Assembly: GCA_945861755.1 (NCBI GenBank)
Contig: CAMAVQ010000007.1
Span: 1 to 64,000 of the forward strand
Length of the DNA stretch: 64,000 nt
Direction: 5' to 3'
Source of the DNA: Gemmatimonas phototrophica
Lineage (GTDB): Bacteria; Latescibacterota; UBA2968; UBA8231
This document shows, one piece after another, positions 1 through 64,000 of this stretch. Both the position numbers and the translations under genes were made by a program. The notes under the pieces were generated by a model. The model was not told where the DNA came from. It searched no databases and saw only the letters and a program-made list of their open reading frames with translations. The first letter of the stretch is position 1, and each line of letters begins with the position of its first letter.

Positions 1-1
1 T

Positions 2-229
2 TGGAACGACATCCCCGGCACCAAACCAGTCGGCCAGCAGAGCGACGCAGACCGCGTGTTGCCCGGCGAGGGGGTGGGCCCGCTGAAGGAAATCGAGCGC
101 CTGGCCCTGCAGCAGGGCTATCAGGGCTTTGTCTCCCTGGAGCTGTTCAACCCCACCCTGTGGCAGCGCGATCCAGAAGAGGTGGCCCGCCTGGGCATGG
201 AGAAGATGAAAGCCTACTTCGCCGGCTGA
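2..229 (+). CDS. Sugar phosphate isomerase/epimerase, C-terminal fragment
   Basis: The reading frame is open from the left edge to a TGA and encodes about 75 residues; it is absent from the ORF track because its start lies outside the window. The segment 'VLPGEGVGPLKEI' followed by 'GFVSLELFNP' is the usual last strand and helix region of xylose-isomerase-like TIM barrels, where a Glu late in the barrel binds the metal. The listed 1..309 ORF is a shadow in another frame. The substrate cannot be told from the fragment. Its neighbours on the other strand are unrelated, so it probably ends an operon coming from the left. Confidence 0.75.
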   Translation, partial: WNDIPGTKPVGQQSDADRVLPGEGVGPLKEIERLALQQGYQGFVSLELFNPTLWQRDPEEVARLGMEKMKAYFAG

Positions 230-361
230 TTTTTGTCCTTGCCTGCGGGACCCTTCGCCCTTATCTATGGGGAAAGATCCCTGATCGTTTTTGTCGAAAT
301 TTCCGATAAAATCTGTACGTTCCCTAAAGGGATTGCCGAGTGATCGGTGCCGGAACATGCT

Positions 362-400
362 GGTTGTGTTCCGTGTAGGGGATGCCCCTACATCACAACC
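362..400. terminator. Strong hairpin between convergent genes
   Basis: An inner perfect 8-bp stem (TGTAGGGG / CCCCTACA, loop ATG) is enclosed by an outer perfect 7-bp stem (GGTTGTG / CACAACC). It lies where the sugar isomerase gene (plus) and the DUF1854 gene (minus) converge and overlaps the DUF1854 stop codon. No clear T-run follows, so it may be a bidirectional terminator, an mRNA-stabilising hairpin or a small repeat. The remainder of 230-361 shows nothing I recognise. Confidence 0.5.
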
Positions 401-893
401 CGAGGATTTCGCGCGTCACCCTGGGGAGTTGGTGCCAGTCGCGCAGCTCGTAGCGGTTGCCGTCCACGTCCTCGACCAGGGCGCGGTACCCGGAAAGGGG
501 GCGGATGCTGGTGCGGATGCCCCGGATCTCCAGGCGGCGCGGGCCGCGGCTGGTCTCCACCTCGATAAAGACCACTCCAAACTCCTCGCCGATGTCGTGG
601 ATCTGGGTGATGACCGGGCGAAAGTAAAACTTGTCCAGCTCTTCGCGCAGCACCTGCCGGCTTTGGGCGTCCAGGCGCTCCGGATCTTCTAGCAGTCCCA
701 GCTCGGCCCCGTCGGCCAGGAAGAAACCGATGTAGCGGTCGGCCGCCTCCAGCGGAAAGGCCCGGCGCACCTCCACGCCCGGGTGCTCCTGGTCGCCCAC
801 CTTCACCATTAGGTTGCCCCGCGCCGAACGGGTACAGCGCAGCAGGGCTGGATCTAGCAGGTGGTTGGCGTAGTTGTGGTCGCGGTCTTCCAT
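393..893 (-). CDS. DUF1854 domain protein, partner of ABC exporter
   Basis: The 166-residue protein starts at the ATG encoding 'MEDRDHNYANHLLDP'; the longer 224-residue ORF in the track merely reads back through the ABC gene out of frame. The sequence is soluble, with no membrane segment, and matches the DUF1854 type, whose biochemical role is unknown. Its start lies 1 nt after the stop of the upstream ABC transporter gene, so the two are almost certainly co-translated. My recollection is that DUF1854 proteins recur beside ABC exporters of this type, including near cyanophycin genes, but no cyanophycin gene is visible here. It is probably an accessory of the exporter. Confidence 0.75.
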   Translation of the reverse strand: MEDRDHNYANHLLDPALLRCTRSARGNLMVKVGDQEHPGVEVRRAFPLEAADRYIGFFLADGAELGLLEDPERLDAQSRQVLREELDKFYFRPVITQIHDIGEEFGVVFIEVETSRGPRRLEIRGIRTSIRPLSGYRALVEDVDGNRYELRDWHQLPRVTREILGL

Positions 894-894
894 C

Positions 895-3129
895 TCACAC
901 CGCCCGCATCCGGGCCATCTCGGTTTGCATGTCCACCAGTTTGCGGTACAACCCGTCCTCCTTGGCCAGCAGTTCCTCATGGGTGCCCACCTCGACAATG
1001 CGTCCCTGGTCGAGGACCAGTAGCCGGTGGGCGTTCTTGAGGGTGGAGAGCCGGTGGGCGATGGCAAAGGTGGTGCGCCCGGCGATCAGGCGTCCCAGGG
1101 CTTCCTGGATCTCGTATTCGGTCTGGGTGTCCACCGAGCTGGTGGCCTCGTCGAGGATGAGGATATGCGGGTCGCTAATCAGGGCGCGGGCGATGGAGAT
1201 GCGCTGGCGCTCACCCCCCGACAGCCGTGCCCCGCGCTCGCCCACCTCAGTGTCGTAGCCGTCGGGGAAGTGCATGACGAACTTGTGGGCGTTGGCGGCC
1301 CGCGCCACGGCGATGATCTCCTCGCGGCTGGCATCTGGCTTGCCATAGGCGATGTTCTCGGCGATGCTGCCCTGAAAGAGCAGCGGCTCCTGCAGCACCA
1401 CCCCGATCTGGCCGCGCAGCTGCTGCTGGGCCAGCTCCTGGATCGGCACCCCGTCGATGAGCAACTGGCCGTCGGTGGCGTCGTAGAAGCGCGAAATCAG
1501 ATTCACCAGTGTGGACTTGCCCGCCCCGCTGGGCCCGACAATGCCGATCATCTCCCCCGGTTTCACCGCAAAGCTGACATCGTCGAGGATACGCGCCGAG
1601 CCGTCATAGGTGAAGCTGACCTGCTGGAACTCCACCGCCCCCTGCAGTACGCCCGGGTCCCTGGGCTGGGCAATGTCGGCGACATCGCCCGGAGTATCGA
1701 GGATCTCGAAGACCCGCTCGGCGCTGGTGGCGGCACTCTCTAGTCGCTCCGAGAGCAGGCACAGGTCCCGCACCGGCTGGTAGAACATCGTCATATAGGA
1801 GATGAAGAGCTGCAACTGGCCCACGCTCAGTTCGCCCCCCAGCACCTTGCGCCCCCCGTACCACCAGATGATCAGTGAGCCGATGGAAGTGACAAAGGTC
1901 ATACTCGGCATGAACCAGGAGCGCATCCTGACCGCTTCCATACGCGCGCGGCGCAGCTCGGAATTGCGCTGGTCGAAGCGGGCGATTTCGCGCCGCTCCT
2001 GGGCGAAGGCCTTGACCACCTTGGCCCCGGGAATGGTGTCGGCCAGGTGGGCGTTGAGCGAGGCGATGCGGCGCCAGATGCCGTGGAAGACCCAGTGGAT
2101 GCGTTTGCGGTAGAAAAGGGTGCTGATCACCATCACCGGGGTGGGGGCCATCGCCAACAGGGCCAGTTTCCAGTCGGTGAAGAGCAGGACCAGACCGATG
2201 CCCACCAGGGTCAGGATAGAGATCACCATCTCCTGGAAACCCTCGGTGATGAACTCCTGCAGGCGCTCGGTGTCGCTGGTCACCCGGGTCATGATCCGCC
2301 CGGTGCTGTGTTTGTTGTAGAAACTCAGCGCCAGGAATTGCAGGTAGTTGTAGACCTCGGTCTGCAGGTCGTAGATCACCCGCTGCCCCAGCCAGCCCAG
2401 GGCATAGGCCCGTCCTCCGGCGATCAGGGCACGGGCTGCGTACACCCCCAAGAGGCCCAGCACCGCGGCCAACAACAGATCTGCCGCGTTGGCGGCGCGC
2501 GAGTCGGGCACCAGCACGTTGTCGAGCAGCCAGGCGTTGAACTGGGGCGGCACCAGGCTGATGCCGGTCAGGGCCAGGGTGAGCAGAAATCCGCCCAACG
2601 CCTTCCACTTGTAGGGCCGCACGTAGTTGAAAAGCCGCCAGAAGGTCTCGGTCTTGCGGATGCAGTTGGGGCAGACCTTGCTGCCCGACCGCAGCGCACG
2701 GCCGCAGGTGGCGCAATGCTCCACAGCGGGCAGGGCCGGCGGCGGTGGGCCTTCGGCGGCGGCCTGATTCTGTCCCAGATCGGCCAGCGCCGCGCCCACT
2801 ACCTGAGGCAGAGCGGAAAATTTGTAGTAGATGCTGGGGGAGAAACGCAGCAGCTCGACGGTCTCGTCGGCCAGATCAGCCAGGAGGGCGCCGTTGCCCA
2901 CGTAGTTCTTGCTGTGGACCCGCTGCACCTGCTGGAGGGGAATGGACACGACCTGTCCATCGTGGTGGAGCACCAGCAGGCGTTCGTCAGTGAGGGCCAG
3001 CCACGACTGCCCGTAACGGCCCTGGGGGGTGATATCGGCCGAAAGCAGGACCAGCAGCAATTCACCTGGGTGCAACTGGCCGCGCAAACGGGTGGCTATC
3101 TCAGGCGAGATAGGCTCCACCAGATTCAC
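895..3129 (-). CDS. ABC exporter, fused TM and ATPase, with zinc-ribbon N-terminus
   Basis: The 744-residue inner-membrane half-transporter has an unusual front end: about 120 residues resembling a PH-like soluble domain, then a zinc ribbon (CATC...CPNC, about residues 138-158). The exporter-type membrane domain spans about 170-450. The ATPase (about 490-744) has Walker A 'GPSGAGKST', signature 'LSGGERQRIS' and Walker B followed by 'DEATSS'. Such half-transporters work as dimers exporting lipids, peptides or polymers. The substrate is unknown. It is followed immediately by the DUF1854 gene and is divergent from glcD; the intergenic region (about 100 bp) is AT-richer and presumably holds both promoters. 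Confidence 0.88.
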   Translation of the reverse strand: MNLVEPISPEIATRLRGQLHPGELLLVLLSADITPQGRYGQSWLALTDERLLVLHHDGQVVSIPLQQVQRVHSKNYVGNGALLADLADETVELLRFSPSIYYKFSALPQVVGAALADLGQNQAAAEGPPPPALPAVEHCATCGRALRSGSKVCPNCIRKTETFWRLFNYVRPYKWKALGGFLLTLALTGISLVPPQFNAWLLDNVLVPDSRAANAADLLLAAVLGLLGVYAARALIAGGRAYALGWLGQRVIYDLQTEVYNYLQFLALSFYNKHSTGRIMTRVTSDTERLQEFITEGFQEMVISILTLVGIGLVLLFTDWKLALLAMAPTPVMVISTLFYRKRIHWVFHGIWRRIASLNAHLADTIPGAKVVKAFAQERREIARFDQRNSELRRARMEAVRMRSWFMPSMTFVTSIGSLIIWWYGGRKVLGGELSVGQLQLFISYMTMFYQPVRDLCLLSERLESAATSAERVFEILDTPGDVADIAQPRDPGVLQGAVEFQQVSFTYDGSARILDDVSFAVKPGEMIGIVGPSGAGKSTLVNLISRFYDATDGQLLIDGVPIQELAQQQLRGQIGVVLQEPLLFQGSIAENIAYGKPDASREEIIAVARAANAHKFVMHFPDGYDTEVGERGARLSGGERQRISIARALISDPHILILDEATSSVDTQTEYEIQEALGRLIAGRTTFAIAHRLSTLKNAHRLLVLDQGRIVEVGTHEELLAKEDGLYRKLVDMQTEMARMRAV

Positions 3130-3231
3130 CGCAGCCTCTGTGTGTGCTCTATTGCCAAACTCAGATTTTCTGTATTTTGTGGATGCATTTTAAACTAAGT
3201 CCTGACCCAATTCCAGGCAAACTTCCCATCC

Positions 3232-4719
3232 ATGCAATTGCCCCAGCCCGATTCGGGGCGCCTCGAACGGCGCCCCCAGCTCCTGCGTGGCCTGCAGAAG
3301 CTCCTGCGCCCTGACCAGGTGATCCACCTGCCCGAGGACTTGGCGGTGTACGAGTGCGATGCCCTCTCCGCCTATCACCAGCAGCCCATGGCCGTGGCCC
3401 TGCCCGAGTCCACCGGGGAGGTATCGGCCCTGATGCGCCTGTGCCATCAGCTCGGGTTGCCGGTGGTGCCCTGGGGGGCCGGCACCGGCCTGTCGGGCGG
3501 GGCCCTGCCTCTACAAGATGGATTGCTGTTGAGCCTGGCCCGGCTCAACCACATCCTCGACATCGACCTGGCCAACCGCACGGTGACGGTGCAGCCAGGG
3601 GTCACCAACCTCAGTGTCACCAACGCGGTGCGGGCCCAGGGTTTCTACTACGCCCCCGACCCCTCCAGCCAGATTGCCTGCAGCATCGGCGGCAACATCG
3701 CCGAGAACTCGGGCGGGGTACACTGCCTCAAATACGGCACCACCACCAACAACGTGCTGGGTATCGAGGTGGTGCTGGCCGACGGCGAGGTGGTGCGCCT
3801 GGGCGGCAAGGGCATGGACCAGGCCGGGTACGACCTGCTGGGCCTTTTCACCGGCTCCGAGGGATTGTTGGGGATCATCACCGAGGCGGTGCTGCGCATC
3901 CTGCCCCGCCCGGAAAAAGCCAAGGCGATGATGGCCGCCTTTGCCGGGGTGGAGGAAGCCGGCCAGGCGGTGGCCGCCATCATCGGCGCCGGCATGGTCC
4001 CGGCAGGCCTGGAGATCATGGACCGGCTCTCCATCGAGGCGGTGGAGGCCTTTATGGGCGCGGGTTATCCCCGGGATGTGGAGGCGCTGCTCTTGGTGGA
4101 GCTGGACGGGGCGGCCAGCGAGGTGGACCACCTCATCGGCACGGTGGAGGAGTTGCTGCGCCAGAGCGGGGCCACTGAAATACACCTCGCCCGCACCGAA
4201 GAGGAGCGCCTGAAGATGTGGGCCGGCCGCAAAGCCGCCTTTCCGGCCATGGGCCGGATCAGCCCCGACTATTATTGCATGGACGGCACCATCCCGCGCC
4301 GCGCCCTGCCCCTAGTGTTGGGCCGCATCCGCGAACTGTCGGCCCAGCACGGCCTGCGGGTGGCCAATGTCTTCCACGCCGGCGACGGCAACCTCCATCC
4401 CCTCGTCCTCTACGACAGCAACCAGCCAGGCGAGCTGGAAAAGGCCGAGGAGTTGGGGCTGGAGATCCTCAGGCTCTGTGTGGAGGTGGGCGGGGTGCTC
4501 AGCGGCGAACACGGCATCGGCATCGAGAAAGAGGCGCTGATGGGTTTCATGTTCACCGAGGAGGATCTGGAGGCCCAGCGGCGGATCAAGACCGCCTTCG
4601 ACCCTTTCTGGCTGCTCAACCCGGGCAAGGTCTATCCGGTGCTGCACCGCTGCATCAAGGGGGGCCGGGCCCATGTACACCAGGGCGACCAGCGCTTCGC
4701 GCACCTGGAACGCTTCTGA
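3232..4719 (+). CDS. glcD: Glycolate oxidase-type FAD-linked oxidase subunit GlcD
   Basis: The 495-residue protein has the VAO/PCMH FAD-binding fold near the N-terminus ('PWGAGTGLSGG', then 'SIGGNIAENSGG') and a FAD-oxidase C-terminal domain carrying 'HAGDGNLHP' and 'GEHGIGIEK', the hallmark of GlcD and D-lactate dehydrogenase-type enzymes. It oxidises a 2-hydroxy acid such as glycolate or D-lactate. Its stop overlaps the start of glcE (TGATG), indicating translational coupling. The substrate is inferred from pairing with GlcE; D-lactate or another hydroxy acid is possible. Confidence 0.9.
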   Translation: MQLPQPDSGRLERRPQLLRGLQKLLRPDQVIHLPEDLAVYECDALSAYHQQPMAVALPESTGEVSALMRLCHQLGLPVVPWGAGTGLSGGALPLQDGLLLSLARLNHILDIDLANRTVTVQPGVTNLSVTNAVRAQGFYYAPDPSSQIACSIGGNIAENSGGVHCLKYGTTTNNVLGIEVVLADGEVVRLGGKGMDQAGYDLLGLFTGSEGLLGIITEAVLRILPRPEKAKAMMAAFAGVEEAGQAVAAIIGAGMVPAGLEIMDRLSIEAVEAFMGAGYPRDVEALLLVELDGAASEVDHLIGTVEELLRQSGATEIHLARTEEERLKMWAGRKAAFPAMGRISPDYYCMDGTIPRRALPLVLGRIRELSAQHGLRVANVFHAGDGNLHPLVLYDSNQPGELEKAEELGLEILRLCVEVGGVLSGEHGIGIEKEALMGFMFTEEDLEAQRRIKTAFDPFWLLNPGKVYPVLHRCIKGGRAHVHQGDQRFAHLERF

Positions 4720-5840
4720 TGTCCTGCCTGTCCACTCCCGAGGCAGTGCACGAGCGGGTGCGCCAGGCCCTGGACCAGCACACCCCCCTGCACCTCTTCG
4801 CCGGGCGCACCAAGGACCGGCTGGGCTGCCGGGCCAGCACCCTCCTCCCCCTAGATTTGTCCGGGCTGGATCAGTTGGTCAGCTACGAACCCCGCGAGTT
4901 GATCCTGGTGGTGCAGCCGGGCATGAAGCTGCGGGCCGTGGAGGAATTGCTGGTCGGGGAAAATCAGCACCTGCTCTTTGAGCCGCCCCACTGGGGCGAG
5001 GCAGCCACTATTGGCGGGGCCGTGGCCTGCAACCTGTCCGGGCCGCGCCGTTTCAAGGCCGGGGGTCTGCGCGATTTTATTTTGGGAATAGAGATGATCG
5101 ACGGCTGCGGCCAGCGCATCCGCGGCGGGGGCAAGGTGGTCAAGAACGTGACCGGCTACGACCTGCCTCGCACCCTGTGCGGCAGCTTTGGCACCCTGGG
5201 GCCGCTGACCGAACTGTGCTTCAAGGTGTGGCCCCGGCCCGCTGCGCAGCAGACCCTGACGCTCCACGGGCTGTCCCCGGCGGCGGCGGTGGAGCGTATG
5301 ACCAATCTGGCTGGCCGGCCTTGGGAACTCACCGGCCTGGCCTACACCCCCTCTCGCCTGCTGATCCGGGTCGAGGGACCAGAGCCAGCAGTGGCCGCCC
5401 AGGTGCGGCAACTCAGGGAGTTGCTGGCCGGCGAGCAGTCGCTGCTTGAAGACGCCGCCTCGCGCGCCTGCTGGCAGGATCTGCGCGAATTGACTTCCCT
5501 ACAGCCGGGTCCCGGAGAGGTGCTCTGGCGCTTCTCCCAACCCCCTGCCGAGGCCGCCCGCCTGCACCAAGCCCTGGAACCCCACGGCCTAACCCGTTAT
5601 GCCATCGACTGGGGCGGCGGCCTGTTGTGGGCCGTGTTGCCCACTTCGGCGCTGGACGTCTCCTTGCACCAACTGGCCCTCGCCCACCAGGGCCTGGCCT
5701 GGCGCTTCGCCACCGGACCCGACGACCCCAACGAAGCCGCCTTCACCCCGCTATCCCCCGGCCTGGCCCGCGTCAATCAAAAGCTCAAGGCCGCCTTCGA
5801 TCCGCAGGGGATCTTTAATCCGGGCCGGATGGGGGTTTAA
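4719..5840 (+). CDS. glcE: Glycolate oxidase FAD-binding subunit GlcE
   Basis: The 373-residue protein begins at the ATG overlapping the glcD stop; the track ORF from 4218 reads out of frame through glcD first. It contains a second FAD-binding PCMH-like half ('GGAVACNLSGPRR', 'GGGKVVKNVTGYDL') and ends with 'FDPQGIFNPGRM', typical of GlcE. In characterised systems GlcD and GlcE form a complex with the iron-sulfur protein GlcF, which passes electrons to quinone. No glcF follows: the next gene is on the opposite strand only 7 bp away. The partner must be elsewhere or replaced. Confidence 0.88.
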   Translation: MSCLSTPEAVHERVRQALDQHTPLHLFAGRTKDRLGCRASTLLPLDLSGLDQLVSYEPRELILVVQPGMKLRAVEELLVGENQHLLFEPPHWGEAATIGGAVACNLSGPRRFKAGGLRDFILGIEMIDGCGQRIRGGGKVVKNVTGYDLPRTLCGSFGTLGPLTELCFKVWPRPAAQQTLTLHGLSPAAAVERMTNLAGRPWELTGLAYTPSRLLIRVEGPEPAVAAQVRQLRELLAGEQSLLEDAASRACWQDLRELTSLQPGPGEVLWRFSQPPAEAARLHQALEPHGLTRYAIDWGGGLLWAVLPTSALDVSLHQLALAHQGLAWRFATGPDDPNEAAFTPLSPGLARVNQKLKAAFDPQGIFNPGRMGV

Positions 5841-5847
5841 ATACCCC

Positions 5848-7032
5848 TCAGAACACCTGCCCGGCCCGGTACCCCGGCGGCGGGGTGGGTTCGCCGCTGA
5901 GCCACTGGGCCCGGTTGCGCTGGGCCCACACATATTGGTAGTCGTAGCTGGGATCAGGCGGGGAAATATTGCCCTTCGATGGGTACTTGGCGATGGCCTC
6001 CTCTACCAGGTCCACCCCCAACCCCGGCGCATCCGGCACCAGAATGTGGCTCTGCTCGATGCGGGGCTGCCCGGTCATCACCTCGTAACGCTGCGGCACG
6101 TCGTCCTCCAGATGCTCCAGGATGAGGAAATTGGGCAGAGTGGCCAACAGATGTACCGCCGCCATCTCGGCCACCGGCCCCAACGAGCCGTCGTGTGGGG
6201 CCACGGTGATGTAGTGGGCCTCGGCCATGGCGGCGATCTTCTTCATCTGCAGCAAACCGCCGGCCCGCCCAGTGTCGGGCTGCACCACATCGATGATCTC
6301 CCGCTCGATCAGTTCCCGCACCCCGTACAAGGTGGCGTGGCGCTCGCCGGCGGCGATGGGGATGTCCACCGCTTCCGACACCCGGGCGAGGGCCTCGATG
6401 TTCTCGGGCGCCACCGGGTCCTCGTAGAAGAGCAGGTCGAACTCCTCCAGCCGGCGCCCCAGGGCGATGGCGTCGCGGGTGGTCAGCCAGGGCGGCCCGT
6501 GTACGTCCACCATCAGATCCACCTCCGGCCCCACCTCCTCGCGAATGGCGGCCACGGTCTCGACGCAGTTTTTCAGCCCCCCGGTCTTGACCGCGTCGTA
6601 GCCGCGGTCGACCAGCTGGCGGGCCCGCTCCGCGCTGTGGGCGTGGGCGTAGATGCGGATCCGGTCGCGCATCTTGCCCCCCAGCAGGCTCCACACCGGC
6701 ACCCCCAGGGCCTTGCCCTTGATGTCCCAGAGCGCCATCTCGATGCCGGTCATGGCGCCGCTGCCCACGACGCCGGTCATGCCGTGGCCCATCATCGCCA
6801 CCAGCATTTTGTGCCACAGTCGCTCGATGTTGCCCGGATCCTCGCCCACCAGCAGGGATTCGAGGTCGCGGATCGCCGTCTCCACCACCCGCGGCCAGCC
6901 GCTGGCCTCCCCCACCCCGTAGATCCCCTCATCGGTGAACACCTTCACAAAGAGCCAGTTGCGAGCGGCCCAGCCCCCCGCCTCGGGGGGGCCGGCATGC
7001 ATCAGATAGGTCTGGATCTGGGTGATTTTCAT
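5848..7032 (-). CDS. Mandelate racemase/muconate lactonizing family, probable acid-sugar dehydratase
   Basis: The 394-residue protein starts at 'MKITQIQTYL', preceded by a GGGAG ribosome site; the track start 51 codons upstream is unlikely. The enolase-superfamily barrel shows metal ligands Asp176 ('MVDVHGP'), Glu204 ('YEDPV') and Glu230 ('AAGERH'). His178 sits two residues after the first ligand, and a second His lies near 280 ('VAPHDG'). That combination is typical of galactonate dehydratase-like members of the mandelate racemase subgroup. The likely reaction is dehydration of a sugar acid to a 2-keto-3-deoxy acid. The exact substrate cannot be read from sequence. Convergent with glcE. Confidence 0.85.
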   Translation of the reverse strand: MKITQIQTYLMHAGPPEAGGWAARNWLFVKVFTDEGIYGVGEASGWPRVVETAIRDLESLLVGEDPGNIERLWHKMLVAMMGHGMTGVVGSGAMTGIEMALWDIKGKALGVPVWSLLGGKMRDRIRIYAHAHSAERARQLVDRGYDAVKTGGLKNCVETVAAIREEVGPEVDLMVDVHGPPWLTTRDAIALGRRLEEFDLLFYEDPVAPENIEALARVSEAVDIPIAAGERHATLYGVRELIEREIIDVVQPDTGRAGGLLQMKKIAAMAEAHYITVAPHDGSLGPVAEMAAVHLLATLPNFLILEHLEDDVPQRYEVMTGQPRIEQSHILVPDAPGLGVDLVEEAIAKYPSKGNISPPDPSYDYQYVWAQRNRAQWLSGEPTPPPGYRAGQVF

Positions 7033-7107
7033 CGGTTGCTCCCGGGTTGTGAAGTCCGGGGGAAGTATAATAAATGCCAGACTCAGGCTCCAGCCGGCCC
7101 CCTGGGT

Positions 7108-7137
7108 TTGACAGGCTCCCTTCTTTTTCATTAATTT
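7108..7137 (+). promoter_or_regulatory. Candidate sigma70-type promoter for the housekeeping run
   Basis: A perfect TTGACA is followed after 18 bp by TAATTT, a weak -10. It lies in the divergent gap between the dehydratase-like gene and the polyprenyl synthase gene and points into the long plus-strand run. On the minus strand the same gap holds a TATTAT-like box at about 7066-7072 that could serve the dehydratase gene. Confidence 0.4.
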
Positions 7138-7221
7138 GTCGTTTTCTAATAGTTTAGGGTGCAGTGCGGCGCCGGGATCTCCCATCTTGGTCCAGCGTGC
7201 GCTTTTCTAAGTGGGTTTGCC

Positions 7222-8199
7222 TTGTCGCTTGCCGCGCAACTGCTGGGTTCAATCCAGACCGAGATCGATCTCTTTGAGCAGCGCCTGGACCAGGCCCTGC
7301 AATCTGATGTCGAGTTGGTGCACCAGGTGGCCCGTTACCTGGCGCCGCTGAAGGGCAAGCGCCTGCGGCCGGCCCTGGCGGTGCTCAGCGCCCGGGCAAC
7401 CGGCGGCTGGGACGACCGGATCATCGATGCCGGCGTGGCCGTGGAGATGATCCACACCGCCACCATGATCCACGACGATGTGGTCGATTCGGCGGGGTTG
7501 CGGCGGGGCAAGAAGACGGTGAACGCGACTTGGGACAGCCGCATCGCCGTGCTGATGGGCGACTTCCTCCTCTCCCGGGCGCTCAATATCTTGGTCGGCT
7601 TGAAGAACCAGCAGGCCCTGGAGACCGTGTCCAGAGTGACGGAACGGCTGAGCCAGGGCGAGATCTACGAGATCCAGATCGGCCAGCAGACCGACACCCG
7701 CGAGGCCTCCTATTTCGCCATGGTAAGTGACAAGACCGCCTCACTGATTGCCGCTTCCTGTAAGCTAGGCCCTATTTTAGTGGGCGCCCCTCAGGAGACC
7801 ATCGAGGCCATGGGCCAGTACGGAGAAGCCCTGGGGCTGGCCTTCCAGATCGCCGACGACGTGCTCGACTTCACCGGCAACGCCGATACCCTGGGCAAAC
7901 CCGTGGGCCACGACCTGCGCGAAGGCAAGATCACGCTGCCCCTGATCCGCGCCCTGGCCGCTTCGCTGCCGGCCGAGCGGGATGCAATCGAAACCCTGCT
8001 GCGGCAGCCGGAAAAAACTGAGGCGGAGTGGGGGCAGATCGTCGTTTTTGTGGAACGCCACCAGGGTCTGCACTCGGCCCGCCAGACCGCTCGCCAGTAC
8101 GGGGAGCGGGCCGAAGAGTGCCTGAAGATCCTGCCGGCCTCCTTCTCTCGCTTGGCCCTGCAGCAGGCGGCGCGGCTGGTCGTGGAGCGCGACAACTAG
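7222..8199 (+). CDS. Polyprenyl diphosphate synthase (octaprenyl/IspB type)
   Basis: The trans-prenyltransferase has both Asp-rich motifs: 'HDDVVD' (first, about residue 84) and 'ADDVLD' (second). Length and the 'KGKRLRPAL' substrate-binding segment fit long-chain enzymes making the side chain of a quinone by adding isopentenyl units to farnesyl diphosphate. I chose the TTG at 7222 (325 aa) because family members start at this point; the GTG at 7159 would add 21 residues of unlikely sequence. It opens a long plus-strand run and lies 3 bp before apbE. Chain length of the product cannot be stated. Confidence 0.88.
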   Translation: MSLAAQLLGSIQTEIDLFEQRLDQALQSDVELVHQVARYLAPLKGKRLRPALAVLSARATGGWDDRIIDAGVAVEMIHTATMIHDDVVDSAGLRRGKKTVNATWDSRIAVLMGDFLLSRALNILVGLKNQQALETVSRVTERLSQGEIYEIQIGQQTDTREASYFAMVSDKTASLIAASCKLGPILVGAPQETIEAMGQYGEALGLAFQIADDVLDFTGNADTLGKPVGHDLREGKITLPLIRALAASLPAERDAIETLLRQPEKTEAEWGQIVVFVERHQGLHSARQTARQYGERAEECLKILPASFSRLALQQAARLVVERDN

Positions 8200-8202
8200 G
8201 CA

Positions 8203-9225
8203 GTGTACAAAAAGGCTGGCTGGCTGTTGGGGGTCGCCGGGATCGCGGTGGTGCTGCTCCTGCTGCCGGCACCGGAGACAACCACACCCGTGACCCGCAC
8301 CCATCTGGCCATGGGCACGGTGATCACGGTCAAGTTCTACGGCGAAGAGCGGGACCCCGGGCCGCTGATGGACCTGGCCTTTGCGGCGATCGACCGGGTC
8401 GACACGCTGATGAGCCGGCATCTGGAGGCCAGCGAGCTGAGCCGCATCAATCGGCTGGCCGCCGACCAGGTAGTGAGCACGGTGCCGGAAATGAGTCAGG
8501 TCCTGGAGCGCGCCCAGTATTTTTCCGGGCTTTCTGGCGGGGCCTTCGATGTCACGGTGGGCGCGGTTTCGCGCTTGTGGGATTTTCCCAACGCCCGCGT
8601 GCCGCCCGCCGCGGCCCGTATCGCCGCGCTCCTGCCGCTGGTGGGGCACCGGCAGTTGCAGGTACAGGACGGCCGGGTGTTTTTCCGGCACCCAGGGATA
8701 TACCTCGACCTGGGGGCAGTGGGCAAAGGTTTTGCGGTGGATCAGGCCGTGGCCGCCCTGCAGGCCGCCGGCGTGGCCTGTGGCCTGGTCGATGTGAGCG
8801 GCAATATCCGCTTCTGGGGCCGCAAGCCAGACGGCTGGCCCTGGCGCCTGGGGGTCCAGCACCCGCGCTTGGCTGACCAGCAGATCGAGGTGGAGGACCT
8901 GGGCCTGCCGGCCCTGTCCACTTCGGGGGATTACGAACAGTATTTTGAATACCAGGGAGAGCGCTTCCACCATCTCCTCGATCCGGCCACCGGGTATCCG
9001 GCCCGCCGGGCCATCAGCGCCACCGTGTGGACCACAACGGCCACCGACGCCGATATCCTTTCGACGACGGTGTTTGTGCTGGGACCGGAGGCGGGTCTGC
9101 AACTGGTCGCGGCCCTGCCCCAGGCCGAAGCCCTGGTTTTTTTCGAAGAAGGGGGCCAACTACGCCACCGGGTCTCGGCGGGCCTGGAAGGCCGGCTCCG
9201 TTTTGCCGCTGCCCCGGAAGATTGA
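8203..9225 (+). CDS. apbE: FAD:protein FMN transferase (ApbE)
   Basis: The 340-residue protein from a GTG has an N-terminal hydrophobic anchor (about residues 6-22), then the ApbE fold with 'MGTVITVKFY', 'DLGAVGKGFAVD' and 'HHLLDPATGYPA', the magnesium and FAD-binding signatures. The enzyme transfers FMN from FAD to a Thr of membrane proteins such as RnfG or NqrB/C on the outer side of the inner membrane. No Rnf or Nqr genes are visible in the window. It follows the prenyl synthase gene by 3 bp and precedes secDF by 36 bp. Confidence 0.92.
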   Translation: MYKKAGWLLGVAGIAVVLLLLPAPETTTPVTRTHLAMGTVITVKFYGEERDPGPLMDLAFAAIDRVDTLMSRHLEASELSRINRLAADQVVSTVPEMSQVLERAQYFSGLSGGAFDVTVGAVSRLWDFPNARVPPAAARIAALLPLVGHRQLQVQDGRVFFRHPGIYLDLGAVGKGFAVDQAVAALQAAGVACGLVDVSGNIRFWGRKPDGWPWRLGVQHPRLADQQIEVEDLGLPALSTSGDYEQYFEYQGERFHHLLDPATGYPARRAISATVWTTTATDADILSTTVFVLGPEAGLQLVAALPQAEALVFFEEGGQLRHRVSAGLEGRLRFAAAPED

Positions 9226-9261
9226 AGGCACTTAATCGATCGTATAACGAGAGTGTAGAAC

Positions 9262-11868
9262 ATGAAAAACTATTGGAAGCAGTTGCTGATCCTGGCCCTC
9301 ATCGCCCTCTCCGGATATTACCTGTATCCGACCGTTCAGTTCTACGGGTTGTCCCCGGACCAGCGCGAGGCCCTGCGCCAGAACAACCCGACCCAGTTCT
9401 ACGATCAGCACAAGGACGCCATCAACCTGGGCCTCGATTTGCAGGGCGGCATCTACCTGGTGCTGGAGGTGGATCTCAGCCAGCTGCCTCCCGACCAGGC
9501 CCAGGATGCGGTGCAGCGGGCCCTGGAAGTCATCCGCAACCGCGTCGACCAATTCGGCGTGGCCGAGCCCACCATCCAGCGCGAGGGGGCCAACCGCATC
9601 ATCATCGAGTTGCCCGGCATCCAGGACATCGAGCGGGCCAAGGCGCTGGTCGGTCAGACCGCCCTGCTCGAGTTTCAGATGGTGGAGCCGGCCGCCGAGC
9701 GCGACCGCCTGCTCCAGCGCCTCAACACCGTCCTGGGAGGGACAGCGGCAGCTGATAGCGCCGGGCAGAAACCGGAGGAACAGAGCCTCTTCGGCGAGGG
9801 TAAATCCCAGCCCGCCGCCGCCGGCACCAACCTGCTCTCGCTGCTTTCCTCTTATAACGGCGAGGTGGTGGTCGCCGCCCTAGAAATGCCCCGGGTGAAG
9901 AATATGCTGGAAGGCCGGCGCGCCGCCGAAGCCACCCCCGGCGACGTGGAATTCCTCTTCAGCAGCAAACCAGAAGGCCCTCCGGGCAACCAATTCTACC
10001 GGCTCCACCTGGTGCGCAAGCGGCCCGAGATGACCGGGGCGGTGATCAAGGACGCCCAGGTATCGGTGGGCCAAAGCGTCGAGTACATGGGCCAGCCCAT
10101 CGTCGACTTTGCCACCTCCGACGAGGGGGCCAACACCCTGCGGCGGGTCACCGGAGCCCACATCGACGAGCGCATGGCCATCGTGCTCGACGGCACGATC
10201 TATTCGGCGCCCACCATCCAGGGCAAGATCCCCAATGGCCGCGGCATCATCACCGGCAGCGGCACCCAGGAGGAGGCCAAGGACCTGGCCATCGTGCTGC
10301 GGGCTGGTGCCCTGCCCGCCAAGGTGGACATCATCGAAGACCGCACCGTCGGCCCTTCCCTGGGCCGCGACTCAGTGGAGCAGGGCAAAACGGCCTTCAT
10401 GATCGCCACCGCCCTGGTCGCCCTCTTCATGATTCTATACTATCGCGCTGCCGGCGTGGTGGCCGACATCGCCCTGGGCCTCAACATCTTCTTCCTGCTG
10501 AGCATCCTGGCCTACTTCCACTCCACCCTCACTCTGCCCGGCCTGGCCGGCATCGTGCTGACAGTGGGCATGGCGGTGGATACCAACGTGCTGATCTTTG
10601 AGCGCATCCGCGAGGAGTTACGAGCTGGACGAACCGTGCGCGCCGCCATCGACTCGGGTTACCAACACGCCATGTCAGCCATCGTCGACTCCAACGTGAC
10701 TACCCTGATTGCCGGCATCGTCCTCTACCAGTTCGGCACCGGTCCCATCCGCGGTTTCGCCCTTACCCTCTGTGTGGGCATCATCACCAGCCTCTTCACC
10801 GGCATCTTCGTCACCCGCGCCATTTTCAACGCCTTCACCCGCAACACCAAGGCGACCACCCTCAGCATCGGCCCCATCAACGCTCTGGCTGGCCTGAAGA
10901 TCCCCTTCATGCGCTGGCGCAAGGTGGCTGCCTGGGGCTTCTCCGCCTTCCTGCTGGGGGTGGGCCTGATCTCCGTCGTCGGGGTCAACGGCCTCAAGAC
11001 CGGCATCGACTTCGCCGGCGGCACCGTGCTCGAATTACACTTCGACCCTGCGGTGAGCATCGACCAGGTGCGCGGCCAACTGGGCCGGGTGCAGGTGGGC
11101 AACCGCAGCCTGGACCTGAGCAGCACCGAAATCAAGCAGTTCGGCTCTGCCAATAATCTGTTGTTGCGTATCTCCGAAGGGGAGAGCGGCACCGAGGTCG
11201 CCGACGCCCTCAAGAGCACCCTCAAGACCGCCTTTGCCAGCAGCATCAAGAGCGAGCAGGACTGGGTGCGCCGCCAGGAAAAGGTGGGGCCCAAGATCGG
11301 CCAGGAATTGAGCATGAATGCCCTGCGCGCGGTGATGACCTCACTAGTGCTGACCATGATCTACCTGGCCGTGCGCTTTCGGGTCCAGAAGGACCGGATC
11401 GGCCCCCACGGCCTGACGTGGGGCGCCGCCGCGGTGCTGGCCACCTTCCACGACGTGCTCATCACCCTGGGCATCATCTCGCTTTTCAGCATCGAATTGA
11501 GCCTGGGGGTGGTAGCGGCCCTGTTGACCATCGTCGGGTACTCGCTCAACGACACCATCGTGGTTTTTGACCGCATCCGCGAGATGTTGCAGGGACGCGG
11601 CCGGGAGAGCTTCTTCACCAAGGAGAACTTCACCGAGCTGCTCAACATGGCCGTCAACCAGACCTTCAGTCGCACCACCATCACCGGTATGACCACCTTG
11701 ATGTCGCTGGTCGTGCTGATGGTCTGGGGTGGCGAGGTGAATCGCGACTTTGTCACCGTGCTGCTCTTTGGCCTGGTGGTGGGCACCTACTCCTCCATTT
11801 TCGTGGCCAGTCCCATCCTGCTGGTGTTGAGCAAGTTCGAAGAGGCCAAGCAGAGCCGCCGGCCCTGA
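9262..11868 (+). CDS. secDF: Protein translocase subunit SecDF (fused SecD and SecF)
   Basis: The 868-residue protein joins SecD (residues about 1-530) and SecF (about 534-868). One transmembrane segment at the N-terminus is followed by a long periplasmic domain with 'GLDLQGGIYLVLEVD'. Then come the membrane bundle with 'GMAVDTNVLIFERIREE' and the SecF half with 'TGIDFAGGTVLELHF' and 'GYSLNDTIVVFDRIRE', both halves carrying the conserved proton-path motifs. It uses the proton gradient to help pull exported proteins through SecYEG. A fused form is common in several phyla, whereas E. coli has two genes. Confidence 0.95.
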   Translation: MKNYWKQLLILALIALSGYYLYPTVQFYGLSPDQREALRQNNPTQFYDQHKDAINLGLDLQGGIYLVLEVDLSQLPPDQAQDAVQRALEVIRNRVDQFGVAEPTIQREGANRIIIELPGIQDIERAKALVGQTALLEFQMVEPAAERDRLLQRLNTVLGGTAAADSAGQKPEEQSLFGEGKSQPAAAGTNLLSLLSSYNGEVVVAALEMPRVKNMLEGRRAAEATPGDVEFLFSSKPEGPPGNQFYRLHLVRKRPEMTGAVIKDAQVSVGQSVEYMGQPIVDFATSDEGANTLRRVTGAHIDERMAIVLDGTIYSAPTIQGKIPNGRGIITGSGTQEEAKDLAIVLRAGALPAKVDIIEDRTVGPSLGRDSVEQGKTAFMIATALVALFMILYYRAAGVVADIALGLNIFFLLSILAYFHSTLTLPGLAGIVLTVGMAVDTNVLIFERIREELRAGRTVRAAIDSGYQHAMSAIVDSNVTTLIAGIVLYQFGTGPIRGFALTLCVGIITSLFTGIFVTRAIFNAFTRNTKATTLSIGPINALAGLKIPFMRWRKVAAWGFSAFLLGVGLISVVGVNGLKTGIDFAGGTVLELHFDPAVSIDQVRGQLGRVQVGNRSLDLSSTEIKQFGSANNLLLRISEGESGTEVADALKSTLKTAFASSIKSEQDWVRRQEKVGPKIGQELSMNALRAVMTSLVLTMIYLAVRFRVQKDRIGPHGLTWGAAAVLATFHDVLITLGIISLFSIELSLGVVAALLTIVGYSLNDTIVVFDRIREMLQGRGRESFFTKENFTELLNMAVNQTFSRTTITGMTTLMSLVVLMVWGGEVNRDFVTVLLFGLVVGTYSSIFVASPILLVLSKFEEAKQSRRP

Positions 11869-11875
11869 CAAGGGC

Positions 11876-13096
11876 GTGAAAAACTTTGCCCTCTGCAGCC
11901 TGGTCCTGCTGCTGGCGGCCCTAGGACCGCAACGGGTCCAGCACGGCCTTTTTGACGCTGCTTGGGCCCTGGGCACCCTGATGCTGGTGGCCTTCCTAGC
12001 CCAGCGGGCCGCTGCCAGTCTGCGCCTGCCCGCCCTGACTGGCTGGGTGGCTGCCGGCCTGCTGCTGGGACCGGCCCTGCTCAAGCTGATCCCTCCTGCC
12101 CCCACCCTCCATCTGATCCACGCCTTCGCCGCCATCTGGGTCGGGTTCTGTGCCGGCCTGGATTTCTCCCGCCCGGTGGTGGGATGGCGGCCGACAGCGG
12201 CCATTGCCCTCTCCACCCTGGGGGTTTTCCTCGCCGTAGGTGCGGCCCTGGCCCTGCTGGTGGGGATCCCTTGGGAACTGGCCCTGATCATCGGGGCCCT
12301 TACCAGCTTGTGGGGCCCCTTCACCATCCCGGCGGTGATCGCCGATCCCCAGGCGGTTTCCTGGAGCCTGGTGGGCAACGGCTGCGGCCTGCTGCTGCTC
12401 AGCGCCCTGCTCCTGCTCTTGCAGGGCCAGGGCCTGTTGCCATCCACGGTGCTGACCTTTGTCGGCGCGCTGTGGGCCTCGCTGCTGGCCGGCGCTCTGG
12501 TCGGCGGTCTCTTGGGCTGGATGCGGGTGTGTACTACGCCTCGGGCCACCCTGGTGGGCCTGGGTGGCACCTTCCTGCTCAGCGCCCTGGTGATCGACCA
12601 ATTCCAGCTCTATGCCCTGCTTTTTGGTTTTGCTGCCGGCTGGGGGATGACCCGGCAGCCCGACCAGCGCCAGCAGGTGGAACCTAGAGCGCGGGCGGTC
12701 CAGCCCCTCTTCGCCATGCTTTTTTTCGCCCTGGCCGGGGCGGTTCTCGATCCGCGGACCCTATGGCCCCCGGTGACGACCCTGGTCCAGATCGCCCTGG
12801 TCCAGGTCCTGGCCCTCATCTTGTTGAGAGGTTGGGCGCTGGGCCGCCTGGCCCCGGCTGTCCCTGGCGCTCCCCGGCCCCGCACCTGGCTGCTCTTGCC
12901 CAAGGCGGCCCTGCTCTTCGAGTTGATCTATCATCCCGGCGGCGGCCTGGCCGAATTGCTGCCCGCCGAACCAGCCCGCCTGTTGCGGCAGACCGCTCTG
13001 GCCGAGCTGCTGGTGCATGCCTTTGTGCTGGCGGTCCTGGCCTTCCTGCTCTACCGCCCCTGGCGGCGGATCCCCGACTCGATTGTGCAGGGATAG
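11876..13096 (+). CDS. Cation:proton antiporter-like membrane protein
   Basis: The 406-residue protein is almost entirely hydrophobic, with about 11-12 membrane segments and a GTG start 7 bp after secDF. The 'LTGWVAAGLLLGPALL' segment near residue 55 resembles the conserved start of CPA2-type sodium/proton exchangers. The region 'IGALTSLWGPFTIPAV' corresponds to the unwound ion-binding helix, but without the Asp or Asn pair seen in typical exchangers. Ion and direction are therefore unknown, and the protein may be a divergent or altered member. It is translationally close to secDF. Confidence 0.65.
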   Translation: MKNFALCSLVLLLAALGPQRVQHGLFDAAWALGTLMLVAFLAQRAAASLRLPALTGWVAAGLLLGPALLKLIPPAPTLHLIHAFAAIWVGFCAGLDFSRPVVGWRPTAAIALSTLGVFLAVGAALALLVGIPWELALIIGALTSLWGPFTIPAVIADPQAVSWSLVGNGCGLLLLSALLLLLQGQGLLPSTVLTFVGALWASLLAGALVGGLLGWMRVCTTPRATLVGLGGTFLLSALVIDQFQLYALLFGFAAGWGMTRQPDQRQQVEPRARAVQPLFAMLFFALAGAVLDPRTLWPPVTTLVQIALVQVLALILLRGWALGRLAPAVPGAPRPRTWLLLPKAALLFELIYHPGGGLAELLPAEPARLLRQTALAELLVHAFVLAVLAFLLYRPWRRIPDSIVQG

Positions 13097-13130
13097 GCCG
13101 CTCCTTATATTCTATGTTTCTCAGTATTTT

Positions 13131-13820
13131 ATGGACGCGATTCGAGCAAATTGGCAGACGCTGCAGGAGCGGATCACCCGGGCCGCTCTCGCCGTTGGCC
13201 GCATCCCAGAAGAGATCCAGGTGGTGGCGGTGACCAAGACCCGCACCCCTCAGGAGGTGGAGGCCGCCCTGCGCTGCGGCCTGCGCCTGGTCGGTGAGAA
13301 CCGGGTCCAGGAGGCGGCGGCCAAAAAAGATCAAGTACACTTGGAGGCCCGCTGGCACCTTATCGGCCACCTGCAGACCAACAAAGCGGCCAAGGCAGTG
13401 GAACTCTTCGACCTAGTCGAGTCGGTGGACAACCTTCACCTGGCCTCCGAACTGGACCGGCGGGCAGGTCAGGTAGGCCGCACCCTGGAAGTCCTGATCC
13501 AAGTCAACACCTCGGGCGCTCCGCAACAATCGGGAGCGCCTCCCGAGCAGCTTCCCGAATTGGCCGCCAAACTGGTGACGCTGCCGCACCTGCGGTTGCG
13601 CGGGCTGATGACCATTGGCGCCTATAGCCCCGAAGAACGGCTCGTGCGCGCTTGCTTCAGCCGGCTCCGCCAACTGCGCGACCAGCTGGCCTCTCAGCTG
13701 CCGCAGGCCGACTGGGGCTGGCTGTCCATGGGCATGAGCGGGGACTTTGAACTGGCCATCGCCGAGGGATCGAATCTGTTGCGCCTGGGCACGGCGCTCT
13801 TCGGCGCGCGCCAGGCCTGA
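13131..13820 (+). CDS. yggS: YggS family pyridoxal phosphate homeostasis protein
   Basis: The 229-residue protein starts at the ATG of 'MDAIRANWQTLQERI'; the longer track ORF reads out of frame over the antiporter end. The PLP lysine lies in 'VVAVTKTRTP'; 'GENRVQEAAAK', 'WHLIGHLQTNK' and 'LSMGMSGDFELAI' are family signatures. YggS binds PLP and balances B6 vitamers and amino-acid pools. The order yggS-yggT-ileS-lspA-rluD resembles the conserved cell-division and wall neighbourhood of many bacteria. Confidence 0.92.
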   Translation: MDAIRANWQTLQERITRAALAVGRIPEEIQVVAVTKTRTPQEVEAALRCGLRLVGENRVQEAAAKKDQVHLEARWHLIGHLQTNKAAKAVELFDLVESVDNLHLASELDRRAGQVGRTLEVLIQVNTSGAPQQSGAPPEQLPELAAKLVTLPHLRLRGLMTIGAYSPEERLVRACFSRLRQLRDQLASQLPQADWGWLSMGMSGDFELAIAEGSNLLRLGTALFGARQA

Positions 13821-13841
13821 AAACCACAGACGAGGGAAAGC

Positions 13842-14126
13842 GTGTTCGACCACAGCTATTTCACCGGCGGCGTAATCGGCATCCTCATCTCCCTGATCGG
13901 CATCTACAAGTGGATCATCATCATCCGGGTGCTGATCTCCTGGATCAATCCAGATCCGTATAACCCCATCGTCCAGTTCCTGCGGGCCATCACCGATCCG
14001 CCGCTGGAGTGGATGCGGCGTATCATGCCGCGTTTTCTGTGGTCCACGGGCCTGGATTTCACCCCGCTGCTGCTGATCGTGCTCCTCCAGGTCATCGTGT
14101 TATTCCTCGAGAGCATTCGCGTCTGA
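13842..14126 (+). CDS. yggT: YggT family integral membrane protein
   Basis: The 94-residue protein from a GTG has two hydrophobic segments (about residues 10-35 and 70-92) flanking 'LISWINPDPYNPIVQFL' and 'ITDPPLEWMRR', the conserved YggT/YlmG core. Its molecular role is not settled; homologues affect cell division, nucleoid partition or osmotic tolerance. It sits between yggS and ileS with short gaps, the usual context. Confidence 0.9.
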   Translation: MFDHSYFTGGVIGILISLIGIYKWIIIIRVLISWINPDPYNPIVQFLRAITDPPLEWMRRIMPRFLWSTGLDFTPLLLIVLLQVIVLFLESIRV

Positions 14127-14139
14127 AGCTAATGCCGGT

Positions 14140-17100
14140 ATGACTGAAAAAAAGCGTTTCGCCGATGTCCCCTCCCAGGTGGACTTTCCCAGGCAGGAAG
14201 AGCAGATCCTGCGCCTGTGGGAGGAGTTGAAGGTCTTTGCCCGCTCGGTGGAGAGCCGGCCCGCTGCCAAGCCTTTTGTTTTCTATGACGGCCCGCCTTT
14301 TGCCAGCGGTCTGCCCCACTACGGCCATCTGCTGGCTTCCATCATCAAGGACGTGGTGCCCCGCTACTGGACCATGCGCGGCTACCGCGTGGAGCGGCGC
14401 TTCGGCTGGGACTGCCACGGCCTGCCGGTAGAGAACGAGGCCGAGCAGCAGCTGGGTCTCAAGTCGCGGCGCGATATCCTGAGTTACGGGGTAGGGGAGT
14501 TCAACGAATTCTGCCGCACCCTGGTGTTGCGCTACACCGCCGAATGGAAGCGCCTCATCGACCGGGTGGGCCGCTGGGTGGACTGGGATAACCAGTACCG
14601 CACCATGGACCTCGAATACATGGAGTCCATCTGGTGGGTGTTCAAGACCCTGTGGGACAAGGGACTGATCTACGAGGGGTACAAATCCCTGGCCTATTGT
14701 CCGCGCTGTGCCACGCCGCTGTCCAACTTTGAGGTCAACCTGGCCTACCGCGAAGCCCAGGACCCCTCCATCACCCTGCGCTTTTTGGTGCGGGGCCAGG
14801 AGCGCACCTTTCTGCTGGCCTGGACCACCACCCCCTGGACCCTGCCCTCCAACATGGCCCTGGCCGTGGGCCGCGATATCCCCTACGTGCGGGCCCGGAT
14901 GCAGAACGGCGAGAGCCTGGTGCTGGCCCGAGCCCTGGTGGATAAGGTCCTCGAAAAACACCGCGACCAGTTGGTCGGCCTCGACGAGGTGGCCGTCGAC
15001 GAGGTGCTGGGCTGGACCTACGAACCCCTCTTTCCCTACTTCGCCGACCAGCGGGCCAAGGGTGCCTTCCGGGTGGTGGCCGCCGACTTTGTCTCCACCG
15101 AAGACGGCACCGGCATCGTACATGTGGCCCCCGGCTTCGGCGAGGCCGACTATCAGCTGGGTCTACAAGAAAGCATCCCGGTGGTCTGCCCCATCGACGA
15201 GGACTGCTGCTTCACTGCCGAGGTCGCCGACTACCAGGGGCAGTTCGTCAAGGAGGCCGATACGCCCATCATCCGCCGGCTGCGGGCCGCCGGGCAGCTC
15301 TTCGCCGAGGGTTCACTGGTACATACCTACCCCTTCTGCTGGCGTTGCGACTCGCCGCTGATCTACCGGACCATCTCCACCTGGTTCGTGCGAGTGGAGG
15401 CGATCAAGGAGCGCATGGTGGCCGCCAACCAGCAGATCTGGTGGATCCCCGAACACATCAAACCGGGCCGCTTCGGCAAGTGGCTGGAAGGGGCGCGCGA
15501 CTGGGCCATCAGCCGCAACCGCTACTGGGGCACCCCGCTGCCGGTATGGCGCAACGAGGAGACCGGGGAAACCCTGTGTGTGGGCAGCCGCGCCGAGCTG
15601 GAACGCCTCAGCGGCAGTGGCGTGATGGACCTGCACAAACACTGCATCGACCAGCTCGAGTTGCCCTCGCCCACTGGGAAAGGCGTGCTCAAACGGGTCC
15701 CCCAGGTGCTCGACTGCTGGTTCGAATCGGGGGCCATGCCCTACGCCCAGAGCCACTATCCCTTTGAGAACAGCGAGCGTTGGCAGCACAATTTTCCGGC
15801 CGACTTCATCTCCGAGGGTCTAGATCAGACGCGCGGCTGGTTCTACACCCTCATGGTGCTGGGGGCGGCCCTCTTCGACAAGCCGGCCTTCAAGAACTGC
15901 ATCGTCTCGGGGATGCTGCTGGCCGAGGACGGCCGCAAGATGAGCAAGCGGCTGAAGAACTACCCCGAGCCCACCGAGATGCTCGACAGGTACGGGGCCG
16001 ACGCGCTGCGCCTGTACCTGCTCGATTCGGCAGCCATGAAGGCCGAGGAATTGCGGCTCACTGAAACCGGCATCAAGGAGAGTCTGCGGGCGGTGATCCT
16101 GCCCCTGTGGAACGCCTACAGCTTTTTCGTCACCTACGCCAACATCGACGGCTGGACCCCCGACAAGGGGCAAGGCGTGCAGTCCACCCACCAGCTCGAC
16201 CGCTGGGTGCTCTCGGAGTTACAGACCCTGATCCACACCATCAATACCGAGATGGAGGCGTACCGGCTCTACAAAACCGTGCCGGCCATGGTTGAATTTG
16301 TCGACCGGCTGACCAACTGGTATATCCGCCGCAGCCGCCGGCGCTTCTGGAAATCCGACGACGACCAGGACAAGGCCTCGGCCTACGCCACCCTCTACCA
16401 GGTGCTGGTGGAATTCACCAAGACCCTGGCCCCGGTGCTGCCCTTTGTCAGCGAGGTTGTCTACCAGAATCTGGTGCGCAACTGGAACCCGCAGGCCCCC
16501 GAAAGCGTCCACCTGTGCGACATGCCCCAGGCCCAGGAGCACCGCCGCGATCCGCGCCTTGAGGCCCAGATGGAACTGGCCATCCACGCGGTGGCCCTGG
16601 GCCGGGCCCTGCGCAGCAAACACAATCTCAAGACCCGCCAGCCCCTGCGCTGCCTGTATCTGTTATCCCCCGACGCGGCCAGTCGCGCCGGCTTGGAGGA
16701 GATGCGCGGGGTGATCGCCGAGGAACTCAACGTCAAGGAAGTGCTGCTGGTCGAGGACGAGACGGCCCTGAGCGAGATCTCCTACAAGCCCAATTTCCGC
16801 ACCCTGGGCCCCCGCTTCGGCAAGCAGATGAAAGAAGTGGCTACCCTTATCCAGGCCCTGACCCCGGCCCAGGTGCGGCACCTGGCCGAGGGTGGGCAGC
16901 TGGAGGTGGCCGGTGGACAGCTAGGCATCGGGGATGTGGAGGTGCAGCGCCGCGAGAAAGAGGGCGTGGTCGCTGCGGTAGAGGGCAATCTGGGAGTGGG
17001 GCTCGATATCCAATTAGACGAGGAGCTGGTATCCGAATGTACGGCCCGCGAGTTTGTCAACCGCGTGCAGAACATGCGCAAGGACGCCGGTCTGGAAGTG

Positions 17101-17295
17101 GCCGACCGCATCCGCCTGTGGGCGCAGGGCGACGAAAACGTGGAACGCGCCGTCCAGACCCACCGCGCCTACATCACCGCCGAAACCCTGGCGGTGGAAA
17201 TGGAACTGGGGGTATTGCCAGCCTCTTCTCTGGCACAACAGGAATGGCAGGTAAATGACCTGCCCTGCACCATTGCCCTGGACCGGGCTAGCTGA
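14140..17295 (+). CDS. ileS: Isoleucyl-tRNA synthetase, eukaryote-like (type 2)
   Basis: The 1051-residue class I synthetase has the HIGH motif as 'HYGH' (residues 60-63) in 'GLPHYGHLLASIIKDVVP' and the KMSKS loop as 'KMSKRLKNYPEP' (from about 600). Between them lies the CP1 editing domain ('TTPWTLPSNMALAVG'). Length and both motif variants match the second, eukaryote-like bacterial IleRS clade, not the usual form of about 930 residues with a C-terminal zinc finger, which I do not see here. It charges tRNA-Ile and edits valine. It is the apparent sole copy in this stretch and sits in the usual lspA context. Confidence 0.95.
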   Translation: MTEKKRFADVPSQVDFPRQEEQILRLWEELKVFARSVESRPAAKPFVFYDGPPFASGLPHYGHLLASIIKDVVPRYWTMRGYRVERRFGWDCHGLPVENEAEQQLGLKSRRDILSYGVGEFNEFCRTLVLRYTAEWKRLIDRVGRWVDWDNQYRTMDLEYMESIWWVFKTLWDKGLIYEGYKSLAYCPRCATPLSNFEVNLAYREAQDPSITLRFLVRGQERTFLLAWTTTPWTLPSNMALAVGRDIPYVRARMQNGESLVLARALVDKVLEKHRDQLVGLDEVAVDEVLGWTYEPLFPYFADQRAKGAFRVVAADFVSTEDGTGIVHVAPGFGEADYQLGLQESIPVVCPIDEDCCFTAEVADYQGQFVKEADTPIIRRLRAAGQLFAEGSLVHTYPFCWRCDSPLIYRTISTWFVRVEAIKERMVAANQQIWWIPEHIKPGRFGKWLEGARDWAISRNRYWGTPLPVWRNEETGETLCVGSRAELERLSGSGVMDLHKHCIDQLELPSPTGKGVLKRVPQVLDCWFESGAMPYAQSHYPFENSERWQHNFPADFISEGLDQTRGWFYTLMVLGAALFDKPAFKNCIVSGMLLAEDGRKMSKRLKNYPEPTEMLDRYGADALRLYLLDSAAMKAEELRLTETGIKESLRAVILPLWNAYSFFVTYANIDGWTPDKGQGVQSTHQLDRWVLSELQTLIHTINTEMEAYRLYKTVPAMVEFVDRLTNWYIRRSRRRFWKSDDDQDKASAYATLYQVLVEFTKTLAPVLPFVSEVVYQNLVRNWNPQAPESVHLCDMPQAQEHRRDPRLEAQMELAIHAVALGRALRSKHNLKTRQPLRCLYLLSPDAASRAGLEEMRGVIAEELNVKEVLLVEDETALSEISYKPNFRTLGPRFGKQMKEVATLIQALTPAQVRHLAEGGQLEVAGGQLGIGDVEVQRREKEGVVAAVEGNLGVGLDIQLDEELVSECTAREFVNRVQNMRKDAGLEVADRIRLWAQGDENVERAVQTHRAYITAETLAVEMELGVLPASSLAQQEWQVNDLPCTIALDRAS

Positions 17296-17318
17296 TAAGG
17301 GAGGATGTTGAGTTCAGC

Positions 17319-17699
17319 ATGAATGAAGTAGACCTGCAGCACTTCAAACAGCTCATTTTGGCCAAAAGGACCGAAGTGAGCCAGGATTTGGAGGAACGCC
17401 ACCGCGTCTCGCGCAGCGATGAGGCCCAGGAATCCTCGGAAGACCGCTCGGCCTATTCTCTGCACATGGCCGACCGCGGCACCGACGCCATGGAACGGGA
17501 GAAGAACATGTTGCTCGTCCAGCGCGAGGGCGACTACCTCGACTATCTCGAAGAGGCGCTGCAGCGTGTCGAGGCCGGGACCTACGGGCTGTGCCGCACC
17601 TGCAAAAGCGCCATCGCCCGAGCGCGGTTGGAGGCGGTGCCCACTGCCTCTCAGTGCATCGACTGCAAGAAAAAAAACGGCGACAGTCCGCAACCGTGA
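17319..17699 (+). CDS. DksA/TraR-type C4 zinc-finger protein
   Basis: The 126-residue protein has an N-terminal coiled-coil segment and a C-terminal zinc finger formed by 'CRTCKSAI' and 'CIDCKKK'. Such proteins enter the RNA polymerase secondary channel and alter initiation, often with ppGpp. The tip residues that decide true DksA activity cannot be judged here. It lies between ileS and lspA, a place where many bacteria carry a similar gene, and its stop overlaps the lspA start. Confidence 0.88.
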   Translation: MNEVDLQHFKQLILAKRTEVSQDLEERHRVSRSDEAQESSEDRSAYSLHMADRGTDAMEREKNMLLVQREGDYLDYLEEALQRVEAGTYGLCRTCKSAIARARLEAVPTASQCIDCKKKNGDSPQP

Positions 17700-18187
17700 T
17701 CTGGCTCTGGCTGGCCCCCCTCATCCTGGCTCTCGATCAGCTCACCAAGTGGATGGTGGCCAGCACCATGGTCGAATCCCAATCCATCCCGGTCCTGGGT
17801 GACTTCTTCCGCCTGACCTTCATCCACAACCGCGGTGCCGCTTTTGGCATCGATGTGGGCAGTCCGCTCTTGCACCTGCTCTTTTCCCTGGTGGCTCTGG
17901 GCGCTCTGGGCTGGATGTTCTACACCGCCCCTCCGGGCGCACGGCTGTTGCGCTGCAGCCTGAGCATGGTGCTGGGCGGGGCGCTGGGCAATATCGTCGA
18001 CCGGATGCGCATCGAGAAGGTGGTCGACTTCTTCGATTTTGGCCTAGGCGACCTGCGTTGGCCGGTCTTCAACGTGGCCGACACCTTTGTCACCATCGGC
18101 ATCTTCTTGCTGGTCCTGACCTACAGCCGGACCCAGGAGGCAGAGACACCCGCCTCCAATCCTCATCCCCCCGGTGACCTGGCCTGA
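17696..18187 (+). CDS. lspA: Lipoprotein signal peptidase LspA
   Basis: The 163-residue protein starts at a GTG overlapping the previous stop (GTGA); the track ORF from 17591 has an out-of-frame prefix. Four membrane segments are visible. The two catalytic aspartates lie in 'GGALGNIVDRMR' and 'VFNVADTFVTIGI'. It cuts prolipoprotein signal peptides before the lipidated cysteine, and lipobox proteins appear in this window (for example the HEAT and glycosidase-like lipoproteins). The C-terminal tail overlaps the upstream alternative start of rluD. Confidence 0.95.
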   Translation: MIWLWLAPLILALDQLTKWMVASTMVESQSIPVLGDFFRLTFIHNRGAAFGIDVGSPLLHLLFSLVALGALGWMFYTAPPGARLLRCSLSMVLGGALGNIVDRMRIEKVVDFFDFGLGDLRWPVFNVADTFVTIGIFLLVLTYSRTQEAETPASNPHPPGDLA

Positions 18188-18203
18188 GCCGGGTCACCCC
18201 GCC

Positions 18204-19154
18204 ATGCGCTTAGAGGTGTCTCCCGAGGAGGCGCCGGAACGCCTCGACCTCTTCCTCAGCCGGCATTACCCCGACTTCTCCCGCAGCCGCCTCCAGGGGC
18301 TCATCAAGGAAGGGGCGGTGCGCGTCAACGGCCAGCCCGCCCGCTCCAGCTACCAGATCCGCCCCGCCGATTACATCGACCTGGAACTGCCTGCCCCCAC
18401 TGCGCTGGCGGTAGACCCCGAGGCCATCCCGCTTTCCATCATTTTTGAAGACGAGGATTTGCTGGTGCTGGACAAAGGGTCGGGCATGACTGTACATCCA
18501 GCTCCCGGCTCCTGGCAGGGCACCCTGGTCAACGCCTTGCTCCACCACTGCCATGACCTGTCGGGCATCAACGGGGTGCTGCGGCCCGGCATCGTGCACC
18601 GCCTCGACCGCGACACCACCGGCCTGCTGGTGGTGGCCAAAAACGACACCGCCCACCGCGCCCTGGCGGCCCAACTGCAGAGCCGCAAGCTGGAGCGGCG
18701 CTACAGCGCCTTGGTCTGGGGCCGGCCGCGCCTGTCTCCGGGCCGAATCGAAGCCCCGGTGGGTCGCCACCCCCGCGACCGCAAGAAGATGGGCGTCGTG
18801 GCCGGCGGCCGGGCCGCCCTCACCCACTACCAAGTGGCCGAGTCCTTCGCTTTCCTGAGCCTGCTGGACCTGCGCCTGGAGACCGGGCGCACTCACCAGA
18901 TCCGCGTCCACCTGCAACACCTGGGAAACCCGGTTTTCGGCGACCCGGTCTACGGGGGGCGTTCTCCCATCGGCGGCCTGCAGCCAGCCCAGCGCCTCCG
19001 GGCCGCGGAGCTGCTCTTGCTGATCACCCGCCAGGCCCTGCACGCCCGCAATCTGCGTTTTGCCCACCCCCGCAGCGGCGAGTGGCTGGAGTTCAGCGCC
19101 CCGCTGCCGGCGGACATGCAAACCCTGATCGCGGCGGTTCGCCAAAAGGACTGA
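18204..19154 (+). CDS. rluD: RluD-type 23S rRNA pseudouridine synthase
   Basis: The protein has an N-terminal S4 RNA-binding domain (about residues 5-60) followed by the RluA-type catalytic domain. The catalytic Asp is in 'HRLDRDTTGL', and 'ETGRTHQIRVHL' is the second signature. I prefer the ATG at 18204 (316 aa) to the GTG at 18174, because family proteins begin close to 'MRLEVSPEEAPERLD'. Which uridines are modified (RluD, RluC or a related specificity) cannot be read directly. It ends the housekeeping run. Confidence 0.9.
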   Translation: MRLEVSPEEAPERLDLFLSRHYPDFSRSRLQGLIKEGAVRVNGQPARSSYQIRPADYIDLELPAPTALAVDPEAIPLSIIFEDEDLLVLDKGSGMTVHPAPGSWQGTLVNALLHHCHDLSGINGVLRPGIVHRLDRDTTGLLVVAKNDTAHRALAAQLQSRKLERRYSALVWGRPRLSPGRIEAPVGRHPRDRKKMGVVAGGRAALTHYQVAESFAFLSLLDLRLETGRTHQIRVHLQHLGNPVFGDPVYGGRSPIGGLQPAQRLRAAELLLLITRQALHARNLRFAHPRSGEWLEFSAPLPADMQTLIAAVRQKD

Positions 19155-19188
19155 GTCTGCGACCTGTTATCCAAAGCAAAGAATTTTT

Positions 19189-20046
19189 ATGCGCATACTG
19201 GTGACTGGCGCCAATGGCTTCATCGGAAATTGGGTATGCCGGTTGTTGCTGGAGAGAAGCCATCAGGTGGTTGCCCTCTGGCATCACCGATGCGAACGGC
19301 TGGAAGCCTTTGCCGGACATCCCGGCCTGCAGATCGAGCAGGGGGATGTGCTCGACCAGGCGCGACTGGCCGCTTTGTGCGCTGAATGTCGAATCGAGGT
19401 GCTGTGCCACCTGGCCATCCAGCCTCCCCAAGAACAGGGCCAGGTAAACACCGCTGGCACCCTGTCGGTATTGCAAGCCGGGGTAGGGCGAGTGGTCTTT
19501 GTTTCCTCGATGAGTGTGTACAATTTCCTCACCCCTTGCTACCTACCGGTAGATGAGCACCATCCCCTGGAACCATTACAGGCCTATGGCGCAGAAAAGG
19601 CGCTGGCAGAGACCTACTGCCAGCGCTACCGCGGACGGCTGGAAGTCCCCATCCTGCGCCTGGCCGGGGTATACGGTCCGGGAAAAACGCAGGGTGCGGC
19701 GTATGAGTTCACCAAGGCCGCGCTGGAGGGCCTGCCGATCGAGATCTCAGTGAACCGCTCGGTGGACCTGCTTTTTGTCGGGGACGCTGCCGCCGCAGTG
19801 GTCGCCGCTGCCGAAGGCCGAGCCGGAAACGACACCTACAACATTGGCTCAGGCCAGGCCCTCGCCCTGGACGAGCTGGCCCGGCTGATCTGCCGGCAGC
19901 AACAGGCTGAAGTCCCCATACATTGCGGGCCACCGGGGAACACCTTCTATCTGGATATCAGCCGGGCCAGAGAGCGCTTCGGGTACGCGCCCCGGCCCAT
20001 CGAGGAAGGCCTGGCCGGCTTGGCAGAATGGGTGAAAAGTCGATGA
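19189..20046 (+). CDS. NAD-dependent sugar epimerase/dehydratase
   Basis: The 285-residue extended short-chain dehydrogenase has the nucleotide motif 'TGANGFIGNW' at the N-terminus, a catalytic Ser/Thr strand 'VVFVSSMSVY' and the Tyr-Lys pair in 'YGAEKALAE'. It probably acts on a nucleotide-linked sugar. It overlaps the next gene by 4 nt (ATGA) and begins a group of surface-sugar genes, so a role in making an unusual sugar nucleotide is likely. The exact reaction (epimerase, reductase or dehydratase) is open. Confidence 0.85.
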   Translation: MRILVTGANGFIGNWVCRLLLERSHQVVALWHHRCERLEAFAGHPGLQIEQGDVLDQARLAALCAECRIEVLCHLAIQPPQEQGQVNTAGTLSVLQAGVGRVVFVSSMSVYNFLTPCYLPVDEHHPLEPLQAYGAEKALAETYCQRYRGRLEVPILRLAGVYGPGKTQGAAYEFTKAALEGLPIEISVNRSVDLLFVGDAAAAVVAAAEGRAGNDTYNIGSGQALALDELARLICRQQQAEVPIHCGPPGNTFYLDISRARERFGYAPRPIEEGLAGLAEWVKSR

Positions 20047-21164
20047 AACCACGGCGTCTCCCGAGAGCCAAACCGCATTTCCCCGAGGAGGATGTGGCCG
20101 CGTTGCTGGCGGAGTTCGGCGGGATTTTGCGCAGTGGCCGGCTCACCCGTGGGCCTCACCTTGAGCGCTTTGAGCGGGAATTCGCCGCGCAGGTTGGGGT
20201 AGGGCATGCCGTGGGGTTGAGTTCGGGTACCGCACCCCTGGAGATTGCCCTGCGTTTCTGGCAGGTGGAGGGGAAGGAAGTAATCGTGCCCACCAACACC
20301 TTCGTGGCCTCCGCCAATGCGGTGCTGCTGGCCGGGGGCACCCCGGTGTTGGCGGACATCTCCCCGGCCTGCCTCTCCGGTTCTTACGCGCAGATCAAGG
20401 CCCGGCTCACGTCCAGGACCCGTGGGGTGATGGTGGTCCACCTGGCCGGGATCATCCCCCCCCAGATCGAGGAGATCCAGCAGTTGTGCCGGGAGCGGGG
20501 TCTGTTCCTGTTGGAAGACGCCGCCCATGCCCACGGAGCCTCCTGGCGCAACCGGCCAGCCGGCAGCCTGGGGGATGCCGCTGGCTTCTCCTTCTTCCCG
20601 ACCAAGGTGATCACCTGCGGCGAGGGGGGGATGTTGACCACCGACGATCCTGGGTTGGCCGACTTTGCCCGCAGTTACCGCTGCCACGGGCTCGATGACC
20701 AGACTGGGGAGTTAGTGCGGCTGGGCAACAATTACCGCCTGCCCGAGCTGAGCGCTGCTCTGGGGGTGAAGCAGTTGGCCCGCCTGGGGGAGTTTGTCGC
20801 GGAGCGCAGCCGCCTGGCAACGCGTTATCTGGAGCAGTTGGCCGGGATACCCGGCCTGGGGCTGTTCCCGCCCTTGCCAGACCAGGTCCACAGCTACTAC
20901 AAGTTCCCGGTGTTGCTCCCCCCCGGCAGCAACCGCCAGCAAGTGGCGCAGTGCTTACAGGAGGAGTTTGGGGTGGAGACCGGCAGTGCGTACTGGCCGC
21001 CCTGCCATCATCACCCCCTATACCGCGATCATTTCCCTTCCGCGCTTTTCCCCGTGGCGGAGGAAATCCTGCCCGGCATCCTCAGCCTGCCCCTGTTTAT
21101 CGGCCTGGAGCAAGCGGATATCGACTGGGTCTGCAGCGCTTTGGCCCTGGTCCTGGCCCGCTGA
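20043..21164 (+). CDS. DegT/DnrJ/EryC1/StrS family aminotransferase
   Basis: The 373-residue protein starts at the ATG overlapping the epimerase stop; the longer track ORF reads out of frame upstream. This PLP enzyme family transfers an amino group to a keto sugar nucleotide. The PLP lysine is in 'SFFPTKVITCGEGGML', and 'LLEDAAHAHG' carries the PLP-ring Asp. It has the full family length. Paired with the epimerase, and near a PIG-L deacetylase, it suggests an amino-sugar pathway for a surface glycan. Confidence 0.88.
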   Translation: MKPRRLPRAKPHFPEEDVAALLAEFGGILRSGRLTRGPHLERFEREFAAQVGVGHAVGLSSGTAPLEIALRFWQVEGKEVIVPTNTFVASANAVLLAGGTPVLADISPACLSGSYAQIKARLTSRTRGVMVVHLAGIIPPQIEEIQQLCRERGLFLLEDAAHAHGASWRNRPAGSLGDAAGFSFFPTKVITCGEGGMLTTDDPGLADFARSYRCHGLDDQTGELVRLGNNYRLPELSAALGVKQLARLGEFVAERSRLATRYLEQLAGIPGLGLFPPLPDQVHSYYKFPVLLPPGSNRQQVAQCLQEEFGVETGSAYWPPCHHHPLYRDHFPSALFPVAEEILPGILSLPLFIGLEQADIDWVCSALALVLAR

Positions 21165-21193
21165 GAGCACTGATTTATTTTGTTTTCATCTCA

Positions 21194-21213
21194 AAGTAAG
21201 TTATTGTTTACTT
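21194..21213. promoter_or_regulatory. Inverted repeat, candidate TetR operator
   Basis: The perfect inverted repeat AAGTAA-N8-TTACTT lies in the AT-rich gap just ahead of the TetR-type gene. Such a site is typical for autoregulation by TetR proteins. It falls inside the 5' extension of the track ORF (start 21180), which supports the later start for that gene. Confidence 0.5.
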
Positions 21214-21236
21214 ATATCGCGATTAGAGGGCAGATC

Positions 21237-21782
21237 TTGCGACCGAGCAGGAAGGAAGAGATCATCGCGGCGACCATCCAGCTGGTTGCCCACAAAGGGG
21301 TACAAGCGGCCACCATCCGGCAGATCACCACCGAGGCCGGGGTCACCGAGGCGGCGCTCTATCGCCATTTTTCCAGCAAGGACGACCTGTGCCAGCAGGT
21401 CTATGAGCGCATCGTGGCCGAAATGGCCGCAGCCAAGGAGGAGTTGGCCGCCGGCCCCTTGCCCCTGCGCGACAAGTTGCGCGAGTGGGTGCGGCTTTCC
21501 TACGAGTACTTCGACCGCTACCCCGAGGCCTTCACCTATGTCCTGCTGACTGCGCACAGTTTTGCCGAAGACGGAGTTTCGACCAGCCAGGGGTTTTCGC
21601 TGATGCGTCTGTTTAAAAAGGAAAAGCTTGCCAACACCACGCCGGAGATGGCCCTGTGCTTGTTCAGCGGCGTGCTGCTGAACGTGCCCAGGATGATCAA
21701 CGAGGGCCGGCTCAAGGGGCCGGCGTCGCAGTACACTGACCAAGTCACCCAGGCGGTATGGCGCATCTTCGGGATGGCATGA
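21237..21782 (+). CDS. TetR/AcrR family transcriptional regulator
   Basis: The protein has an N-terminal helix-turn-helix ('TIRQITTEAGVTEAALYRHF') and a C-terminal ligand-binding helical domain. I chose the TTG at 21237 (181 aa), preceded by AGAGGG at good spacing; the track start at 21180 would translate an AT-rich intergenic stretch containing an inverted repeat. Its stop overlaps the start of the PIG-L deacetylase (ATGA), so regulator and enzyme are translated together. The ligand is unknown. It probably controls its own operon through the repeat at 21194. Confidence 0.88.
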   Translation: MRPSRKEEIIAATIQLVAHKGVQAATIRQITTEAGVTEAALYRHFSSKDDLCQQVYERIVAEMAAAKEELAAGPLPLRDKLREWVRLSYEYFDRYPEAFTYVLLTAHSFAEDGVSTSQGFSLMRLFKKEKLANTTPEMALCLFSGVLLNVPRMINEGRLKGPASQYTDQVTQAVWRIFGMA

Positions 21783-22411
21783 AAAACGACAGGATACTGG
21801 TACTGGCCCCCCACACGGACGACGGCGAATTCGGCTGCGGCGGCACCATCAGCCGCTTCATCGCCGAAGGGCGTGAGGTGTACTATGCCGCCTTTTCCAC
21901 TGCCCGGGAGTCCGTGCCGCCCGAGTTCCCCCCTGACATCCTGGAACAGGAGGTGAAGGCCGGCACCGCCTCGCTGGGCATCCCGCCGGCCAACCTGGTG
22001 GTCTACCAATACGCGGTGCGCCACCTGCCCGACGTGCGCCAGGAGATCCTGGAGGAGTTGGTGCGGCTGAAAAAGGAGATCGATCCGGGCACGGTGTTCC
22101 TGCCCAGCAGCAAGGACCTACACCAGGATCACCAGACCATCTACATGGAAGGCCTGCGGGCGTTCAAGATGGTCACCGTGCTGGGTTACGAACTGCCCTG
22201 GAACAACCTGAGTTTTGACTACCGCCACTTTGTGGTGCTGGACCGCAGCCACGTCCAGGCTAAGATCACCGCCCTGCAGTGCTACCGCTCGCAGCAGCAC
22301 CGGCCCTATGCCCAGGAGGATTTCCTCTGGGGCTGGGCGCGCAGCCGGGGCGGCCAGATCTCGGTGGAATTCGCCGAGGCCTTCGACGTGTTGCGCTGGG
22401 TGTTGCGGTGA
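21779..22411 (+). CDS. PIG-L family zinc deacetylase
   Basis: The 210-residue LmbE/PIG-L protein has zinc ligands in 'APHTDDGEFG' and 'HQDH' (the HxxH site). Family members remove acetyl from N-acetylglucosamine units in glycolipids, mycothiol or bacillithiol precursors, or antibiotics. The GTG start of the WbqC gene overlaps its stop, and the TetR gene overlaps its start. The context suggests deacetylation of a sugar in a surface glycan. Confidence 0.9.
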   Translation: MKNDRILVLAPHTDDGEFGCGGTISRFIAEGREVYYAAFSTARESVPPEFPPDILEQEVKAGTASLGIPPANLVVYQYAVRHLPDVRQEILEELVRLKKEIDPGTVFLPSSKDLHQDHQTIYMEGLRAFKMVTVLGYELPWNNLSFDYRHFVVLDRSHVQAKITALQCYRSQQHRPYAQEDFLWGWARSRGGQISVEFAEAFDVLRWVLR

Positions 22412-23100
22412 GCAAGGTATTGGCCGCCCACCAGCCCAATTACCTGCCCTGGGCCGGCCTCTTCTTCAAACTGGGCCAGGCCGATGTCTGGGTGATCGCC
22501 GACGACGTGCAGTACACCAGCCAGGGGCTGGTCAACCGCAACCGCATCCGCACCCCTGCCGGCTGGCAATGGCTGAGTGTCCCGGTGCTGAGCCGGGGTC
22601 GGGGGCCGCAGCGCATCAACGAGGTGGAAACCGATCCGGCCAGCACTTGGCGGCGCAAACACTGGAAAGCCCTGCAGTGCAACTACCGCCGTGCGCCCTA
22701 TTTTGCATTGCATGCCCCTTTTCTGGAAGCAGTCTACAGTCGGGAATGGCCGCGCCTGCTCGACCTCAACCTCGAACTCTGTTTCTACATGATGCGCCAG
22801 TTCGGCATCACCCTCGAACTTAGGCGCAGCTCGCAACAGGAACTGCGCCAGGAGCGCACCGCCAGGCTGGTGGACATGACCCTGGCCTGCGGCTGTGACG
22901 TGTACCTGGCTGGCGGCGGTGCCTCGCGGGAATACCTGGAGGAAGAGGCGTTCAGCTGCGCCGGGGTCGAGTGCCGTTTCAGCGATTTTGCGCATCCGGT
23001 ATACCCACAATGCTGGCCAGGATTCGAACCCAACATGACCGCGCTGGATCTCCTCCTCAACTGCGGTCCCGACAGCCGGAGGGTGTTGCTTGGGCACTAG
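22408..23100 (+). CDS. WbqC-like protein
   Basis: The 230-residue protein starts at the GTG overlapping the deacetylase stop; the track ORF from 22279 is out of frame upstream. It begins 'VSKVLAAHQPNYLPWAGLFFK', the hallmark of the WbqC family, with 'RNRIRTPAGWQWLSVPV' following. These genes occur in O-antigen and capsule clusters and are linked to sugar modification (possibly N-acylation or amino-sugar steps), but the activity is not firmly established. It overlaps the downstream glycosyltransferase by 11 nt. Confidence 0.85.
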   Translation: MSKVLAAHQPNYLPWAGLFFKLGQADVWVIADDVQYTSQGLVNRNRIRTPAGWQWLSVPVLSRGRGPQRINEVETDPASTWRRKHWKALQCNYRRAPYFALHAPFLEAVYSREWPRLLDLNLELCFYMMRQFGITLELRRSSQQELRQERTARLVDMTLACGCDVYLAGGGASREYLEEEAFSCAGVECRFSDFAHPVYPQCWPGFEPNMTALDLLLNCGPDSRRVLLGH

Positions 23101-24232
23101 CGTGTGTCTGCTAACCAACGTCCACCACCCTCTGGACCAGCGCATCTTCTACAAACAGGCCCTCAGCCTAGCGCAGGCCGGCCACCGCGTGGTGGTGATC
23201 GGGCCGGGACCAGCAGAGCTGGCGGGCTGTCGCGACGGGGTGGAGATTCGCACCGTGCCCCAACCCCGCTCGGCCTGGGGCCGGTTCTGCAACCTGGGGC
23301 GGGTATTGTGGGCTAGCTGGGGAGTGCGGGCGCATGTCTATCACTTCCATGACCCCGAGCTGCTGCCCGTGGGCCTGTTCCTGCGCCTGTTGGGAAAACA
23401 GGTGTGCTACGACGTGCATGAGTACTTCCCCCAGGTAGCCTTGGTGCGGGCCTGGGTGCCCCGATGGCTGCGTCGGCCCTTGGCGGCGCTGGTGGATCGG
23501 GCGGAGCGCCTCAGCGCCCGCTGGCTGAGTGGGGTGGTGGGGGTGGTGGAGGAGCAGGGGGATCGGTTCAGGCACCGGCCTTTTGCCGCCGTCAAGAACT
23601 ACCCGCGTCTGGAGTGGTTCCCCATAGCCAATGGCCAACCGCGCACCGGCCCCGAGCTGATCCACGTTGGGTCGCTCTCGGAGGACCGAGGGGCGTTGTT
23701 GCTGCTGGAGATCATGCGCCTGTTGCGGCAGACCCACCCGCAGGTGCGGCTCCTCACCCTGGGTCCATTTCATACCGCACACCTCGAAAGCAGGTTCCGG
23801 GACCAGATGCGGGCTTACGGTCTGGAGGGCCGGGTGGAGTGCCGGACCACCACCGTCCCCTACCAGGAGCTGGGCACCCTCATCCGCACCAGCCGCATTG
23901 GCCTGATCCCAGGCCAGGCATCACCGAAAAACTTGACCCCTTTTGTGCCCACCAAGTTGTTCGAGTACCTGGCCTGCGGGCTGCCCGTAGTCGCCAGCGC
24001 CCTGCCCTCCATCCAGGGTTTCTACGCCGTTGCCAATTGGGGGATTTTGGTGGACCCGGCCGACGCGGCAGCCCACGCCCACGCCATTGCCTATCTGTTG
24101 GACCATCCAGAGGAAGCCAGGGCCAAAGGGGCGCAGGGGCGGAAGGCCGTGGAAACGCACTACAATTGGGCGCAGGAGGAGCAGAAGCTCCTGGCTTTCT
24201 ACGCGAATCTGGAAGGGACGAGGCAATGTTAG
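23090..24232 (+). CDS. GT4-type glycosyltransferase
   Basis: The 380-residue GT-B fold protein starts at a TTG with a good upstream GGAGGG site inside the wbqC-like gene. N-terminal 'TNVHHPLDQRIFYKQALSLA' and C-terminal 'FVPTKLFEYLACGLPVVAS' (the E-x7-E type region) are typical of family 4 transferases. It should add a sugar from a nucleotide donor to a lipid-linked or surface acceptor. Donor and acceptor are unknown. The downstream barrel gene overlaps it by 7 nt. Confidence 0.85.
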   Translation: MGTSVCLLTNVHHPLDQRIFYKQALSLAQAGHRVVVIGPGPAELAGCRDGVEIRTVPQPRSAWGRFCNLGRVLWASWGVRAHVYHFHDPELLPVGLFLRLLGKQVCYDVHEYFPQVALVRAWVPRWLRRPLAALVDRAERLSARWLSGVVGVVEEQGDRFRHRPFAAVKNYPRLEWFPIANGQPRTGPELIHVGSLSEDRGALLLLEIMRLLRQTHPQVRLLTLGPFHTAHLESRFRDQMRAYGLEGRVECRTTTVPYQELGTLIRTSRIGLIPGQASPKNLTPFVPTKLFEYLACGLPVVASALPSIQGFYAVANWGILVDPADAAAHAHAIAYLLDHPEEARAKGAQGRKAVETHYNWAQEEQKLLAFYANLEGTRQC

Positions 24233-25029
24233 GCCTATTGTTGGTCTTGTTGGCGACCGGGCAGGTCTGGGCCGGGGCGTGGAGCCAGGCAAAGGGGCAT
24301 TACTACGCCAAGAGTTCGGGGATTTTCTATCGCGCCGACAAGGTTTTTGACGAGATGGGTAAACGCCGGGCTCTGGGTATGGACCACGACCGCTTCGAAT
24401 CCGCCCAAGGGTTTGTTTATCTAGAATACGGCCTGAGAGACCGCCTGACCCTGTTAACCCAGATCAGCGGCGGGCAACTGAAGGCCGAAAATGACCTACT
24501 GCGGAAGGAAACGGCCGGCATCGGCGATCTGGAACTAGGTTTCAAATACCAATTGGTGGACCAACCGGTGGTGGTGTCGCCATCGCTGAGCATCAAACTG
24601 CCCACTGGCTACCACAAGGCCTATGATCCCCCTTTGGGGACCGGTAATACAGATTTGGAGGTGCGGCTCTTGCTGGGACGTTCGCTTTTCCCCCTGCCCC
24701 TCTACCTGGGTGCGGACGCGGGGTACCGCCGGCGGGGAGGACAGTTCTCGGATCAGCTCTCCTACGGGTTCGAGGCGGGCGGTTCCCATGGCCGGGTATT
24801 CGCCAAGGTCTATGTAGAGGGGAAGCAGACCCTCAGCGGCAACCAGGAGAGCAGCGGGGAGGTCGGGTCTATTCAGGTTTCGGAAGGGGATTTCGCCAAG
24901 GCCGGGGTAAACCTGGCCCTGAACCTGGCCGGATCCGTATGGGTGGACTTGTTGGTCGAGGGGATTTTCACCGGAGACAATATCGGCGCCGGCCGCTCGT
25001 GGGGGCTGGGCTTTGCTTACCGCTACTGA
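24226..25029 (+). CDS. Outer-membrane beta-barrel protein (phenol MetA-type fold)
   Basis: The 267-residue protein has a signal peptide ('MLGLLLVLLATGQVWAGAW') followed by alternating amphipathic strands that end in an aromatic residue ('GFAYRY'), as in outer-membrane barrels. It resembles the transporter-like barrels grouped with the MetA-pathway phenol degradation family; that name does not define function. The ATG overlaps the glycosyltransferase stop. Placement between sugar genes and a periplasmic molybdoenzyme leaves its job open. Confidence 0.7.
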   Translation: MLGLLLVLLATGQVWAGAWSQAKGHYYAKSSGIFYRADKVFDEMGKRRALGMDHDRFESAQGFVYLEYGLRDRLTLLTQISGGQLKAENDLLRKETAGIGDLELGFKYQLVDQPVVVSPSLSIKLPTGYHKAYDPPLGTGNTDLEVRLLLGRSLFPLPLYLGADAGYRRRGGQFSDQLSYGFEAGGSHGRVFAKVYVEGKQTLSGNQESSGEVGSIQVSEGDFAKAGVNLALNLAGSVWVDLLVEGIFTGDNIGAGRSWGLGFAYRY

Positions 25030-25044
25030 ACGAGGAGTGGAAAG

Positions 25045-26172
25045 ATGAAACGACGCCGTTTTCTGCAGGCCGGCAGCATGGTGGCCATCTCGGCCATCGT
25101 CCCAGCCCTGGGGTGTGACCGCAACGAGGTGCAGGTCACCGCCATGCCCACCGCCCCCGACATGGACCTGCCCCTGGACACCCCGGCGGCGCAGCTGCCG
25201 CTGCCGCCGATCACCCCCAATGACCGCTTCTACCTGCAATCGATCAACGGCAAGGACTATGATCCCCGGGTCAACAGCGGGGGTTGGCAGTTGGCGGTGG
25301 ACGGACTGGTGGACCGGCCACTGAAGGGCCTCACCTACGCCGAGATTATCGCCATGCCCCTCCAGCGGCAGACCCTCACTCTCCAGTGTATCGGCAATTG
25401 GATCGGCGGTCCCCTGGTGGGGAACGCCGAGTGGGGGGGAACCCCTTTTGCCAACCTGCTGGACCAGGCCGGGGTGAAAGCGGAGGCGCTGCAAGTGAAG
25501 TTCTACAGCATCGACGGGTACACCACCTCCATTCCTCTGGAGCGAGCCCGGCGCGCCGAGGTGCTGCTGGTCTGGGAGATGAACGGCGAGGTACTGCCCT
25601 CCAAACACGGCTACCCGGTCCGGTTGATCAACCCGGGCCACTACGGCCAAAAGATGCCCAAGTGGATCACCCGCATCGAACTGATCGACGACGAGTACAA
25701 GGGATACTGGGAGAGCAAACCAGAGAACAAACCCTACAAATGGTCAGACGAGGCCCAGGCCACGGTGAATTCGCGCATCGACGCCCCCCTGTCCCTGTGG
25801 GACGATGTCCAGGACCCGGCCAATGGCGGGGTGGCGAAGACCTACCAGACCCTCAGGGGAAAGACCGGCGATGCCTTCGTCATCCATGGAGTTGCCATGG
25901 CCGGCGAGCAGCCGGTGGCGCGGGTCGAGGTGAGCGCCGATGGCGGGGTGACCTGGGAGGAAGCCCATATCACCACCCAATCCCTGCCCAATATCTGGGT
26001 GACCTGGGGCTACGAGTGGCACCTGCCCGCCACGGGCCGTTATGAACTCATCGCCCGGGCCACGGACAGCGAAGGGAGCACCCAGCCCCAGGAGGACAAA
26101 GGCGTGGACCTGTACGACGGGCGCACCGGCTGGCATCACGTACCGGTGGACGTGGTGCGTGTAGAGGGCTAA
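25045..26172 (+). CDS. Periplasmic molybdopterin oxidoreductase, sulfite oxidase-like
   Basis: The 375-residue protein begins 'MKRRRFLQAG', a Tat-type signal; 'PALGC' could also be a lipobox. The sulfite-oxidase-type molybdopterin domain follows, with the molybdenum cysteine in 'TLQCIGNW' and 'NPGHYGQKMPKWI' downstream. A C-terminal Ig-like dimerisation domain starts near residue 280 ('VARVEVSADGGVTWEEA'). The full SO-type two-domain layout argues for sulfite oxidation or a related oxidation outside the inner membrane. No adjacent cytochrome is visible, so the electron acceptor is unknown. Confidence 0.88.
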   Translation: MKRRRFLQAGSMVAISAIVPALGCDRNEVQVTAMPTAPDMDLPLDTPAAQLPLPPITPNDRFYLQSINGKDYDPRVNSGGWQLAVDGLVDRPLKGLTYAEIIAMPLQRQTLTLQCIGNWIGGPLVGNAEWGGTPFANLLDQAGVKAEALQVKFYSIDGYTTSIPLERARRAEVLLVWEMNGEVLPSKHGYPVRLINPGHYGQKMPKWITRIELIDDEYKGYWESKPENKPYKWSDEAQATVNSRIDAPLSLWDDVQDPANGGVAKTYQTLRGKTGDAFVIHGVAMAGEQPVARVEVSADGGVTWEEAHITTQSLPNIWVTWGYEWHLPATGRYELIARATDSEGSTQPQEDKGVDLYDGRTGWHHVPVDVVRVEG

Positions 26173-26194
26173 GGGAAGGGCTGTTCAGGTCATA

Positions 26195-26410
26195 ATGGAT
26201 ACCCTCCTCATCGCCAGTGGCTTCTCCCGTCAGCGACTGGAAGAGTTCTTCGGGGAAGTTGCCGAGATGAGTAGGACACTCCACCCTCTGGCTCCGGCCT
26301 ATGAGAACGACCTTCCCATCTACCTTTGCCGATCACCTAGGCAGGCCCTGAAGGACCGCTGGCCGGCGCTCAAGAACTACGACTACCTAAGCCCCGCAAC
26401 AGACAGGTGA
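26195..26410 (+). CDS. Small hypothetical protein, possibly a gene remnant
   Basis: The 71-residue ORF encodes 'FSRQRLEEFFGEV' and 'YENDLPIYLCR'. To me it recalls the extreme C-terminus of membrane glycosyltransferases of the GT39 type, but this is memory only. The reading frame opens right after the molybdoenzyme stop. If the similarity is real, the entry is the tail of a deleted gene, in line with other fragments nearby. No clear ribosome site precedes the ATG. The gap that follows (26411-26495) shows only the ribosome site of the next gene. Confidence 0.4.
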   Translation: MDTLLIASGFSRQRLEEFFGEVAEMSRTLHPLAPAYENDLPIYLCRSPRQALKDRWPALKNYDYLSPATDR

Positions 26411-26495
26411 GCAGGGGCATTGGGCAGGGGACGGGCAGATGACGAACAAGGAAACCGTTGAAGCAGCAATTCCACTTGAGCGAAGGAGGTATTGG

Positions 26496-27134
26496 ATGAA
26501 ACGCTGCAGTTGTCAGATGGTGATTGCCGGCGTGCTGGGCGCGCTGGTCGGCGTCGGGCGCGCCGAACCCCCCAGGACCGTTGAGGCTTTTGCCCAGCAC
26601 GGGGTAATCGTCGATCCGCGGACTTTCTTCACCGCCGCCATCCCGGGCGCCAGTGAGGCGGGCAGCGGGCAGCCGGGCAGCCGGGCCCTGGTCACCGAGG
26701 AGGGGGTCTATGCCTTCATCGAAACGCCGGAGAACGAGCAGCAGCTAAGCCGGACTGTGCCCGGCACCGTGGTCCGTATCGCCGGGAAGTTGCTGAAGGA
26801 GGGAGCGTTGGTCTACATCGACACCCTGGAACTGCGGACCACCGTGCCGCTGATCGATTTCGCGCGCTTTCGCAAGGATGCGGGCGAGGTGGTGACACTC
26901 AAGGGGGTGAACAAGTGCCAGTGCGGTCTGGAGGTGGGCGGCATGCCGCGTTCGTGTGTGCTGGGGCACCTGCACCATCTGGAAGCGGCGGACGGCGGGA
27001 TCTATCACTACCTGCGGTACACTCGGGGCGAGCAGCTCTTTCTGGGCCAGGGCTTTCACTTTCAGCCCGTGGTGGTGCAGGCGCGGCGTCTACCGGGCAA
27101 TTACCTGCTGGTGCAGGAGGTGCAGGTGGAGTAG
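26496..27134 (+). CDS. Exported protein of unknown function with CxC motif
   Basis: I chose the ATG at 26496 (212 aa) because it follows a perfect AGGAGG with six-base spacing; the track start 19 codons upstream lacks one. A signal peptide ends near 'GVGRAEPP'. The mature part contains 'NKCQCGLEVGG' and a further Cys ('RSCVLGH'), which could bind a metal or form a disulfide. I recognise no family. It lies downstream of the sulfite oxidase-like gene and could be a periplasmic partner. Confidence 0.65.
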   Translation: MKRCSCQMVIAGVLGALVGVGRAEPPRTVEAFAQHGVIVDPRTFFTAAIPGASEAGSGQPGSRALVTEEGVYAFIETPENEQQLSRTVPGTVVRIAGKLLKEGALVYIDTLELRTTVPLIDFARFRKDAGEVVTLKGVNKCQCGLEVGGMPRSCVLGHLHHLEAADGGIYHYLRYTRGEQLFLGQGFHFQPVVVQARRLPGNYLLVQEVQVE

Positions 27135-27135
27135 G

Positions 27136-27408
27136 GACGAGGCACTAGCAGGGTCGTTGGTCCTGTTGGGGCTGTTTACCCAGCCGTCGGCGCTGGTGCT
27201 GCTCATCAACATTTCCGTGGCCATCCTCACAACCAAGATCCCCATTCTGCTGGGACCCGGGTTCTGGCTGTTCATTTTGCCCAAACTTGTACGCTATGGA
27301 CTCTGGAGTATGGCCCCCGAAGCGCGGACGGACTTCTGCATGTGGCCTGGGTGTCTGTTTCTCATGATCGTGGAGGCAGGACCTCTCTCCGGCGACGCCA
27401 AAGCCCTT
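27136..27408 (+). pseudogene. DoxX family membrane protein remnant (N-terminus missing)
   Basis: Frame 1 encodes about 90 residues reading 'GLFTQPSALVLLINISVAIL' and later 'EARTDFCMWPGCLFLMIV', recognisable as the last three membrane segments of a DoxX-type protein. The N-terminal part with the start is absent: the frame upstream runs through the preceding gene in another phase. Similarity fades after 'GDAKA'. The homology begins immediately after the previous stop codon, consistent with a deletion junction. It is unlikely to be expressed. Confidence 0.55.
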
Positions 27409-27446
27409 CGACGAAGAACGCAGCTCGATGACGCCCGGCGTAACCT

Positions 27447-27546
27447 TTATTTGAACTGCCCTTCGGGCTTGCCCTGGCGCACCATCTCCTGACAATAGGC
27501 GTAGAGGGCGTCGTAGATGACCTCCTGGGTGTGGGCGACCTCTCGT
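27447..27546 (-). pseudogene. Unidentified coding remnant on the minus strand
   Basis: After the MFS stop codon, a different minus-strand frame reads 'EVAHTQEVIYDALYAYCQEM' and 'VRQGKPEGQF' before a TAA. This looks like genuine protein sequence but has no start codon and is too short to be listed. It may be the C-terminal end of a lost gene formerly downstream of the MFS gene, or the old tail of that gene after a frameshift. I cannot name the family. Confidence 0.35.
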
Positions 27547-27550
27547 CGTC

Positions 27551-28741
27551 TTATCGGGCAGGCGCCGGCAGCCGCACCGCCAGCAGGAACACCACACCGG
27601 CCAATGCCAGTGCCAGGCCGATGGCCGGGAAGCCCACCCCGTAGCCCCAGGTGCCGATCAAGAGTCCGGCAATCACCGGTCCTGAGGCCTGCCCCACATC
27701 CATGATCATGCTCATGGTGCCCAGCGCCGCCCCACAGGACCTGGCCTTGGCCAGCTCAGAGACTAGGGCGGCGGTGGAGGCGGTCACGGTAGCCAGGCTC
27801 AGGCCAAAGACCATACTGACCAGCAACAGGCTCCAGAAAGACGCACAGAAGGGCACCAGGATCATCGCCCCTGCGCCGAGGAGCAGACCGGTGACGATGG
27901 GCAGTCGTCGGCCATGCCGGTCGGAAAAGCGCCCCATCAGCGGCTTGGTCAGGGTCACAGCCACCACCTGGAGGCCCAGGAGCAGCCCGATCTGATAGGC
28001 GCTGAAGCCGGCTTGCAGGGCATAAAGCGGCAAAAAGGTCTCCAGCGCACCGTACGCCAAAAACTGCACTGCTTCGGTGCCACTGGTAAAGAGAATGCCT
28101 CGGTGGGTCAGCACCTCCCGCAGTCCCTGCTTGGTTTCCTGCCATTTCTGGCCGGCTGCGGGGGATGGGCGGTCTGGGTTTTTCCTTGGCGGCACCGGCA
28201 GGCGCAGGGCCAGCAGCAGGGCCAGCACCCCGCCGACCCCGCAGGCCAGGTAGACGTTTTGGTAGCCCGCTGCCCCCGCGCTGAGAAGCACCCCGCCGGC
28301 CAGGGGCGCCAGGGAGCGCCCCACCAGGGTGGAGGAGGAATACCACCCCATTTTCTCGCCCCGCTCTTTGACAAAGAGATCGGCGACCAGGGCCAGGGCC
28401 ACCGGGCCAAAGATCGCCGTGGCCAGCCCATGGTAGAGGCGCACCGCCACCAGCCCCCAGACATCGCTCACCAGCAGGTAGAGAAAGGGCGCCGAGGCGA
28501 ACACCGCCATGGCTAGCAGGATCACCCGCCGGCGTCCCCACAGATCCGACAACACCCCAGCGGGCAGGCTGACCAAAATGCCCACCACCGTGGAGACCGC
28601 GGCGATGAAGCCGATGTCCGCCTTAGATGCGCCCAGAGAATTGGCGAAGAGGGGCAGGATCGGGCTTTTGGCGGCCGTGGAACTGAAGATGGCGCATACG
28701 CCCACCCCGCAGAGGATCTGGAAGGGTTTGATCCGGCCCAT
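27551..28741 (-). CDS. Major facilitator superfamily transporter
   Basis: The 396-residue protein has 12 predicted membrane segments and the MFS loop motif 'GVLSDLWGRRRVI' between helices 2 and 3, with a related 'GRFSDRHGRRLPI' in the second half. It is probably a proton-coupled exporter or uptake carrier of small molecules. It ends 'VRLPAPAR'. The FIST gene lies just upstream on the same strand (11-bp gap), so the two may be co-transcribed. Confidence 0.88.
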   Translation of the reverse strand: MGRIKPFQILCGVGVCAIFSSTAAKSPILPLFANSLGASKADIGFIAAVSTVVGILVSLPAGVLSDLWGRRRVILLAMAVFASAPFLYLLVSDVWGLVAVRLYHGLATAIFGPVALALVADLFVKERGEKMGWYSSSTLVGRSLAPLAGGVLLSAGAAGYQNVYLACGVGGVLALLLALRLPVPPRKNPDRPSPAAGQKWQETKQGLREVLTHRGILFTSGTEAVQFLAYGALETFLPLYALQAGFSAYQIGLLLGLQVVAVTLTKPLMGRFSDRHGRRLPIVTGLLLGAGAMILVPFCASFWSLLLVSMVFGLSLATVTASTAALVSELAKARSCGAALGTMSMIMDVGQASGPVIAGLLIGTWGYGVGFPAIGLALALAGVVFLLAVRLPAPAR

Positions 28742-28752
28742 AGATTGTTGGC

Positions 28753-29931
28753 TCAGGTGTGCAGCGGCCGGAAGATCCCGAAGGAACTGGTGTAGCCGTG
28801 CAGGTAGGTGGAGGCGCCCACCTGGCCGATCTCGCCGCCGCAGAAGAAGCCAGCCAGGGGGAGGGCGCCCACCTGCTGCAGGAACATGTCGGAGTCGTGA
28901 TTGGGTTTTTCGTAGAGATATTCGCCCCGACCCGTGCAGGTGAAGAGCAGAGCCCCGGCCAGCGGGGTGGGTGCCGGGCGGGTGCGATAGCGCCGCAGCA
29001 TCAGTTCCAGGTCATCGGCTGCGGTATGGGCGTCGCGCAGGTGGAATTGTACGGTCTGCCCTTGGCGCAGCTGATCGCCGATGGCGATGAAGTCGGGGTC
29101 ACGGCCAATACGCGCGATGTTGCGGATCAGGAAGTCGCCGTGGCCGAACGCCTCCTGCAATTCCGAGGAGGCGATGCCCAGGTGCAGGGCGCGATTCAGC
29201 AATTTCTGATCCTCGGCAGAGAGACTGTGGTACAACTCCAGCAGCACCTCGACGGAGGGGCGGTGATCCAGTTCGAGCAGGAGATTTTCCCGGCAGAGCG
29301 TGATGGTCATGGGCTGACCGATGGGCCGGCAGCCCTGGGCCACCACGGTATCCACGGCGAGGTTGCCCTGGAGCGCCAGGCCGATGACGCCCGCATCCAA
29401 GGTCGCGCGGCCCAGGAAGAGGGCATTGTGGTCGTACGCCGAGGCCAGGCCGCCGATCTTGGCCCCGCCCGGATAGGCAAAATCCAGCCCCATGAGCAGG
29501 GGTCGGGGGTCAAAGGTGGCCGGGTCGGCCAGCAGGAGAAAATGGGCGGGAGGCTGCGGCGCGACGCCGAGGATGTTGACCCACCTCTGGGGGCCGGCAT
29601 CTGGGTCTGGAAGGGACCCGTGGCTCAGGTGAAATGGATGGATTTCCACTCCAGGCAACGAGGCCAGCGAAAGGGAGAGGGCGGGCTGTTGTCCAAGTTC
29701 TCGGCCCCCGCCGATCACCCCGGCGGCGCTGCAGCCGATCAGGGTGCGCGGACCGAAGCGCTCATTGACCAGCGCGGGGATGCGGTCATAGGCTTCCTGG
29801 TGGTGCGGGGAAACAAAAACAACCGCCAGGTCGATAGGATCATCGCCCAGCGCGGGTTTCAACTCGCGTTCAAGCGCGTCCAAGGCATGGTCGAGGTCCG
29901 GTTCCGAGGAAATGGCCGAAGTCCACTGCAT
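28753..29931 (-). CDS. FIST domain protein (FIST_N and FIST_C)
   Basis: The 392-residue protein starts at ATG 29931 with GGGAGAG six bases ahead; the track TTG two codons upstream is less likely. The N-terminal part ('LIGCSAAGVIGGGREL') and the C-terminal part ('GALLFTCTGRGEYLY', 'AGFFCGGEIGQVG') match the FIST family, proposed to sense small molecules, possibly amino acids, and usually found with signalling domains. Here it stands alone, without kinase or receptor domains. It is probably co-transcribed with the MFS gene. Confidence 0.85.
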   Translation of the reverse strand: MQWTSAISSEPDLDHALDALERELKPALGDDPIDLAVVFVSPHHQEAYDRIPALVNERFGPRTLIGCSAAGVIGGGRELGQQPALSLSLASLPGVEIHPFHLSHGSLPDPDAGPQRWVNILGVAPQPPAHFLLLADPATFDPRPLLMGLDFAYPGGAKIGGLASAYDHNALFLGRATLDAGVIGLALQGNLAVDTVVAQGCRPIGQPMTITLCRENLLLELDHRPSVEVLLELYHSLSAEDQKLLNRALHLGIASSELQEAFGHGDFLIRNIARIGRDPDFIAIGDQLRQGQTVQFHLRDAHTAADDLELMLRRYRTRPAPTPLAGALLFTCTGRGEYLYEKPNHDSDMFLQQVGALPLAGFFCGGEIGQVGASTYLHGYTSSFGIFRPLHT

Positions 29932-30076
29932 CGTCAACTCTCCCTGAAAGGTGGCACTCTAAGATCACCTCAAATCCACGCATGACACAAGGAGGCCCTT
30001 TGCCAAGCCGGACTGGTTCCTCCGTTGCCTCCGCTGGTGACTGCCCCCATCTCCACCGCAAAGGGAGCTACTGACC

Positions 30077-31774
30077 ATGACCAAAGAAGAACTGAGGAAC
30101 AACGCCCCCTCGCGCGACGGACGTTTTGCCGAACGCGTCGCCGAATTGCTGCAACCCGAGTCGATGCGGACCGACCAGTACCAGTACGGCATCGAGCGGG
30201 TCAACGGCCACGACGCCTGGGCCCTCTTCTGCGCCTGCGCCGCCGGCGATCTGGCGCGGGTGCGCGCCCTGCTCGACCGCGATCCCAGGCTGGTCAACGC
30301 CCAGCACTGGTACCAGTTCCCCATACACATGGCCGTGCGCCAGGGGCACATCGAGGTGGTGCAGTTATTGTTAGAGACCGGCGCTGACCCCGGCCAGTCG
30401 CGTTTCACCTACAACTCGTGGGACAAACTCTTGCAGGTGGCCGGGGAGCGCGGCTACCGGGAGCTTCACCGGCTGCTGGTGGCGGCGATGGCCCAGCGCT
30501 TCAATTACGCCGCCGCCTTCGCGCCCTTGGCCGAGGCGATCAAAGAGGGGGCGCGGGCATGGGTCGAGGAGATCCTCGGCGCAAACCCTGCGCTCATCGC
30601 CGCCGCTGACGCCCTCGGCAACGGCCCCTTGCACTGGGCCGCACTCAGCCGCCAGCTCGAACTGATCGACCTCTTTATCGCCCGAGGTGCCGCGCTCGAA
30701 GCGCGCCGCGCCGACGGCCAGACACCACTCTTGGTGGCCCTCAACGGCGACTACTGGTACCGCCGCCCCCCGCCCACCGCAGCCCAGAGCGATCGCTGGG
30801 CCGTCGTCCGCCACTTGCTGGCATGCGGCGCTGACTACGCGCTGAGCATCGCCTGTGCTGCCGGGGACCTGGCGCGGGTCAAGGACCTCTTACAGGCTGA
30901 CCCGGCCCAGGCCCGCCGCCTCGACGCGGGTGGGCGCAGTCCGCTTTCCTACGCGGCAGGCGCGGGCCACCTGGAAATCGTCCAGAAAGTACTCGACCTG
31001 GGCGCCGAGCCCAACCAGCCCGAGGCCCTGTGCGACCGGGGCGGTGCCCTCTTTGCCGCCAGCGCCGGCAACCACCTGGAGGTGGCCAAATTCCTGCTCG
31101 AACGCGGTGCCGACCCCAACGCCCATTCGGACTCCTCGGGCTGCTGCCTGACCATCGTCGGGGATAAACATGCGGACGCCTGCGCTGCAATGCAGAGCCT
31201 GCTGCGCCAGCACGGCGCTTTTTTGCCCCCGTACGCGCTCAGCAATGCAGAGTTGGCGCAGGTCATCGCTGAAAACGGACCGGCCCTGCGCGACGGGCAG
31301 TTCCTGGACGATCTAATGAGACGCGACGATCCCGGCCTGTGGCGCCTAGTCATGGACCAGCGCCCCGAGTTGATCGAGAGTCTCTGCCTCACCGATATCT
31401 GGAGCGGCCGCCACCCCACCGATCCGGGCATCGTCCGCGCCCTTGTCGAAGGCGGCCTCGACATCAATCGCGCCAACTGGATCGGCCGCACTTTTCTCCA
31501 CCGCGCCGCCGAGACCGGCGACCAGCAGGCAGCGGGCCTGTACCTGGAGTTGGGCGCCGACCTCGATGCCCTCGAGTTGGAACACGGCGGCACCCCGCTG
31601 GCCGCCGCCGCGCGCAAAGGGCAGGTGGAGATGGTGCGTTTTTTGTTGGCGCGCGGGGCCGATGCGCTCGCGCCGGCCGGCTCGCCCTGGGCTCAGCCGC
31701 TGGCCCAGGCGGAAAGGGCGGGGCAGGCGGAGATTGCCGCGCTGGTGCGGGCGCATTTGGGGGGGCAGGGCTGA
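30077..31774 (+). CDS. Ankyrin repeat protein
   Basis: The 565-residue protein has no signal peptide or membrane segment and is made largely of ankyrin repeats. Clear units include 'FPIHMAVRQGHIEVVQLLLETGADP', 'SPLSYAAGAGHLEIVQKVLDLGAEP' and 'TPLAAAARKGQVEMVRFLLARGADA', with degenerate ones between. It is a protein-binding scaffold of unknown partner. A GGGAG site precedes the ATG. The duplicated phrase 'CAAGDLARVRALL' / 'CAAGDLARVKDLL' (about residues 55 and 258) suggests internal block duplication. Confidence 0.88.
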   Translation: MTKEELRNNAPSRDGRFAERVAELLQPESMRTDQYQYGIERVNGHDAWALFCACAAGDLARVRALLDRDPRLVNAQHWYQFPIHMAVRQGHIEVVQLLLETGADPGQSRFTYNSWDKLLQVAGERGYRELHRLLVAAMAQRFNYAAAFAPLAEAIKEGARAWVEEILGANPALIAAADALGNGPLHWAALSRQLELIDLFIARGAALEARRADGQTPLLVALNGDYWYRRPPPTAAQSDRWAVVRHLLACGADYALSIACAAGDLARVKDLLQADPAQARRLDAGGRSPLSYAAGAGHLEIVQKVLDLGAEPNQPEALCDRGGALFAASAGNHLEVAKFLLERGADPNAHSDSSGCCLTIVGDKHADACAAMQSLLRQHGAFLPPYALSNAELAQVIAENGPALRDGQFLDDLMRRDDPGLWRLVMDQRPELIESLCLTDIWSGRHPTDPGIVRALVEGGLDINRANWIGRTFLHRAAETGDQQAAGLYLELGADLDALELEHGGTPLAAAARKGQVEMVRFLLARGADALAPAGSPWAQPLAQAERAGQAEIAALVRAHLGGQG

Positions 31775-31784
31775 GCCTCAGACT

Positions 31785-31806
31785 CTAGGGGGAGAACCCT
31801 CCCTAG
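31785..31806. terminator. Hairpin between convergent ankyrin and RraA genes
   Basis: CTAGGG and CCCTAG form a 6-bp stem with a 10-base loop in the 28-bp convergent gap, reaching into the RraA stop codon. It lacks a T-run, so it may only protect mRNA ends. Confidence 0.35.
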
Positions 31807-32570
31807 GGTGCGGCAAAGGCAAAGGGATACTGCTCGTACTCGGGCTGGGTCTGGCGCCACTTGAGGTACTCGGGGCGCAACTGGGCATCGGGCGGATAGG
31901 CCTGCTCCAGGGCATAACCTTGGGCCAGCTTCATGCGGGTGAAGCGCTCCTGCACCTCATGTTCGATGCCAAAGGTCACCAGGGCCTCGACCTCGGAAGG
32001 CGGGATGACCACCACCCCGTCCTGGTCGCCCAGCAGGACATCGCCTGGCAGCACCGCACTGTTGCCCAGGCGGACGGGCACCTGGTAGTCGGCCGACATC
32101 AGGGCGCGGTTGATGCCGGCCCCGTGTACGCCCTTGCAAAAGAGCGGCAGGCCCACACTGCGGATGGTGCTCAGGTCGCGCACCGAGCCGTCGATGACAA
32201 TGCCGGTGCCGCCCCGCTCCTTGACCCTGCGGGTGAACATGTCGCCTACCACCCCGGCCTCAAAGCTGCCGCAGGCGTCGATGACCAGAATCTCGCCCGG
32301 CGCGATGGACTCGATGGCGTCGCGGTGGGGCCGGTCGCCCACCGAGGCGTATTGGGCCTTGACCAGATCCTCGCGCAGGGGCAGGAAACGCAGGGTGCGG
32401 GCCCGGCCCACCATCACCTGGCCCCCGGCCAGGGCCTGGGGCGGGATGCCGATCAGGTAGGTGTGGTTGAAGCCGCGGCCCATCAGGTGGGCGGTGGCGG
32501 TGGGGGTGCTGACCAACTTCAGGCCTTCCAGTAACTGGGGGGAGAGGGTGGTGTCGGGGTTCTTGAGCAT
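31803..32570 (-). CDS. RraA-like family protein (dimethylmenaquinone methyltransferase fold)
   Basis: The 255-residue protein starts at 'MLKNPDTTLS', not at the track start 20 codons upstream. The fold signature is 'GDMFTRRVKERGGTGIV' followed by 'DGSVRDL', the Gly and Arg-Asp region that in class II HMG/CHA aldolases binds substrate and metal. Members act as 4-hydroxy-4-methyl-2-oxoglutarate aldolases, oxaloacetate decarboxylases or RNase E inhibitors; the first two are more likely here. A second, divergent member lies at 39.7 kb. Confidence 0.82.
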   Translation of the reverse strand: MLKNPDTTLSPQLLEGLKLVSTPTATAHLMGRGFNHTYLIGIPPQALAGGQVMVGRARTLRFLPLREDLVKAQYASVGDRPHRDAIESIAPGEILVIDACGSFEAGVVGDMFTRRVKERGGTGIVIDGSVRDLSTIRSVGLPLFCKGVHGAGINRALMSADYQVPVRLGNSAVLPGDVLLGDQDGVVVIPPSEVEALVTFGIEHEVQERFTRMKLAQGYALEQAYPPDAQLRPEYLKWRQTQPEYEQYPFAFAAP

Positions 32571-32645
32571 GGGGTATTCCTTTCGGTTGGGTGTCCGCTC
32601 TGAAATTGCCCTCTGTGCCGGCGCTGTCAAGCCGGTCGATGCGGC

Positions 32646-33554
32646 TCAGCCGCCCAGCCAGGTCAGTACTAGGGCGATGGCCACCGGGCTGGTCAAGGTG
32701 GAGCCCAGCAGGATGCCGGTCAGCAATTCGGGCCGGGTGTCGAAACGCACCGCCAGCAACAGGACATTGATGGCCGTGGGCAGGCAGGCGCACACCAGGA
32801 GCAGCTGGAGCATCAGGCCTTGGGCTCCCAGCATCAGGGCCAGGCCTACTCCCAGGGCGGGCACGGCCAGGACGCGGAGGACCAAGCTGGCACCCAAGGT
32901 GGCGGAGAGTTGGCCGCGCAGGGGGATGTTGGCGAGCTGAAGGCCCAATACCACGGTCGAGACCAAGGGGCCGGCCTTGCCGATGGACTCGCCGGCGACC
33001 AAGAGGGCCGGCGGCAGGCTCAGGCTGAGGGCGTGCACCAGCAAGGCCAGCAGCACCGCGTAGATCAGGGGCAGGCGAAAGACGCTGGCCAGGGCCTGCC
33101 GCAGGTTCTGGCGGCTGGCCGCCGCAATGTACACCCCCAGAGAGCTGGACATGATTTCGTTGTATACCAGGAGCAACATCATTCCCGACAGGGCCTGGTC
33201 GCCCAGAGCGAAGAGGACCACCGGTATCCCGTAGCTGCCCATGTTGAAGTTGGTCATCGACAGCAGCACCGCGCTGCGGGTGGCCCGATCCCAACCTGCC
33301 AGTCGCCCAGCTGCCCAGGCCAGGGCGCCGGCCAGCACTACCGCCGACAAGTACCAGCCCAGAAGCAGCGCTGCCTCCCCGCCGGTGAGGGGGTTGCGCA
33401 CCAGCGAGGTGAAGAGCAGCAGCGGCATCAAGATGTAGAGGCAGACTTCGGCGAGGGGCCTCGGGTCGATGTGCCGCAGCCGGCCGAGGAGGTAACCGGC
33501 TCCGGCCAGGGTGAAAAAGGGCATCAGGGCTTGTAGCAACAACTCGATGTTCAA
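32646..33554 (-). CDS. AEC (auxin efflux carrier) family transporter
   Basis: The 302-residue membrane protein has about ten hydrophobic segments. 'SMTNFNMGSYGIPVVLFALG' and 'CLPTAINVLLLAVRF' are the conserved AEC signatures in the two halves. Bacterial members carry small organic acids such as malate. It lies directly upstream of the RraA-like gene on the same strand, so import or export of a keto or hydroxy acid handled by that enzyme is plausible. Confidence 0.87.
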   Translation of the reverse strand: MNIELLLQALMPFFTLAGAGYLLGRLRHIDPRPLAEVCLYILMPLLLFTSLVRNPLTGGEAALLLGWYLSAVVLAGALAWAAGRLAGWDRATRSAVLLSMTNFNMGSYGIPVVLFALGDQALSGMMLLLVYNEIMSSSLGVYIAAASRQNLRQALASVFRLPLIYAVLLALLVHALSLSLPPALLVAGESIGKAGPLVSTVVLGLQLANIPLRGQLSATLGASLVLRVLAVPALGVGLALMLGAQGLMLQLLLVCACLPTAINVLLLAVRFDTRPELLTGILLGSTLTSPVAIALVLTWLGG

Positions 33555-33651
33555 GGTGTACTACTCCGATTGGTGGTGGTGGCTGGAGGGGGTTCTCGAA
33601 GCGCGGTCCGCAAGCCGCCGGGATGCCGGCTCTGCGTTCGGGGCGCCGACA

Positions 33652-35004
33652 TCACTGCGAGCGTTTCACCGGCTGGTTCACCCTCCCGAAGCCCCGCCTG
33701 AAATCCGTCAGATCCGCCTGGTCTACCTTGCCGTCCCCGTTCAGGTCATAGATGGAATTGTAGGCGGGTTCGCCCCGCCGTTGGCCAACGTGCTGGGCCA
33801 GGGCAAAGAAATCCTCCATATCCACGGTTTCGTCGCCGTTGAAATCGGGGACGGGGTGGAAGCTGACCCGCAGGAGCGGGGAACCAGCGCTCCGCTGGCC
33901 CGCCGCGTCCACGGCGTACACCCGGTAGGCATAGACCCCAGCTCTCCAGGCTTCGCTGAAACGGGTGCCGGTTTCCTTTCCCACCATGAGCCAGGCCGCC
34001 TCGAGGTTGGCCAGGTCCCTGCGGTAGACCTGGTAGCGACAGGGGTTCTGGCGGGGGCGGTGACTCCAGGAAAGGGTGAGCAGGGTTGCCGAATCGTTTG
34101 CCAGGCGCAGGTCATCGGGGGGAGGTAGGAGGGTGGTGAAAAAGGGCGTCTCGCTGTCGAAACGGCTCTCGTACCCGTGCGCGACCAGCCAGGAGGTGAC
34201 CTCCTCGAGCCGCTGGCGCACCTGCCAGGTGATGTCGTGGTCAAAGAGAAAGGACTCGTGGGTGAAGACCTGCACGTTTTGGGAAGCGTACGGCTGCCTG
34301 AAGAGACTATCCAGCTTGCCCGGCACCCGCGTCCCCACGGTGGTGTGGGCGCCATCTAGAGCGCGGAAATCGCGCTCGATCCAGATGTCGGTCTGGGTGA
34401 AGAGGAGGTCCTCGGTCTGGTCCCACCAGTAGTCGCATTGGTTGACGACGTCGCTCCGTGCCGGGCTCAGGTAATAGTTTTTGTACCCGGGAACGGCTCC
34501 GTATACCCCCTGGATGCCAGCCTGGTGCCAGGTCCGCACACAGTCGCGGTTGCCGCTCCAATAATGGCTGCGCATCAAAGGGTCCCAGATCTGGGGGCCG
34601 GCAAAACGCAGCACCTGGTCGCGGACCGCATCAAAGTCGTCCAGGGCCTGTGCGGCAGTGGCCTGGGCGTAGGGAGTCGTGGGGAGCATGGCGCGGGCGT
34701 GGAAACCTAGATGCAGCCAGGAGGCATTTTGGGCCCATTCGTCGCGGAACTTGTCGGGGGTCTGGCTCAGGTCGAACTGCGGGTAGGTGGTCCCCTGGTA
34801 AAAGAAGAAAAAGGTAAAAACCGCCCCATAGCGCCGGTGTAAGTCACGGGCAAAGGCCAGCACCGGATGGTCGAAGAGCGAGGGATATTTTTTGGGCTGG
34901 CGCGCTAACTCGGCCAGCAGATCGGCGGTGTCGTCCACGGTGATGGAGAAGCGGGGAGCCGGGTCGGGGTCAAAATAAAGATTGATACTGGTGACCAGGA
35001 TCAC
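33652..35004 (-). CDS. Deacetylase-like barrel with Fn3-like and dockerin repeats (downstream half of a split gene)
   Basis: The 450-residue frame opens at a GTG overlapping the stop of the upstream ORF. It starts with a deacetylase-like barrel ('FSITVDDTADLL', 'SLFDHPVLAFARDLHRRYG'), then a fibronectin-like segment ('LLTLSWSHRP', 'AYRVYAVDAAG'), then two EF-hand-like dockerin repeats ('DFNGDETVDMEDF', 'DLNGDGKVDQADL'). Such parts belong outside the cell, yet this frame has no signal peptide. The adjacent upstream ORF supplies one, and removing one copy of a 5-bp repeat joins the two frames. Catalytic residues of an active esterase cannot be confirmed. The 97-bp gap to the AEC gene shows nothing notable. 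Confidence 0.65.
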   Translation of the reverse strand: MILVTSINLYFDPDPAPRFSITVDDTADLLAELARQPKKYPSLFDHPVLAFARDLHRRYGAVFTFFFFYQGTTYPQFDLSQTPDKFRDEWAQNASWLHLGFHARAMLPTTPYAQATAAQALDDFDAVRDQVLRFAGPQIWDPLMRSHYWSGNRDCVRTWHQAGIQGVYGAVPGYKNYYLSPARSDVVNQCDYWWDQTEDLLFTQTDIWIERDFRALDGAHTTVGTRVPGKLDSLFRQPYASQNVQVFTHESFLFDHDITWQVRQRLEEVTSWLVAHGYESRFDSETPFFTTLLPPPDDLRLANDSATLLTLSWSHRPRQNPCRYQVYRRDLANLEAAWLMVGKETGTRFSEAWRAGVYAYRVYAVDAAGQRSAGSPLLRVSFHPVPDFNGDETVDMEDFFALAQHVGQRRGEPAYNSIYDLNGDGKVDQADLTDFRRGFGRVNQPVKRSQ

Positions 35005-35408
35005 GGCGCCGTGCCGTGCCGCGCCGTAACCTCCACCTCCGTCAGGGGGGTTTGCAGCGGCAGAAGGTAGTAGAAGGGGGTGTAGCGGGCCGGGTCCACC
35101 AGCAGCTGGCCCAGGGCATGGGTGAGGCGCCAATACTGCCCTTCCTGGCGCCAGGTCACCCCCAGGGCGGGCAGGTCGCCGGCGATGGGCCGCACCTGCT
35201 GGCCGTTGACGCGCACCTCAAAGCCGGCAGGGGCCAGGCCCACCAACCCCGCCTGGATGCCGGGTGCTGGGGAAACGTCGCAGCGCGGGGTGAGAATGAG
35301 CCCGTCCACCGGGCAGAGCAGTTGCAGTTCGGGATTTTGCCCGCTGGCTGGGGCGGGCGGCCAGCAGCACAGCCCCAGCAGCATAACGATCGCGAGTTTG
35401 GCGGCCAT
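35001..35408 (-). CDS. Signal peptide and beta-domain (upstream half of a split gene)
   Basis: The 135-residue ORF has a clear signal peptide ('MAAKLAIVMLLGLCCWPP...PASG') and a beta-rich segment with 'GFEVRVNGQQVRP' and 'LTEVEVTARHG' before stopping. In related deacetylase-like proteins a short beta domain normally precedes the barrel. At the end the minus strand reads CGGCA CGGCA CGGCG; with one copy fewer, translation would continue as 'TARHGAVILVTS' into the next ORF. I read it as the 5' part of one ancestral gene. I used ATG 35408; the track start is a TTG four codons upstream. Confidence 0.6.
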   Translation of the reverse strand: MAAKLAIVMLLGLCCWPPAPASGQNPELQLLCPVDGLILTPRCDVSPAPGIQAGLVGLAPAGFEVRVNGQQVRPIAGDLPALGVTWRQEGQYWRLTHALGQLLVDPARYTPFYYLLPLQTPLTEVEVTARHGTAP

Positions 35409-35454
35409 AGACGGAGCCAATATAGTAAATGAACCTCAGCTGGAGCCAATTTGT

Positions 35455-35483
35455 TTGACAGGCCGGAAGGGATTCTGGATACT
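35455..35483 (+). promoter_or_regulatory. Candidate promoter for the sugar isomerase-ThuA genes
   Basis: A perfect TTGACA is followed after 17 bp by GATACT, about 38 bp ahead of the isomerase start. Spacing is ideal and the -10 matches at four of six positions. Confidence 0.55.
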
Positions 35484-35521
35484 TTAACCTGTTGTGTATA
35501 TCTCACAGAAAAGAGGACGCC

Positions 35522-36280
35522 ATGGCCCCTCCAATTGCAGTGCAATTATACACGGTTCGGGACCTGTTGCCCGGGGATTTTGCCGGCACCGTCAAGCGCA
35601 TCGCCCAGATCGGTTACGCCGGGGTGGAAACCGGCGGCTTTCAGGGTATCACCACCCAGGAGGCGGCCCGCCTCTTTGCCGGCCTGGGGCTCAAGGTGCC
35701 CAGCATCCACGCGGCCCTGCCCCTGGGCGACCAGGAAAAGTCCACGGTGGAACTGGCTCAGGCGTTGGGCGTCCACCGGGTGGTGACTAGCACCCCCCGC
35801 GACGCCTTTGCCTCGGCGGAGACGGTGCGCGCCCTGTGTGATACCTGGAACCAGGCCCAACAGGTGGCCCAGCGGCACGGTCTCGAGCTGCATCTGCATA
35901 ACCACTGGTGGGAGTTCAAGCCGGTGGGCGACCGCAATGGCTTGGATCTGTTACTCGAGTACCTGAATCCGAAAATTGGCATCCAGGTAGACACCTACTG
36001 GGCGCAGACCGGCGGGTACGACCCGGCCGCGGCAGTCGAGAAAGTGGGAGCGCGGGCACCCCTGCTGCACATCAAGGACGGTCCCTGCGACAAACCCGAG
36101 TCGCCGATGGTGGCAGCGGGCCAGGGCAAGGTGGACTTTCACGCGGTGATGAAGGCCGCCGGCACCCACGCCGAATGGCTGATCGTCGAAATGGACCGCT
36201 GCGCCACCGATATGATGACCGCCGTGGAGCAGAGTTACCAGTATCTGGCCAGCCAGGGTCTGGGCCGGGGAAGGGCATAG
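35522..36280 (+). CDS. Sugar phosphate isomerase/epimerase (xylose isomerase-like TIM barrel)
   Basis: The 252-residue protein begins at the ATG after AGAGGA; the track start is 10 codons further up. The barrel shows 'IAVQLYTVRDLL', 'GYAGVETGGF', 'LHLHNHWWEF' (metal His region) and a final 'WLIVEMDRC' with the metal Glu. These enzymes interconvert keto and aldo sugars or inositol derivatives. It is 9 bp from the ThuA gene, a frequent pairing in sugar catabolism clusters. Substrate unknown. Confidence 0.88.
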   Translation: MAPPIAVQLYTVRDLLPGDFAGTVKRIAQIGYAGVETGGFQGITTQEAARLFAGLGLKVPSIHAALPLGDQEKSTVELAQALGVHRVVTSTPRDAFASAETVRALCDTWNQAQQVAQRHGLELHLHNHWWEFKPVGDRNGLDLLLEYLNPKIGIQVDTYWAQTGGYDPAAAVEKVGARAPLLHIKDGPCDKPESPMVAAGQGKVDFHAVMKAAGTHAEWLIVEMDRCATDMMTAVEQSYQYLASQGLGRGRA

Positions 36281-36289
36281 AGGAGCGCG

Positions 36290-36937
36290 ATGAAAAAGGC
36301 ATTGATGGTCTGGGGCGGCTGGCTGGGCCACGAGCCCAAGCAGTGCGTCGAGGTATTCGCCCCGGTGCTGGAAGCCGCCGGGTTTGCGGTGCAGATCTCC
36401 GACACCCTCGACAGCTACAAAGACCAGGAGCTGATGAAGGAGTTGAGCTTGGTGGTGCCGGTGTGGACCATGGGCACCATCGAGCGCGAGCAGGAGCAGG
36501 GGCTGCTGGCCGCCGTCAAGAGCGGTGTCGGCCTCGCCGGTTTTCACGGTGGCATGGGCGATTCCTTTCGCAACAACACCGAGTACCAGTTCATGGTGGG
36601 TGGCCAGTGGGTGGCCCACCCGGACGGCATCATCGATTACCAGGTAGACATCACCGACCACCAGGACCCCGTCACCCAAGGCATCCCCAACTTTAAGATG
36701 CACTCCGAGCAGTACTACATGCACACGGATCCGGGCAACCAGGTGCTGGCCACCACCACCTTCCGCGACCGGACGAGCGCCCCCTGGGTGAACGGTACGG
36801 TGATGCCAGTGGTGTGGAAGCGGAGTTGGGGGTCGGGCCGGGTGTTCTATTCCTCGCTGGGGCACGCGGCCAGGGACTTTGAGGTGGCGGAGGCCAAAGA
36901 AATCCAAAAACGCGGCATGGTCTGGGCCGCTCGTTAA
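36290..36937 (+). CDS. ThuA-like protein
   Basis: The 215-residue protein has a class I glutamine amidotransferase-like fold: '[14 protein letters not shown]' at the start, '[15 protein letters not shown]' in the middle, and '[16 protein letters not shown]' near the end, the usual ThuA landmarks. ThuA proteins occur with trehalose and other sugar-use genes; the reaction is not firmly known. It is co-transcribed with the sugar isomerase and probably with the small membrane protein that follows. Confidence 0.87.
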
Positions 36938-36966
36938 TCACCGTTCGCACAGAGGAGATCGGCGCA

Positions 36967-37197
36967 ATGCAGGTCATGGAGTTGATCAAGAAGATTCAGG
37001 ACAACGGCACCAGCCGGATTTCGGGGGCACTGGCCGAGGTTCCCTGGGCGCGCCGCCGGCGCAACCGCAATCTCAGTCGGGTGTTGTGGGGGGCGGGCAT
37101 CGCCGCGGGCTTGGCCCTGGTGGCAGTGCTGGCCTGGGTGGCAATGGGTCGCTGCACCGGCGAGGGAGCTACCGAAGAAGAGGTGGGCCTGTCCTAG
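36967..37197 (+). CDS. Small single-span membrane protein, unknown
   Basis: The 76-residue ORF has a GAGGAG site ahead of the ATG. A basic stretch 'WARRRRNRN' precedes one hydrophobic segment (about residues 42-60), giving an N-in orientation, followed by a short acidic tail ('EGATEEEVGLS'). I recognise no family. It is probably the last gene of the isomerase-ThuA transcript, since a strong hairpin follows. Confidence 0.55.
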   Translation: MQVMELIKKIQDNGTSRISGALAEVPWARRRRNRNLSRVLWGAGIAAGLALVAVLAWVAMGRCTGEGATEEEVGLS

Positions 37198-37222
37198 TAG
37201 GCGTTGCCGCCCACAGCCCAAC

Positions 37223-37257
37223 CCGCGCAACGCCCCATACGTTGGGGCGTTGCGCGG
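37223..37257. terminator. Long GC-rich hairpin between convergent genes
   Basis: A perfect stem of at least 14 bp (CCGCGCAACGCCCC / GGGGCGTTGCGCGG) with loop ATACGTT lies between the small membrane protein and the radical SAM gene. It has no T-run. The arm CGCAACGCC also occurs in a hairpin at 47454, and the loop with its closing bases is the reverse complement of that in the hairpin at 47391, so it may be a repeat unit as well as a terminator. Confidence 0.6.
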
Positions 37258-37277
37258 CCTGTCCTGAAGCAGGTGTC

Positions 37278-38561
37278 CTAGTTCAGGGCGCGGTTGAGGC
37301 GGTGGCACAGGGCCTTGAGGCGGTTGAGTTCGGCGCTGCCCAGGAAGTGTTCGGCAAAAGCAGTCTTGTTGTGCCACAAGGGTTCGTCCAGGTCCACCAA
37401 TCCCCGGCAGGCTTCCCCGTCGGGCGTGTTTGGAATAGGGGAGAATTCGGAGAGCATCAGCCGGATACCCAGCGAGTGGGCAAAGTGCATGGAGGCTTCC
37501 ACCTCCTGCTGTTCCCCGCGCGGGTGCCCGGCGATGAGGTAGGCGGTGATCATCCGGCGGTCGGCACCGGCCGCTTCCAAGGCCGCCACTGCGGCCACCA
37601 GTTCCGCCGAGTACACCTTGCCGCCGGTCTTCTTCTGCCAGGTGTAGGCGCTGCTCTCGAAGCCCAGGTAAAAGCTCTGGAAGCCGGCCCGCACCATCAG
37701 TTGCGCTACCGGGGGGGTGATGAAACGCGCGTTGAGGGCGTTGGGGGTGTGCAACTCCAGCCCGTATCCGCGCCGGACTACCTCCTCCAATAAGGGCAGC
37801 AGCAGTTCTTCCTCCCGGAAGAGCAGGGCGTCGTCGTAAAAGGCCAGTCGTCGCACCCCGCGTTGATGCAGTAGATCGATCTCTGCCAAGGTCCGCTCTA
37901 CATTCCCCGAAAACTTTGGATAGAGCTGGGGCACCGAGCAATAGGTGCAGCGGAAGGGACAGCCCTCCGTGAGTTTGAGCACCCCCGTCTCCAGCCTTTC
38001 GTAGCCCTCCCAGAAAGGCAGGGCCTCGGCCTCGCCTTCTACGCCCAATAAATCCCATAGCGGTCCCAGATCCTGTCCCGCCACCACCAGGTCAGCACCC
38101 AGAGTACGCGCGTGTGCGGTACAGAGCGTGGCATAGACCCCGCCCAGCACCACGGCGCTCTGGGGCGAGGCGGCGCGCACCTCCTCGATCACCTCGCGCA
38201 CCCCCGGATACCAGTAGGTCATGGTGGTCTGCACCAGCACGGCGTCGAAGGGCGCTTGGTCGCGGAGAAACGCGCTCAGCAGAGCCCGCGGCAGACCAAA
38301 GCGGTGGTAGCGCCGGCGGATGGGGGCCAGGGCTGCGGGTTTGGGCAGGACCTCGGCGGGAAAGGCACCCCGGCCCCAGGGATCGCGCTTGAGGCCGGGG
38401 GGCATGCCTGGGTGCAGGCGGTCGAGGAAGTCGAAAAGCTGCAACTCGGCCTGGCCGCGCAACTGTCCGGCCACCCGCAGCAGGCCGTAGGGTTTGAGCC
38501 AGTAGTCGTAGGCGGTGAAATCGCAGATGGGCGGGTTGACCAGCAGGATGCGCAACTCCAT
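37278..38561 (-). CDS. Radical SAM enzyme with B12-binding-like N-terminal domain
   Basis: The 427-residue protein starts at the ATG overlapping the stop of the upstream C45 gene; the track ORF to 39488 is out of frame there. Residues 1-170 look like a cobalamin-binding-type Rossmann domain ('LGGVYATLCTAHARTLGAD'), though I see no clear DxHxxG motif. The radical SAM cluster cysteines are Cys201, 205 and 208 ('CPFRCTYC'). 'HTPNALNARFITPPVAQLM' and 'YLIAGHPRG' follow in the barrel. The substrate is unknown. Confidence 0.85.
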   Translation of the reverse strand: MELRILLVNPPICDFTAYDYWLKPYGLLRVAGQLRGQAELQLFDFLDRLHPGMPPGLKRDPWGRGAFPAEVLPKPAALAPIRRRYHRFGLPRALLSAFLRDQAPFDAVLVQTTMTYWYPGVREVIEEVRAASPQSAVVLGGVYATLCTAHARTLGADLVVAGQDLGPLWDLLGVEGEAEALPFWEGYERLETGVLKLTEGCPFRCTYCSVPQLYPKFSGNVERTLAEIDLLHQRGVRRLAFYDDALLFREEELLLPLLEEVVRRGYGLELHTPNALNARFITPPVAQLMVRAGFQSFYLGFESSAYTWQKKTGGKVYSAELVAAVAALEAAGADRRMITAYLIAGHPRGEQQEVEASMHFAHSLGIRLMLSEFSPIPNTPDGEACRGLVDLDEPLWHNKTAFAEHFLGSAELNRLKALCHRLNRALN

Positions 38562-39586
38562 CAAACCTCGTAGCTGGTCCAGGTCCCGGTACAGCCGTGG
38601 CCGCACCGCACGTGGAAGAGCCCCTTGGCCGGCTCGGCGAGGTACCCGGTGATGGAATAAGAGCCCTTGGCCCCGTGCCGGCAGATGCCGCCCGGATCGC
38701 CCTGGTGATCGGCCATGATCCCCTTCATCACCTGCACGTCGATGTGGCCCCAGTGCTGCTTCACCAGCTCGCGCAGGCGGTCCAGGCGCGGACAGGAGTC
38801 GGGCAGGGTGGCATCCTCGTACGGGGTGAACTCCGGGGTGAGGTAGTGGTTGGTATGCAGCCGGCAGTCGGGGTGCTCGTCGGGGTACAGGGCCACGGCC
38901 TCGGGGCGGATCTCCACGTCGGCCACCGTGCCCTCGCCGTCGCAGAAGACCATATTGCCCGCCGAGCAGGTGGGGTGCTCTTGGACCATGCGCAGGCACT
39001 GGGCCACCGTCGTTTTTTCCAGCAGGGTGCGCTTGAGCGGATAGTGGGGCAGGCCGGGACGCCAGGGGGCGTTGTACAGGGCGTTGGCGAAGTGGGCCAC
39101 CCCGTGCTGGTTCATACCCATGTACCCGAGCTGGCCGGCAAAGGTGAAGGTGATGGCCCGGGGCCGCCCATCGCTGGGCTTGAGGTGGAGCACGATGCCG
39201 AGGTCGGAGAATTCGGGAGGCAGGTCCTGGTTTTGCCCGGCGATGGGTTGGCCGGTGGCGGTGGCCGCGCCGGTGAGGGCGAAGGCGGTGCAGCCTTCGG
39301 GCCGGGCATTGACGGCCTCGCCGCGCACCTGGCAGAGCAAGGCTTCCTCGTAGGGGAGTCCGGCACCGGCGGCCAGGCCGCGCACTTCTTCTAGGTAGGC
39401 GGGGTTGAGGCGCTGGATGAAGGGCTCGAAGGCATGGGCATTGCGGCCCAGTTCGGCGCGGTCCCGGCCGGTGCTCTTCTCGATCCACCCCAGGTATTTG
39501 CGGATCAGATCGCCGGCCTGTTGGCCGTGCTGGTAGCCCATTTCGTAGGCAGTGCCGGAGACGGAGATGAGGGGAAAGGCGTGCAT
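38561..39586 (-). CDS. C45 family autoproteolytic acyltransferase/hydrolase
   Basis: The 341-residue protein resembles acyl-CoA:6-aminopenicillanate acyltransferase-type Ntn hydrolases. 'YEMGYQHGQQAGDLIRKYL' lies at the start, and Gly98-Cys99 ('PEGCTAFAL') is the expected self-cleavage site that frees the nucleophilic Cys. 'GQNQDLPPEF' follows. These enzymes form or break amide bonds of small acylated compounds. The 1-nt overlap with the radical SAM gene suggests joint action on one metabolite. Divergent from the RraA gene. Confidence 0.85.
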   Translation of the reverse strand: MHAFPLISVSGTAYEMGYQHGQQAGDLIRKYLGWIEKSTGRDRAELGRNAHAFEPFIQRLNPAYLEEVRGLAAGAGLPYEEALLCQVRGEAVNARPEGCTAFALTGAATATGQPIAGQNQDLPPEFSDLGIVLHLKPSDGRPRAITFTFAGQLGYMGMNQHGVAHFANALYNAPWRPGLPHYPLKRTLLEKTTVAQCLRMVQEHPTCSAGNMVFCDGEGTVADVEIRPEAVALYPDEHPDCRLHTNHYLTPEFTPYEDATLPDSCPRLDRLRELVKQHWGHIDVQVMKGIMADHQGDPGGICRHGAKGSYSITGYLAEPAKGLFHVRCGHGCTGTWTSYEV

Positions 39587-39661
39587 GAGGTGTGGCTCCT
39601 GTGTGGATGGCTAGGTGGTGCGCTGAGTCTAGGGGATGACTCCGCTGCTGGCAAGAGTGCT

Positions 39662-39690
39662 TTGACAGCGATGGGGGGGCGCTCTACTTT
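39662..39690 (+). promoter_or_regulatory. Candidate promoter for the RraA-type gene
   Basis: TTGACA is followed after 17 bp by TACTTT, 31 bp ahead of the ATG at 39722. The -10 is poor, but spacing and position fit. A strong AAGGAGAG ribosome site follows. Confidence 0.4.
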
Positions 39691-39721
39691 GGAGCAACCC
39701 ATTTCGATAAGGAGAGAAATT

Positions 39722-40450
39722 ATGGCAGGGCTTTCGCAGGCGGATCTGGATCTGCTGCGCAAATACGACACGCCGACTATCTGCAATGTGATCGAGTTGT
39801 TCGAGGTGCGGCCAAATGACGCTGGGTACATGGATGCCCGTATCCGCGCCTGTTTTCCGGAGTTGCCGCCCATGGTGGGATACGCTTCTACGGCCACCTT
39901 CCGCTCGGCGGCCCCGGCCCGTTCGGGCGACGTGTACACCAGTCTCGACCGGCAGGTGGAGGAGTTCGGCGAGCTGCCTGGGCCCCCGGTGGTGGTCTTT
40001 CAGGATCTGGATAGCCCGACTGTTTCGGCTACCTTCGGCGAGGTGATGTGCTCCACCTACAAGGGCTTCGGGGCGGTGGGGCTGATCACCAGCGGGGCGG
40101 CCCGCGACCTGGACCAGGTGCGGGCCTTCAAATTCCCGGCCTTCAGCGACGGCACCATCTGCTCCCACGGCTATGCCCATACCCTCGATTCGAAGGTGCC
40201 AGTGCATGTGGGCGGGATCACTATTTATCCAGGTGATCTGTTACACGGGGACTGCAATGGGGTGACGACCATTCCGCACGAGATCGCCTCCGAGGTAGCC
40301 CACCTGTGCGCCGAATACATCGAGGGGGAGATGGTGGTGATCAACTACGTGCGCAGCAGCGCGCCTACGCCCAAGGGGTTGGGTGAGGCGCGGGCGGAGT
40401 GCGGCCGGCGTTTCAAGGAGATGGCAGCGCGGATCAAGGGGAAGAGGTAG
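39722..40450 (+). CDS. RraA-like family protein, second copy
   Basis: The 242-residue protein begins after an AAGGAGAG site; the track ORF from 39434 includes non-coding upstream sequence. 'YKGFGAVGLITSGAARDLDQ' carries the Arg-Asp substrate site and 'YPGDLLHGDCNGVTTIP' the C-terminal signature. It is clearly diverged from the copy at 31.8-32.6 kb. Probable aldolase or decarboxylase on a short keto acid. It stands alone on its strand, and its stop lies at the edge of a palindromic repeat. Confidence 0.83.
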   Translation: MAGLSQADLDLLRKYDTPTICNVIELFEVRPNDAGYMDARIRACFPELPPMVGYASTATFRSAAPARSGDVYTSLDRQVEEFGELPGPPVVVFQDLDSPTVSATFGEVMCSTYKGFGAVGLITSGAARDLDQVRAFKFPAFSDGTICSHGYAHTLDSKVPVHVGGITIYPGDLLHGDCNGVTTIPHEIASEVAHLCAEYIEGEMVVINYVRSSAPTPKGLGEARAECGRRFKEMAARIKGKR

Positions 40451-40579
40451 GAGCGTCGGGGAGCGACCCACTCCGGCTTTTCCCGAGTCCCGGTCCTGCC
40501 GCCGACGCCCAGCCCCCAGGACCTTTCCCGGCACCACTCCCCCAGTAAAAGCCTTCGGGGTCCGCTCCCCGCCGCTCTA
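40448..40579. repeat. Palindromic intergenic element, copy A
   Basis: The gap after the RraA gene begins GCGTCGGGGAGCGACCC and ends with GGGGTCCGCTCCCCGCCGCT, so its ends are imperfect inverted repeats of about 30 bp (read inward, both give GGGGAGCG, ACCC and then GGCTTTT). The same end sequences bound a longer gap at 47.35-47.55 kb. Between the ends copy A is GC-rich with no ORF. It could be a MITE-like non-autonomous element or an extragenic palindrome. Its right end supplies the stop codon of the small minus-strand gene. Confidence 0.6.
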
Positions 40580-40774
40580 CGCAGTCTGGCTGGTTCCGGC
40601 AGGTTCGTAGCCGGGGCAGTGGAGTACGGGCAGCGGGGGATACTTGGGATAACGCGGGTCGGTGGCGGCGCGGCGGCACAAATAGAAGGTGGCGCCGCGC
40701 TGCGAGTGGACGCGGCGCAGGTGCTGGCAGTGGGCGCAGAGGCCCGCCTCTGCGGGGGATGGTTCAGCGGCCAC
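40577..40774 (-). CDS. Small cysteine-rich (zinc-ribbon-like) protein
   Basis: From a GTG (65 aa) the frame reads 'AGLCAHCQHLRRVHSQRG', then 'FYLCRRAATDPRYPKYPPLP' and 'LHCPGYEP'. The four cysteines could hold a zinc ion. Small proteins of this pattern are widespread in GC-rich environmental bacteria without assigned function. It starts 10 bp after the end of the secreted FlgD-tail gene on the same strand. The longer track ORF overlaps that gene out of frame. Confidence 0.6.
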   Translation of the reverse strand: MAAEPSPAEAGLCAHCQHLRRVHSQRGATFYLCRRAATDPRYPKYPPLPVLHCPGYEPAGTSQTA

Positions 40775-40784
40775 GGGGCGCTGT

Positions 40785-42689
40785 TCAGTAGACCACGGCC
40801 ACAGTGCCGGCCTGCTGGTCCCGGTCCCGCCCCGCTTCCACCGCCAGGTAGTACACATACAGACCCGGCGGCACCAGCCTCTGGTTGTCGTCCCGGCCGT
40901 CCCAGGAAAAATGGAAGCGCCCGCTCTGCAGCGGCCCGGCGTAGACCACCCGGCGTCGGCGGCCGGACAGGTCGAAGATCTCCAGCTTCAGGGGCGCGTT
41001 GTCTGTCAGTTGCAACAGGTCGAAGGAAAAATTCACCGTCTCGTTCACCCCGTCGCCGTTGGGGGTAGCGGTCCTGGGCGCCACGATCAGATTCGCCAGG
41101 AAGCGGGTGGAGAACAAGGTACGCACGGAGAGCACGTCGCTCGCCAATTGCGGTGTCGCATCGCCCGGCTCGATCCGCTGCGCCACTTCCAGGGGGCGGT
41201 CTGTGTCCCGCAGCCAGCCGGCGAAGGGTGTGCCGTAGCGCAGCACCGGCGCGCGGAAGACCACCTCGATCAACTCTCCGGAATTCTCCGCTTTGCGGCG
41301 GGGGAAGCGGACGGCGAACAAGGTCGAGTCCGGCCCCTCGACGCGGACCTCGGCCGCCACCGGCACCCCGCCGATCTTCACGGTGTCCACCCCGGCCAGG
41401 CCAAAGGGCGCGGCGATCTCCACCTCGTCAAAACCAGAAGACGGCGCCTGGATCAAGGGCCGGATGGCGTAGGTGAACTGCGCGGTTTCTCCCAAGGGGA
41501 CCTCGGGAGGGTAGATTTCCCCTACGGCTTTTTCGGCCAGGGGCGGGGTGGTGGCCGCAAACTCGACGAATTTCAACTCGCCGCCCTCCTCGGCGGTGGG
41601 CAGAAAATCGACGCGGAATTGAAAGACCGAGTTGGGCCCCGGGGAGAGCACCGGCGTGCCGCTGCTGTCCGCAAATTCGTAGGGAGCGGTCCAGAAGCTC
41701 CAGTTGTCGCTGTCATAACTGACCTGGGCGGCTTCCCCTGGCTTCAATTGGGTATAGGCCGCCTCGTTCAGGGAGGCGCCCTTGGCGTCGAGTGAAGAGA
41801 TCTCATCCCCCCGCCCGGTGTAGCGCCAGTATACATTCGGGTCCCGGTCTTTGCCCGTCCGCGACTGGACCCAGACCTCAGCCTCCGGGTCCTGGCGGCC
41901 GCCCCAGCGGATCTTTCCCCAGATCGCCGGCGTTCCCAGATCGATGAAGGAGCTGACGTAGGAGGCGCGGTTGATATAGCCCTTCCCGTAGATCTCCACC
42001 TCGGCCACACTCACCGCCTTGGAGGACATCCGATAGAGCATCAACTCCACGTTGCGGGCCAAGGTCGGGGGAAAATACACGTCCAGGGTGTCCCGGATGT
42101 TGTCCGCCACCCTGGCGATTACCTCGTCGGCGACCAGGTAGAACTTGAGGCCGGCTTTGGCGTTGGTGCTGGCGGCGATGTCTAGCTTGTCCGGATAGTG
42201 GCCGCTCTGGGGGGTGAAGAGCCGGACCCGGTTCACCTGGAACACCCTCCCCAGATCTATGGTGAGCAGCAGCTTCGGCAGTAGGGAGGAGTACGCCTGG
42301 CCGGCGAGCGGGTCCAGAGCAGTGGGGGGCACTTCCCATTCGTAAAAGGTCTTGGGATCTCCATCGATCAGGGTTTTGGAGGCATCGGTCACCAGGAAAT
42401 TCCCGCCGGTGTAGTCATAGGCATAGGGACCGCCGCCCCGCACGATGCTAGACAGGGCGATATTGTCCTCCGGGTCCAGAAAGAGCGGTCGCAGCACCCC
42501 GGTGGCAAAGGCCTCTTCGTCGAGCCCTTCCCTGGAGGTGAAATCACTCCACTGCAATTGATGGAAGTTGACGCCTGGCTGGTCTGGGCGGGGCTGGTCG
42601 GCGCCGCCGATCCGGAAGATCTCCAGGGCGAGCAGACCTCCTGGCAGGGCGATACTCACCAGGCTGGCGATGATCAAGGCCTTTTTCAT
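40785..42689 (-). CDS. Secreted protein with discoidin-like regions and FlgD-like C-terminal domain (paralogue A)
   Basis: The 634-residue protein has a signal peptide ('MKKALIIASLVSIALPGGLLAL'). A discoidin-like pattern ('DGDPKTFYEWEVPP', 'LLTIDLGRVFQVNRVRLF') suggests carbohydrate or surface binding. The last 90 residues carry 'TATPNGDGVNETVNF', 'LKLEIFDLSGRRR' and 'FHFSWDGRDDNQRLVPPGLY', a FlgD Ig-like domain found at the ends of exported FCB proteins. It is divergently transcribed from a longer relative with the same layout. Likely a cell-surface or released protein. Confidence 0.7.
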   Translation of the reverse strand: MKKALIIASLVSIALPGGLLALEIFRIGGADQPRPDQPGVNFHQLQWSDFTSREGLDEEAFATGVLRPLFLDPEDNIALSSIVRGGGPYAYDYTGGNFLVTDASKTLIDGDPKTFYEWEVPPTALDPLAGQAYSSLLPKLLLTIDLGRVFQVNRVRLFTPQSGHYPDKLDIAASTNAKAGLKFYLVADEVIARVADNIRDTLDVYFPPTLARNVELMLYRMSSKAVSVAEVEIYGKGYINRASYVSSFIDLGTPAIWGKIRWGGRQDPEAEVWVQSRTGKDRDPNVYWRYTGRGDEISSLDAKGASLNEAAYTQLKPGEAAQVSYDSDNWSFWTAPYEFADSSGTPVLSPGPNSVFQFRVDFLPTAEEGGELKFVEFAATTPPLAEKAVGEIYPPEVPLGETAQFTYAIRPLIQAPSSGFDEVEIAAPFGLAGVDTVKIGGVPVAAEVRVEGPDSTLFAVRFPRRKAENSGELIEVVFRAPVLRYGTPFAGWLRDTDRPLEVAQRIEPGDATPQLASDVLSVRTLFSTRFLANLIVAPRTATPNGDGVNETVNFSFDLLQLTDNAPLKLEIFDLSGRRRRVVYAGPLQSGRFHFSWDGRDDNQRLVPPGLYVYYLAVEAGRDRDQQAGTVAVVY

Positions 42690-42826
42690 CAGGCGCCCCC
42701 CTTGCCTCTATGATATGCCGGTATACAGACTGGAACAAGTGTTTGCTTGGACAAAGAATCGCCGCGAGGTATATTCCCTGCAAACGTGCAAACGAGCCAG
42801 TTTTTCAGGCTCTAGGAGTGCCTTTG

Positions 42827-45382
42827 ATGCGCAGGGTGCGAGTGGTAGTCTGCGGCCTCTTGATCGCGTCCACAGCGTGGGCGCAGGGTTACCGCCTCGA
42901 AGAGGACCGGGTGAGCGCTGCCCAGGACCAAGTGCGGGAATGGACCTTCCCGCAGGGGAGTCTGAGCTTTGGCGCCGAAGGGGTCCGCCCCCACCTGGTG
43001 CGGTCGCAGGTCAATGCGGTACTGGACGCCGGGACGTTTGTCCATGCCGACGGCAGCGCGGGAGGCATCCGCAACGCGGGGACCAACGCGGCACAGGCCG
43101 CGCAGAGTATCGACGGCCGGGAGGATACTTTCTGGGAGCCGGATCTGGCCGCGCCTCTAAAAGACTGGTGGGTGGAGATCGATTTGGGCCGGGCGGTGTG
43201 GGCCAAGAAAATAGTGGTGAAGTTCGCCGGTGAAGAAGAGGGAGATCCCTTTCTCCAATTCAGGGTCCTCACCTCCAATGGTCAGCCCGCCTTCTCGCAG
43301 AGCAAGGCCCTCAACTACTTTGTCGCAGGCCGCAGCGAGGGCCTCAACCAGACCCTACGCGTCTTTGAATTCGACTTGCAACCGACCTCGGCAGCGGACC
43401 CGGGTTTTGCCGGCGACGTGATCCAATTCGTGCAAGTCTCTGCCACGGCCAGCAACCTGGGACGGGCCGAGGAGATCAGCGCCGCCCGCTGGGACAGCCT
43501 GTCAGCGGCGGATCGCGGCGAGGTGCTCTACTTCCGCCGCGAGGGCTCCGGGTATGAGCGCCAGGTGGACCAGGCCGAATACCAGAGCATCGCCGACGTC
43601 GGGCAGCGCGGCCCGATCAGGTACTATCGCCGGGAACACCCCCGGCTGGCCGAGGTCGAGGTATGGACTGCGGGTGACAATATCAGCCTGGGAGCGCTGG
43701 GCCGGGGCGGCAAGATCCAAGGCTATGGCAGTTTGGGGGCCGAAGTGCTGACGGTGGACGGGGACTACAACACCTTCTGGAGCGCCCAGGTGGGCCTGCC
43801 CAGCAGTGGAGCTGATCCCTCCACCATCATTGTCCAGGATCCGGAGCGCCACCTCTTTTTTGATCTGGCCACCTGGTACTGGGTGAACCGCGTGCTCAGC
43901 GTGTACAGCAAGTCAGGTAACACCGGGTTTTCATTGCCATTTCCCAGCTACGCGGTCACGCTTTCGGATGGCAGCGTGGCGCCGGACGGCAGTTTGGTCT
44001 ACACCAACCTGGGCGGCCCAGGCCTAGGTGGGGGCGATGCGCGGCCCAGCATTTTTCTTGAGGACAATCTCTTCGATCTCACCAAGGCGCGTTATCTCAG
44101 ACTGGATTACCGCGTCATTGTCGCCCCCACTTGGTTGAACGCTGACCTCGCTGAGTTGCAGCTCTACGGCCGGGGTTTCCTCCCCCAGGTATCGCTGATG
44201 TCGGGGCTGATCGAAGTAGGGCAGAATCCCCGGATTCTCTCCACCATCAACTGGGATGCGGATACCCCGCCGGGCACCCAGGTGCAGATCCGCACCCGGA
44301 CCGGGAACCGGGTCGAGCGGCAGGTCCGCTACTTCACCAAGACCGGAACCGAGGTGAACGAGAAGGAGTACCGCAAGCTGCTGAGTTTCCAGCGGGGGGA
44401 TTCGCTGGTCGCCTCGATTCCCGGGTCGGACTGGAGCAACTGGAGCCAGTTCTACCCGCAGTCCGGGGCGGCCATCGCCTCGCCCAGCCCGCGGCGCTAT
44501 GCGCTGATCAGGGTCGATCTGCTCTCCGACGACCCCGACCAGGCGGCAACGCTGCGCGGCCTGGACCTGCGCCTGAAAGAGCCCCTGGCCAACCAAGTCC
44601 TGGGCGAAATCGCCCCGCAGAAGATCGAGCACAGCGGCGAGTCCGAGACCTTTACCCTCTTCCTCAAACCCGACTTCCAGACCAACAGCCTCAGCTTTGA
44701 CCAAGTGCTGGTCGAACTGCCGCCCAGCGCCGAGGCACAGGTGGTGGAGGTGGCCGTGGGTCTGGAGGGCGAGTTGGCCGCCGGCAGGGGGCGGGTGTAC
44801 CGCCGGGACGAAGTGGAACGGGGCGGGAGCGGCGCGGATTCGCTCTGGGTCCAACTCCCCGAAAAGGTGAAGGCGCAGGAGATGGTGGCCCTGCGTTTTT
44901 CAGGAATGCTGTACCTGGCCAGCAATGCCTTTGCCGCCTCGGTGGGTCTGGGCGCGGGGGCAGACAGGGTGTGGCAGCGGGTGGATGCGGGAGAGGCGAC
45001 GGCACTGGAAAAGGGAGTGGGCATGACCGTGCAGACCCCTTTCGCGGGGCGCTTGCTGGGCGCGGTGGAGGTGTCCCCCAACCCCTTCACCCCGAATGGA
45101 GACGGCATCAACGACACCGTGGAGCTGGTCTTTCCGGTGTTCAAGGTGCTGGGGTCCAAGGCGCTGGTGCTGGAAGTGTATAGTCTCGACGGCACCCTGG
45201 TGCGGCGCCAGGAGAAGGCCGTGGCGCACGCCGCCGGGCTCCAGCGCCTGAGTTGGGACGGCAGGGGTAGGGACGGGCGCCTGCTGCCGCCCGGGTTGTA
45301 CCTCTGCCGCGTCGGCCTCAGGGTGGAGGACCAGAGCGCCGACCAGCCGCTGACCGCCAAGCTCGTCGCCAGCGTGTACTGA
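42827..45382 (+). CDS. Secreted protein with discoidin-like regions and FlgD-like C-terminal domain (paralogue B)
   Basis: The 851-residue protein starts at ATG 42827 after TAGGAG; the 39-codon longer track ORF is unlikely because the signal peptide ('VVVCGLLIASTAWAQG') begins here. Two discoidin-like segments are seen ('DGREDTFWEPDLAA', 'DGDYNTFWSAQVGL'), each followed by a strand such as 'WWVEIDLGRAV'. The C-terminus has 'NPFTPNGDGINDTVELVFPV' and 'LSWDGRGRDGRLLPPGLYLC'. It shares with paralogue A the phrases 'VEIYGKGYI' / 'LQLYGRGFL' and 'LGEIYPPEV' / 'LGEIAPQKI', showing common ancestry. Confidence 0.72.
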   Translation: MRRVRVVVCGLLIASTAWAQGYRLEEDRVSAAQDQVREWTFPQGSLSFGAEGVRPHLVRSQVNAVLDAGTFVHADGSAGGIRNAGTNAAQAAQSIDGREDTFWEPDLAAPLKDWWVEIDLGRAVWAKKIVVKFAGEEEGDPFLQFRVLTSNGQPAFSQSKALNYFVAGRSEGLNQTLRVFEFDLQPTSAADPGFAGDVIQFVQVSATASNLGRAEEISAARWDSLSAADRGEVLYFRREGSGYERQVDQAEYQSIADVGQRGPIRYYRREHPRLAEVEVWTAGDNISLGALGRGGKIQGYGSLGAEVLTVDGDYNTFWSAQVGLPSSGADPSTIIVQDPERHLFFDLATWYWVNRVLSVYSKSGNTGFSLPFPSYAVTLSDGSVAPDGSLVYTNLGGPGLGGGDARPSIFLEDNLFDLTKARYLRLDYRVIVAPTWLNADLAELQLYGRGFLPQVSLMSGLIEVGQNPRILSTINWDADTPPGTQVQIRTRTGNRVERQVRYFTKTGTEVNEKEYRKLLSFQRGDSLVASIPGSDWSNWSQFYPQSGAAIASPSPRRYALIRVDLLSDDPDQAATLRGLDLRLKEPLANQVLGEIAPQKIEHSGESETFTLFLKPDFQTNSLSFDQVLVELPPSAEAQVVEVAVGLEGELAAGRGRVYRRDEVERGGSGADSLWVQLPEKVKAQEMVALRFSGMLYLASNAFAASVGLGAGADRVWQRVDAGEATALEKGVGMTVQTPFAGRLLGAVEVSPNPFTPNGDGINDTVELVFPVFKVLGSKALVLEVYSLDGTLVRRQEKAVAHAAGLQRLSWDGRGRDGRLLPPGLYLCRVGLRVEDQSADQPLTAKLVASVY

Positions 45383-45387
45383 TCGTC

Positions 45388-46425
45388 CTACCAGCGCAGT
45401 TCTCCCGCATACTCCACCTCCTGTGCCCCCTCGACGATGCGCCCGATGGCATAGGCGCGGCAGCCCTGCGCTTCCAGATGCCGGCAGGTTTCCTCGGCAG
45501 CCTCCGGGGCCACCACCAGGGTCATGCCCACCCCCAGGTTGAAGGTGCGCAGCATATCCTCGTCGGGCACCTGGCCCACCTCGCGGATCAGGCTGAAGAG
45601 GGGCAGCACTTCGATGGACTCCAGTTCGATCAGGGCATTCAGGCCAGGGGGCAGGACGCGGTTGAGGTTACCGGCTATGCCGCCGCCGGTGATATGGGCC
45701 ATGCCGTGCAGTGCGGGCTGGGGAAAGAGGGCGCGCAGGGCCTGGAAGTAACACTGGTGGGGTTTGAGGATGGCATCGAGGAAAGATTCCCCCTGCACCT
45801 GGCGGTTGAGGATCTCCGCTTTGCGCTCCATCAGGGCGCGCACCAGGGAATAGCCATTGGTGTGCAGGCCGTTGGAAGCCAGGGCCAGCACCTGATCTCC
45901 CTCGGCGATGCGCGAGCCGTCGACGATCAGCGCTTTCTCCACCACCCCTACTACACTGGCGGTGAGGATGTAGGTGCCGGCTGGCACCACGCCGGGTTGT
46001 TCCGAGGTCTCGCCCCCGGTGAGGGTGCAGTCCTGGTCGCGGCAAGCCTGGGCCATGCCCGCCACCAGGCGGCTGACCACGGATTTTTCTAGTTTGCCGC
46101 AGACAATCACATCCTGCACCGAGAGCGGGGCCGCCCCCATGACGATGATGTCGTTGATGAGGTGGTTGACCAGATCCTGGCAGATGGATTCAACGCGCCC
46201 GTGTTGTAGGGATAGCTTCTGCTTGGAGCCGGGTTCTTCGCTCTTGAGCACCAGCACCGGGTGTTGGTAGCCTGGGAAGCGGGCATCGAAAAGGGTGGCA
46301 AAGGCGCCCAGGCGATTGAGCACCCGGGGGTCGGCCGTTTCCAGACTTTTGGCCATCTCCTTCTTGGTGGCGTCGGCGGTGGCAATGTCCACGCCGGCCT
46401 GCTGGTAGGTGAGTCCTTCGCTCAT
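45388..46425 (-). CDS. purM: Phosphoribosylformylglycinamidine cyclo-ligase (AIR synthase)
   Basis: The 345-residue protein has the PurM fold: 'YQQAGVDIATADA' at the start, 'CQDLVNHLINDIIVMGAAPL' (the metal and ATP region), 'CTLTGGETSEQPGVV' and 'HITGGGIAGNLNRVLP'. It converts FGAM and ATP to AIR in purine synthesis. No other pur genes are near. The phytanoyl dioxygenase gene ends 1 nt upstream of its start, an unusual partner. Convergent with secreted paralogue B, with only 5 bp between stops. Confidence 0.95.
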   Translation of the reverse strand: MSEGLTYQQAGVDIATADATKKEMAKSLETADPRVLNRLGAFATLFDARFPGYQHPVLVLKSEEPGSKQKLSLQHGRVESICQDLVNHLINDIIVMGAAPLSVQDVIVCGKLEKSVVSRLVAGMAQACRDQDCTLTGGETSEQPGVVPAGTYILTASVVGVVEKALIVDGSRIAEGDQVLALASNGLHTNGYSLVRALMERKAEILNRQVQGESFLDAILKPHQCYFQALRALFPQPALHGMAHITGGGIAGNLNRVLPPGLNALIELESIEVLPLFSLIREVGQVPDEDMLRTFNLGVGMTLVVAPEAAEETCRHLEAQGCRAYAIGRIVEGAQEVEYAGELRW

Positions 46426-46426
46426 T

Positions 46427-47275
46427 TCAGTCCTGTACCGGTCTGGGGGGATTGGCCCAGTGGCCTTCGGGGTCGGTGCCGCTGACCACCACGCCCTTGC
46501 CGTTCCAGCCCATGTGGGCGCGCACGTCGGCGGCGCAGTAGCGCAGGGTGAGGCCGCAGCGCCGCCGCGTGGAGGTGTTGGCCTCCGAGCCGTGCAAGAG
46601 CAGATCGGAATGCATGGAGATCTGGCCGGCTTTGAGTTCCACGTCCACCGGCTCGCCGAACTGCTCGGCGTTTTCCACCGTCTGGTTGAGCACGTTGTGC
46701 TCGTCGTCTTCGCTCAGTTTCCAGGTGAGGTGGCCGGCGTGGTGAGAGCCAGGGATGAAGCGCATGCAGGCGTTGCCAATGTCCGAGTCGTCGATGGCCA
46801 GCCACACGGTGACGGTCTTGGAAGGAGTCATGGGCCAGTACGAGGAGTCCTGGTGCCAGGAGACCCGCTTGCCGTCGCCGGGCATTTTGCAGAAAAAGTG
46901 GGCGCCCCAGCCGATGACGTTTTCCCCCAGGATATCGCAGACATAGGCGACGACGCGGGGGTGGGTGATCAGGTCGTAGATGGCCCCGTATTTGAGATGG
47001 GCGGTGCTGATCGAATAGCTGTTGCCGCCCGCAGCCATGACCTGGGCCAGCAGGGCGTCGAAGTAGCGGCGGTGCGCGGCGGCTTCCTCGCTGGAGAAAA
47101 GTGGCAGGTCCTTGAGGTACCCGTCGTGGTTGTACTGCTCCAGTTGGGCGCGGCTGAGGGCCGTGGGATTGGCGGTGGTGCTGGGGTGGAAGCGCAGGTC
47201 GCGCTGCAAGGCGTCCAACTCGCCTTCTGGGATGATGACGAAGCGGTTGGGCGTGGGGGGCGGCTGCTGAGACAT
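46427..47275 (-). CDS. Phytanoyl-CoA dioxygenase family protein
   Basis: The 282-residue Fe(II)/2-oxoglutarate oxygenase has the iron site His141-x-Asp143 ('SWHQDSSYW') and a distal His near 228 ('LLLHGSEANTS'), with an Arg-rich segment after it for 2-oxoglutarate. The family hydroxylates diverse small molecules, and the substrate is open. These enzymes are highly expanded in several uncultured marine and soil lineages. It lies 1 nt upstream of purM on the same strand. Confidence 0.88.
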   Translation of the reverse strand: MSQQPPPTPNRFVIIPEGELDALQRDLRFHPSTTANPTALSRAQLEQYNHDGYLKDLPLFSSEEAAAHRRYFDALLAQVMAAGGNSYSISTAHLKYGAIYDLITHPRVVAYVCDILGENVIGWGAHFFCKMPGDGKRVSWHQDSSYWPMTPSKTVTVWLAIDDSDIGNACMRFIPGSHHAGHLTWKLSEDDEHNVLNQTVENAEQFGEPVDVELKAGQISMHSDLLLHGSEANTSTRRRCGLTLRYCAADVRAHMGWNGKGVVVSGTDPEGHWANPPRPVQD

Positions 47276-47390
47276 GGCAGACCTCGTGGACAGGAGAGAG
47301 TACTAAATAGAATCTGAGGCTGCGAAGTGTCAAGATGTGCGTGGTGCGCGTCGGGGAGTGACCCACTTCAGCCTTTCCCCAGGCGCGTCC

Positions 47391-47419
47391 CGCAGCACCC
47401 CAACGTATGGGGTGCTGCG
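47391..47419. repeat. Perfect hairpin 1 inside copy B
   Basis: CGCAGCACCCC and GGGGTGCTGCG form an 11-bp perfect stem around AACGTAT. The loop with closing bases is the reverse complement of that in the hairpin at 37223-37257. Confidence 0.6.
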
Positions 47420-47453
47420 CAATACTCGTTGCACTTCCCCAAGACCCATCCCC

Positions 47454-47479
47454 CGCAACGCCATCTATATGGCGTTGCG
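47454..47479. repeat. Perfect hairpin 2 inside copy B
   Basis: CGCAACGCCAT and ATGGCGTTGCG form an 11-bp perfect stem around a CTAT loop. The arm CGCAACGCC is shared with the hairpin at 37223-37257. Confidence 0.6.
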
Positions 47480-47557
47480 CCACGCGGACTTCCCTGCCCA
47501 ACCACTCCCCGGGAAAGGCTTCCGGGGTCATCTCCCCGCCGCTGGGCGCATCTATTT

Positions 47558-48733
47558 TCATTGATAGGGCACAGCGATCAGGGGGACCAGCATCTCCTCG
47601 GGGCTGAGGCCGGCGTGGCCGCCGCGATTGGGGTGGGTGCCCTGGCCGTAATCATACATGAGTTGGCAGCCGTCGGCTGGCAGGAGGATGAGATCACCCA
47701 GGCGGGAGCGATACCGGCCGCAGTCGCCGCCAAACCAGCCCTGGGCCACGGCTTCGTCGGTGGGCATTACCAGTAGGTCCCCGTGCTGCAAGAGTGGGTG
47801 TGCCTGCAGAGTGGCCGGGTCGGCGGCAGCCAGGTAACAGGCGCGGCGGCCACCAGCCGGCTCGTAGCGCAGGAGGCGGGCAAAATCTCGATCCAGCACC
47901 ATAGCGCGGGCCGGGTCCAGCTCGATCTGGCCGTGGTCGGCGGTCAGCAGCAGGGTGTGGCCGGCCCGAGCACAACTGTCGATGATCTTGCCCAACATCA
48001 GATCGACGAACTCCATCTCCAGCGCGCAGGGCTCGGACTGAGGTCCGTAGATATGGGAGAGGGTGTCGACCAGGGGCCAGTACACGTAGTGGAAAGAGCG
48101 CCGGCCCTGCTCTTGCTCCAGCGAGGTCCGGAGTAGGTACGGGATTTCGGATTGGCCCTCGTAGCCCAGGTACTGGGCGCCTTTGTGCAAGAGATCGGTA
48201 AAGCCAGTGCCTTCGTGGGCTTTGGCGCTGATGGCGACGGCGCGGATACCCCAGGCGCTCAGCTGCTCGTAGAGGGTGGGGCCGTTGCGGATCAGGGCCG
48301 CATCAATGGGTTGGGGTTGCTCGGCCACAGTGCGGAAGCGCAGCATGTCGCCCAGGGCCTGGATCTGGGGCAGCCACTGCCGCATGCCCAGCATACCGTG
48401 CTGGGCCGGGGTGAGGGCGGTGCAGAGGGAGGGCAGAGCACTGGTGGTGGTAGTGGGAAAAACCGAGGTGAGGGTGCGTACCCCGCCGGGGGCGTGGGCC
48501 ACCAGGCGTTCCAGGTTGGGAGCGCGACCGCTGGCCAGCACCTTTTCGAGCTGGTTCCGCCCGAGGGCATCGCAGACCAGCAGCACCACCCCTGGCGCTG
48601 TGGCCAGCAGGTCCGGGGACAGCAACTCGGAGCGGCAGGGCGGATTGGGCGCTTGGATGCCAAAGGCCTGGAGCAGGGAAGCGGCCAGGTTGACGATGCT
48701 GCCGCCGGTGTAGTCGGGGGGCACCAGGTTCAT
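47558..48733 (-). CDS. Alkaline phosphatase superfamily nucleotide pyrophosphatase/phosphodiesterase
   Basis: The 391-residue protein has the AP-superfamily layout of NPP-type enzymes. 'VLLVCDALGRNQLEK' supplies the first metal Asp. 'SVFPTTTTSALPSLCTALTP' carries the Thr nucleophile region. 'YWPLVDTLSHIYGP', 'LLLTADHGQ' and 'GTHPNRGGHAG' carry the remaining metal residues. No signal peptide is seen. It probably hydrolyses a phosphodiester or pyrophosphate. Its ATG overlaps the GNAT stop by 1 nt, hence operonic. Confidence 0.82.
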   Translation of the reverse strand: MNLVPPDYTGGSIVNLAASLLQAFGIQAPNPPCRSELLSPDLLATAPGVVLLVCDALGRNQLEKVLASGRAPNLERLVAHAPGGVRTLTSVFPTTTTSALPSLCTALTPAQHGMLGMRQWLPQIQALGDMLRFRTVAEQPQPIDAALIRNGPTLYEQLSAWGIRAVAISAKAHEGTGFTDLLHKGAQYLGYEGQSEIPYLLRTSLEQEQGRRSFHYVYWPLVDTLSHIYGPQSEPCALEMEFVDLMLGKIIDSCARAGHTLLLTADHGQIELDPARAMVLDRDFARLLRYEPAGGRRACYLAAADPATLQAHPLLQHGDLLVMPTDEAVAQGWFGGDCGRYRSRLGDLILLPADGCQLMYDYGQGTHPNRGGHAGLSPEEMLVPLIAVPYQ

Positions 48734-49335
48734 CAAGGCGCCCGGTCCAGGATCTGGGGTTCTTGGGGCAGCTCGATCCAGTAGCGCAGTTTGTCGATCT
48801 TTCCCTTGGCCGCGCGGCCTTCAGCCCGCAAGAGATGGGCGGGCATAACCATGGAACTCTCGAAGCGGCCGCCGTTGTGTTCGATGATCTTCTTGGAGGG
48901 GTGGTTGTCAGAGTTGCAGGTGACCAGCACCCGCTTTAGGCCCAACTGGCGGGCCTCTTCGAGGGCCAGGGCCAGTACTATAGTGCCGTAGCCCTGCCGG
49001 CGTCGCGAGGGGCGGATGCTGTAGCCGATATGGCCGCCGTAGGTGATCAGGTAGCGGCTGCTCAGCTGGGGCCGGACGGAGGTCTGGCCCAGGTACTCGC
49101 CCTGGCCGATGAGCCAGAAGACCCGATCCCGTTGCCAGCCCTGGGGCAGGGAGGTGTCGGCATCGAGGTTGAGCAGGTCGCGCACAAAGTCGCTGAAGTG
49201 GCGCTCCAGGGAGGTCAGGTCGTAGCCGAGGAATTCCGCATAGGTGGAATCAGGCCGGCCCTCGGCGAAAAACTCGGCGGCCCCGGATAGAAAACTTTCG
49301 CGGTACGTTTCGCAGGGGCGGACCAACAAACACAT
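48733..49335 (-). CDS. GNAT family N-acetyltransferase
   Basis: The 200-residue protein carries the acetyl-CoA loop 'RPSRRRQGYGTIVLALALEE' and the following 'VLVTCNSDNHPSKKIIEHNG', as in RimJ-like and related GNAT enzymes. Acceptor unknown. It is coupled to the downstream phosphodiesterase gene by a 1-nt overlap, and the decayed nucleoside hydrolase fragment lies 6 bp upstream on the same strand. Confidence 0.88.
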   Translation of the reverse strand: MCLLVRPCETYRESFLSGAAEFFAEGRPDSTYAEFLGYDLTSLERHFSDFVRDLLNLDADTSLPQGWQRDRVFWLIGQGEYLGQTSVRPQLSSRYLITYGGHIGYSIRPSRRRQGYGTIVLALALEEARQLGLKRVLVTCNSDNHPSKKIIEHNGGRFESSMVMPAHLLRAEGRAAKGKIDKLRYWIELPQEPQILDRAP

Positions 49336-49341
49336 AGAGGT

Positions 49342-49665
49342 CTAGCCGAACACCGAGAAGTAATGGAAAAAAAAGCGCTCGGGGTCCACACGCAGCGCCA
49401 CCTCGTGTGGGGCTGGCTGGGCGCCGGGACCCCAGTGCGTGAGGCCGGAGACCCGCTCGCCGGACAGCTCGATATCTACCCGGCCCGAGGTGAAGCCGCA
49501 GATCTGCTCGTCAAAGAGGGTGGTGGCAGCTAGCGGATCGTGGAAGGTGATGGTGGTGGTGATGCCCAATAACTGGCAGCGGGGCTGGGCCAGCAAATAG
49601 GCCAGGCAAAGGGCGTCGTCGATGTCGGAGCCGATATCGGTATCGAGGAGGATTTTTTCGCTCAT
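49342..49665 (-). pseudogene. Nucleoside hydrolase with large in-frame internal deletion
   Basis: The 107-residue ORF starts like an inosine-uridine preferring nucleoside hydrolase ('[18 protein letters not shown]', the calcium-binding Asp cluster, then 'LLGITT'). At about residue 38 it jumps directly to the family's C-terminal end ('[13 protein letters not shown]' ... '[15 protein letters not shown]'). A normal member has roughly 300 residues, so about two thirds is missing from the middle while the frame is kept. The barrel cannot form. Start and stop are intact, so an automatic pipeline would call it a small gene. Confidence 0.7.
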
Positions 49666-49804
49666 AGGGCGAGCAAATTACCGCCCAGGCGCGCCCTTGT
49701 CAAGCAGGAACTTGATTCATCGGAGGTGTCGAAGGCGAACCATCCTGCTGTTCATGCGAGCGCTGCGCGGTACCTTCCTCCCAAGGTGGTGATCGGCGAC
49801 GCGG

Positions 49805-50188
49805 TCACGACCTTGGTTTTTTGCGCCTGAACTGGTTCCTATGGGTCTCCCGGTAGTGCTCGACCTTGCGGCTAATTACCCCCAGGTGCTGGCGCAACTC
49901 CCCGAGTTTCTGTTCGATGGAGGCCTGGTGCGCTTCGAGGAGTTGGAGGCGTTCCAGGACAGTGGAGTTGTCCTGCTGGGCCAGTTCCACCTAGCGCCTG
50001 ATATCGGCGATGGGCATGCCAGCGGTGCGCAGATGGGTCACAAAGAGAATGCGGTACACATCGTCTTCGGTATAGGCGCGGTGCCCGTTGGTGGCCCGAG
50101 CAATGGGAGCGACCAGGCCGGTTTGTTCGTAGTACCGCAGGGTGTGGATGCTCAGGCCGGTTTTGGCGGAGACCTGCTGGATCTTCAT
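49805..50188 (-). pseudogene. MerR family regulator interrupted by an in-frame amber codon
   Basis: The N-terminal half is a clear MerR helix-turn-helix ('QVSAKTGLSIHTLRYYEQTG', then 'RILFVTHLRTAGMPIADIRR'). TAG follows at 49991-49993, and the same frame continues as 'VELAQQDNSTVLERLQLLEA' and the usual C-terminal coiled coil ending near 'VEHYRETHRNQFR'. In relatives a Tyr codon stands where TAG is, so one base change broke the gene. The track lists the halves as two ORFs. A GGAAAGAG site precedes the ATG. Readthrough is possible but undemonstrated. The gap 49666-49804 shows nothing else. Confidence 0.75.
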
Positions 50189-50314
50189 GGTAGATCTCTT
50201 TCCTTTCAGGTCCCGCATTACCTGCCAGCGGATCGAAGGGTCAGAATCAAGTAGCCACCCTATGGCCGATCTCTGTAGCTTCGGGGCTTGCCCTTTGAGT
50301 GGATTGGTCGCCAT
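50189..50314 (-). pseudogene. N-terminal fragment of a deleted gene (prenyl/squalene cyclase-like start)
   Basis: An ATG with AAGGAG upstream opens a frame reading 'LQRSAIGWLLDSDPSIRW' and 'QVMRDLKG', a start I associate with squalene-cyclase-like repeat proteins found beside MerR genes. After about 40 residues the frame runs straight into the MerR start codon in phase, so the rest of the gene is gone. Its own start signals are intact. The family name is tentative. Confidence 0.4.
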
Positions 50315-50369
50315 CTGCTGGTGCTCCTTACGTTGGTTAAAAGACGCTGTTGGTAGCCAGCAGCCCAAC

Positions 50370-50634
50370 GCTCGGGCTCACCGGTGAGCATAGAATGGTT
50401 TATCGGATTGAGGGTGATTCATTATTGCTGGCACAGTTGCGGTATCACTATTAAAGATGGCTAAGGGTTCGGCTCCAAGCTTTCTTGGGGCACAGAATAC
50501 CCCTAGCGGCCAGGACACGCTGCTTCAGGATCGCCAAGTTGGCCGTCTTTTTCGGGCCTAAAGGGCCGAGACCCGGACGGCCAGGTCTGCCGCATATTCC
50601 TGCTCCTGCCTCGAGGGCAGCAGGTAGCCGCACC
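50370..50634. other. Non-coding stretch, nothing recognised
   Basis: The stretch between the fragmentary minus-strand genes and the RsmF-like stop codon is somewhat richer in A and T than its surroundings. The ORF listed at 50451..50783 is mainly a shadow of the RsmF-like gene. I see no hairpin of note, no repeat shared with copies A or B, and no convincing coding frame. It probably contained the promoter of the lost gene. Confidence 0.4.
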
Positions 50635-52092
50635 TCAGAGTAGCCTTTCCAAATTCGGGTTGCGCGCCCACTTGGGCACCATGCCCCGCAGCCGGTGTCC
50701 CTGCTCCTCGACCAACCCCCAACAGATTGTCCAGTCACCAAAGCTGCAGAGCACCTCGCCCCGCTGCGATACCGGCGGGTCAAACACCGCCACCTCGCCG
50801 CGGAACAGGGTCTGCACCTGGGGCCAGTCCAGCATCACGCGCCGTCCCTGCATCCGGTCTCCCCACAGGGCCACCGCCCCCTGGGACAGGTAGTAGTGCG
50901 CCTGCTGGCGGCGGGCCAGGTGCAGGCCGGCCCGCAAAAAGTAGGGGTACTGCGCCCGCAACCCGGCAGCGGCCTGCGGCTCCATAGCCAGATAGCGACC
51001 ATCCAGCACCACCCGCTGCCCTTGGGGCACGGCAAACTCGATGCCCCACCGCCCCTCCAGGGCCACACGCACCGGCCCGGCCTCTGTCTCGCTGCCGGCC
51101 TCCTCCCATTCGGCAGCATCCCCCTCCACCACGTCCCAGACCGTGGGCTCTAACTTGCGCACCTTGGCCACAAAAGCCCCCTCGGTGTGATGCAGATGCG
51201 GCCAGACCCGCGCCATCAGCGCAAAATCGGGGGCATAACGCGCGGCCACCGCGGCCGGCAGCGGGACCCGCTCCAGGCCCTCCACTGGCAGCACCTCGAC
51301 CTGGCCCGGATAGCGCCGCACCAGCGCGGCGAGCACCTCCTCGTTTTCCTCCAGGCTCAGCGAGCAAGTCGAGTACACCAACACCCCCCCAGGACGCAGC
51401 ATGTGAAAGGCGGCCCGCAACAGCCCCTTCTGCTGCTGGGCCTTGTGACCGGCACCCTCGGGCGACCAGAAGCTCAACATCCGGGTGTCCTTGCACAGAA
51501 CCCCGTCGCCGCTGCAGGGTGCGTCGAGCAACACCCGGTCAAAATAATTATGGAAATAGCGGGCCAGCATAGCGCCAGCGGCCCGGCTCAGCACCACGTT
51601 GGCGACCCCGCAGCGCTCCAGGTTGCCCACCAGCGAGGGCATACGGCCAGGCACCGGCTCGTTGGCCACCAGCAGCCCGGTGTTGCCCAGGCGGGCGGCA
51701 ATCTGGGTGGCCTTGCCTCCTGGGGCAGCCGCCAGGTCCAGGACCCGCTCGCCGGGCTGGGGATCCAGCACCTCCACCGCCAGCGAAGGGGCCTTGGCCT
51801 GCAGATAGAAGGCCCCCAGGGCGTGTTCGAGGGTGCGGCCCAGGTGCTGCTCTGAGTCGGGCAGCACATAACCCTGGGGACACCAAGGCACCGGCTCAGC
51901 CCGCTCCTGTAGCCAATCGCGCAAGGCGCCCGGCTGCGGCCGCAGTGGATTGAGGCGCAGGGTAGGAGGAGGCAGTTCCCGGGCTGCACGGCGGAAGGCC
52001 AGCTGTTCAACTTCGGGGAGCAGTTGCTCCAGATGGACCAGCAGTGCTTCCAGGCGGGTCTCTTCAGCGGTGGTGAGGTCTTCTTTGCGCAT
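50635..52092 (-). CDS. rsmF: RNA m5C methyltransferase, RsmF/NSUN type
   Basis: The 485-residue protein has the NOL1/NOP2/sun methyltransferase core: the SAM motif 'LDLAAAPGGKATQIAARLG' and the two catalytic Cys regions 'LLDAPCSGDG' and 'VYSTCSLSLEENE'. A C-terminal PUA-like part with 'RRQQAHYYLSQGAVALWGD' follows, as in RsmF (16S rRNA C1407) and related enzymes. A tRNA or other rRNA position is also possible. Divergent from the LpxH-like gene with a 28-bp gap. Confidence 0.88.
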   Translation of the reverse strand: MRKEDLTTAEETRLEALLVHLEQLLPEVEQLAFRRAARELPPPTLRLNPLRPQPGALRDWLQERAEPVPWCPQGYVLPDSEQHLGRTLEHALGAFYLQAKAPSLAVEVLDPQPGERVLDLAAAPGGKATQIAARLGNTGLLVANEPVPGRMPSLVGNLERCGVANVVLSRAAGAMLARYFHNYFDRVLLDAPCSGDGVLCKDTRMLSFWSPEGAGHKAQQQKGLLRAAFHMLRPGGVLVYSTCSLSLEENEEVLAALVRRYPGQVEVLPVEGLERVPLPAAVAARYAPDFALMARVWPHLHHTEGAFVAKVRKLEPTVWDVVEGDAAEWEEAGSETEAGPVRVALEGRWGIEFAVPQGQRVVLDGRYLAMEPQAAAGLRAQYPYFLRAGLHLARRQQAHYYLSQGAVALWGDRMQGRRVMLDWPQVQTLFRGEVAVFDPPVSQRGEVLCSFGDWTICWGLVEEQGHRLRGMVPKWARNPNLERLL

Positions 52093-52120
52093 TTTCTCAC
52101 TTATGGTTTAATTCGTTCCG

Positions 52121-52849
52121 ATGACCTACCCTCAACCAAATTCTAGGCCCACGGTGCAGCCTCTGCAAGAAATCCCGGGGGTTTCACCGACCTTCATCGT
52201 CAGCGACCTGCACCTGGGTTCCCCGTACTGCCATCATCGCCCCTTTCTCGCCTGGCTGGCCACCCTGCCGGCAACCGCACCGCTGATCCTCAACGGCGAT
52301 ATCATCGACGATCCCGGCCATCCCCTGGGCCCAGAGCACCAGGCCGTGCTCCAGCGCCTGATCGCCGAATCGCAGCAGCGCCCCCTGATCTGGGTCCATG
52401 GCAACCACGACGATGACCTGGCCCTGGGGGATACCGGCCGGATCCAGTTTGTCCGCCACTGGACCATCGGCCAACGCCTGCTCATCGTCCACGGCGACGA
52501 CCTCGACGAGGTCATGCCCCGCCATCAACTCTTCAAGAGATTTTTTAAGATCGTACACCGGCTGCACGTCAAACTCGGCTTTCCCGACGTGCACGTGGCC
52601 CAGTACGCCAAAAAATGGGGACTGCTCTACCGCGTCCTCAACCAGCATGTGGCCCGCAAAGCCCTGCGAGTGGCCCGCGCCCAGGGATTTGCCGCGGTGA
52701 CCTGCGGCCACACCCACTCGGCCATGGATCTGCACGAAGGAGCGGTGCGCTACCTCAACACCGGTGCCTGGACCGAAGAGCCCCACCACTTCATCACCGT
52801 GACCCCCGACGAGATCCAACTGTGTGTGTACCAATCCCCCGCACCCTGA
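52121..52849 (+). CDS. lpxH: Metallophosphoesterase, UDP-2,3-diacylglucosamine hydrolase (LpxH)-like
   Basis: The 242-residue calcineurin-type phosphoesterase has all metal motifs: 'SDLHLGS', 'NGDIIDD', 'GNHDDD', 'HGDDLDE' and 'CGHTHSAM'. Order and length fit LpxH, which splits UDP-diacylglucosamine to lipid X in lipid A synthesis at the inner membrane. No other lpx genes are near, so the assignment rests on motif pattern. The M23 gene start lies 28 nt before its stop. Confidence 0.78.
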   Translation: MTYPQPNSRPTVQPLQEIPGVSPTFIVSDLHLGSPYCHHRPFLAWLATLPATAPLILNGDIIDDPGHPLGPEHQAVLQRLIAESQQRPLIWVHGNHDDDLALGDTGRIQFVRHWTIGQRLLIVHGDDLDEVMPRHQLFKRFFKIVHRLHVKLGFPDVHVAQYAKKWGLLYRVLNQHVARKALRVARAQGFAAVTCGHTHSAMDLHEGAVRYLNTGAWTEEPHHFITVTPDEIQLCVYQSPAP

Positions 52850-55050
52850 TCCGCCGCTGCGCCTATCTGCTGGGCTGGGCCCTGTTGCCTTGTAGTGCCG
52901 GGGCCGAGGTAGAGTTCGCCTGGCCCCTGGCCCTGGAGCACGCCCTTTCTTCGACCTTTGGCGAAACCCGCACGGCCGCCTTTCACGCCGGCATCGACCT
53001 AAAAACCCAGGGCAAGACCGGCTTTGAGGTACATGCCCCGGCTGCCGGGTACCTCTGGAAGGTGCGCACCTCGCCCTGGGGGTACGGCCGATCCCTGTAC
53101 CAGAAACTGCCCGACGGCCGCATCCTGGTCTACGCGCACCTCCAGGGATTTGCCCCTCACGTCGCCGCGCGTGTGGTCCGGGCTCAGCGAGAAAAACAGG
53201 CCTATTCCGTAGACCTCGAATTCCAGCCCGGCGAGATCCCCATCCGGCGCGGCCAACTGGTGGCCTGGAGCGGCGACAGCGGCATCGGCCCACCTCATCT
53301 CCATATGGAATTGCGCGATGCGGACAATATCCCGCTCAATCCCCTGCTCCACGGCTTCCAGGTGGAGGACACCCTCGCCCCGGTCTTCGAGCGCCTGGCC
53401 CTGGTGCCGATGGGTTTGGAGAGCCAGGTCAATGGCCGCCATCAACCGGTCTGCGCAGCGCTGCGGCGTGCGGCCAGCAACTACGAGGCCGCAGACACCC
53501 TGATCGTTGCCGGCTCTTTCGGGGTCAGTGCCCAACTCCACGACCTGGCTGACGCGGCCCCCAACCAGCTGGCTCCGTACCGCCTCCGCCTGTATGTGGA
53601 CGGTCTGCCCCAGGTCACCTCCACCTATGCCCGAGTCTCCTATACCGACGGCCACCAGGTTTTCCTCGACCGCCTCCGCCTCAACTTTGCCGGCGGCAGC
53701 GGGGCCTTCTTCACCCTCTTCCGCCTGCCGGGCAACCGTCTAGAATTTTACGACCTGCCGCCCGGTGCCGACGGCTTGCTGCGCGGCCTGGCCAAAGGCC
53801 CTCACGAATTGATGGTCCAGGCCGAGGACACCGCCGGCAACATCGCCCGGGCGCGGCTCCAGGTGCAGGTGGACGAGTTGCCGCGCATCGCCGACTTCCA
53901 GCTGCATGCCGCCGGTACTATCCTCAAGGTCCAGGCCCAGGTGGAAGACCCCGACGATGACGCGCTCGACCTGGAACTGTCCTGGTCTGCGGATGGCCGG
54001 CAATGGCAGCGCGAGCTGTTCACCCGTGTCCGCTCCGGCCCCGGTCAGTGGGAGGTACCTGCCAGATCCGGGGTTTGGCGGCTGCGGGTGTGGGACAAAG
54101 CCGGCGGCGAGGATTTCAAGACCTGCATCCTGGGCCAGATCGGGGCCGATGCGGAGTTTTTCCTGGAATACCAGACCTTTCCCGATTTCGCCGAGGTGCG
54201 GCTCATCAGCGACCGGCCCCTGGCTGCTGCCCCTCTGCTGGCCTTTGCCGATGACCGGCGGCAGGACACCCTGGCGCTGCGGCAAACCGGCCCGCAGGAG
54301 TACCGCGCCAGCCAGCCCTTCAGTGCCCGCGGCGGCCCTTTGACCATCCAGATGGCAGACCGCGCCGCGCCCTCCCTGGTCCTGCTCCAGCAGCAGGTCA
54401 ATCCCGGACAAGAATCCCAAGTCGAATGGGGCGGCGGCGAGGCCCGGCTGCACCTGGGCAGCGGCAGCATATACGCCCCCTTCTTCCCCCAGGCCCAGCG
54501 CTTTTCCCCCCCGGACGTCACTGGCCTGACGCCCACTGAAGTCGGGTACGGTTTCACCCCCGAGCGGCACAGCTTCGACCAGCAGGTAGAAGTCTTCCTG
54601 CGCTATGCCCCCACCGTGGCAGCTCCGCAAAAGCTGGGCCTGTACCAGGAGCGGGGCGAAGGCGAGTGGACCTTTGTGGGCAACGAGCTGGACTCTGCCC
54701 AGCGCCTGGTCAGCGGCAAGGTGCGGCGGCTCCTGCGTTTTGCCCTCTTCAGCGACACTCAGGCCCCCAGCATCACCGCCCTGCAGCCGGCCGCCGGCGC
54801 TGCGCTCAAAGAGCGGCAGCCGCTGCTGGGCGCCCAGGTGAGCGACGAGGGGTCTGGCATCGGACGGGAAGAGGATCTGACCCTGCACCTGGACGGCCAC
54901 CGGCTCATCGGCGAATACGACCCCGAAGCCGGCACCCTCAGCGCCCGGCCCGAAGCCCCGCTCAAGCCGGGACGGCATCGGTGGGAAGTCCAGGTCCGTG
55001 ACCAGAGCGGCAATCAGGCCGTGGCCCGTGCGGAGTTCACGATCAGGTAG
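52822..55050 (+). CDS. Secreted M23 metallopeptidase with long C-terminal Ig-like region
   Basis: From the GTG at 52822 the protein has 742 residues; the track ORF from 52615 starts out of frame in the previous gene. A signal peptide ('LLGWALLPCSAGA') leads into a LytM/M23 domain with zinc ligands in 'HAGID' (about residue 55) and 'PHLHMEL' (about 159). The following roughly 550 residues are beta-rich, with Ig-like pieces such as 'AEDTAGNIARARLQVQVDEL' and a final 'VQVRDQSGNQAVARAEF'. It should cut or bind peptidoglycan in the periplasm. Its 3' end overlaps the convergent LOG gene by 8 bp. Confidence 0.82.
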   Translation: MCVPIPRTLIRRCAYLLGWALLPCSAGAEVEFAWPLALEHALSSTFGETRTAAFHAGIDLKTQGKTGFEVHAPAAGYLWKVRTSPWGYGRSLYQKLPDGRILVYAHLQGFAPHVAARVVRAQREKQAYSVDLEFQPGEIPIRRGQLVAWSGDSGIGPPHLHMELRDADNIPLNPLLHGFQVEDTLAPVFERLALVPMGLESQVNGRHQPVCAALRRAASNYEAADTLIVAGSFGVSAQLHDLADAAPNQLAPYRLRLYVDGLPQVTSTYARVSYTDGHQVFLDRLRLNFAGGSGAFFTLFRLPGNRLEFYDLPPGADGLLRGLAKGPHELMVQAEDTAGNIARARLQVQVDELPRIADFQLHAAGTILKVQAQVEDPDDDALDLELSWSADGRQWQRELFTRVRSGPGQWEVPARSGVWRLRVWDKAGGEDFKTCILGQIGADAEFFLEYQTFPDFAEVRLISDRPLAAAPLLAFADDRRQDTLALRQTGPQEYRASQPFSARGGPLTIQMADRAAPSLVLLQQQVNPGQESQVEWGGGEARLHLGSGSIYAPFFPQAQRFSPPDVTGLTPTEVGYGFTPERHSFDQQVEVFLRYAPTVAAPQKLGLYQERGEGEWTFVGNELDSAQRLVSGKVRRLLRFALFSDTQAPSITALQPAAGAALKERQPLLGAQVSDEGSGIGREEDLTLHLDGHRLIGEYDPEAGTLSARPEAPLKPGRHRWEVQVRDQSGNQAVARAEFTIR

Positions 55051-55837
55051 GTATAATGATGCGGGAAAACTGCGAGGCGAGGCGTTCTTGTAGGAGGGAG
55101 AAAGCCTCTTCGGGGGTGTCGGCCCAGGACAGGAGTTCCCGATCCTTGGCGTCGATGGTGCCCCAGCGTTCCAGGGCCGAAAAATCGATCACCTCGTCCC
55201 AGAAAGCACGGCCGTAGATGAGCACCGGCATGCCTTTGCTGCGGCCGGTCTGGATGAGGGTGAGCACCTCAGCTAGTTCGTCGAGGGTGCCAAAACCTCC
55301 CGGGAAGACCACTAGGGCGCAGGCCAGCTGCACAAACCAGAGCTTGCGCATGAAAAAATAGTGGAACTCAAAATTCAGGGCCTCGGTTATATAGGGGTTG
55401 GGCTGTTGCTCGCGGGGCAGGCTGATGTTGAGTCCCACCGAACGGCCGCCGGCTTCTGCCGCGCCCTGGTTGGCCGCTTCCATGATGCCCGGCCCGCCCC
55501 CGGAGCAGACGACAAAAGGCTCGCCGCCCAGCTGGCCGGCCCAGGCGGTCAAAAGTTGGGCCAACCGGCGGGCGTCCTCGTAATAGTCCGACAATTTGAG
55601 GCTGCCTTCCAGGCGCCCTATCTCCTCGGTACCGGCCTGGCGCTGGCGGGCCTGGGCCAGAGCGCGCTCGGCCTCGGCGCGGGAGGAGGCGCGTGCCGAG
55701 CCGAAAAAAACCACTACCTTCTCGATGTGCTCCCGCTGAAAACGCTCCTCTGGCTCCAGGTATTCGGCCAGGATGCGCAGGGTGCGGGCCCCGGGGCTGG
55801 TGAGAAACTCGGCATTGCGGTAAGCTTTGATGGACAT
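55043..55837 (-). CDS. LOG family protein (TIGR00730-type Rossmann fold)
   Basis: The 264-residue protein contains 'SGGGPGIMEAANQGAAEAGG' and 'FPGGFGTLDEL', the defining motifs of the LOG/lysine-decarboxylase-like family. Members are cytokinin riboside 5'-monophosphate phosphoribohydrolases or nucleotide 5'-monophosphate nucleosidases (PpnN-like). A distinctive N-terminal part 'VVVFFGSARA' starts the Rossmann fold. It lies 3 bp downstream of mrp on the same strand. Confidence 0.87.
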   Translation of the reverse strand: MSIKAYRNAEFLTSPGARTLRILAEYLEPEERFQREHIEKVVVFFGSARASSRAEAERALAQARQRQAGTEEIGRLEGSLKLSDYYEDARRLAQLLTAWAGQLGGEPFVVCSGGGPGIMEAANQGAAEAGGRSVGLNISLPREQQPNPYITEALNFEFHYFFMRKLWFVQLACALVVFPGGFGTLDELAEVLTLIQTGRSKGMPVLIYGRAFWDEVIDFSALERWGTIDAKDRELLSWADTPEEAFSLLQERLASQFSRIIIPT

Positions 55838-55840
55838 GGA

Positions 55841-56638
55841 TCAGATCCGCGCCCCGGCCAACGCGGTGGTCAGGCGCTGGGCTAACTGCACCAGGGCCTG
55901 GCTGGCGGGGGACTGGGGCGCTGCCACCACCAAGGGGATGCCGGTGTCGGCGCACAGACGCAACTGCGGATCGAGGGGAATCTGACCTAGGAGCGGGGTG
56001 TCAAAGGTGCGGGCCAAGGCCTCACCCCCCTCGCCGAAGAGGGCGCTGGTGTGTTGGCAAGTGGGGCAGGTGAAGGTGCTCATGTTCTCGATAATGCCCA
56101 GCAGCGGCACTTGGGTCTGGCGGAACATGCCCACCCCACGGCGCACGTCCTCGATGGCCAGGGCCGAAGGGGTGGTGACGATGGCCGCCCCGGTGAGCGG
56201 GGCGCTCTGGGTCAGGGTGATCTGCACATCGCCGGTCCCGGGAGGCAGGTCCAGCACCAGCACATCGAGGGTGCCCCACTCGACCTGAAAAAGGAACTGG
56301 TTGATCATCTTGGCCAACATGGGCCCCCGCCAGATGACCGGGGCCCCTCGTTCGATGAGCAAGCCCATCGAGATCACCCTGAGGCCGTGGGCTTGTCCGG
56401 GCACCAGCATGCCCGACTGGGTGACCGTGGGTTTCTCGCTCAGCCCCAGCATGCCGGGGATATTGGGGCCGTAGATATCGGCGTCCATCAACCCCACGGC
56501 CAGCCCCTGGCGGGCCAAGGCCACTGCCAGGTTGGCGCTGAGGGTGGACTTTCCCACCCCGCCCTTGCCGCTGGAGATGGCCAGGAGGTCGGTGATGCCG
56601 GGGATGGGCTTGCGTTCGTGGACCTGGGGGGTGTTCAT
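55841..56638 (-). CDS. mrp: Mrp/NBP35 family iron-sulfur carrier ATPase
   Basis: The 265-residue P-loop protein has the deviant Walker A 'SGKGGVGKST', 'DADIYGPNIPGMLGL', 'DLPPGTGDVQITLTQ' and the cluster-binding 'CPTC' pair near residue 190. It carries or delivers Fe-S clusters in the cytoplasm. The N-terminal MIP18/DUF59 domain of many bacterial ApbC/Mrp proteins is absent; the protein starts directly before the ATPase. The gap to the divergent HEAT lipoprotein gene is 84 bp. Confidence 0.92.
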   Translation of the reverse strand: MNTPQVHERKPIPGITDLLAISSGKGGVGKSTLSANLAVALARQGLAVGLMDADIYGPNIPGMLGLSEKPTVTQSGMLVPGQAHGLRVISMGLLIERGAPVIWRGPMLAKMINQFLFQVEWGTLDVLVLDLPPGTGDVQITLTQSAPLTGAAIVTTPSALAIEDVRRGVGMFRQTQVPLLGIIENMSTFTCPTCQHTSALFGEGGEALARTFDTPLLGQIPLDPQLRLCADTGIPLVVAAPQSPASQALVQLAQRLTTALAGARI

Positions 56639-56722
56639 ACAAACCTCGGGTCAGATGGATGGTCTCAATATCTGCCAAGAAAGATAGATGTGCAAGACAC
56701 TCCCTTTGCGAGGACAGGTCTT

Positions 56723-57553
56723 ATGAGGTTCCTCTTTCTGTTGGCCGGCCTCTGGCTGGCCAGCTGTACCAACGTGGCCCAGATGCAGCAGAAATACGAG
56801 GCGGGCGATCACCGCCAATTGGAAAGTTTGATCGAGATCGTCTCGCGCCCCGACTACCCCTATGCCACCCGCAAAAACGCCGCCCGCGCCCTGGGACGGA
56901 TCGGCGACCTCAAGGCCGTGCCGGCCCTAGTCAGGGTATTGGGCGAATACGACCAGCGCACCACCCTCAAGGAAGAAACTCTCAGGGCCCTGGGCGCCCT
57001 GGGCGACCAGGCGGCGGTGGAACCCATCGGCCAGCTCTTGGACCGCTCGCTGGATCAGGCCGACGCCGAGTTGCGCCTGGCTGCCCTGCCGGTCCTGGGA
57101 CAGCTGGGCGGCACCCCGGCAGCTGCCATTCTGCTGCGGGCGCTGCGCTACTACGATCTGCTCAAGTTGCGCAACGAATACAACCAGCAACCCGGGGTTT
57201 TCTCCGGCAAGGACCAGCGGCTCCTCTACGAAGCCGACTCCCTGGCGACGGGGCGGCGGGGCGGCCCGGCGATGGGCATGTTTGGCGAGGATCAGGTGCC
57301 CACCACCAGCATGTTCGGCACCGACATGAACCTGGGCACGCTGGAAATGCCCGATCCCACCCCGGAAGAACGGACCCAGGCCCGCGCTGCCCTGCTCCAG
57401 GTGGGCCCGGCGGCCGCCCCGGCCATCCTCGAATGCCTGGCCACCCAGCAAATAAGCCCGGGTTTGCGCCGGGAGCTGGAGGCGATGCTCGCCCAGTTGC
57501 AGTCAGCCCTCCCCAACCCGGTACCCACCGGGGCAGATTCGGCCCCCAGATAG
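56723..57553 (+). CDS. HEAT-repeat lipoprotein
   Basis: The 276-residue protein starts at ATG 56723 after AGGACAGG; the 500-residue track ORF is read through mrp antisense. The signal peptide ends in the lipobox 'LASC' with Cys15 as the lipid anchor. The mature part shows HEAT-type repeats ('NAARALGRIGDLKAVPALVRVL', 'TLRALGALGDQAAVEPIGQLL') and a second pair near the end around a glycine- and methionine-rich insert ('GPAMGMFGEDQVPTTSMFGT'). Such repeats bind other proteins at the envelope. Confidence 0.78.
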   Translation: MRFLFLLAGLWLASCTNVAQMQQKYEAGDHRQLESLIEIVSRPDYPYATRKNAARALGRIGDLKAVPALVRVLGEYDQRTTLKEETLRALGALGDQAAVEPIGQLLDRSLDQADAELRLAALPVLGQLGGTPAAAILLRALRYYDLLKLRNEYNQQPGVFSGKDQRLLYEADSLATGRRGGPAMGMFGEDQVPTTSMFGTDMNLGTLEMPDPTPEERTQARAALLQVGPAAAPAILECLATQQISPGLRRELEAMLAQLQSALPNPVPTGADSAPR

Positions 57554-57583
57554 TTGACAAAAAGCGCCCATCCTGCCTATAAT
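57554..57583 (+). promoter_or_regulatory. Consensus sigma70 promoter
   Basis: Perfect TTGACA (57554-57559) and perfect TATAAT (57578-57583) are 18 bp apart, right after the HEAT lipoprotein stop and about 53 bp ahead of the next ATG. It is the best promoter match in the window, and the transcript should include a leader of roughly 45 bases. Confidence 0.75.
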
Positions 57584-57636
57584 AAACCATCTTATCAAGG
57601 GGGTGCCTCCTGCTTCGTGGCCTGGCCAAATCCATT

Positions 57637-58413
57637 ATGAACAAAGATCTCGGTCCCATCCTCGAGGGCTGGCCCTTCGCCCAGGGTGAGTTGCGGGTGC
57701 GCAAGATCGATGGCGAAGATGGCCGGCCCAGGATCCAGATCCGTATGGACATGGGCCTGATGCAGCTGGAGTGGTCGGGCCGGCCGGACGGCACCCGGCC
57801 GCGCGACAGTGTTTCCCTGCTCGACTACTTCAAGGCCGAGCGCCGGGGCTGCCAGCACCAAGATCCAACCGCTTCCCTCAACCTGTCGCGCACCGACTGT
57901 TGGGCGCTGGGCCAGGAAGCCATGCAGTACTACTGGCGTCGCCTCAGCTTCTTCGAATTAAAAGAGTACGTGCGGGCCGAGCAGGACGCCCTGCACAACC
58001 TCGATATCCTGGACCTGTGCCAGGAATACGCCGAACACCCCGAGGACCGTCAGATCGCCCACCAGTACCGGGCCTTTGTCACCGCCCACCGCATCCAGGC
58101 CGGGGTGCTCTCCCTACTGGAACAAGACAACCACCAGGCCGCGCTGCAGCAGCTGAGAACGGGCATCGGCCACCTGGAGGAAATCCTCTTGCGACAGGGC
58201 GGTCTCGAACATCCCGACTCCTGCCAGGAACTCAATTTCCTGCGCCAGTGGGAGCTGGAGCTGGAGCACAGTCGCCCCCTGAGTCCCGAGGAAAAACTCA
58301 GCGCCGAACTCGAGTATGCCGTCGAGCAGGAGCGTTTCGAACTGGCTGCTTCGCTGCGCGACCGCCTGCGGGTTCTCAAGGCCCAACAACGCTGCAATCC
58401 GGACGCTCTCTGA
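57637..58413 (+). CDS. UVR-motif protein of unknown function
   Basis: The 258-residue soluble protein ends in a UvrB/UvrC-type helical hairpin ('KLSAELEYAVEQERFELAASLRDRLRVLK'-like, about residues 222-250), a protein-interaction module seen in UvrB, UvrC, ClpC and McsA. The rest ('LLDYFKAERRGCQHQDPTA', 'AMQYYWRRLSFFELKEYVRA') is unfamiliar and mostly helical. No nuclease or helicase motif is present. A consensus promoter drives it, suggesting constitutive expression. A role in stress or repair complexes is conceivable but unproven. Confidence 0.65.
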   Translation: MNKDLGPILEGWPFAQGELRVRKIDGEDGRPRIQIRMDMGLMQLEWSGRPDGTRPRDSVSLLDYFKAERRGCQHQDPTASLNLSRTDCWALGQEAMQYYWRRLSFFELKEYVRAEQDALHNLDILDLCQEYAEHPEDRQIAHQYRAFVTAHRIQAGVLSLLEQDNHQAALQQLRTGIGHLEEILLRQGGLEHPDSCQELNFLRQWELELEHSRPLSPEEKLSAELEYAVEQERFELAASLRDRLRVLKAQQRCNPDAL

Positions 58414-58429
58414 GGGTTCCCTCACCTCC

Positions 58430-60217
58430 ATGCGCAGCGCTGACCGGCCGAACCGGACCGGACCGTGTTCTCGGCCCTACTGCTTATTGATGCTGCTCTT
58501 GTTGCTGGCCGGTCTGGCGGGCGGATTATGGGGCTGCAGTCCGGCAACTCAGCGGGCCACCCCCCTCCCGGAGGCCGAACTGGTCCAGGAGGACATGGCG
58601 GTGGCCGGGGCCAATCAATTGGGCCTGCGTCTGACCAACAAGGCCAGACGCCGCACGACCCTGGTCGCCCGCCTGGAACTCAAGACGCCCGCGGGGCGTC
58701 CATTGGCCCACGAACAGACCCTGCACCTAGCCCCTGGTGCCACCCGCCAGCTAGGGCTGCCCTTCCATGCAGAGGTGCCGGGGCTCTACATTGGATCTTT
58801 GAAAGTCTATGAACAGGGCAGTGGCCGCCTGATCCGCGCCTTCTCCGACCTGGAGATCGCCGTATGGCCCCGCTGGGAGTTTACCCCGGATCGCTCCTAC
58901 TACACGACCGAGACGCAGCTGCGCTTTCGCAGCCGGCTGCGCCGAGGCACGGGGGAAGGAAAAAAACTGCTGGTGGAGTTGCGGGAGGGAGAGCGGGTGC
59001 GCGCCAGGCAGCAGCTCCAATTTCGCGGCAGTGAGGTTCTGGGCACCCTGAAGATCGCCGAGTTGCCCCCGGGTTGTTATACCCTGCGGGCCAGGGTCCA
59101 GGGACCGGCCGGAGTGGAGGATTCCCTCAGCGCTCAGGTGTGCAAATACCCGCCGGCGCCCCAGGAGGTCAAGGTCGATCTCTTTTCTCAGAGCCTGCTG
59201 GTGGAGGGCAAGCCTTTCTTTCCCATCGGTCTCTACTGGGTACATGCGGAGGATCTGGAGGAACTGAAGCGCCTCCACTTCAACTGCGGCGACTACTTCT
59301 ACAAACTGCGCGGCGCCGAGATCGCCGCGCTGATGGACCAGGCTGCCCAGAGCGGAATCCGCATCTTGCTGGAATTGACGCCCTTCATCCGCGGGCGGGC
59401 GGAACCGGACTACCAGGCCATCGCGGAGACGATTGAGCGTTACCGCGACCATCCGGGCCTGCTGGCCTGGTACATCGTCGACGAGCCGGCCGATGCCAAG
59501 GTGGATCCAGTGCTGCTGGAGCGGGTCTACCAGCAGTTGCATCAGTCAGACCCGTATCATCCGGTCTACCTGGTGAACAACCGGCCGCACAGTTACCGCA
59601 CCTATGTGGAGGCCAGCGATATCCTGGCCATCGACGTGTATCCCGTGCCCGACCATCCTCTCACCCGGGTGCGGGACTACATGCAGCAGGCCCGTTGGGC
59701 CTCGATGGGCCGCAAACCGGTCTGGCTGGTGGCCCAGGCCTTCGGCGGCGTCGAGCACTGGGGACGTCCACCCACCCCGGCCGAGTTGCGCAATATGGTC
59801 TTTCAGGGGTTGGTGCACGGGGCGGGGGGGCTGCTTTTCTACCGCTACTGCCAGAAGGGGGAGCGACAGATCCAGCCGCCGGTGCTCTGGGCCGAGATGC
59901 GGGCCCTGGCTGCCGAGCTTTCCGCCCTCGGTCCGGTGCTGGCCGCTCCCACGTCCCTGGCGCAAGTGGAAAACGCCGATGGCTCCCAGGGCGTGGAGGC
60001 CATGCTCAGGGAGTACCAGGGACGCTATTTTCTTTTTGTCGTCAATTGCCGGGCTGCAGCCCAGCGCGTGCGTTTCCGCCTCCGGGGTCTTCCCGCCCTG
60101 GCGCGGGTGGAAGCGCTCTATCAATCACAGGCACCTGCTCTGCGAGACGACCTGCTGGTCATTGACCTGGCGGCTCTGGGAGCGGGAATCTACCGGCTCG
60201 AACCAGCTGGCATATGA
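58430..60217 (+). CDS. Glycoside hydrolase-like lipoprotein (TIM-barrel)
   Basis: The 595-residue protein starts at ATG 58430; the track ORF to 58316 overlaps the upstream gene out of frame. The signal sequence ends in a lipobox ('LAGGLWGC'). Residues about 40-230 are beta domains. A barrel resembling clan A glycosidases follows: 'PFFPIGLYWVHAEDLEELK', then 'LLAWYIVDEPADAKVD' with a candidate acid/base Glu. A C-terminal beta segment ends the chain. It is anchored to the envelope and probably trims a polysaccharide. The second catalytic Glu could not be placed. Confidence 0.68.
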   Translation: MRSADRPNRTGPCSRPYCLLMLLLLLAGLAGGLWGCSPATQRATPLPEAELVQEDMAVAGANQLGLRLTNKARRRTTLVARLELKTPAGRPLAHEQTLHLAPGATRQLGLPFHAEVPGLYIGSLKVYEQGSGRLIRAFSDLEIAVWPRWEFTPDRSYYTTETQLRFRSRLRRGTGEGKKLLVELREGERVRARQQLQFRGSEVLGTLKIAELPPGCYTLRARVQGPAGVEDSLSAQVCKYPPAPQEVKVDLFSQSLLVEGKPFFPIGLYWVHAEDLEELKRLHFNCGDYFYKLRGAEIAALMDQAAQSGIRILLELTPFIRGRAEPDYQAIAETIERYRDHPGLLAWYIVDEPADAKVDPVLLERVYQQLHQSDPYHPVYLVNNRPHSYRTYVEASDILAIDVYPVPDHPLTRVRDYMQQARWASMGRKPVWLVAQAFGGVEHWGRPPTPAELRNMVFQGLVHGAGGLLFYRYCQKGERQIQPPVLWAEMRALAAELSALGPVLAAPTSLAQVENADGSQGVEAMLREYQGRYFLFVVNCRAAAQRVRFRLRGLPALARVEALYQSQAPALRDDLLVIDLAALGAGIYRLEPAGI

Positions 60218-60225
60218 GGTGAGGA

Positions 60226-60861
60226 ATGCAGAAGAAAGTCAAAGCTCCTTCCAAGACCACCAAAGCCAAGAGCACCCCCAAGGCGGCATCGGCCCCCAAA
60301 GCCGCGGTCACGGCAAAAAAGCCCGAGCCCAAAAAGCCGGAGATCAAGAAAGCCGAGAAAATAGAGCCCCCCTCCAAGGCCGCAGCCCTGACCAAACGCG
60401 ACCTGGAAAAGACCAGGAAATGGCTGCTGGAACGCCGCGCCCAGTTGCTCAACGATTTGGATGGCACGGCCAACGCCATCGACAACCTCCAGGATCCCAA
60501 GGCCGACGACTTCGACCGGGCGGTGGAAGCCGGCACCATGGAATTGCTGGTCACCCTGGGGGATACTGAACGCCGGGAATTGGAGGAGATCACCCTGGCC
60601 ATCGAGAAGATCGACAACGGCACCTATGGCCACTGCGAAGCCTGCATGGAGAAGCCGCTCAAGATCTGCCCGACCTGCCCCTACATCCCCACCCTCAGGC
60701 TCGAAGCCCTGCCCACCGCCCGGCTCTGCGTGTCCTGCCAGGTGGCCGAGGAGCAGCACCAGATCCCCTCCTATACCCGCCTGCGGCCCCGGCGCATGAT
60801 CTTCGGGGAGGAGATCGAGGAGTTCTCCCACCCGCTGATGGAGACCAACGACGACAACTAG
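60226..60861 (+). CDS. DksA/TraR-type zinc-finger protein with histone H1-like N-terminal tail
   Basis: The 211-residue protein has about 55 residues of Lys, Ala and Pro ('KAPSKTTKAKSTPKAASAPK'), as in bacterial histone H1-like tails. The DksA-type coiled coil follows ('RKWLLERRAQLLNDLDGTAN'), then the zinc finger with an expanded first half ('CEACMEKPLKICPTC' and 'CVSC'). The tail could bind DNA or polyphosphate. It is the second DksA/TraR-type gene in the window. Its TAG stop shares the palindrome CTAG with the convergent tolC stop. Confidence 0.82.
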   Translation: MQKKVKAPSKTTKAKSTPKAASAPKAAVTAKKPEPKKPEIKKAEKIEPPSKAAALTKRDLEKTRKWLLERRAQLLNDLDGTANAIDNLQDPKADDFDRAVEAGTMELLVTLGDTERRELEEITLAIEKIDNGTYGHCEACMEKPLKICPTCPYIPTLRLEALPTARLCVSCQVAEEQHQIPSYTRLRPRRMIFGEEIEEFSHPLMETNDDN

Positions 60862-62348
60862 TGCACTTCCACCAGGTCGCTCAAGCCGGCCATGGTGGCC
60901 TGGCGCAGGTCCTCGATGCGGAGGTAGTAGTCGATGCGGGCATTGAGGGTCTGGGTGCGGGAGAAGGTGAGCTGTCCCTGGGCAGTGAGGATGTCCTGAC
61001 TCTTTGAGAGTCCCAGCTCGAAGCGCTGCTGTTCGCGCGCGTAGGTTTTCTCCGCCACCATTAGGGCCGCCTGCCTCAGTTCGACCTCCCGTTCGGCCGA
61101 CTTGAGGCTGTTCACCGCGTCCCGGATTTGGAGGACGGCGTTCTGGCGGAGCGATTCCTGGTCGGTCTGCAATTGCTCCAGCGCCAGTTCCTGTTGGCGC
61201 ACCTGGCTGCGCCGCTCGCCGCCGTCGATGAGGGGCGCGTTCACCCGGATGTTCATGCCCCACTGATTGCGTTCGAGGCGCTGGTGTACATCGCTGAGTT
61301 GGTCCCCCTGCCCTCTTAGGCCCACCGTGGCATTGAGGATGGCGGTGGGTCCGGTCTGACTGCGGATACTGCGCAGGTTCAGCCGCTGGTTCTCCGCGTC
61401 GAGTTGAAAGGCCTGCAGGTCCAGGCGGCGGCTCAGTCCCACGGCAACGGCTTTCTCCATGGAGACCGGGTACTTCTGGAAACCTTCCCCCACCAGGCCT
61501 TCCACCTCCAGGGATTGATCCCAGCCCAAGCCCAGCACCTCGCGCAACCGGTCGCGGGCCCGCTCGATATTGTTCTGGGCCTGGTTGTAGCTGGCTTCGG
61601 CCTGGAGCATGTCCACCTCCAGGCGCAGGGCTTCGGTTTCATCGAGGAAACCGACCTCCACCTTGCGGCGGGCCAGATCCAGGGAAACCCTGGCCCGCTC
61701 GAGGGTCTGCCGGTCGATGTCGAGCTGGCTTTGCACCCGCACCAGGGTATAATAGGTCTGGGTCACCTGAGCTTCTAGCAGCAGCTGATTGCGGCTGAAA
61801 TTGAGCCGGGCCCCGGCCAGGTCCAACTCGGCCCGGACCAAGGCCACCTCCTCGGGCGCCTGGGCAAAAAGGTTCTGGGAATAGTCGAAGACCAGGTCGC
61901 CGGTGTAGTCGCGGTAGGAGGTTTGGCGGTTGGAACTGAAATCGGTAAACCGGCTCTGGGAGCTAAGGGTAAAGCGACCCAGGGAGCGCACCCGCTGGCT
62001 CAATTCCAGATTCCCCTGGTATTGGAGCTGGGTGTTCTCGTCGCGGACCCGGGTGGTCAGGGCCAGGTTATCCACCAGCTGGCGGTTCTCCCCGTAACTG
62101 GGCAACATCATGTTCAACTGCAGCCGAGGGGCAAAAGGCGAGCGCTGGGCCTGCAGTTGGAGCAGGCTGCGCTCCAGGGCCTGCCGGTTCCGCTGGGTCT
62201 GGGGGCTCTGCTCCATGGCCAGGGCCAGACACTGGGCCAGCGAGAAGGGTTGGGCGGCAGCACAGACCGGCGCGCCGAGCAGGATCCACCCGCAGCAGCA
62301 ATACCAGAACCACGGCCAGCGAAAAAGTTGTTGAAACACTACCTTCAT
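60858..62348 (-). CDS. TolC family outer-membrane efflux protein
   Basis: The 496-residue protein starts at ATG 62348, preceded by GGGGAAG; the track GTG two codons earlier is less likely. The signal peptide is followed by 'FSLAQCLALAMEQSPQTQ', the usual opening of TolC proteins, and by two long helical repeats ('LDLAGARLNFSRNQLLLEAQ', 'ALMVAEKTYAREQQRFELG'). It forms a trimeric channel-tunnel for drug, protein or polysaccharide export. No membrane-fusion or pump gene is adjacent. The AT-rich 81-bp gap upstream should hold divergent promoters. Confidence 0.88.
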   Translation of the reverse strand: MKVVFQQLFRWPWFWYCCCGWILLGAPVCAAAQPFSLAQCLALAMEQSPQTQRNRQALERSLLQLQAQRSPFAPRLQLNMMLPSYGENRQLVDNLALTTRVRDENTQLQYQGNLELSQRVRSLGRFTLSSQSRFTDFSSNRQTSYRDYTGDLVFDYSQNLFAQAPEEVALVRAELDLAGARLNFSRNQLLLEAQVTQTYYTLVRVQSQLDIDRQTLERARVSLDLARRKVEVGFLDETEALRLEVDMLQAEASYNQAQNNIERARDRLREVLGLGWDQSLEVEGLVGEGFQKYPVSMEKAVAVGLSRRLDLQAFQLDAENQRLNLRSIRSQTGPTAILNATVGLRGQGDQLSDVHQRLERNQWGMNIRVNAPLIDGGERRSQVRQQELALEQLQTDQESLRQNAVLQIRDAVNSLKSAEREVELRQAALMVAEKTYAREQQRFELGLSKSQDILTAQGQLTFSRTQTLNARIDYYLRIEDLRQATMAGLSDLVEVH

Positions 62349-62429
62349 AAGCACTTCCCCTTGGGTTGATGCCTTAGCTAGCTAGTCTAACCAATTAACT
62401 GGACCCCTTCAACCATAATTTATCGGGAT

Positions 62430-63386
62430 ATGGCTCTATATCTGATCACGGGCGGTGCCGGCTTCATCGGCTCGCATCTGGCCGAAGAACTGCTGCGGCG
62501 CGGCGCACGGGTGCGGGTGCTGGACAACTTCTCCACCGGCAAGCGGGAAAATCTCGCCGGCCTGGGTCCGCACTTCGAGCTGATCGAGGGCGACATCCGC
62601 AGCTACCACACGGTCCACCAGGCCGTGCGGGACGTGGACTACGTGCTCCACCAGGGCGCCCTGCCCTCGGTGCCCCGTTCCATCAACGACCCCATCACCA
62701 CCAACGAAGTCAATGTGGGCGGCACCCTCAACCTGCTCGACGCCGCCCGCGATGCCGGGGTCAAACGGGTGGTCTACGCCTCCTCCTCCTCGGTGTACGG
62801 GGCCCACAGTCAGGTTCCCAAACGCGAGGACATGACCCCGCAGCCCATCTCCCCCTACGCGGTCTCCAAATTGACCGGGGAGCACTACTGCCAGGTCTTC
62901 TCCCGCACCTACGGGCTGGAGACGGTGTCCTTGCGTTATTTCAATGTCTTCGGCCCCCGCCAGGACCCCCAGTCGGCATACTCGGCCTTCATCCCCAAAT
63001 TCGCAGCTGGCATCCTGCGCCACCAGGAATTGACCGTCGACGGGGACGGCACCCAGTCGCGCGACTTTACCTATGTGCGCAATGTGGTGGAGGCCAACCT
63101 GCTGGCCGCCACCGCCCCAGGGGTGAGCGGCGAGGTCTTCAATATCGCCTGCGGCGCCAGCCTGAGCGTCAATGAAGTGGTCACCCATCTGGCCCAACTC
63201 TGCGGCACTCAGGCACGGCTGGTCCACGGCCCCTCTCGCGCCGGGGATGTGCCCCACTCCCTGGCCGATATCAGCCGCGCCAAAAAGTGCCTAGATTATG
63301 AGCCCCAGGTGGGCGCCCGCGAGGGCCTGGCCCAGGTGGTGGCGTGGTTCCAGAACAAATTCGCCCTTGAAGGCCGGTCGCCGTGA
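62430..63386 (+). CDS. UDP-N-acetylglucosamine/UDP-glucose 4-epimerase-like SDR
   Basis: The 318-residue extended SDR has 'LITGGAGFIGSHLAEELL', the segment 'GALPSVPRSINDPITTNEVN', which is typical of WbpP-like UDP-GlcNAc(A) 4-epimerases, 'YASSSSVYG' and the catalytic pair in 'SPYAVSKLTGEHY'. The coupled downstream gene is a UDP-HexNAc 6-dehydrogenase. The two would give an N-acetylated hexosaminuronic acid such as UDP-GalNAcA for a surface polysaccharide. The GTG of that gene overlaps its TGA. Confidence 0.88.
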   Translation: MALYLITGGAGFIGSHLAEELLRRGARVRVLDNFSTGKRENLAGLGPHFELIEGDIRSYHTVHQAVRDVDYVLHQGALPSVPRSINDPITTNEVNVGGTLNLLDAARDAGVKRVVYASSSSVYGAHSQVPKREDMTPQPISPYAVSKLTGEHYCQVFSRTYGLETVSLRYFNVFGPRQDPQSAYSAFIPKFAAGILRHQELTVDGDGTQSRDFTYVRNVVEANLLAATAPGVSGEVFNIACGASLSVNEVVTHLAQLCGTQARLVHGPSRAGDVPHSLADISRAKKCLDYEPQVGAREGLAQVVAWFQNKFALEGRSP

Positions 63387-64000
63387 GCACCCTGGTCAAA
63401 AAAATAGCCGACAAGGACATCCATCTGGCCATCATCGGCCTGGGGTACGTGGGCCTGCCCCTGGCGGTGGAATTCGCCGAGGCCGGCATCCGCACCACCG
63501 GCATCGACCTGGACGCCCAAAAGGTGGCGCAGCTCAACGCCGGCCACAGCTATGTGCAGGACACCCCCTCCCCGCGCCTGGCCCTGGCCGTCTCCCAGCA
63601 CCGCCTCAGGGCCACCACCGATTTTGGCGTCCTGCGCGACACCGACTGCGTGTGTATCTGCGTGCCCACCCCGCTGAGCAAAACCAAGGACCCGGACATC
63701 TCCTACATCGTGGCAGCCTGCGAGCAGATCGTTCGCCACTTTCACCCCGGCATGCTGGTGGTGCTGGAGAGCACCACCTATCCGGGCACCACCACCGAGG
63801 TGATCCTGCCCCGCCTCAGCGTCGGCGGCGCCCAGGTGGGCACCGATTTCTACCTGGCCTTCTCCCCCGAACGGGTGGACCCGGGCAACCACACCTGGCA
63901 GACTCGCAACACCCCCAAGGTAATCGGCGGGGTCACGCCCGAATGCGCCCGCGTTGCCATCGCCCTCTACAAAAACGCCATCGACACCCTGGTGCCGGTC
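63383..64000 (+). CDS. Nucleotide sugar dehydrogenase (UDP-N-acetylglucosamine 6-dehydrogenase type), 3' cut by window
   Basis: The frame opens at a GTG overlapping the epimerase stop and stays open for 206 codons to the window edge; it is missing from the ORF track for lack of a stop. 'LAIIGLGYVGLPLAVEFAEA' is the NAD-binding start and 'CICVPTPLSKTKDPDISYI' a family signature. 'LESTTYPGTTTEVILPRL' and 'AFSPERVDPGN' mark the WbpA/WecC branch over UDP-glucose dehydrogenases. It oxidises the C6 alcohol of a UDP-HexNAc to the uronic acid. The catalytic Cys lies beyond the window. Confidence 0.9.
   Translation, partial: MSTLVKKIADKDIHLAIIGLGYVGLPLAVEFAEAGIRTTGIDLDAQKVAQLNAGHSYVQDTPSPRLALAVSQHRLRATTDFGVLRDTDCVCICVPTPLSKTKDPDISYIVAACEQIVRHFHPGMLVVLESTTYPGTTTEVILPRLSVGGAQVGTDFYLAFSPERVDPGNHTWQTRNTPKVIGGVTPECARVAIALYKNAIDTLVPV

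Follow-up and report, generated by a model that had tools for sequence, protein, structure and literature searches.

The closest described parallels to the locus reported here are the young pseudogenes of Salmonella that result from short frameshifting indels (PMC2916853) and the pentanucleotide contingency loci of Neisseria such as opa (PMC7157529). With the former it shares a well-preserved gene carrying a single frameshift, as well as relatives that have deletions or no gene at all, but it differs in that none of the retained copies found among the sampled genomes of the phylum is intact, each having a lesion of its own, and in that all are known from metagenome assemblies. With opa it shares a frame-shifting 5-bp unit within the gene of a surface or secreted protein, but the run found here has 2.8 units while meningococcal opa, like other pentamer loci of this kind, has five or more in most genes (PMC7157529), and here the repeat is missing from the orthologue. 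At the protein level, the central barrel-like domain resembles the polysaccharide deacetylases (NodB homology domain, PF01522) in having a DD motif after a first strand, a conserved His (FHA), a late THE and a predicted alternation of strands and helices, but it has no detectable sequence or profile similarity to them. It also shares the motifs DDT, SxFD, WLxxxFHA and FTHE with the C-terminal domain of the neck protein of phage Mushu (XMN68652.1), although that domain sits on a part of the virion neck, whereas the barrel in the window (the whole stretch of 64,000 nucleotides that was analysed) goes together with a signal peptide, an Fn3-like domain and a dockerin. A search of the literature on dockerins or pseudogenes of Latescibacterota returned nothing bearing on the split gene.

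A sequence-only reading had described two ORFs at this locus separated by the repeat CGGCA CGGCA CGGCG, and rechecking the sequence and the frames gave the same ORFs, coordinates and repeat (Table 1). The minus strand at the junction reads ...GAG GTG GAG GTT ACG GCG CGG CAC GGC ACG GCG CCG TGA, in which CGGCA occupies 35021-35017 and again 35016-35012, and CGGCG occupies 35011-35007. The upstream ORF encodes, as had been proposed, a probable signal peptide, recognised by eye, and a beta-domain, which is small and has a sub-threshold match to BiPBP_C (E 0.006). The downstream frame, which is -1 relative to the upstream frame, encodes the barrel, the Fn3-like domain (weak) and the dockerin (above the Pfam cut-off), and has no signal peptide.

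By itself the period-5 repeat is unremarkable. The window is G+C-rich and such runs are common in it (72 of at least 10 bp observed against 71 expected, and 2 of at least 14 bp against 0.5), and therefore the repeat alone proves nothing. What raises it above chance is the orthologue in G002, a genome of the same genus, which has an unbroken frame here and lacks 5 bp at the exact site. Elsewhere in the window, a short stretch at 47336-47542 matches contigs of G001, G002 and G003 away from its own syntenic position and may be a dispersed repeat or a paralogous segment.

Among the 60 relatives searched, G002 was the only one to encode the barrel (contig JADZBP010000312, 'Candidatus Latescibacterota bacterium isolate SJ679'). 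Counting the window's own genome, the barrel was found in 2 of the 47 genomes of the class and in 2 of the 386 genomes of the broad sample, where profile searches gave additional matches that were only weak and short and were taken as chance. Searches of genome contigs for further homologues returned the G002 contig alone, and no further barrel homologue was found in the viral contigs scanned or in plasmids. The locus is syntenic in G002, with the divergent isomerase-like gene 92% identical and the transporter on the other side 77% identical. In G002 the N-terminal domain, the barrel and the Fn3 part form a single open frame of 592 codons that runs across the junction, and the DNA alignment with the window is gap-free around the junction but for one gap of 5 bp in G002, which falls on the repeat. 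The upstream ORF is 66% identical to the N-terminal part of the G002 orthologue (tblastn) and the downstream part is 72% identical to it as far as the dockerin. Once the 5-bp difference is set aside the proteins align without gaps, with EVEVTARHG followed by AVILVTSINLYF in the window and EVEIEARQG followed by TEVLVASADLYF in G002. G012, from another genus of the same family, has a distant homologue of about 32-38% identity that is unbroken from the beta-domain into the DD motif. Since G002 is continuous and 5 bp shorter, and G012 is continuous as well, the comparison indicates that the ancestral gene was fused and that the extra unit is a derived frameshift. The proposal that a surplus 5-bp unit divides what was a single gene is thereby borne out by an orthologue that is fused and differs at the repeat by exactly these 5 bp. 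The layout of beta-domain and barrel, which had been given for the family, is seen in full in G002 and in part in G012 and is the ancestral one. The homologues in G002 and G012 are fused, and none in the form of two separate genes was found.

Table 1. Features of the split gene and its neighbours in the window.
Feature	Positions	Strand	Basis or remark
Upstream ORF (signal peptide and beta-domain), 135 aa, from ATG at 35408; TGA (35003-35001) met owing to the frameshift	35001..35408	-	sequence, ORFs
Probable signal peptide, 23 aa, MAAKLAIVMLLGLCCWPPAPASG	35340..35408	-	by eye; similar N-termini in G001 and G002
Exact period-5 run CGGCACGGCACGGC, 14 bp (2.8 units), containing the 5-bp unit that the orthologue lacks	35008..35021	-	5-bp insertion relative to G002
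Downstream part, -1 frame, already open ahead of 35133 and closed by TGA at 33654-33652; GTG at 35004-35002, overlapping the TGA of the upstream ORF, as a possible restart	33652..35004	-	sequence, ORFs
Barrel-like domain, unnamed family, motifs VDDT, FHA and FTHE	34117..34962	-	homologue comparison
Fn3-like domain	33850..34116	-	sub-threshold matches
Type I dockerin	33706..33846	-	PF00404, 36.6 bits, above cut-off
Downstream neighbour, membrane transporter of the auxin-efflux-carrier type	32646..33554	-	named by eye; conserved neighbour in G002
Divergent neighbour, sugar-phosphate isomerase/epimerase-like, anchors synteny	35502..36280	+	named by eye

The G002 copy is itself broken further along. 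Its dockerin carries a frameshift caused by a 7-bp tandem duplication, GGTGAAC GGTGAAC (L009 2674-2700, G002:C312), which is absent from the window, and past the duplication the rest of the dockerin lies in another frame, with a comparable ending (VKRPER compared with VKRSQ). In G001, the closest relative at the flanking genes, a remnant (L044 1483-1817, G001:C199) has the first ~79 residues joined out of frame to the last ~30 residues of the dockerin, consistent with a large internal deletion, and the neighbouring transporter gene is missing along with the barrel. The G012 copy ends soon after the first barrel motif, with no barrel in the rest of its 4.65-kb contig; the G001 and G012 lesions each come from a single assembly, and all of the genomes are metagenome assemblies. 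In G003 and G004 there was no trace of the gene beside those flanking genes that could be read. The isomerase-like gene of G004 (L071 198-967, G004:C2) reads in two frames owing to a 1-bp difference near the contig end. From these assemblies, every copy found in the Latescibacterota sample appears to be broken, each differently, and the window allele would be one of several independent losses of the gene within the genus.

Pairwise dN/dS values were obtained by the Nei-Gojobori method, which averages over both lineages and cannot date the break. Between the window and G002 they were 0.31 for the N-terminal part, 0.20 for the barrel, 0.40 for the Fn3 part and 0.28 for the dockerin beyond the G002 duplication, and between the window and G001 the N-terminal part gave 0.29. 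Flanking genes gave 0.07-0.19 and the transporter 0.32, the neighbours spanning 0.09-0.32 in the comparison of the window with G002. Third codon positions take most of the substitutions, both before and after each of the two lesions. Ratios of 0.2-0.4 show, as read from these alignments, that there was past selection on the frame, and taken with the third-position substitutions they indicate that a rather loose selection maintained the frame over most of the period since the split, and that the lesions are young. Relaxed selection after the break does not show in these values, the break being too recent or the data too few.

Errors of assembly are known to produce false pseudogenes, and many of the apparent ones in public genomes are of this kind (PMC11017572). 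The extra unit could be an assembly or consensus error or belong to a minority strain, with the organism having an intact gene. The source genome is an assembly of 255 contigs with 5.9% contamination, and selection on the frame would also fit such an error. As a control, the window and about 790 kb of other sequence from the same genome were aligned with 40 contig stretches of G001 and 20 of G002 together with the syntenic contigs, giving a frameshift background that is a sample of stretches up to 20 kb, with 90 kb (G001) and 63 kb (G002) aligned. Apart from the two in the split gene, these ~150 kb contained no tandem duplication of 5 or 7 bp and none of similar size that breaks a frame. The remaining net frame-changing gaps, counted as simple clusters and not sorted by gene, were mostly of 1-2 bases; there was also one of 14 bp, besides a few small compound ones. 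Around most of these gaps the sequence showed no codon periodicity. General noise would hit all genes, and the background therefore argues for a property of the gene and not of the assemblies, although it falls short of proving the window allele. The independent and different lesions of the relatives, one of them a large deletion, and the clean flanks at the repeat also make an error less likely, and we regard it as improbable, though the most serious competitor to a genuine mutation. Of the three origins that had been suggested for the repeat, namely a recent mutation, an on/off switch and an assembly error, it is the recent mutation that is best supported.

The switch fares poorly. Slipped-strand phase variation, in which the 5-bp repeat would reversibly turn the gene on and off, has in its favour that the unit is not a multiple of three and lies in the coding region of a surface-type protein, that slippage could take the unit out again and that the congener G002 also has a short tandem duplication. 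However, there are only 2.8 units, where frequent slippage calls for about five or more pentamers; in meningococcal opa, tracts of five pentamers or fewer mutate at 0.007 per month compared with 0.09-0.16 for longer ones (PMC7157529). Furthermore, the repeat is absent from G002, which is broken elsewhere by a 7-bp unit, and G001 is broken by a deletion, so that a conserved switch locus is not seen, since the G002 break lies at another site and involves another unit. We therefore consider a switch very unlikely. Slightly less likely still is the possibility of two functional, translationally coupled genes, with the GTGA overlap allowing a restart that yields a cytoplasmic barrel-dockerin protein. 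The GTG does overlap the TGA stop in a common 4-bp geometry, but the G002 and G012 homologues are fused, a dockerin without a signal peptide would find no partner inside the cell, and by eye no Shine-Dalgarno motif lies at the usual distance ahead of the GTG. Programmed -1 ribosomal frameshifting would yield the full protein from the two frames and would agree with the -1 position of the downstream frame, but no X XXY YYZ slippery heptamer was seen by eye at the overlap, and since the frame is unbroken at this point in the relatives, there is no conserved signal. It is the least credible of these alternatives and can almost be dismissed.

The dockerin is of type I, with PF00404 matches of 32.5-36.6 bits against a curated cut-off of 22.9. 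Fn3 matches are weak (PF00041 E 0.09 in the window and 0.013 in G002; fibronectin-type PDB chains E about 0.03). The barrel has no relative in Pfam, NCBIfam or PDB sequences. Five PF01522 genes of the same genome are recognised by Pfam while the barrel is not, and comparison of the barrel with two of these proteins gave no profile similarity (hhalign probability 1%). A deacetylase identity was thus considered against Pfam, NCBIfam, PDB sequences and the profiles of the genome's own polysaccharide deacetylases, all negative, and no sequence test upholds the description of the gene as deacetylase-like; DDT, FHA and FTHE are no more than suggestive motifs. Structure prediction was of low confidence, with a pLDDT of 38 for the G002 protein as far as the dockerin and a mean of 48 for an AlphaFold model of the barrel alone, the first half of which was better (ten-residue means 42-87) and showed strand/helix alternation. 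With this poor model, a Foldseek search of the PDB gave weak TIM-barrel enzymes as best matches, none at E <= 0.001, and a search of viral models gave one match, to the uncharacterised siphovirus protein A0A8S5UN50 (E 6e-7), which is consistent with a phage link of the barrel.

The sole outside relative of the barrel that was found, with a tblastn E of 1e-11, is the C-terminal half of a Streptococcus phage Mushu neck protein, which is 25% identical over 264 residues with D10, D11, H88 and F233-T-H-E236 conserved. This homologue lies at L103 2983-3762 (PQ621706.1), and the N-terminal 88 residues of the neck protein match the neck passage proteins of other phages. The Mushu protein looks like a domain swap on the virion. 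Carbohydrate-binding modules occur on the neck passage proteins of lactococcal phages of the 936 type (PMC6669499), which makes a carbohydrate-directed role of the barrel plausible by analogy. On present sequences the barrel appears to be a small, rare and unnamed family that includes a Streptococcus phage neck protein. The same genome has six cohesin matches (PF00963) above the cut-off and seven dockerin matches, and it is thus reasonable to infer that the protein would dock onto surface cohesin proteins. Three contigs of this genome (C1, C13 and C25; loci L001, L003, L111, L112 and L114) contain frames of 1700-2100 codons with cohesin and dockerin matches close together, and these large frames may represent a cohesin-dockerin system in Latescibacterota. 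The product of the intact gene was probably an uncharacterised, dockerin-bearing, secreted and carbohydrate-active protein.

We favour, with good though not complete confidence, a recent slipped-strand 5-bp duplication in a gene that its genus is losing, which would make the gene a young pseudogene. We infer an ancestral single gene for a secreted protein with signal peptide, beta-domain, barrel, Fn3-like domain and dockerin, in which a 5-bp unit would have been duplicated recently in the window lineage, most simply by slippage between two pre-existing copies of CGGC. Ribosomes starting at the signal peptide would then stop after 135 codons, and the barrel, Fn3 and dockerin, which lie in the -1 frame, would have no signal ahead of them. 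Without it the protein would no longer be exported or docked onto the cell's cohesin proteins, and it is for this reason that the gene would be a young pseudogene. It is possible that the downstream part is translated via coupling at the GTGA overlap, which would count against the pseudogene reading. There is also a slim chance that drift does not account for the repeated breakage in every Latescibacterota copy found, and that selection has favoured the loss of a carbohydrate-active protein which is exposed and anchored by its dockerin, for instance because of pressure from phages or because the substrate changed. Short tandem duplications would then be an initial step that can still revert.

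Automatic annotation would list a secreted and a cytoplasmic gene at this locus, and it is unlikely that either of them is real. As a recent duplication, the locus would be a clean example of early-stage gene loss, in which the parent frame in its fused state and the precise unit that was duplicated can both be read from a congener, while deletion and absence in further relatives represent other stages. The barrel family shared with a phage neck protein may merit a family model.
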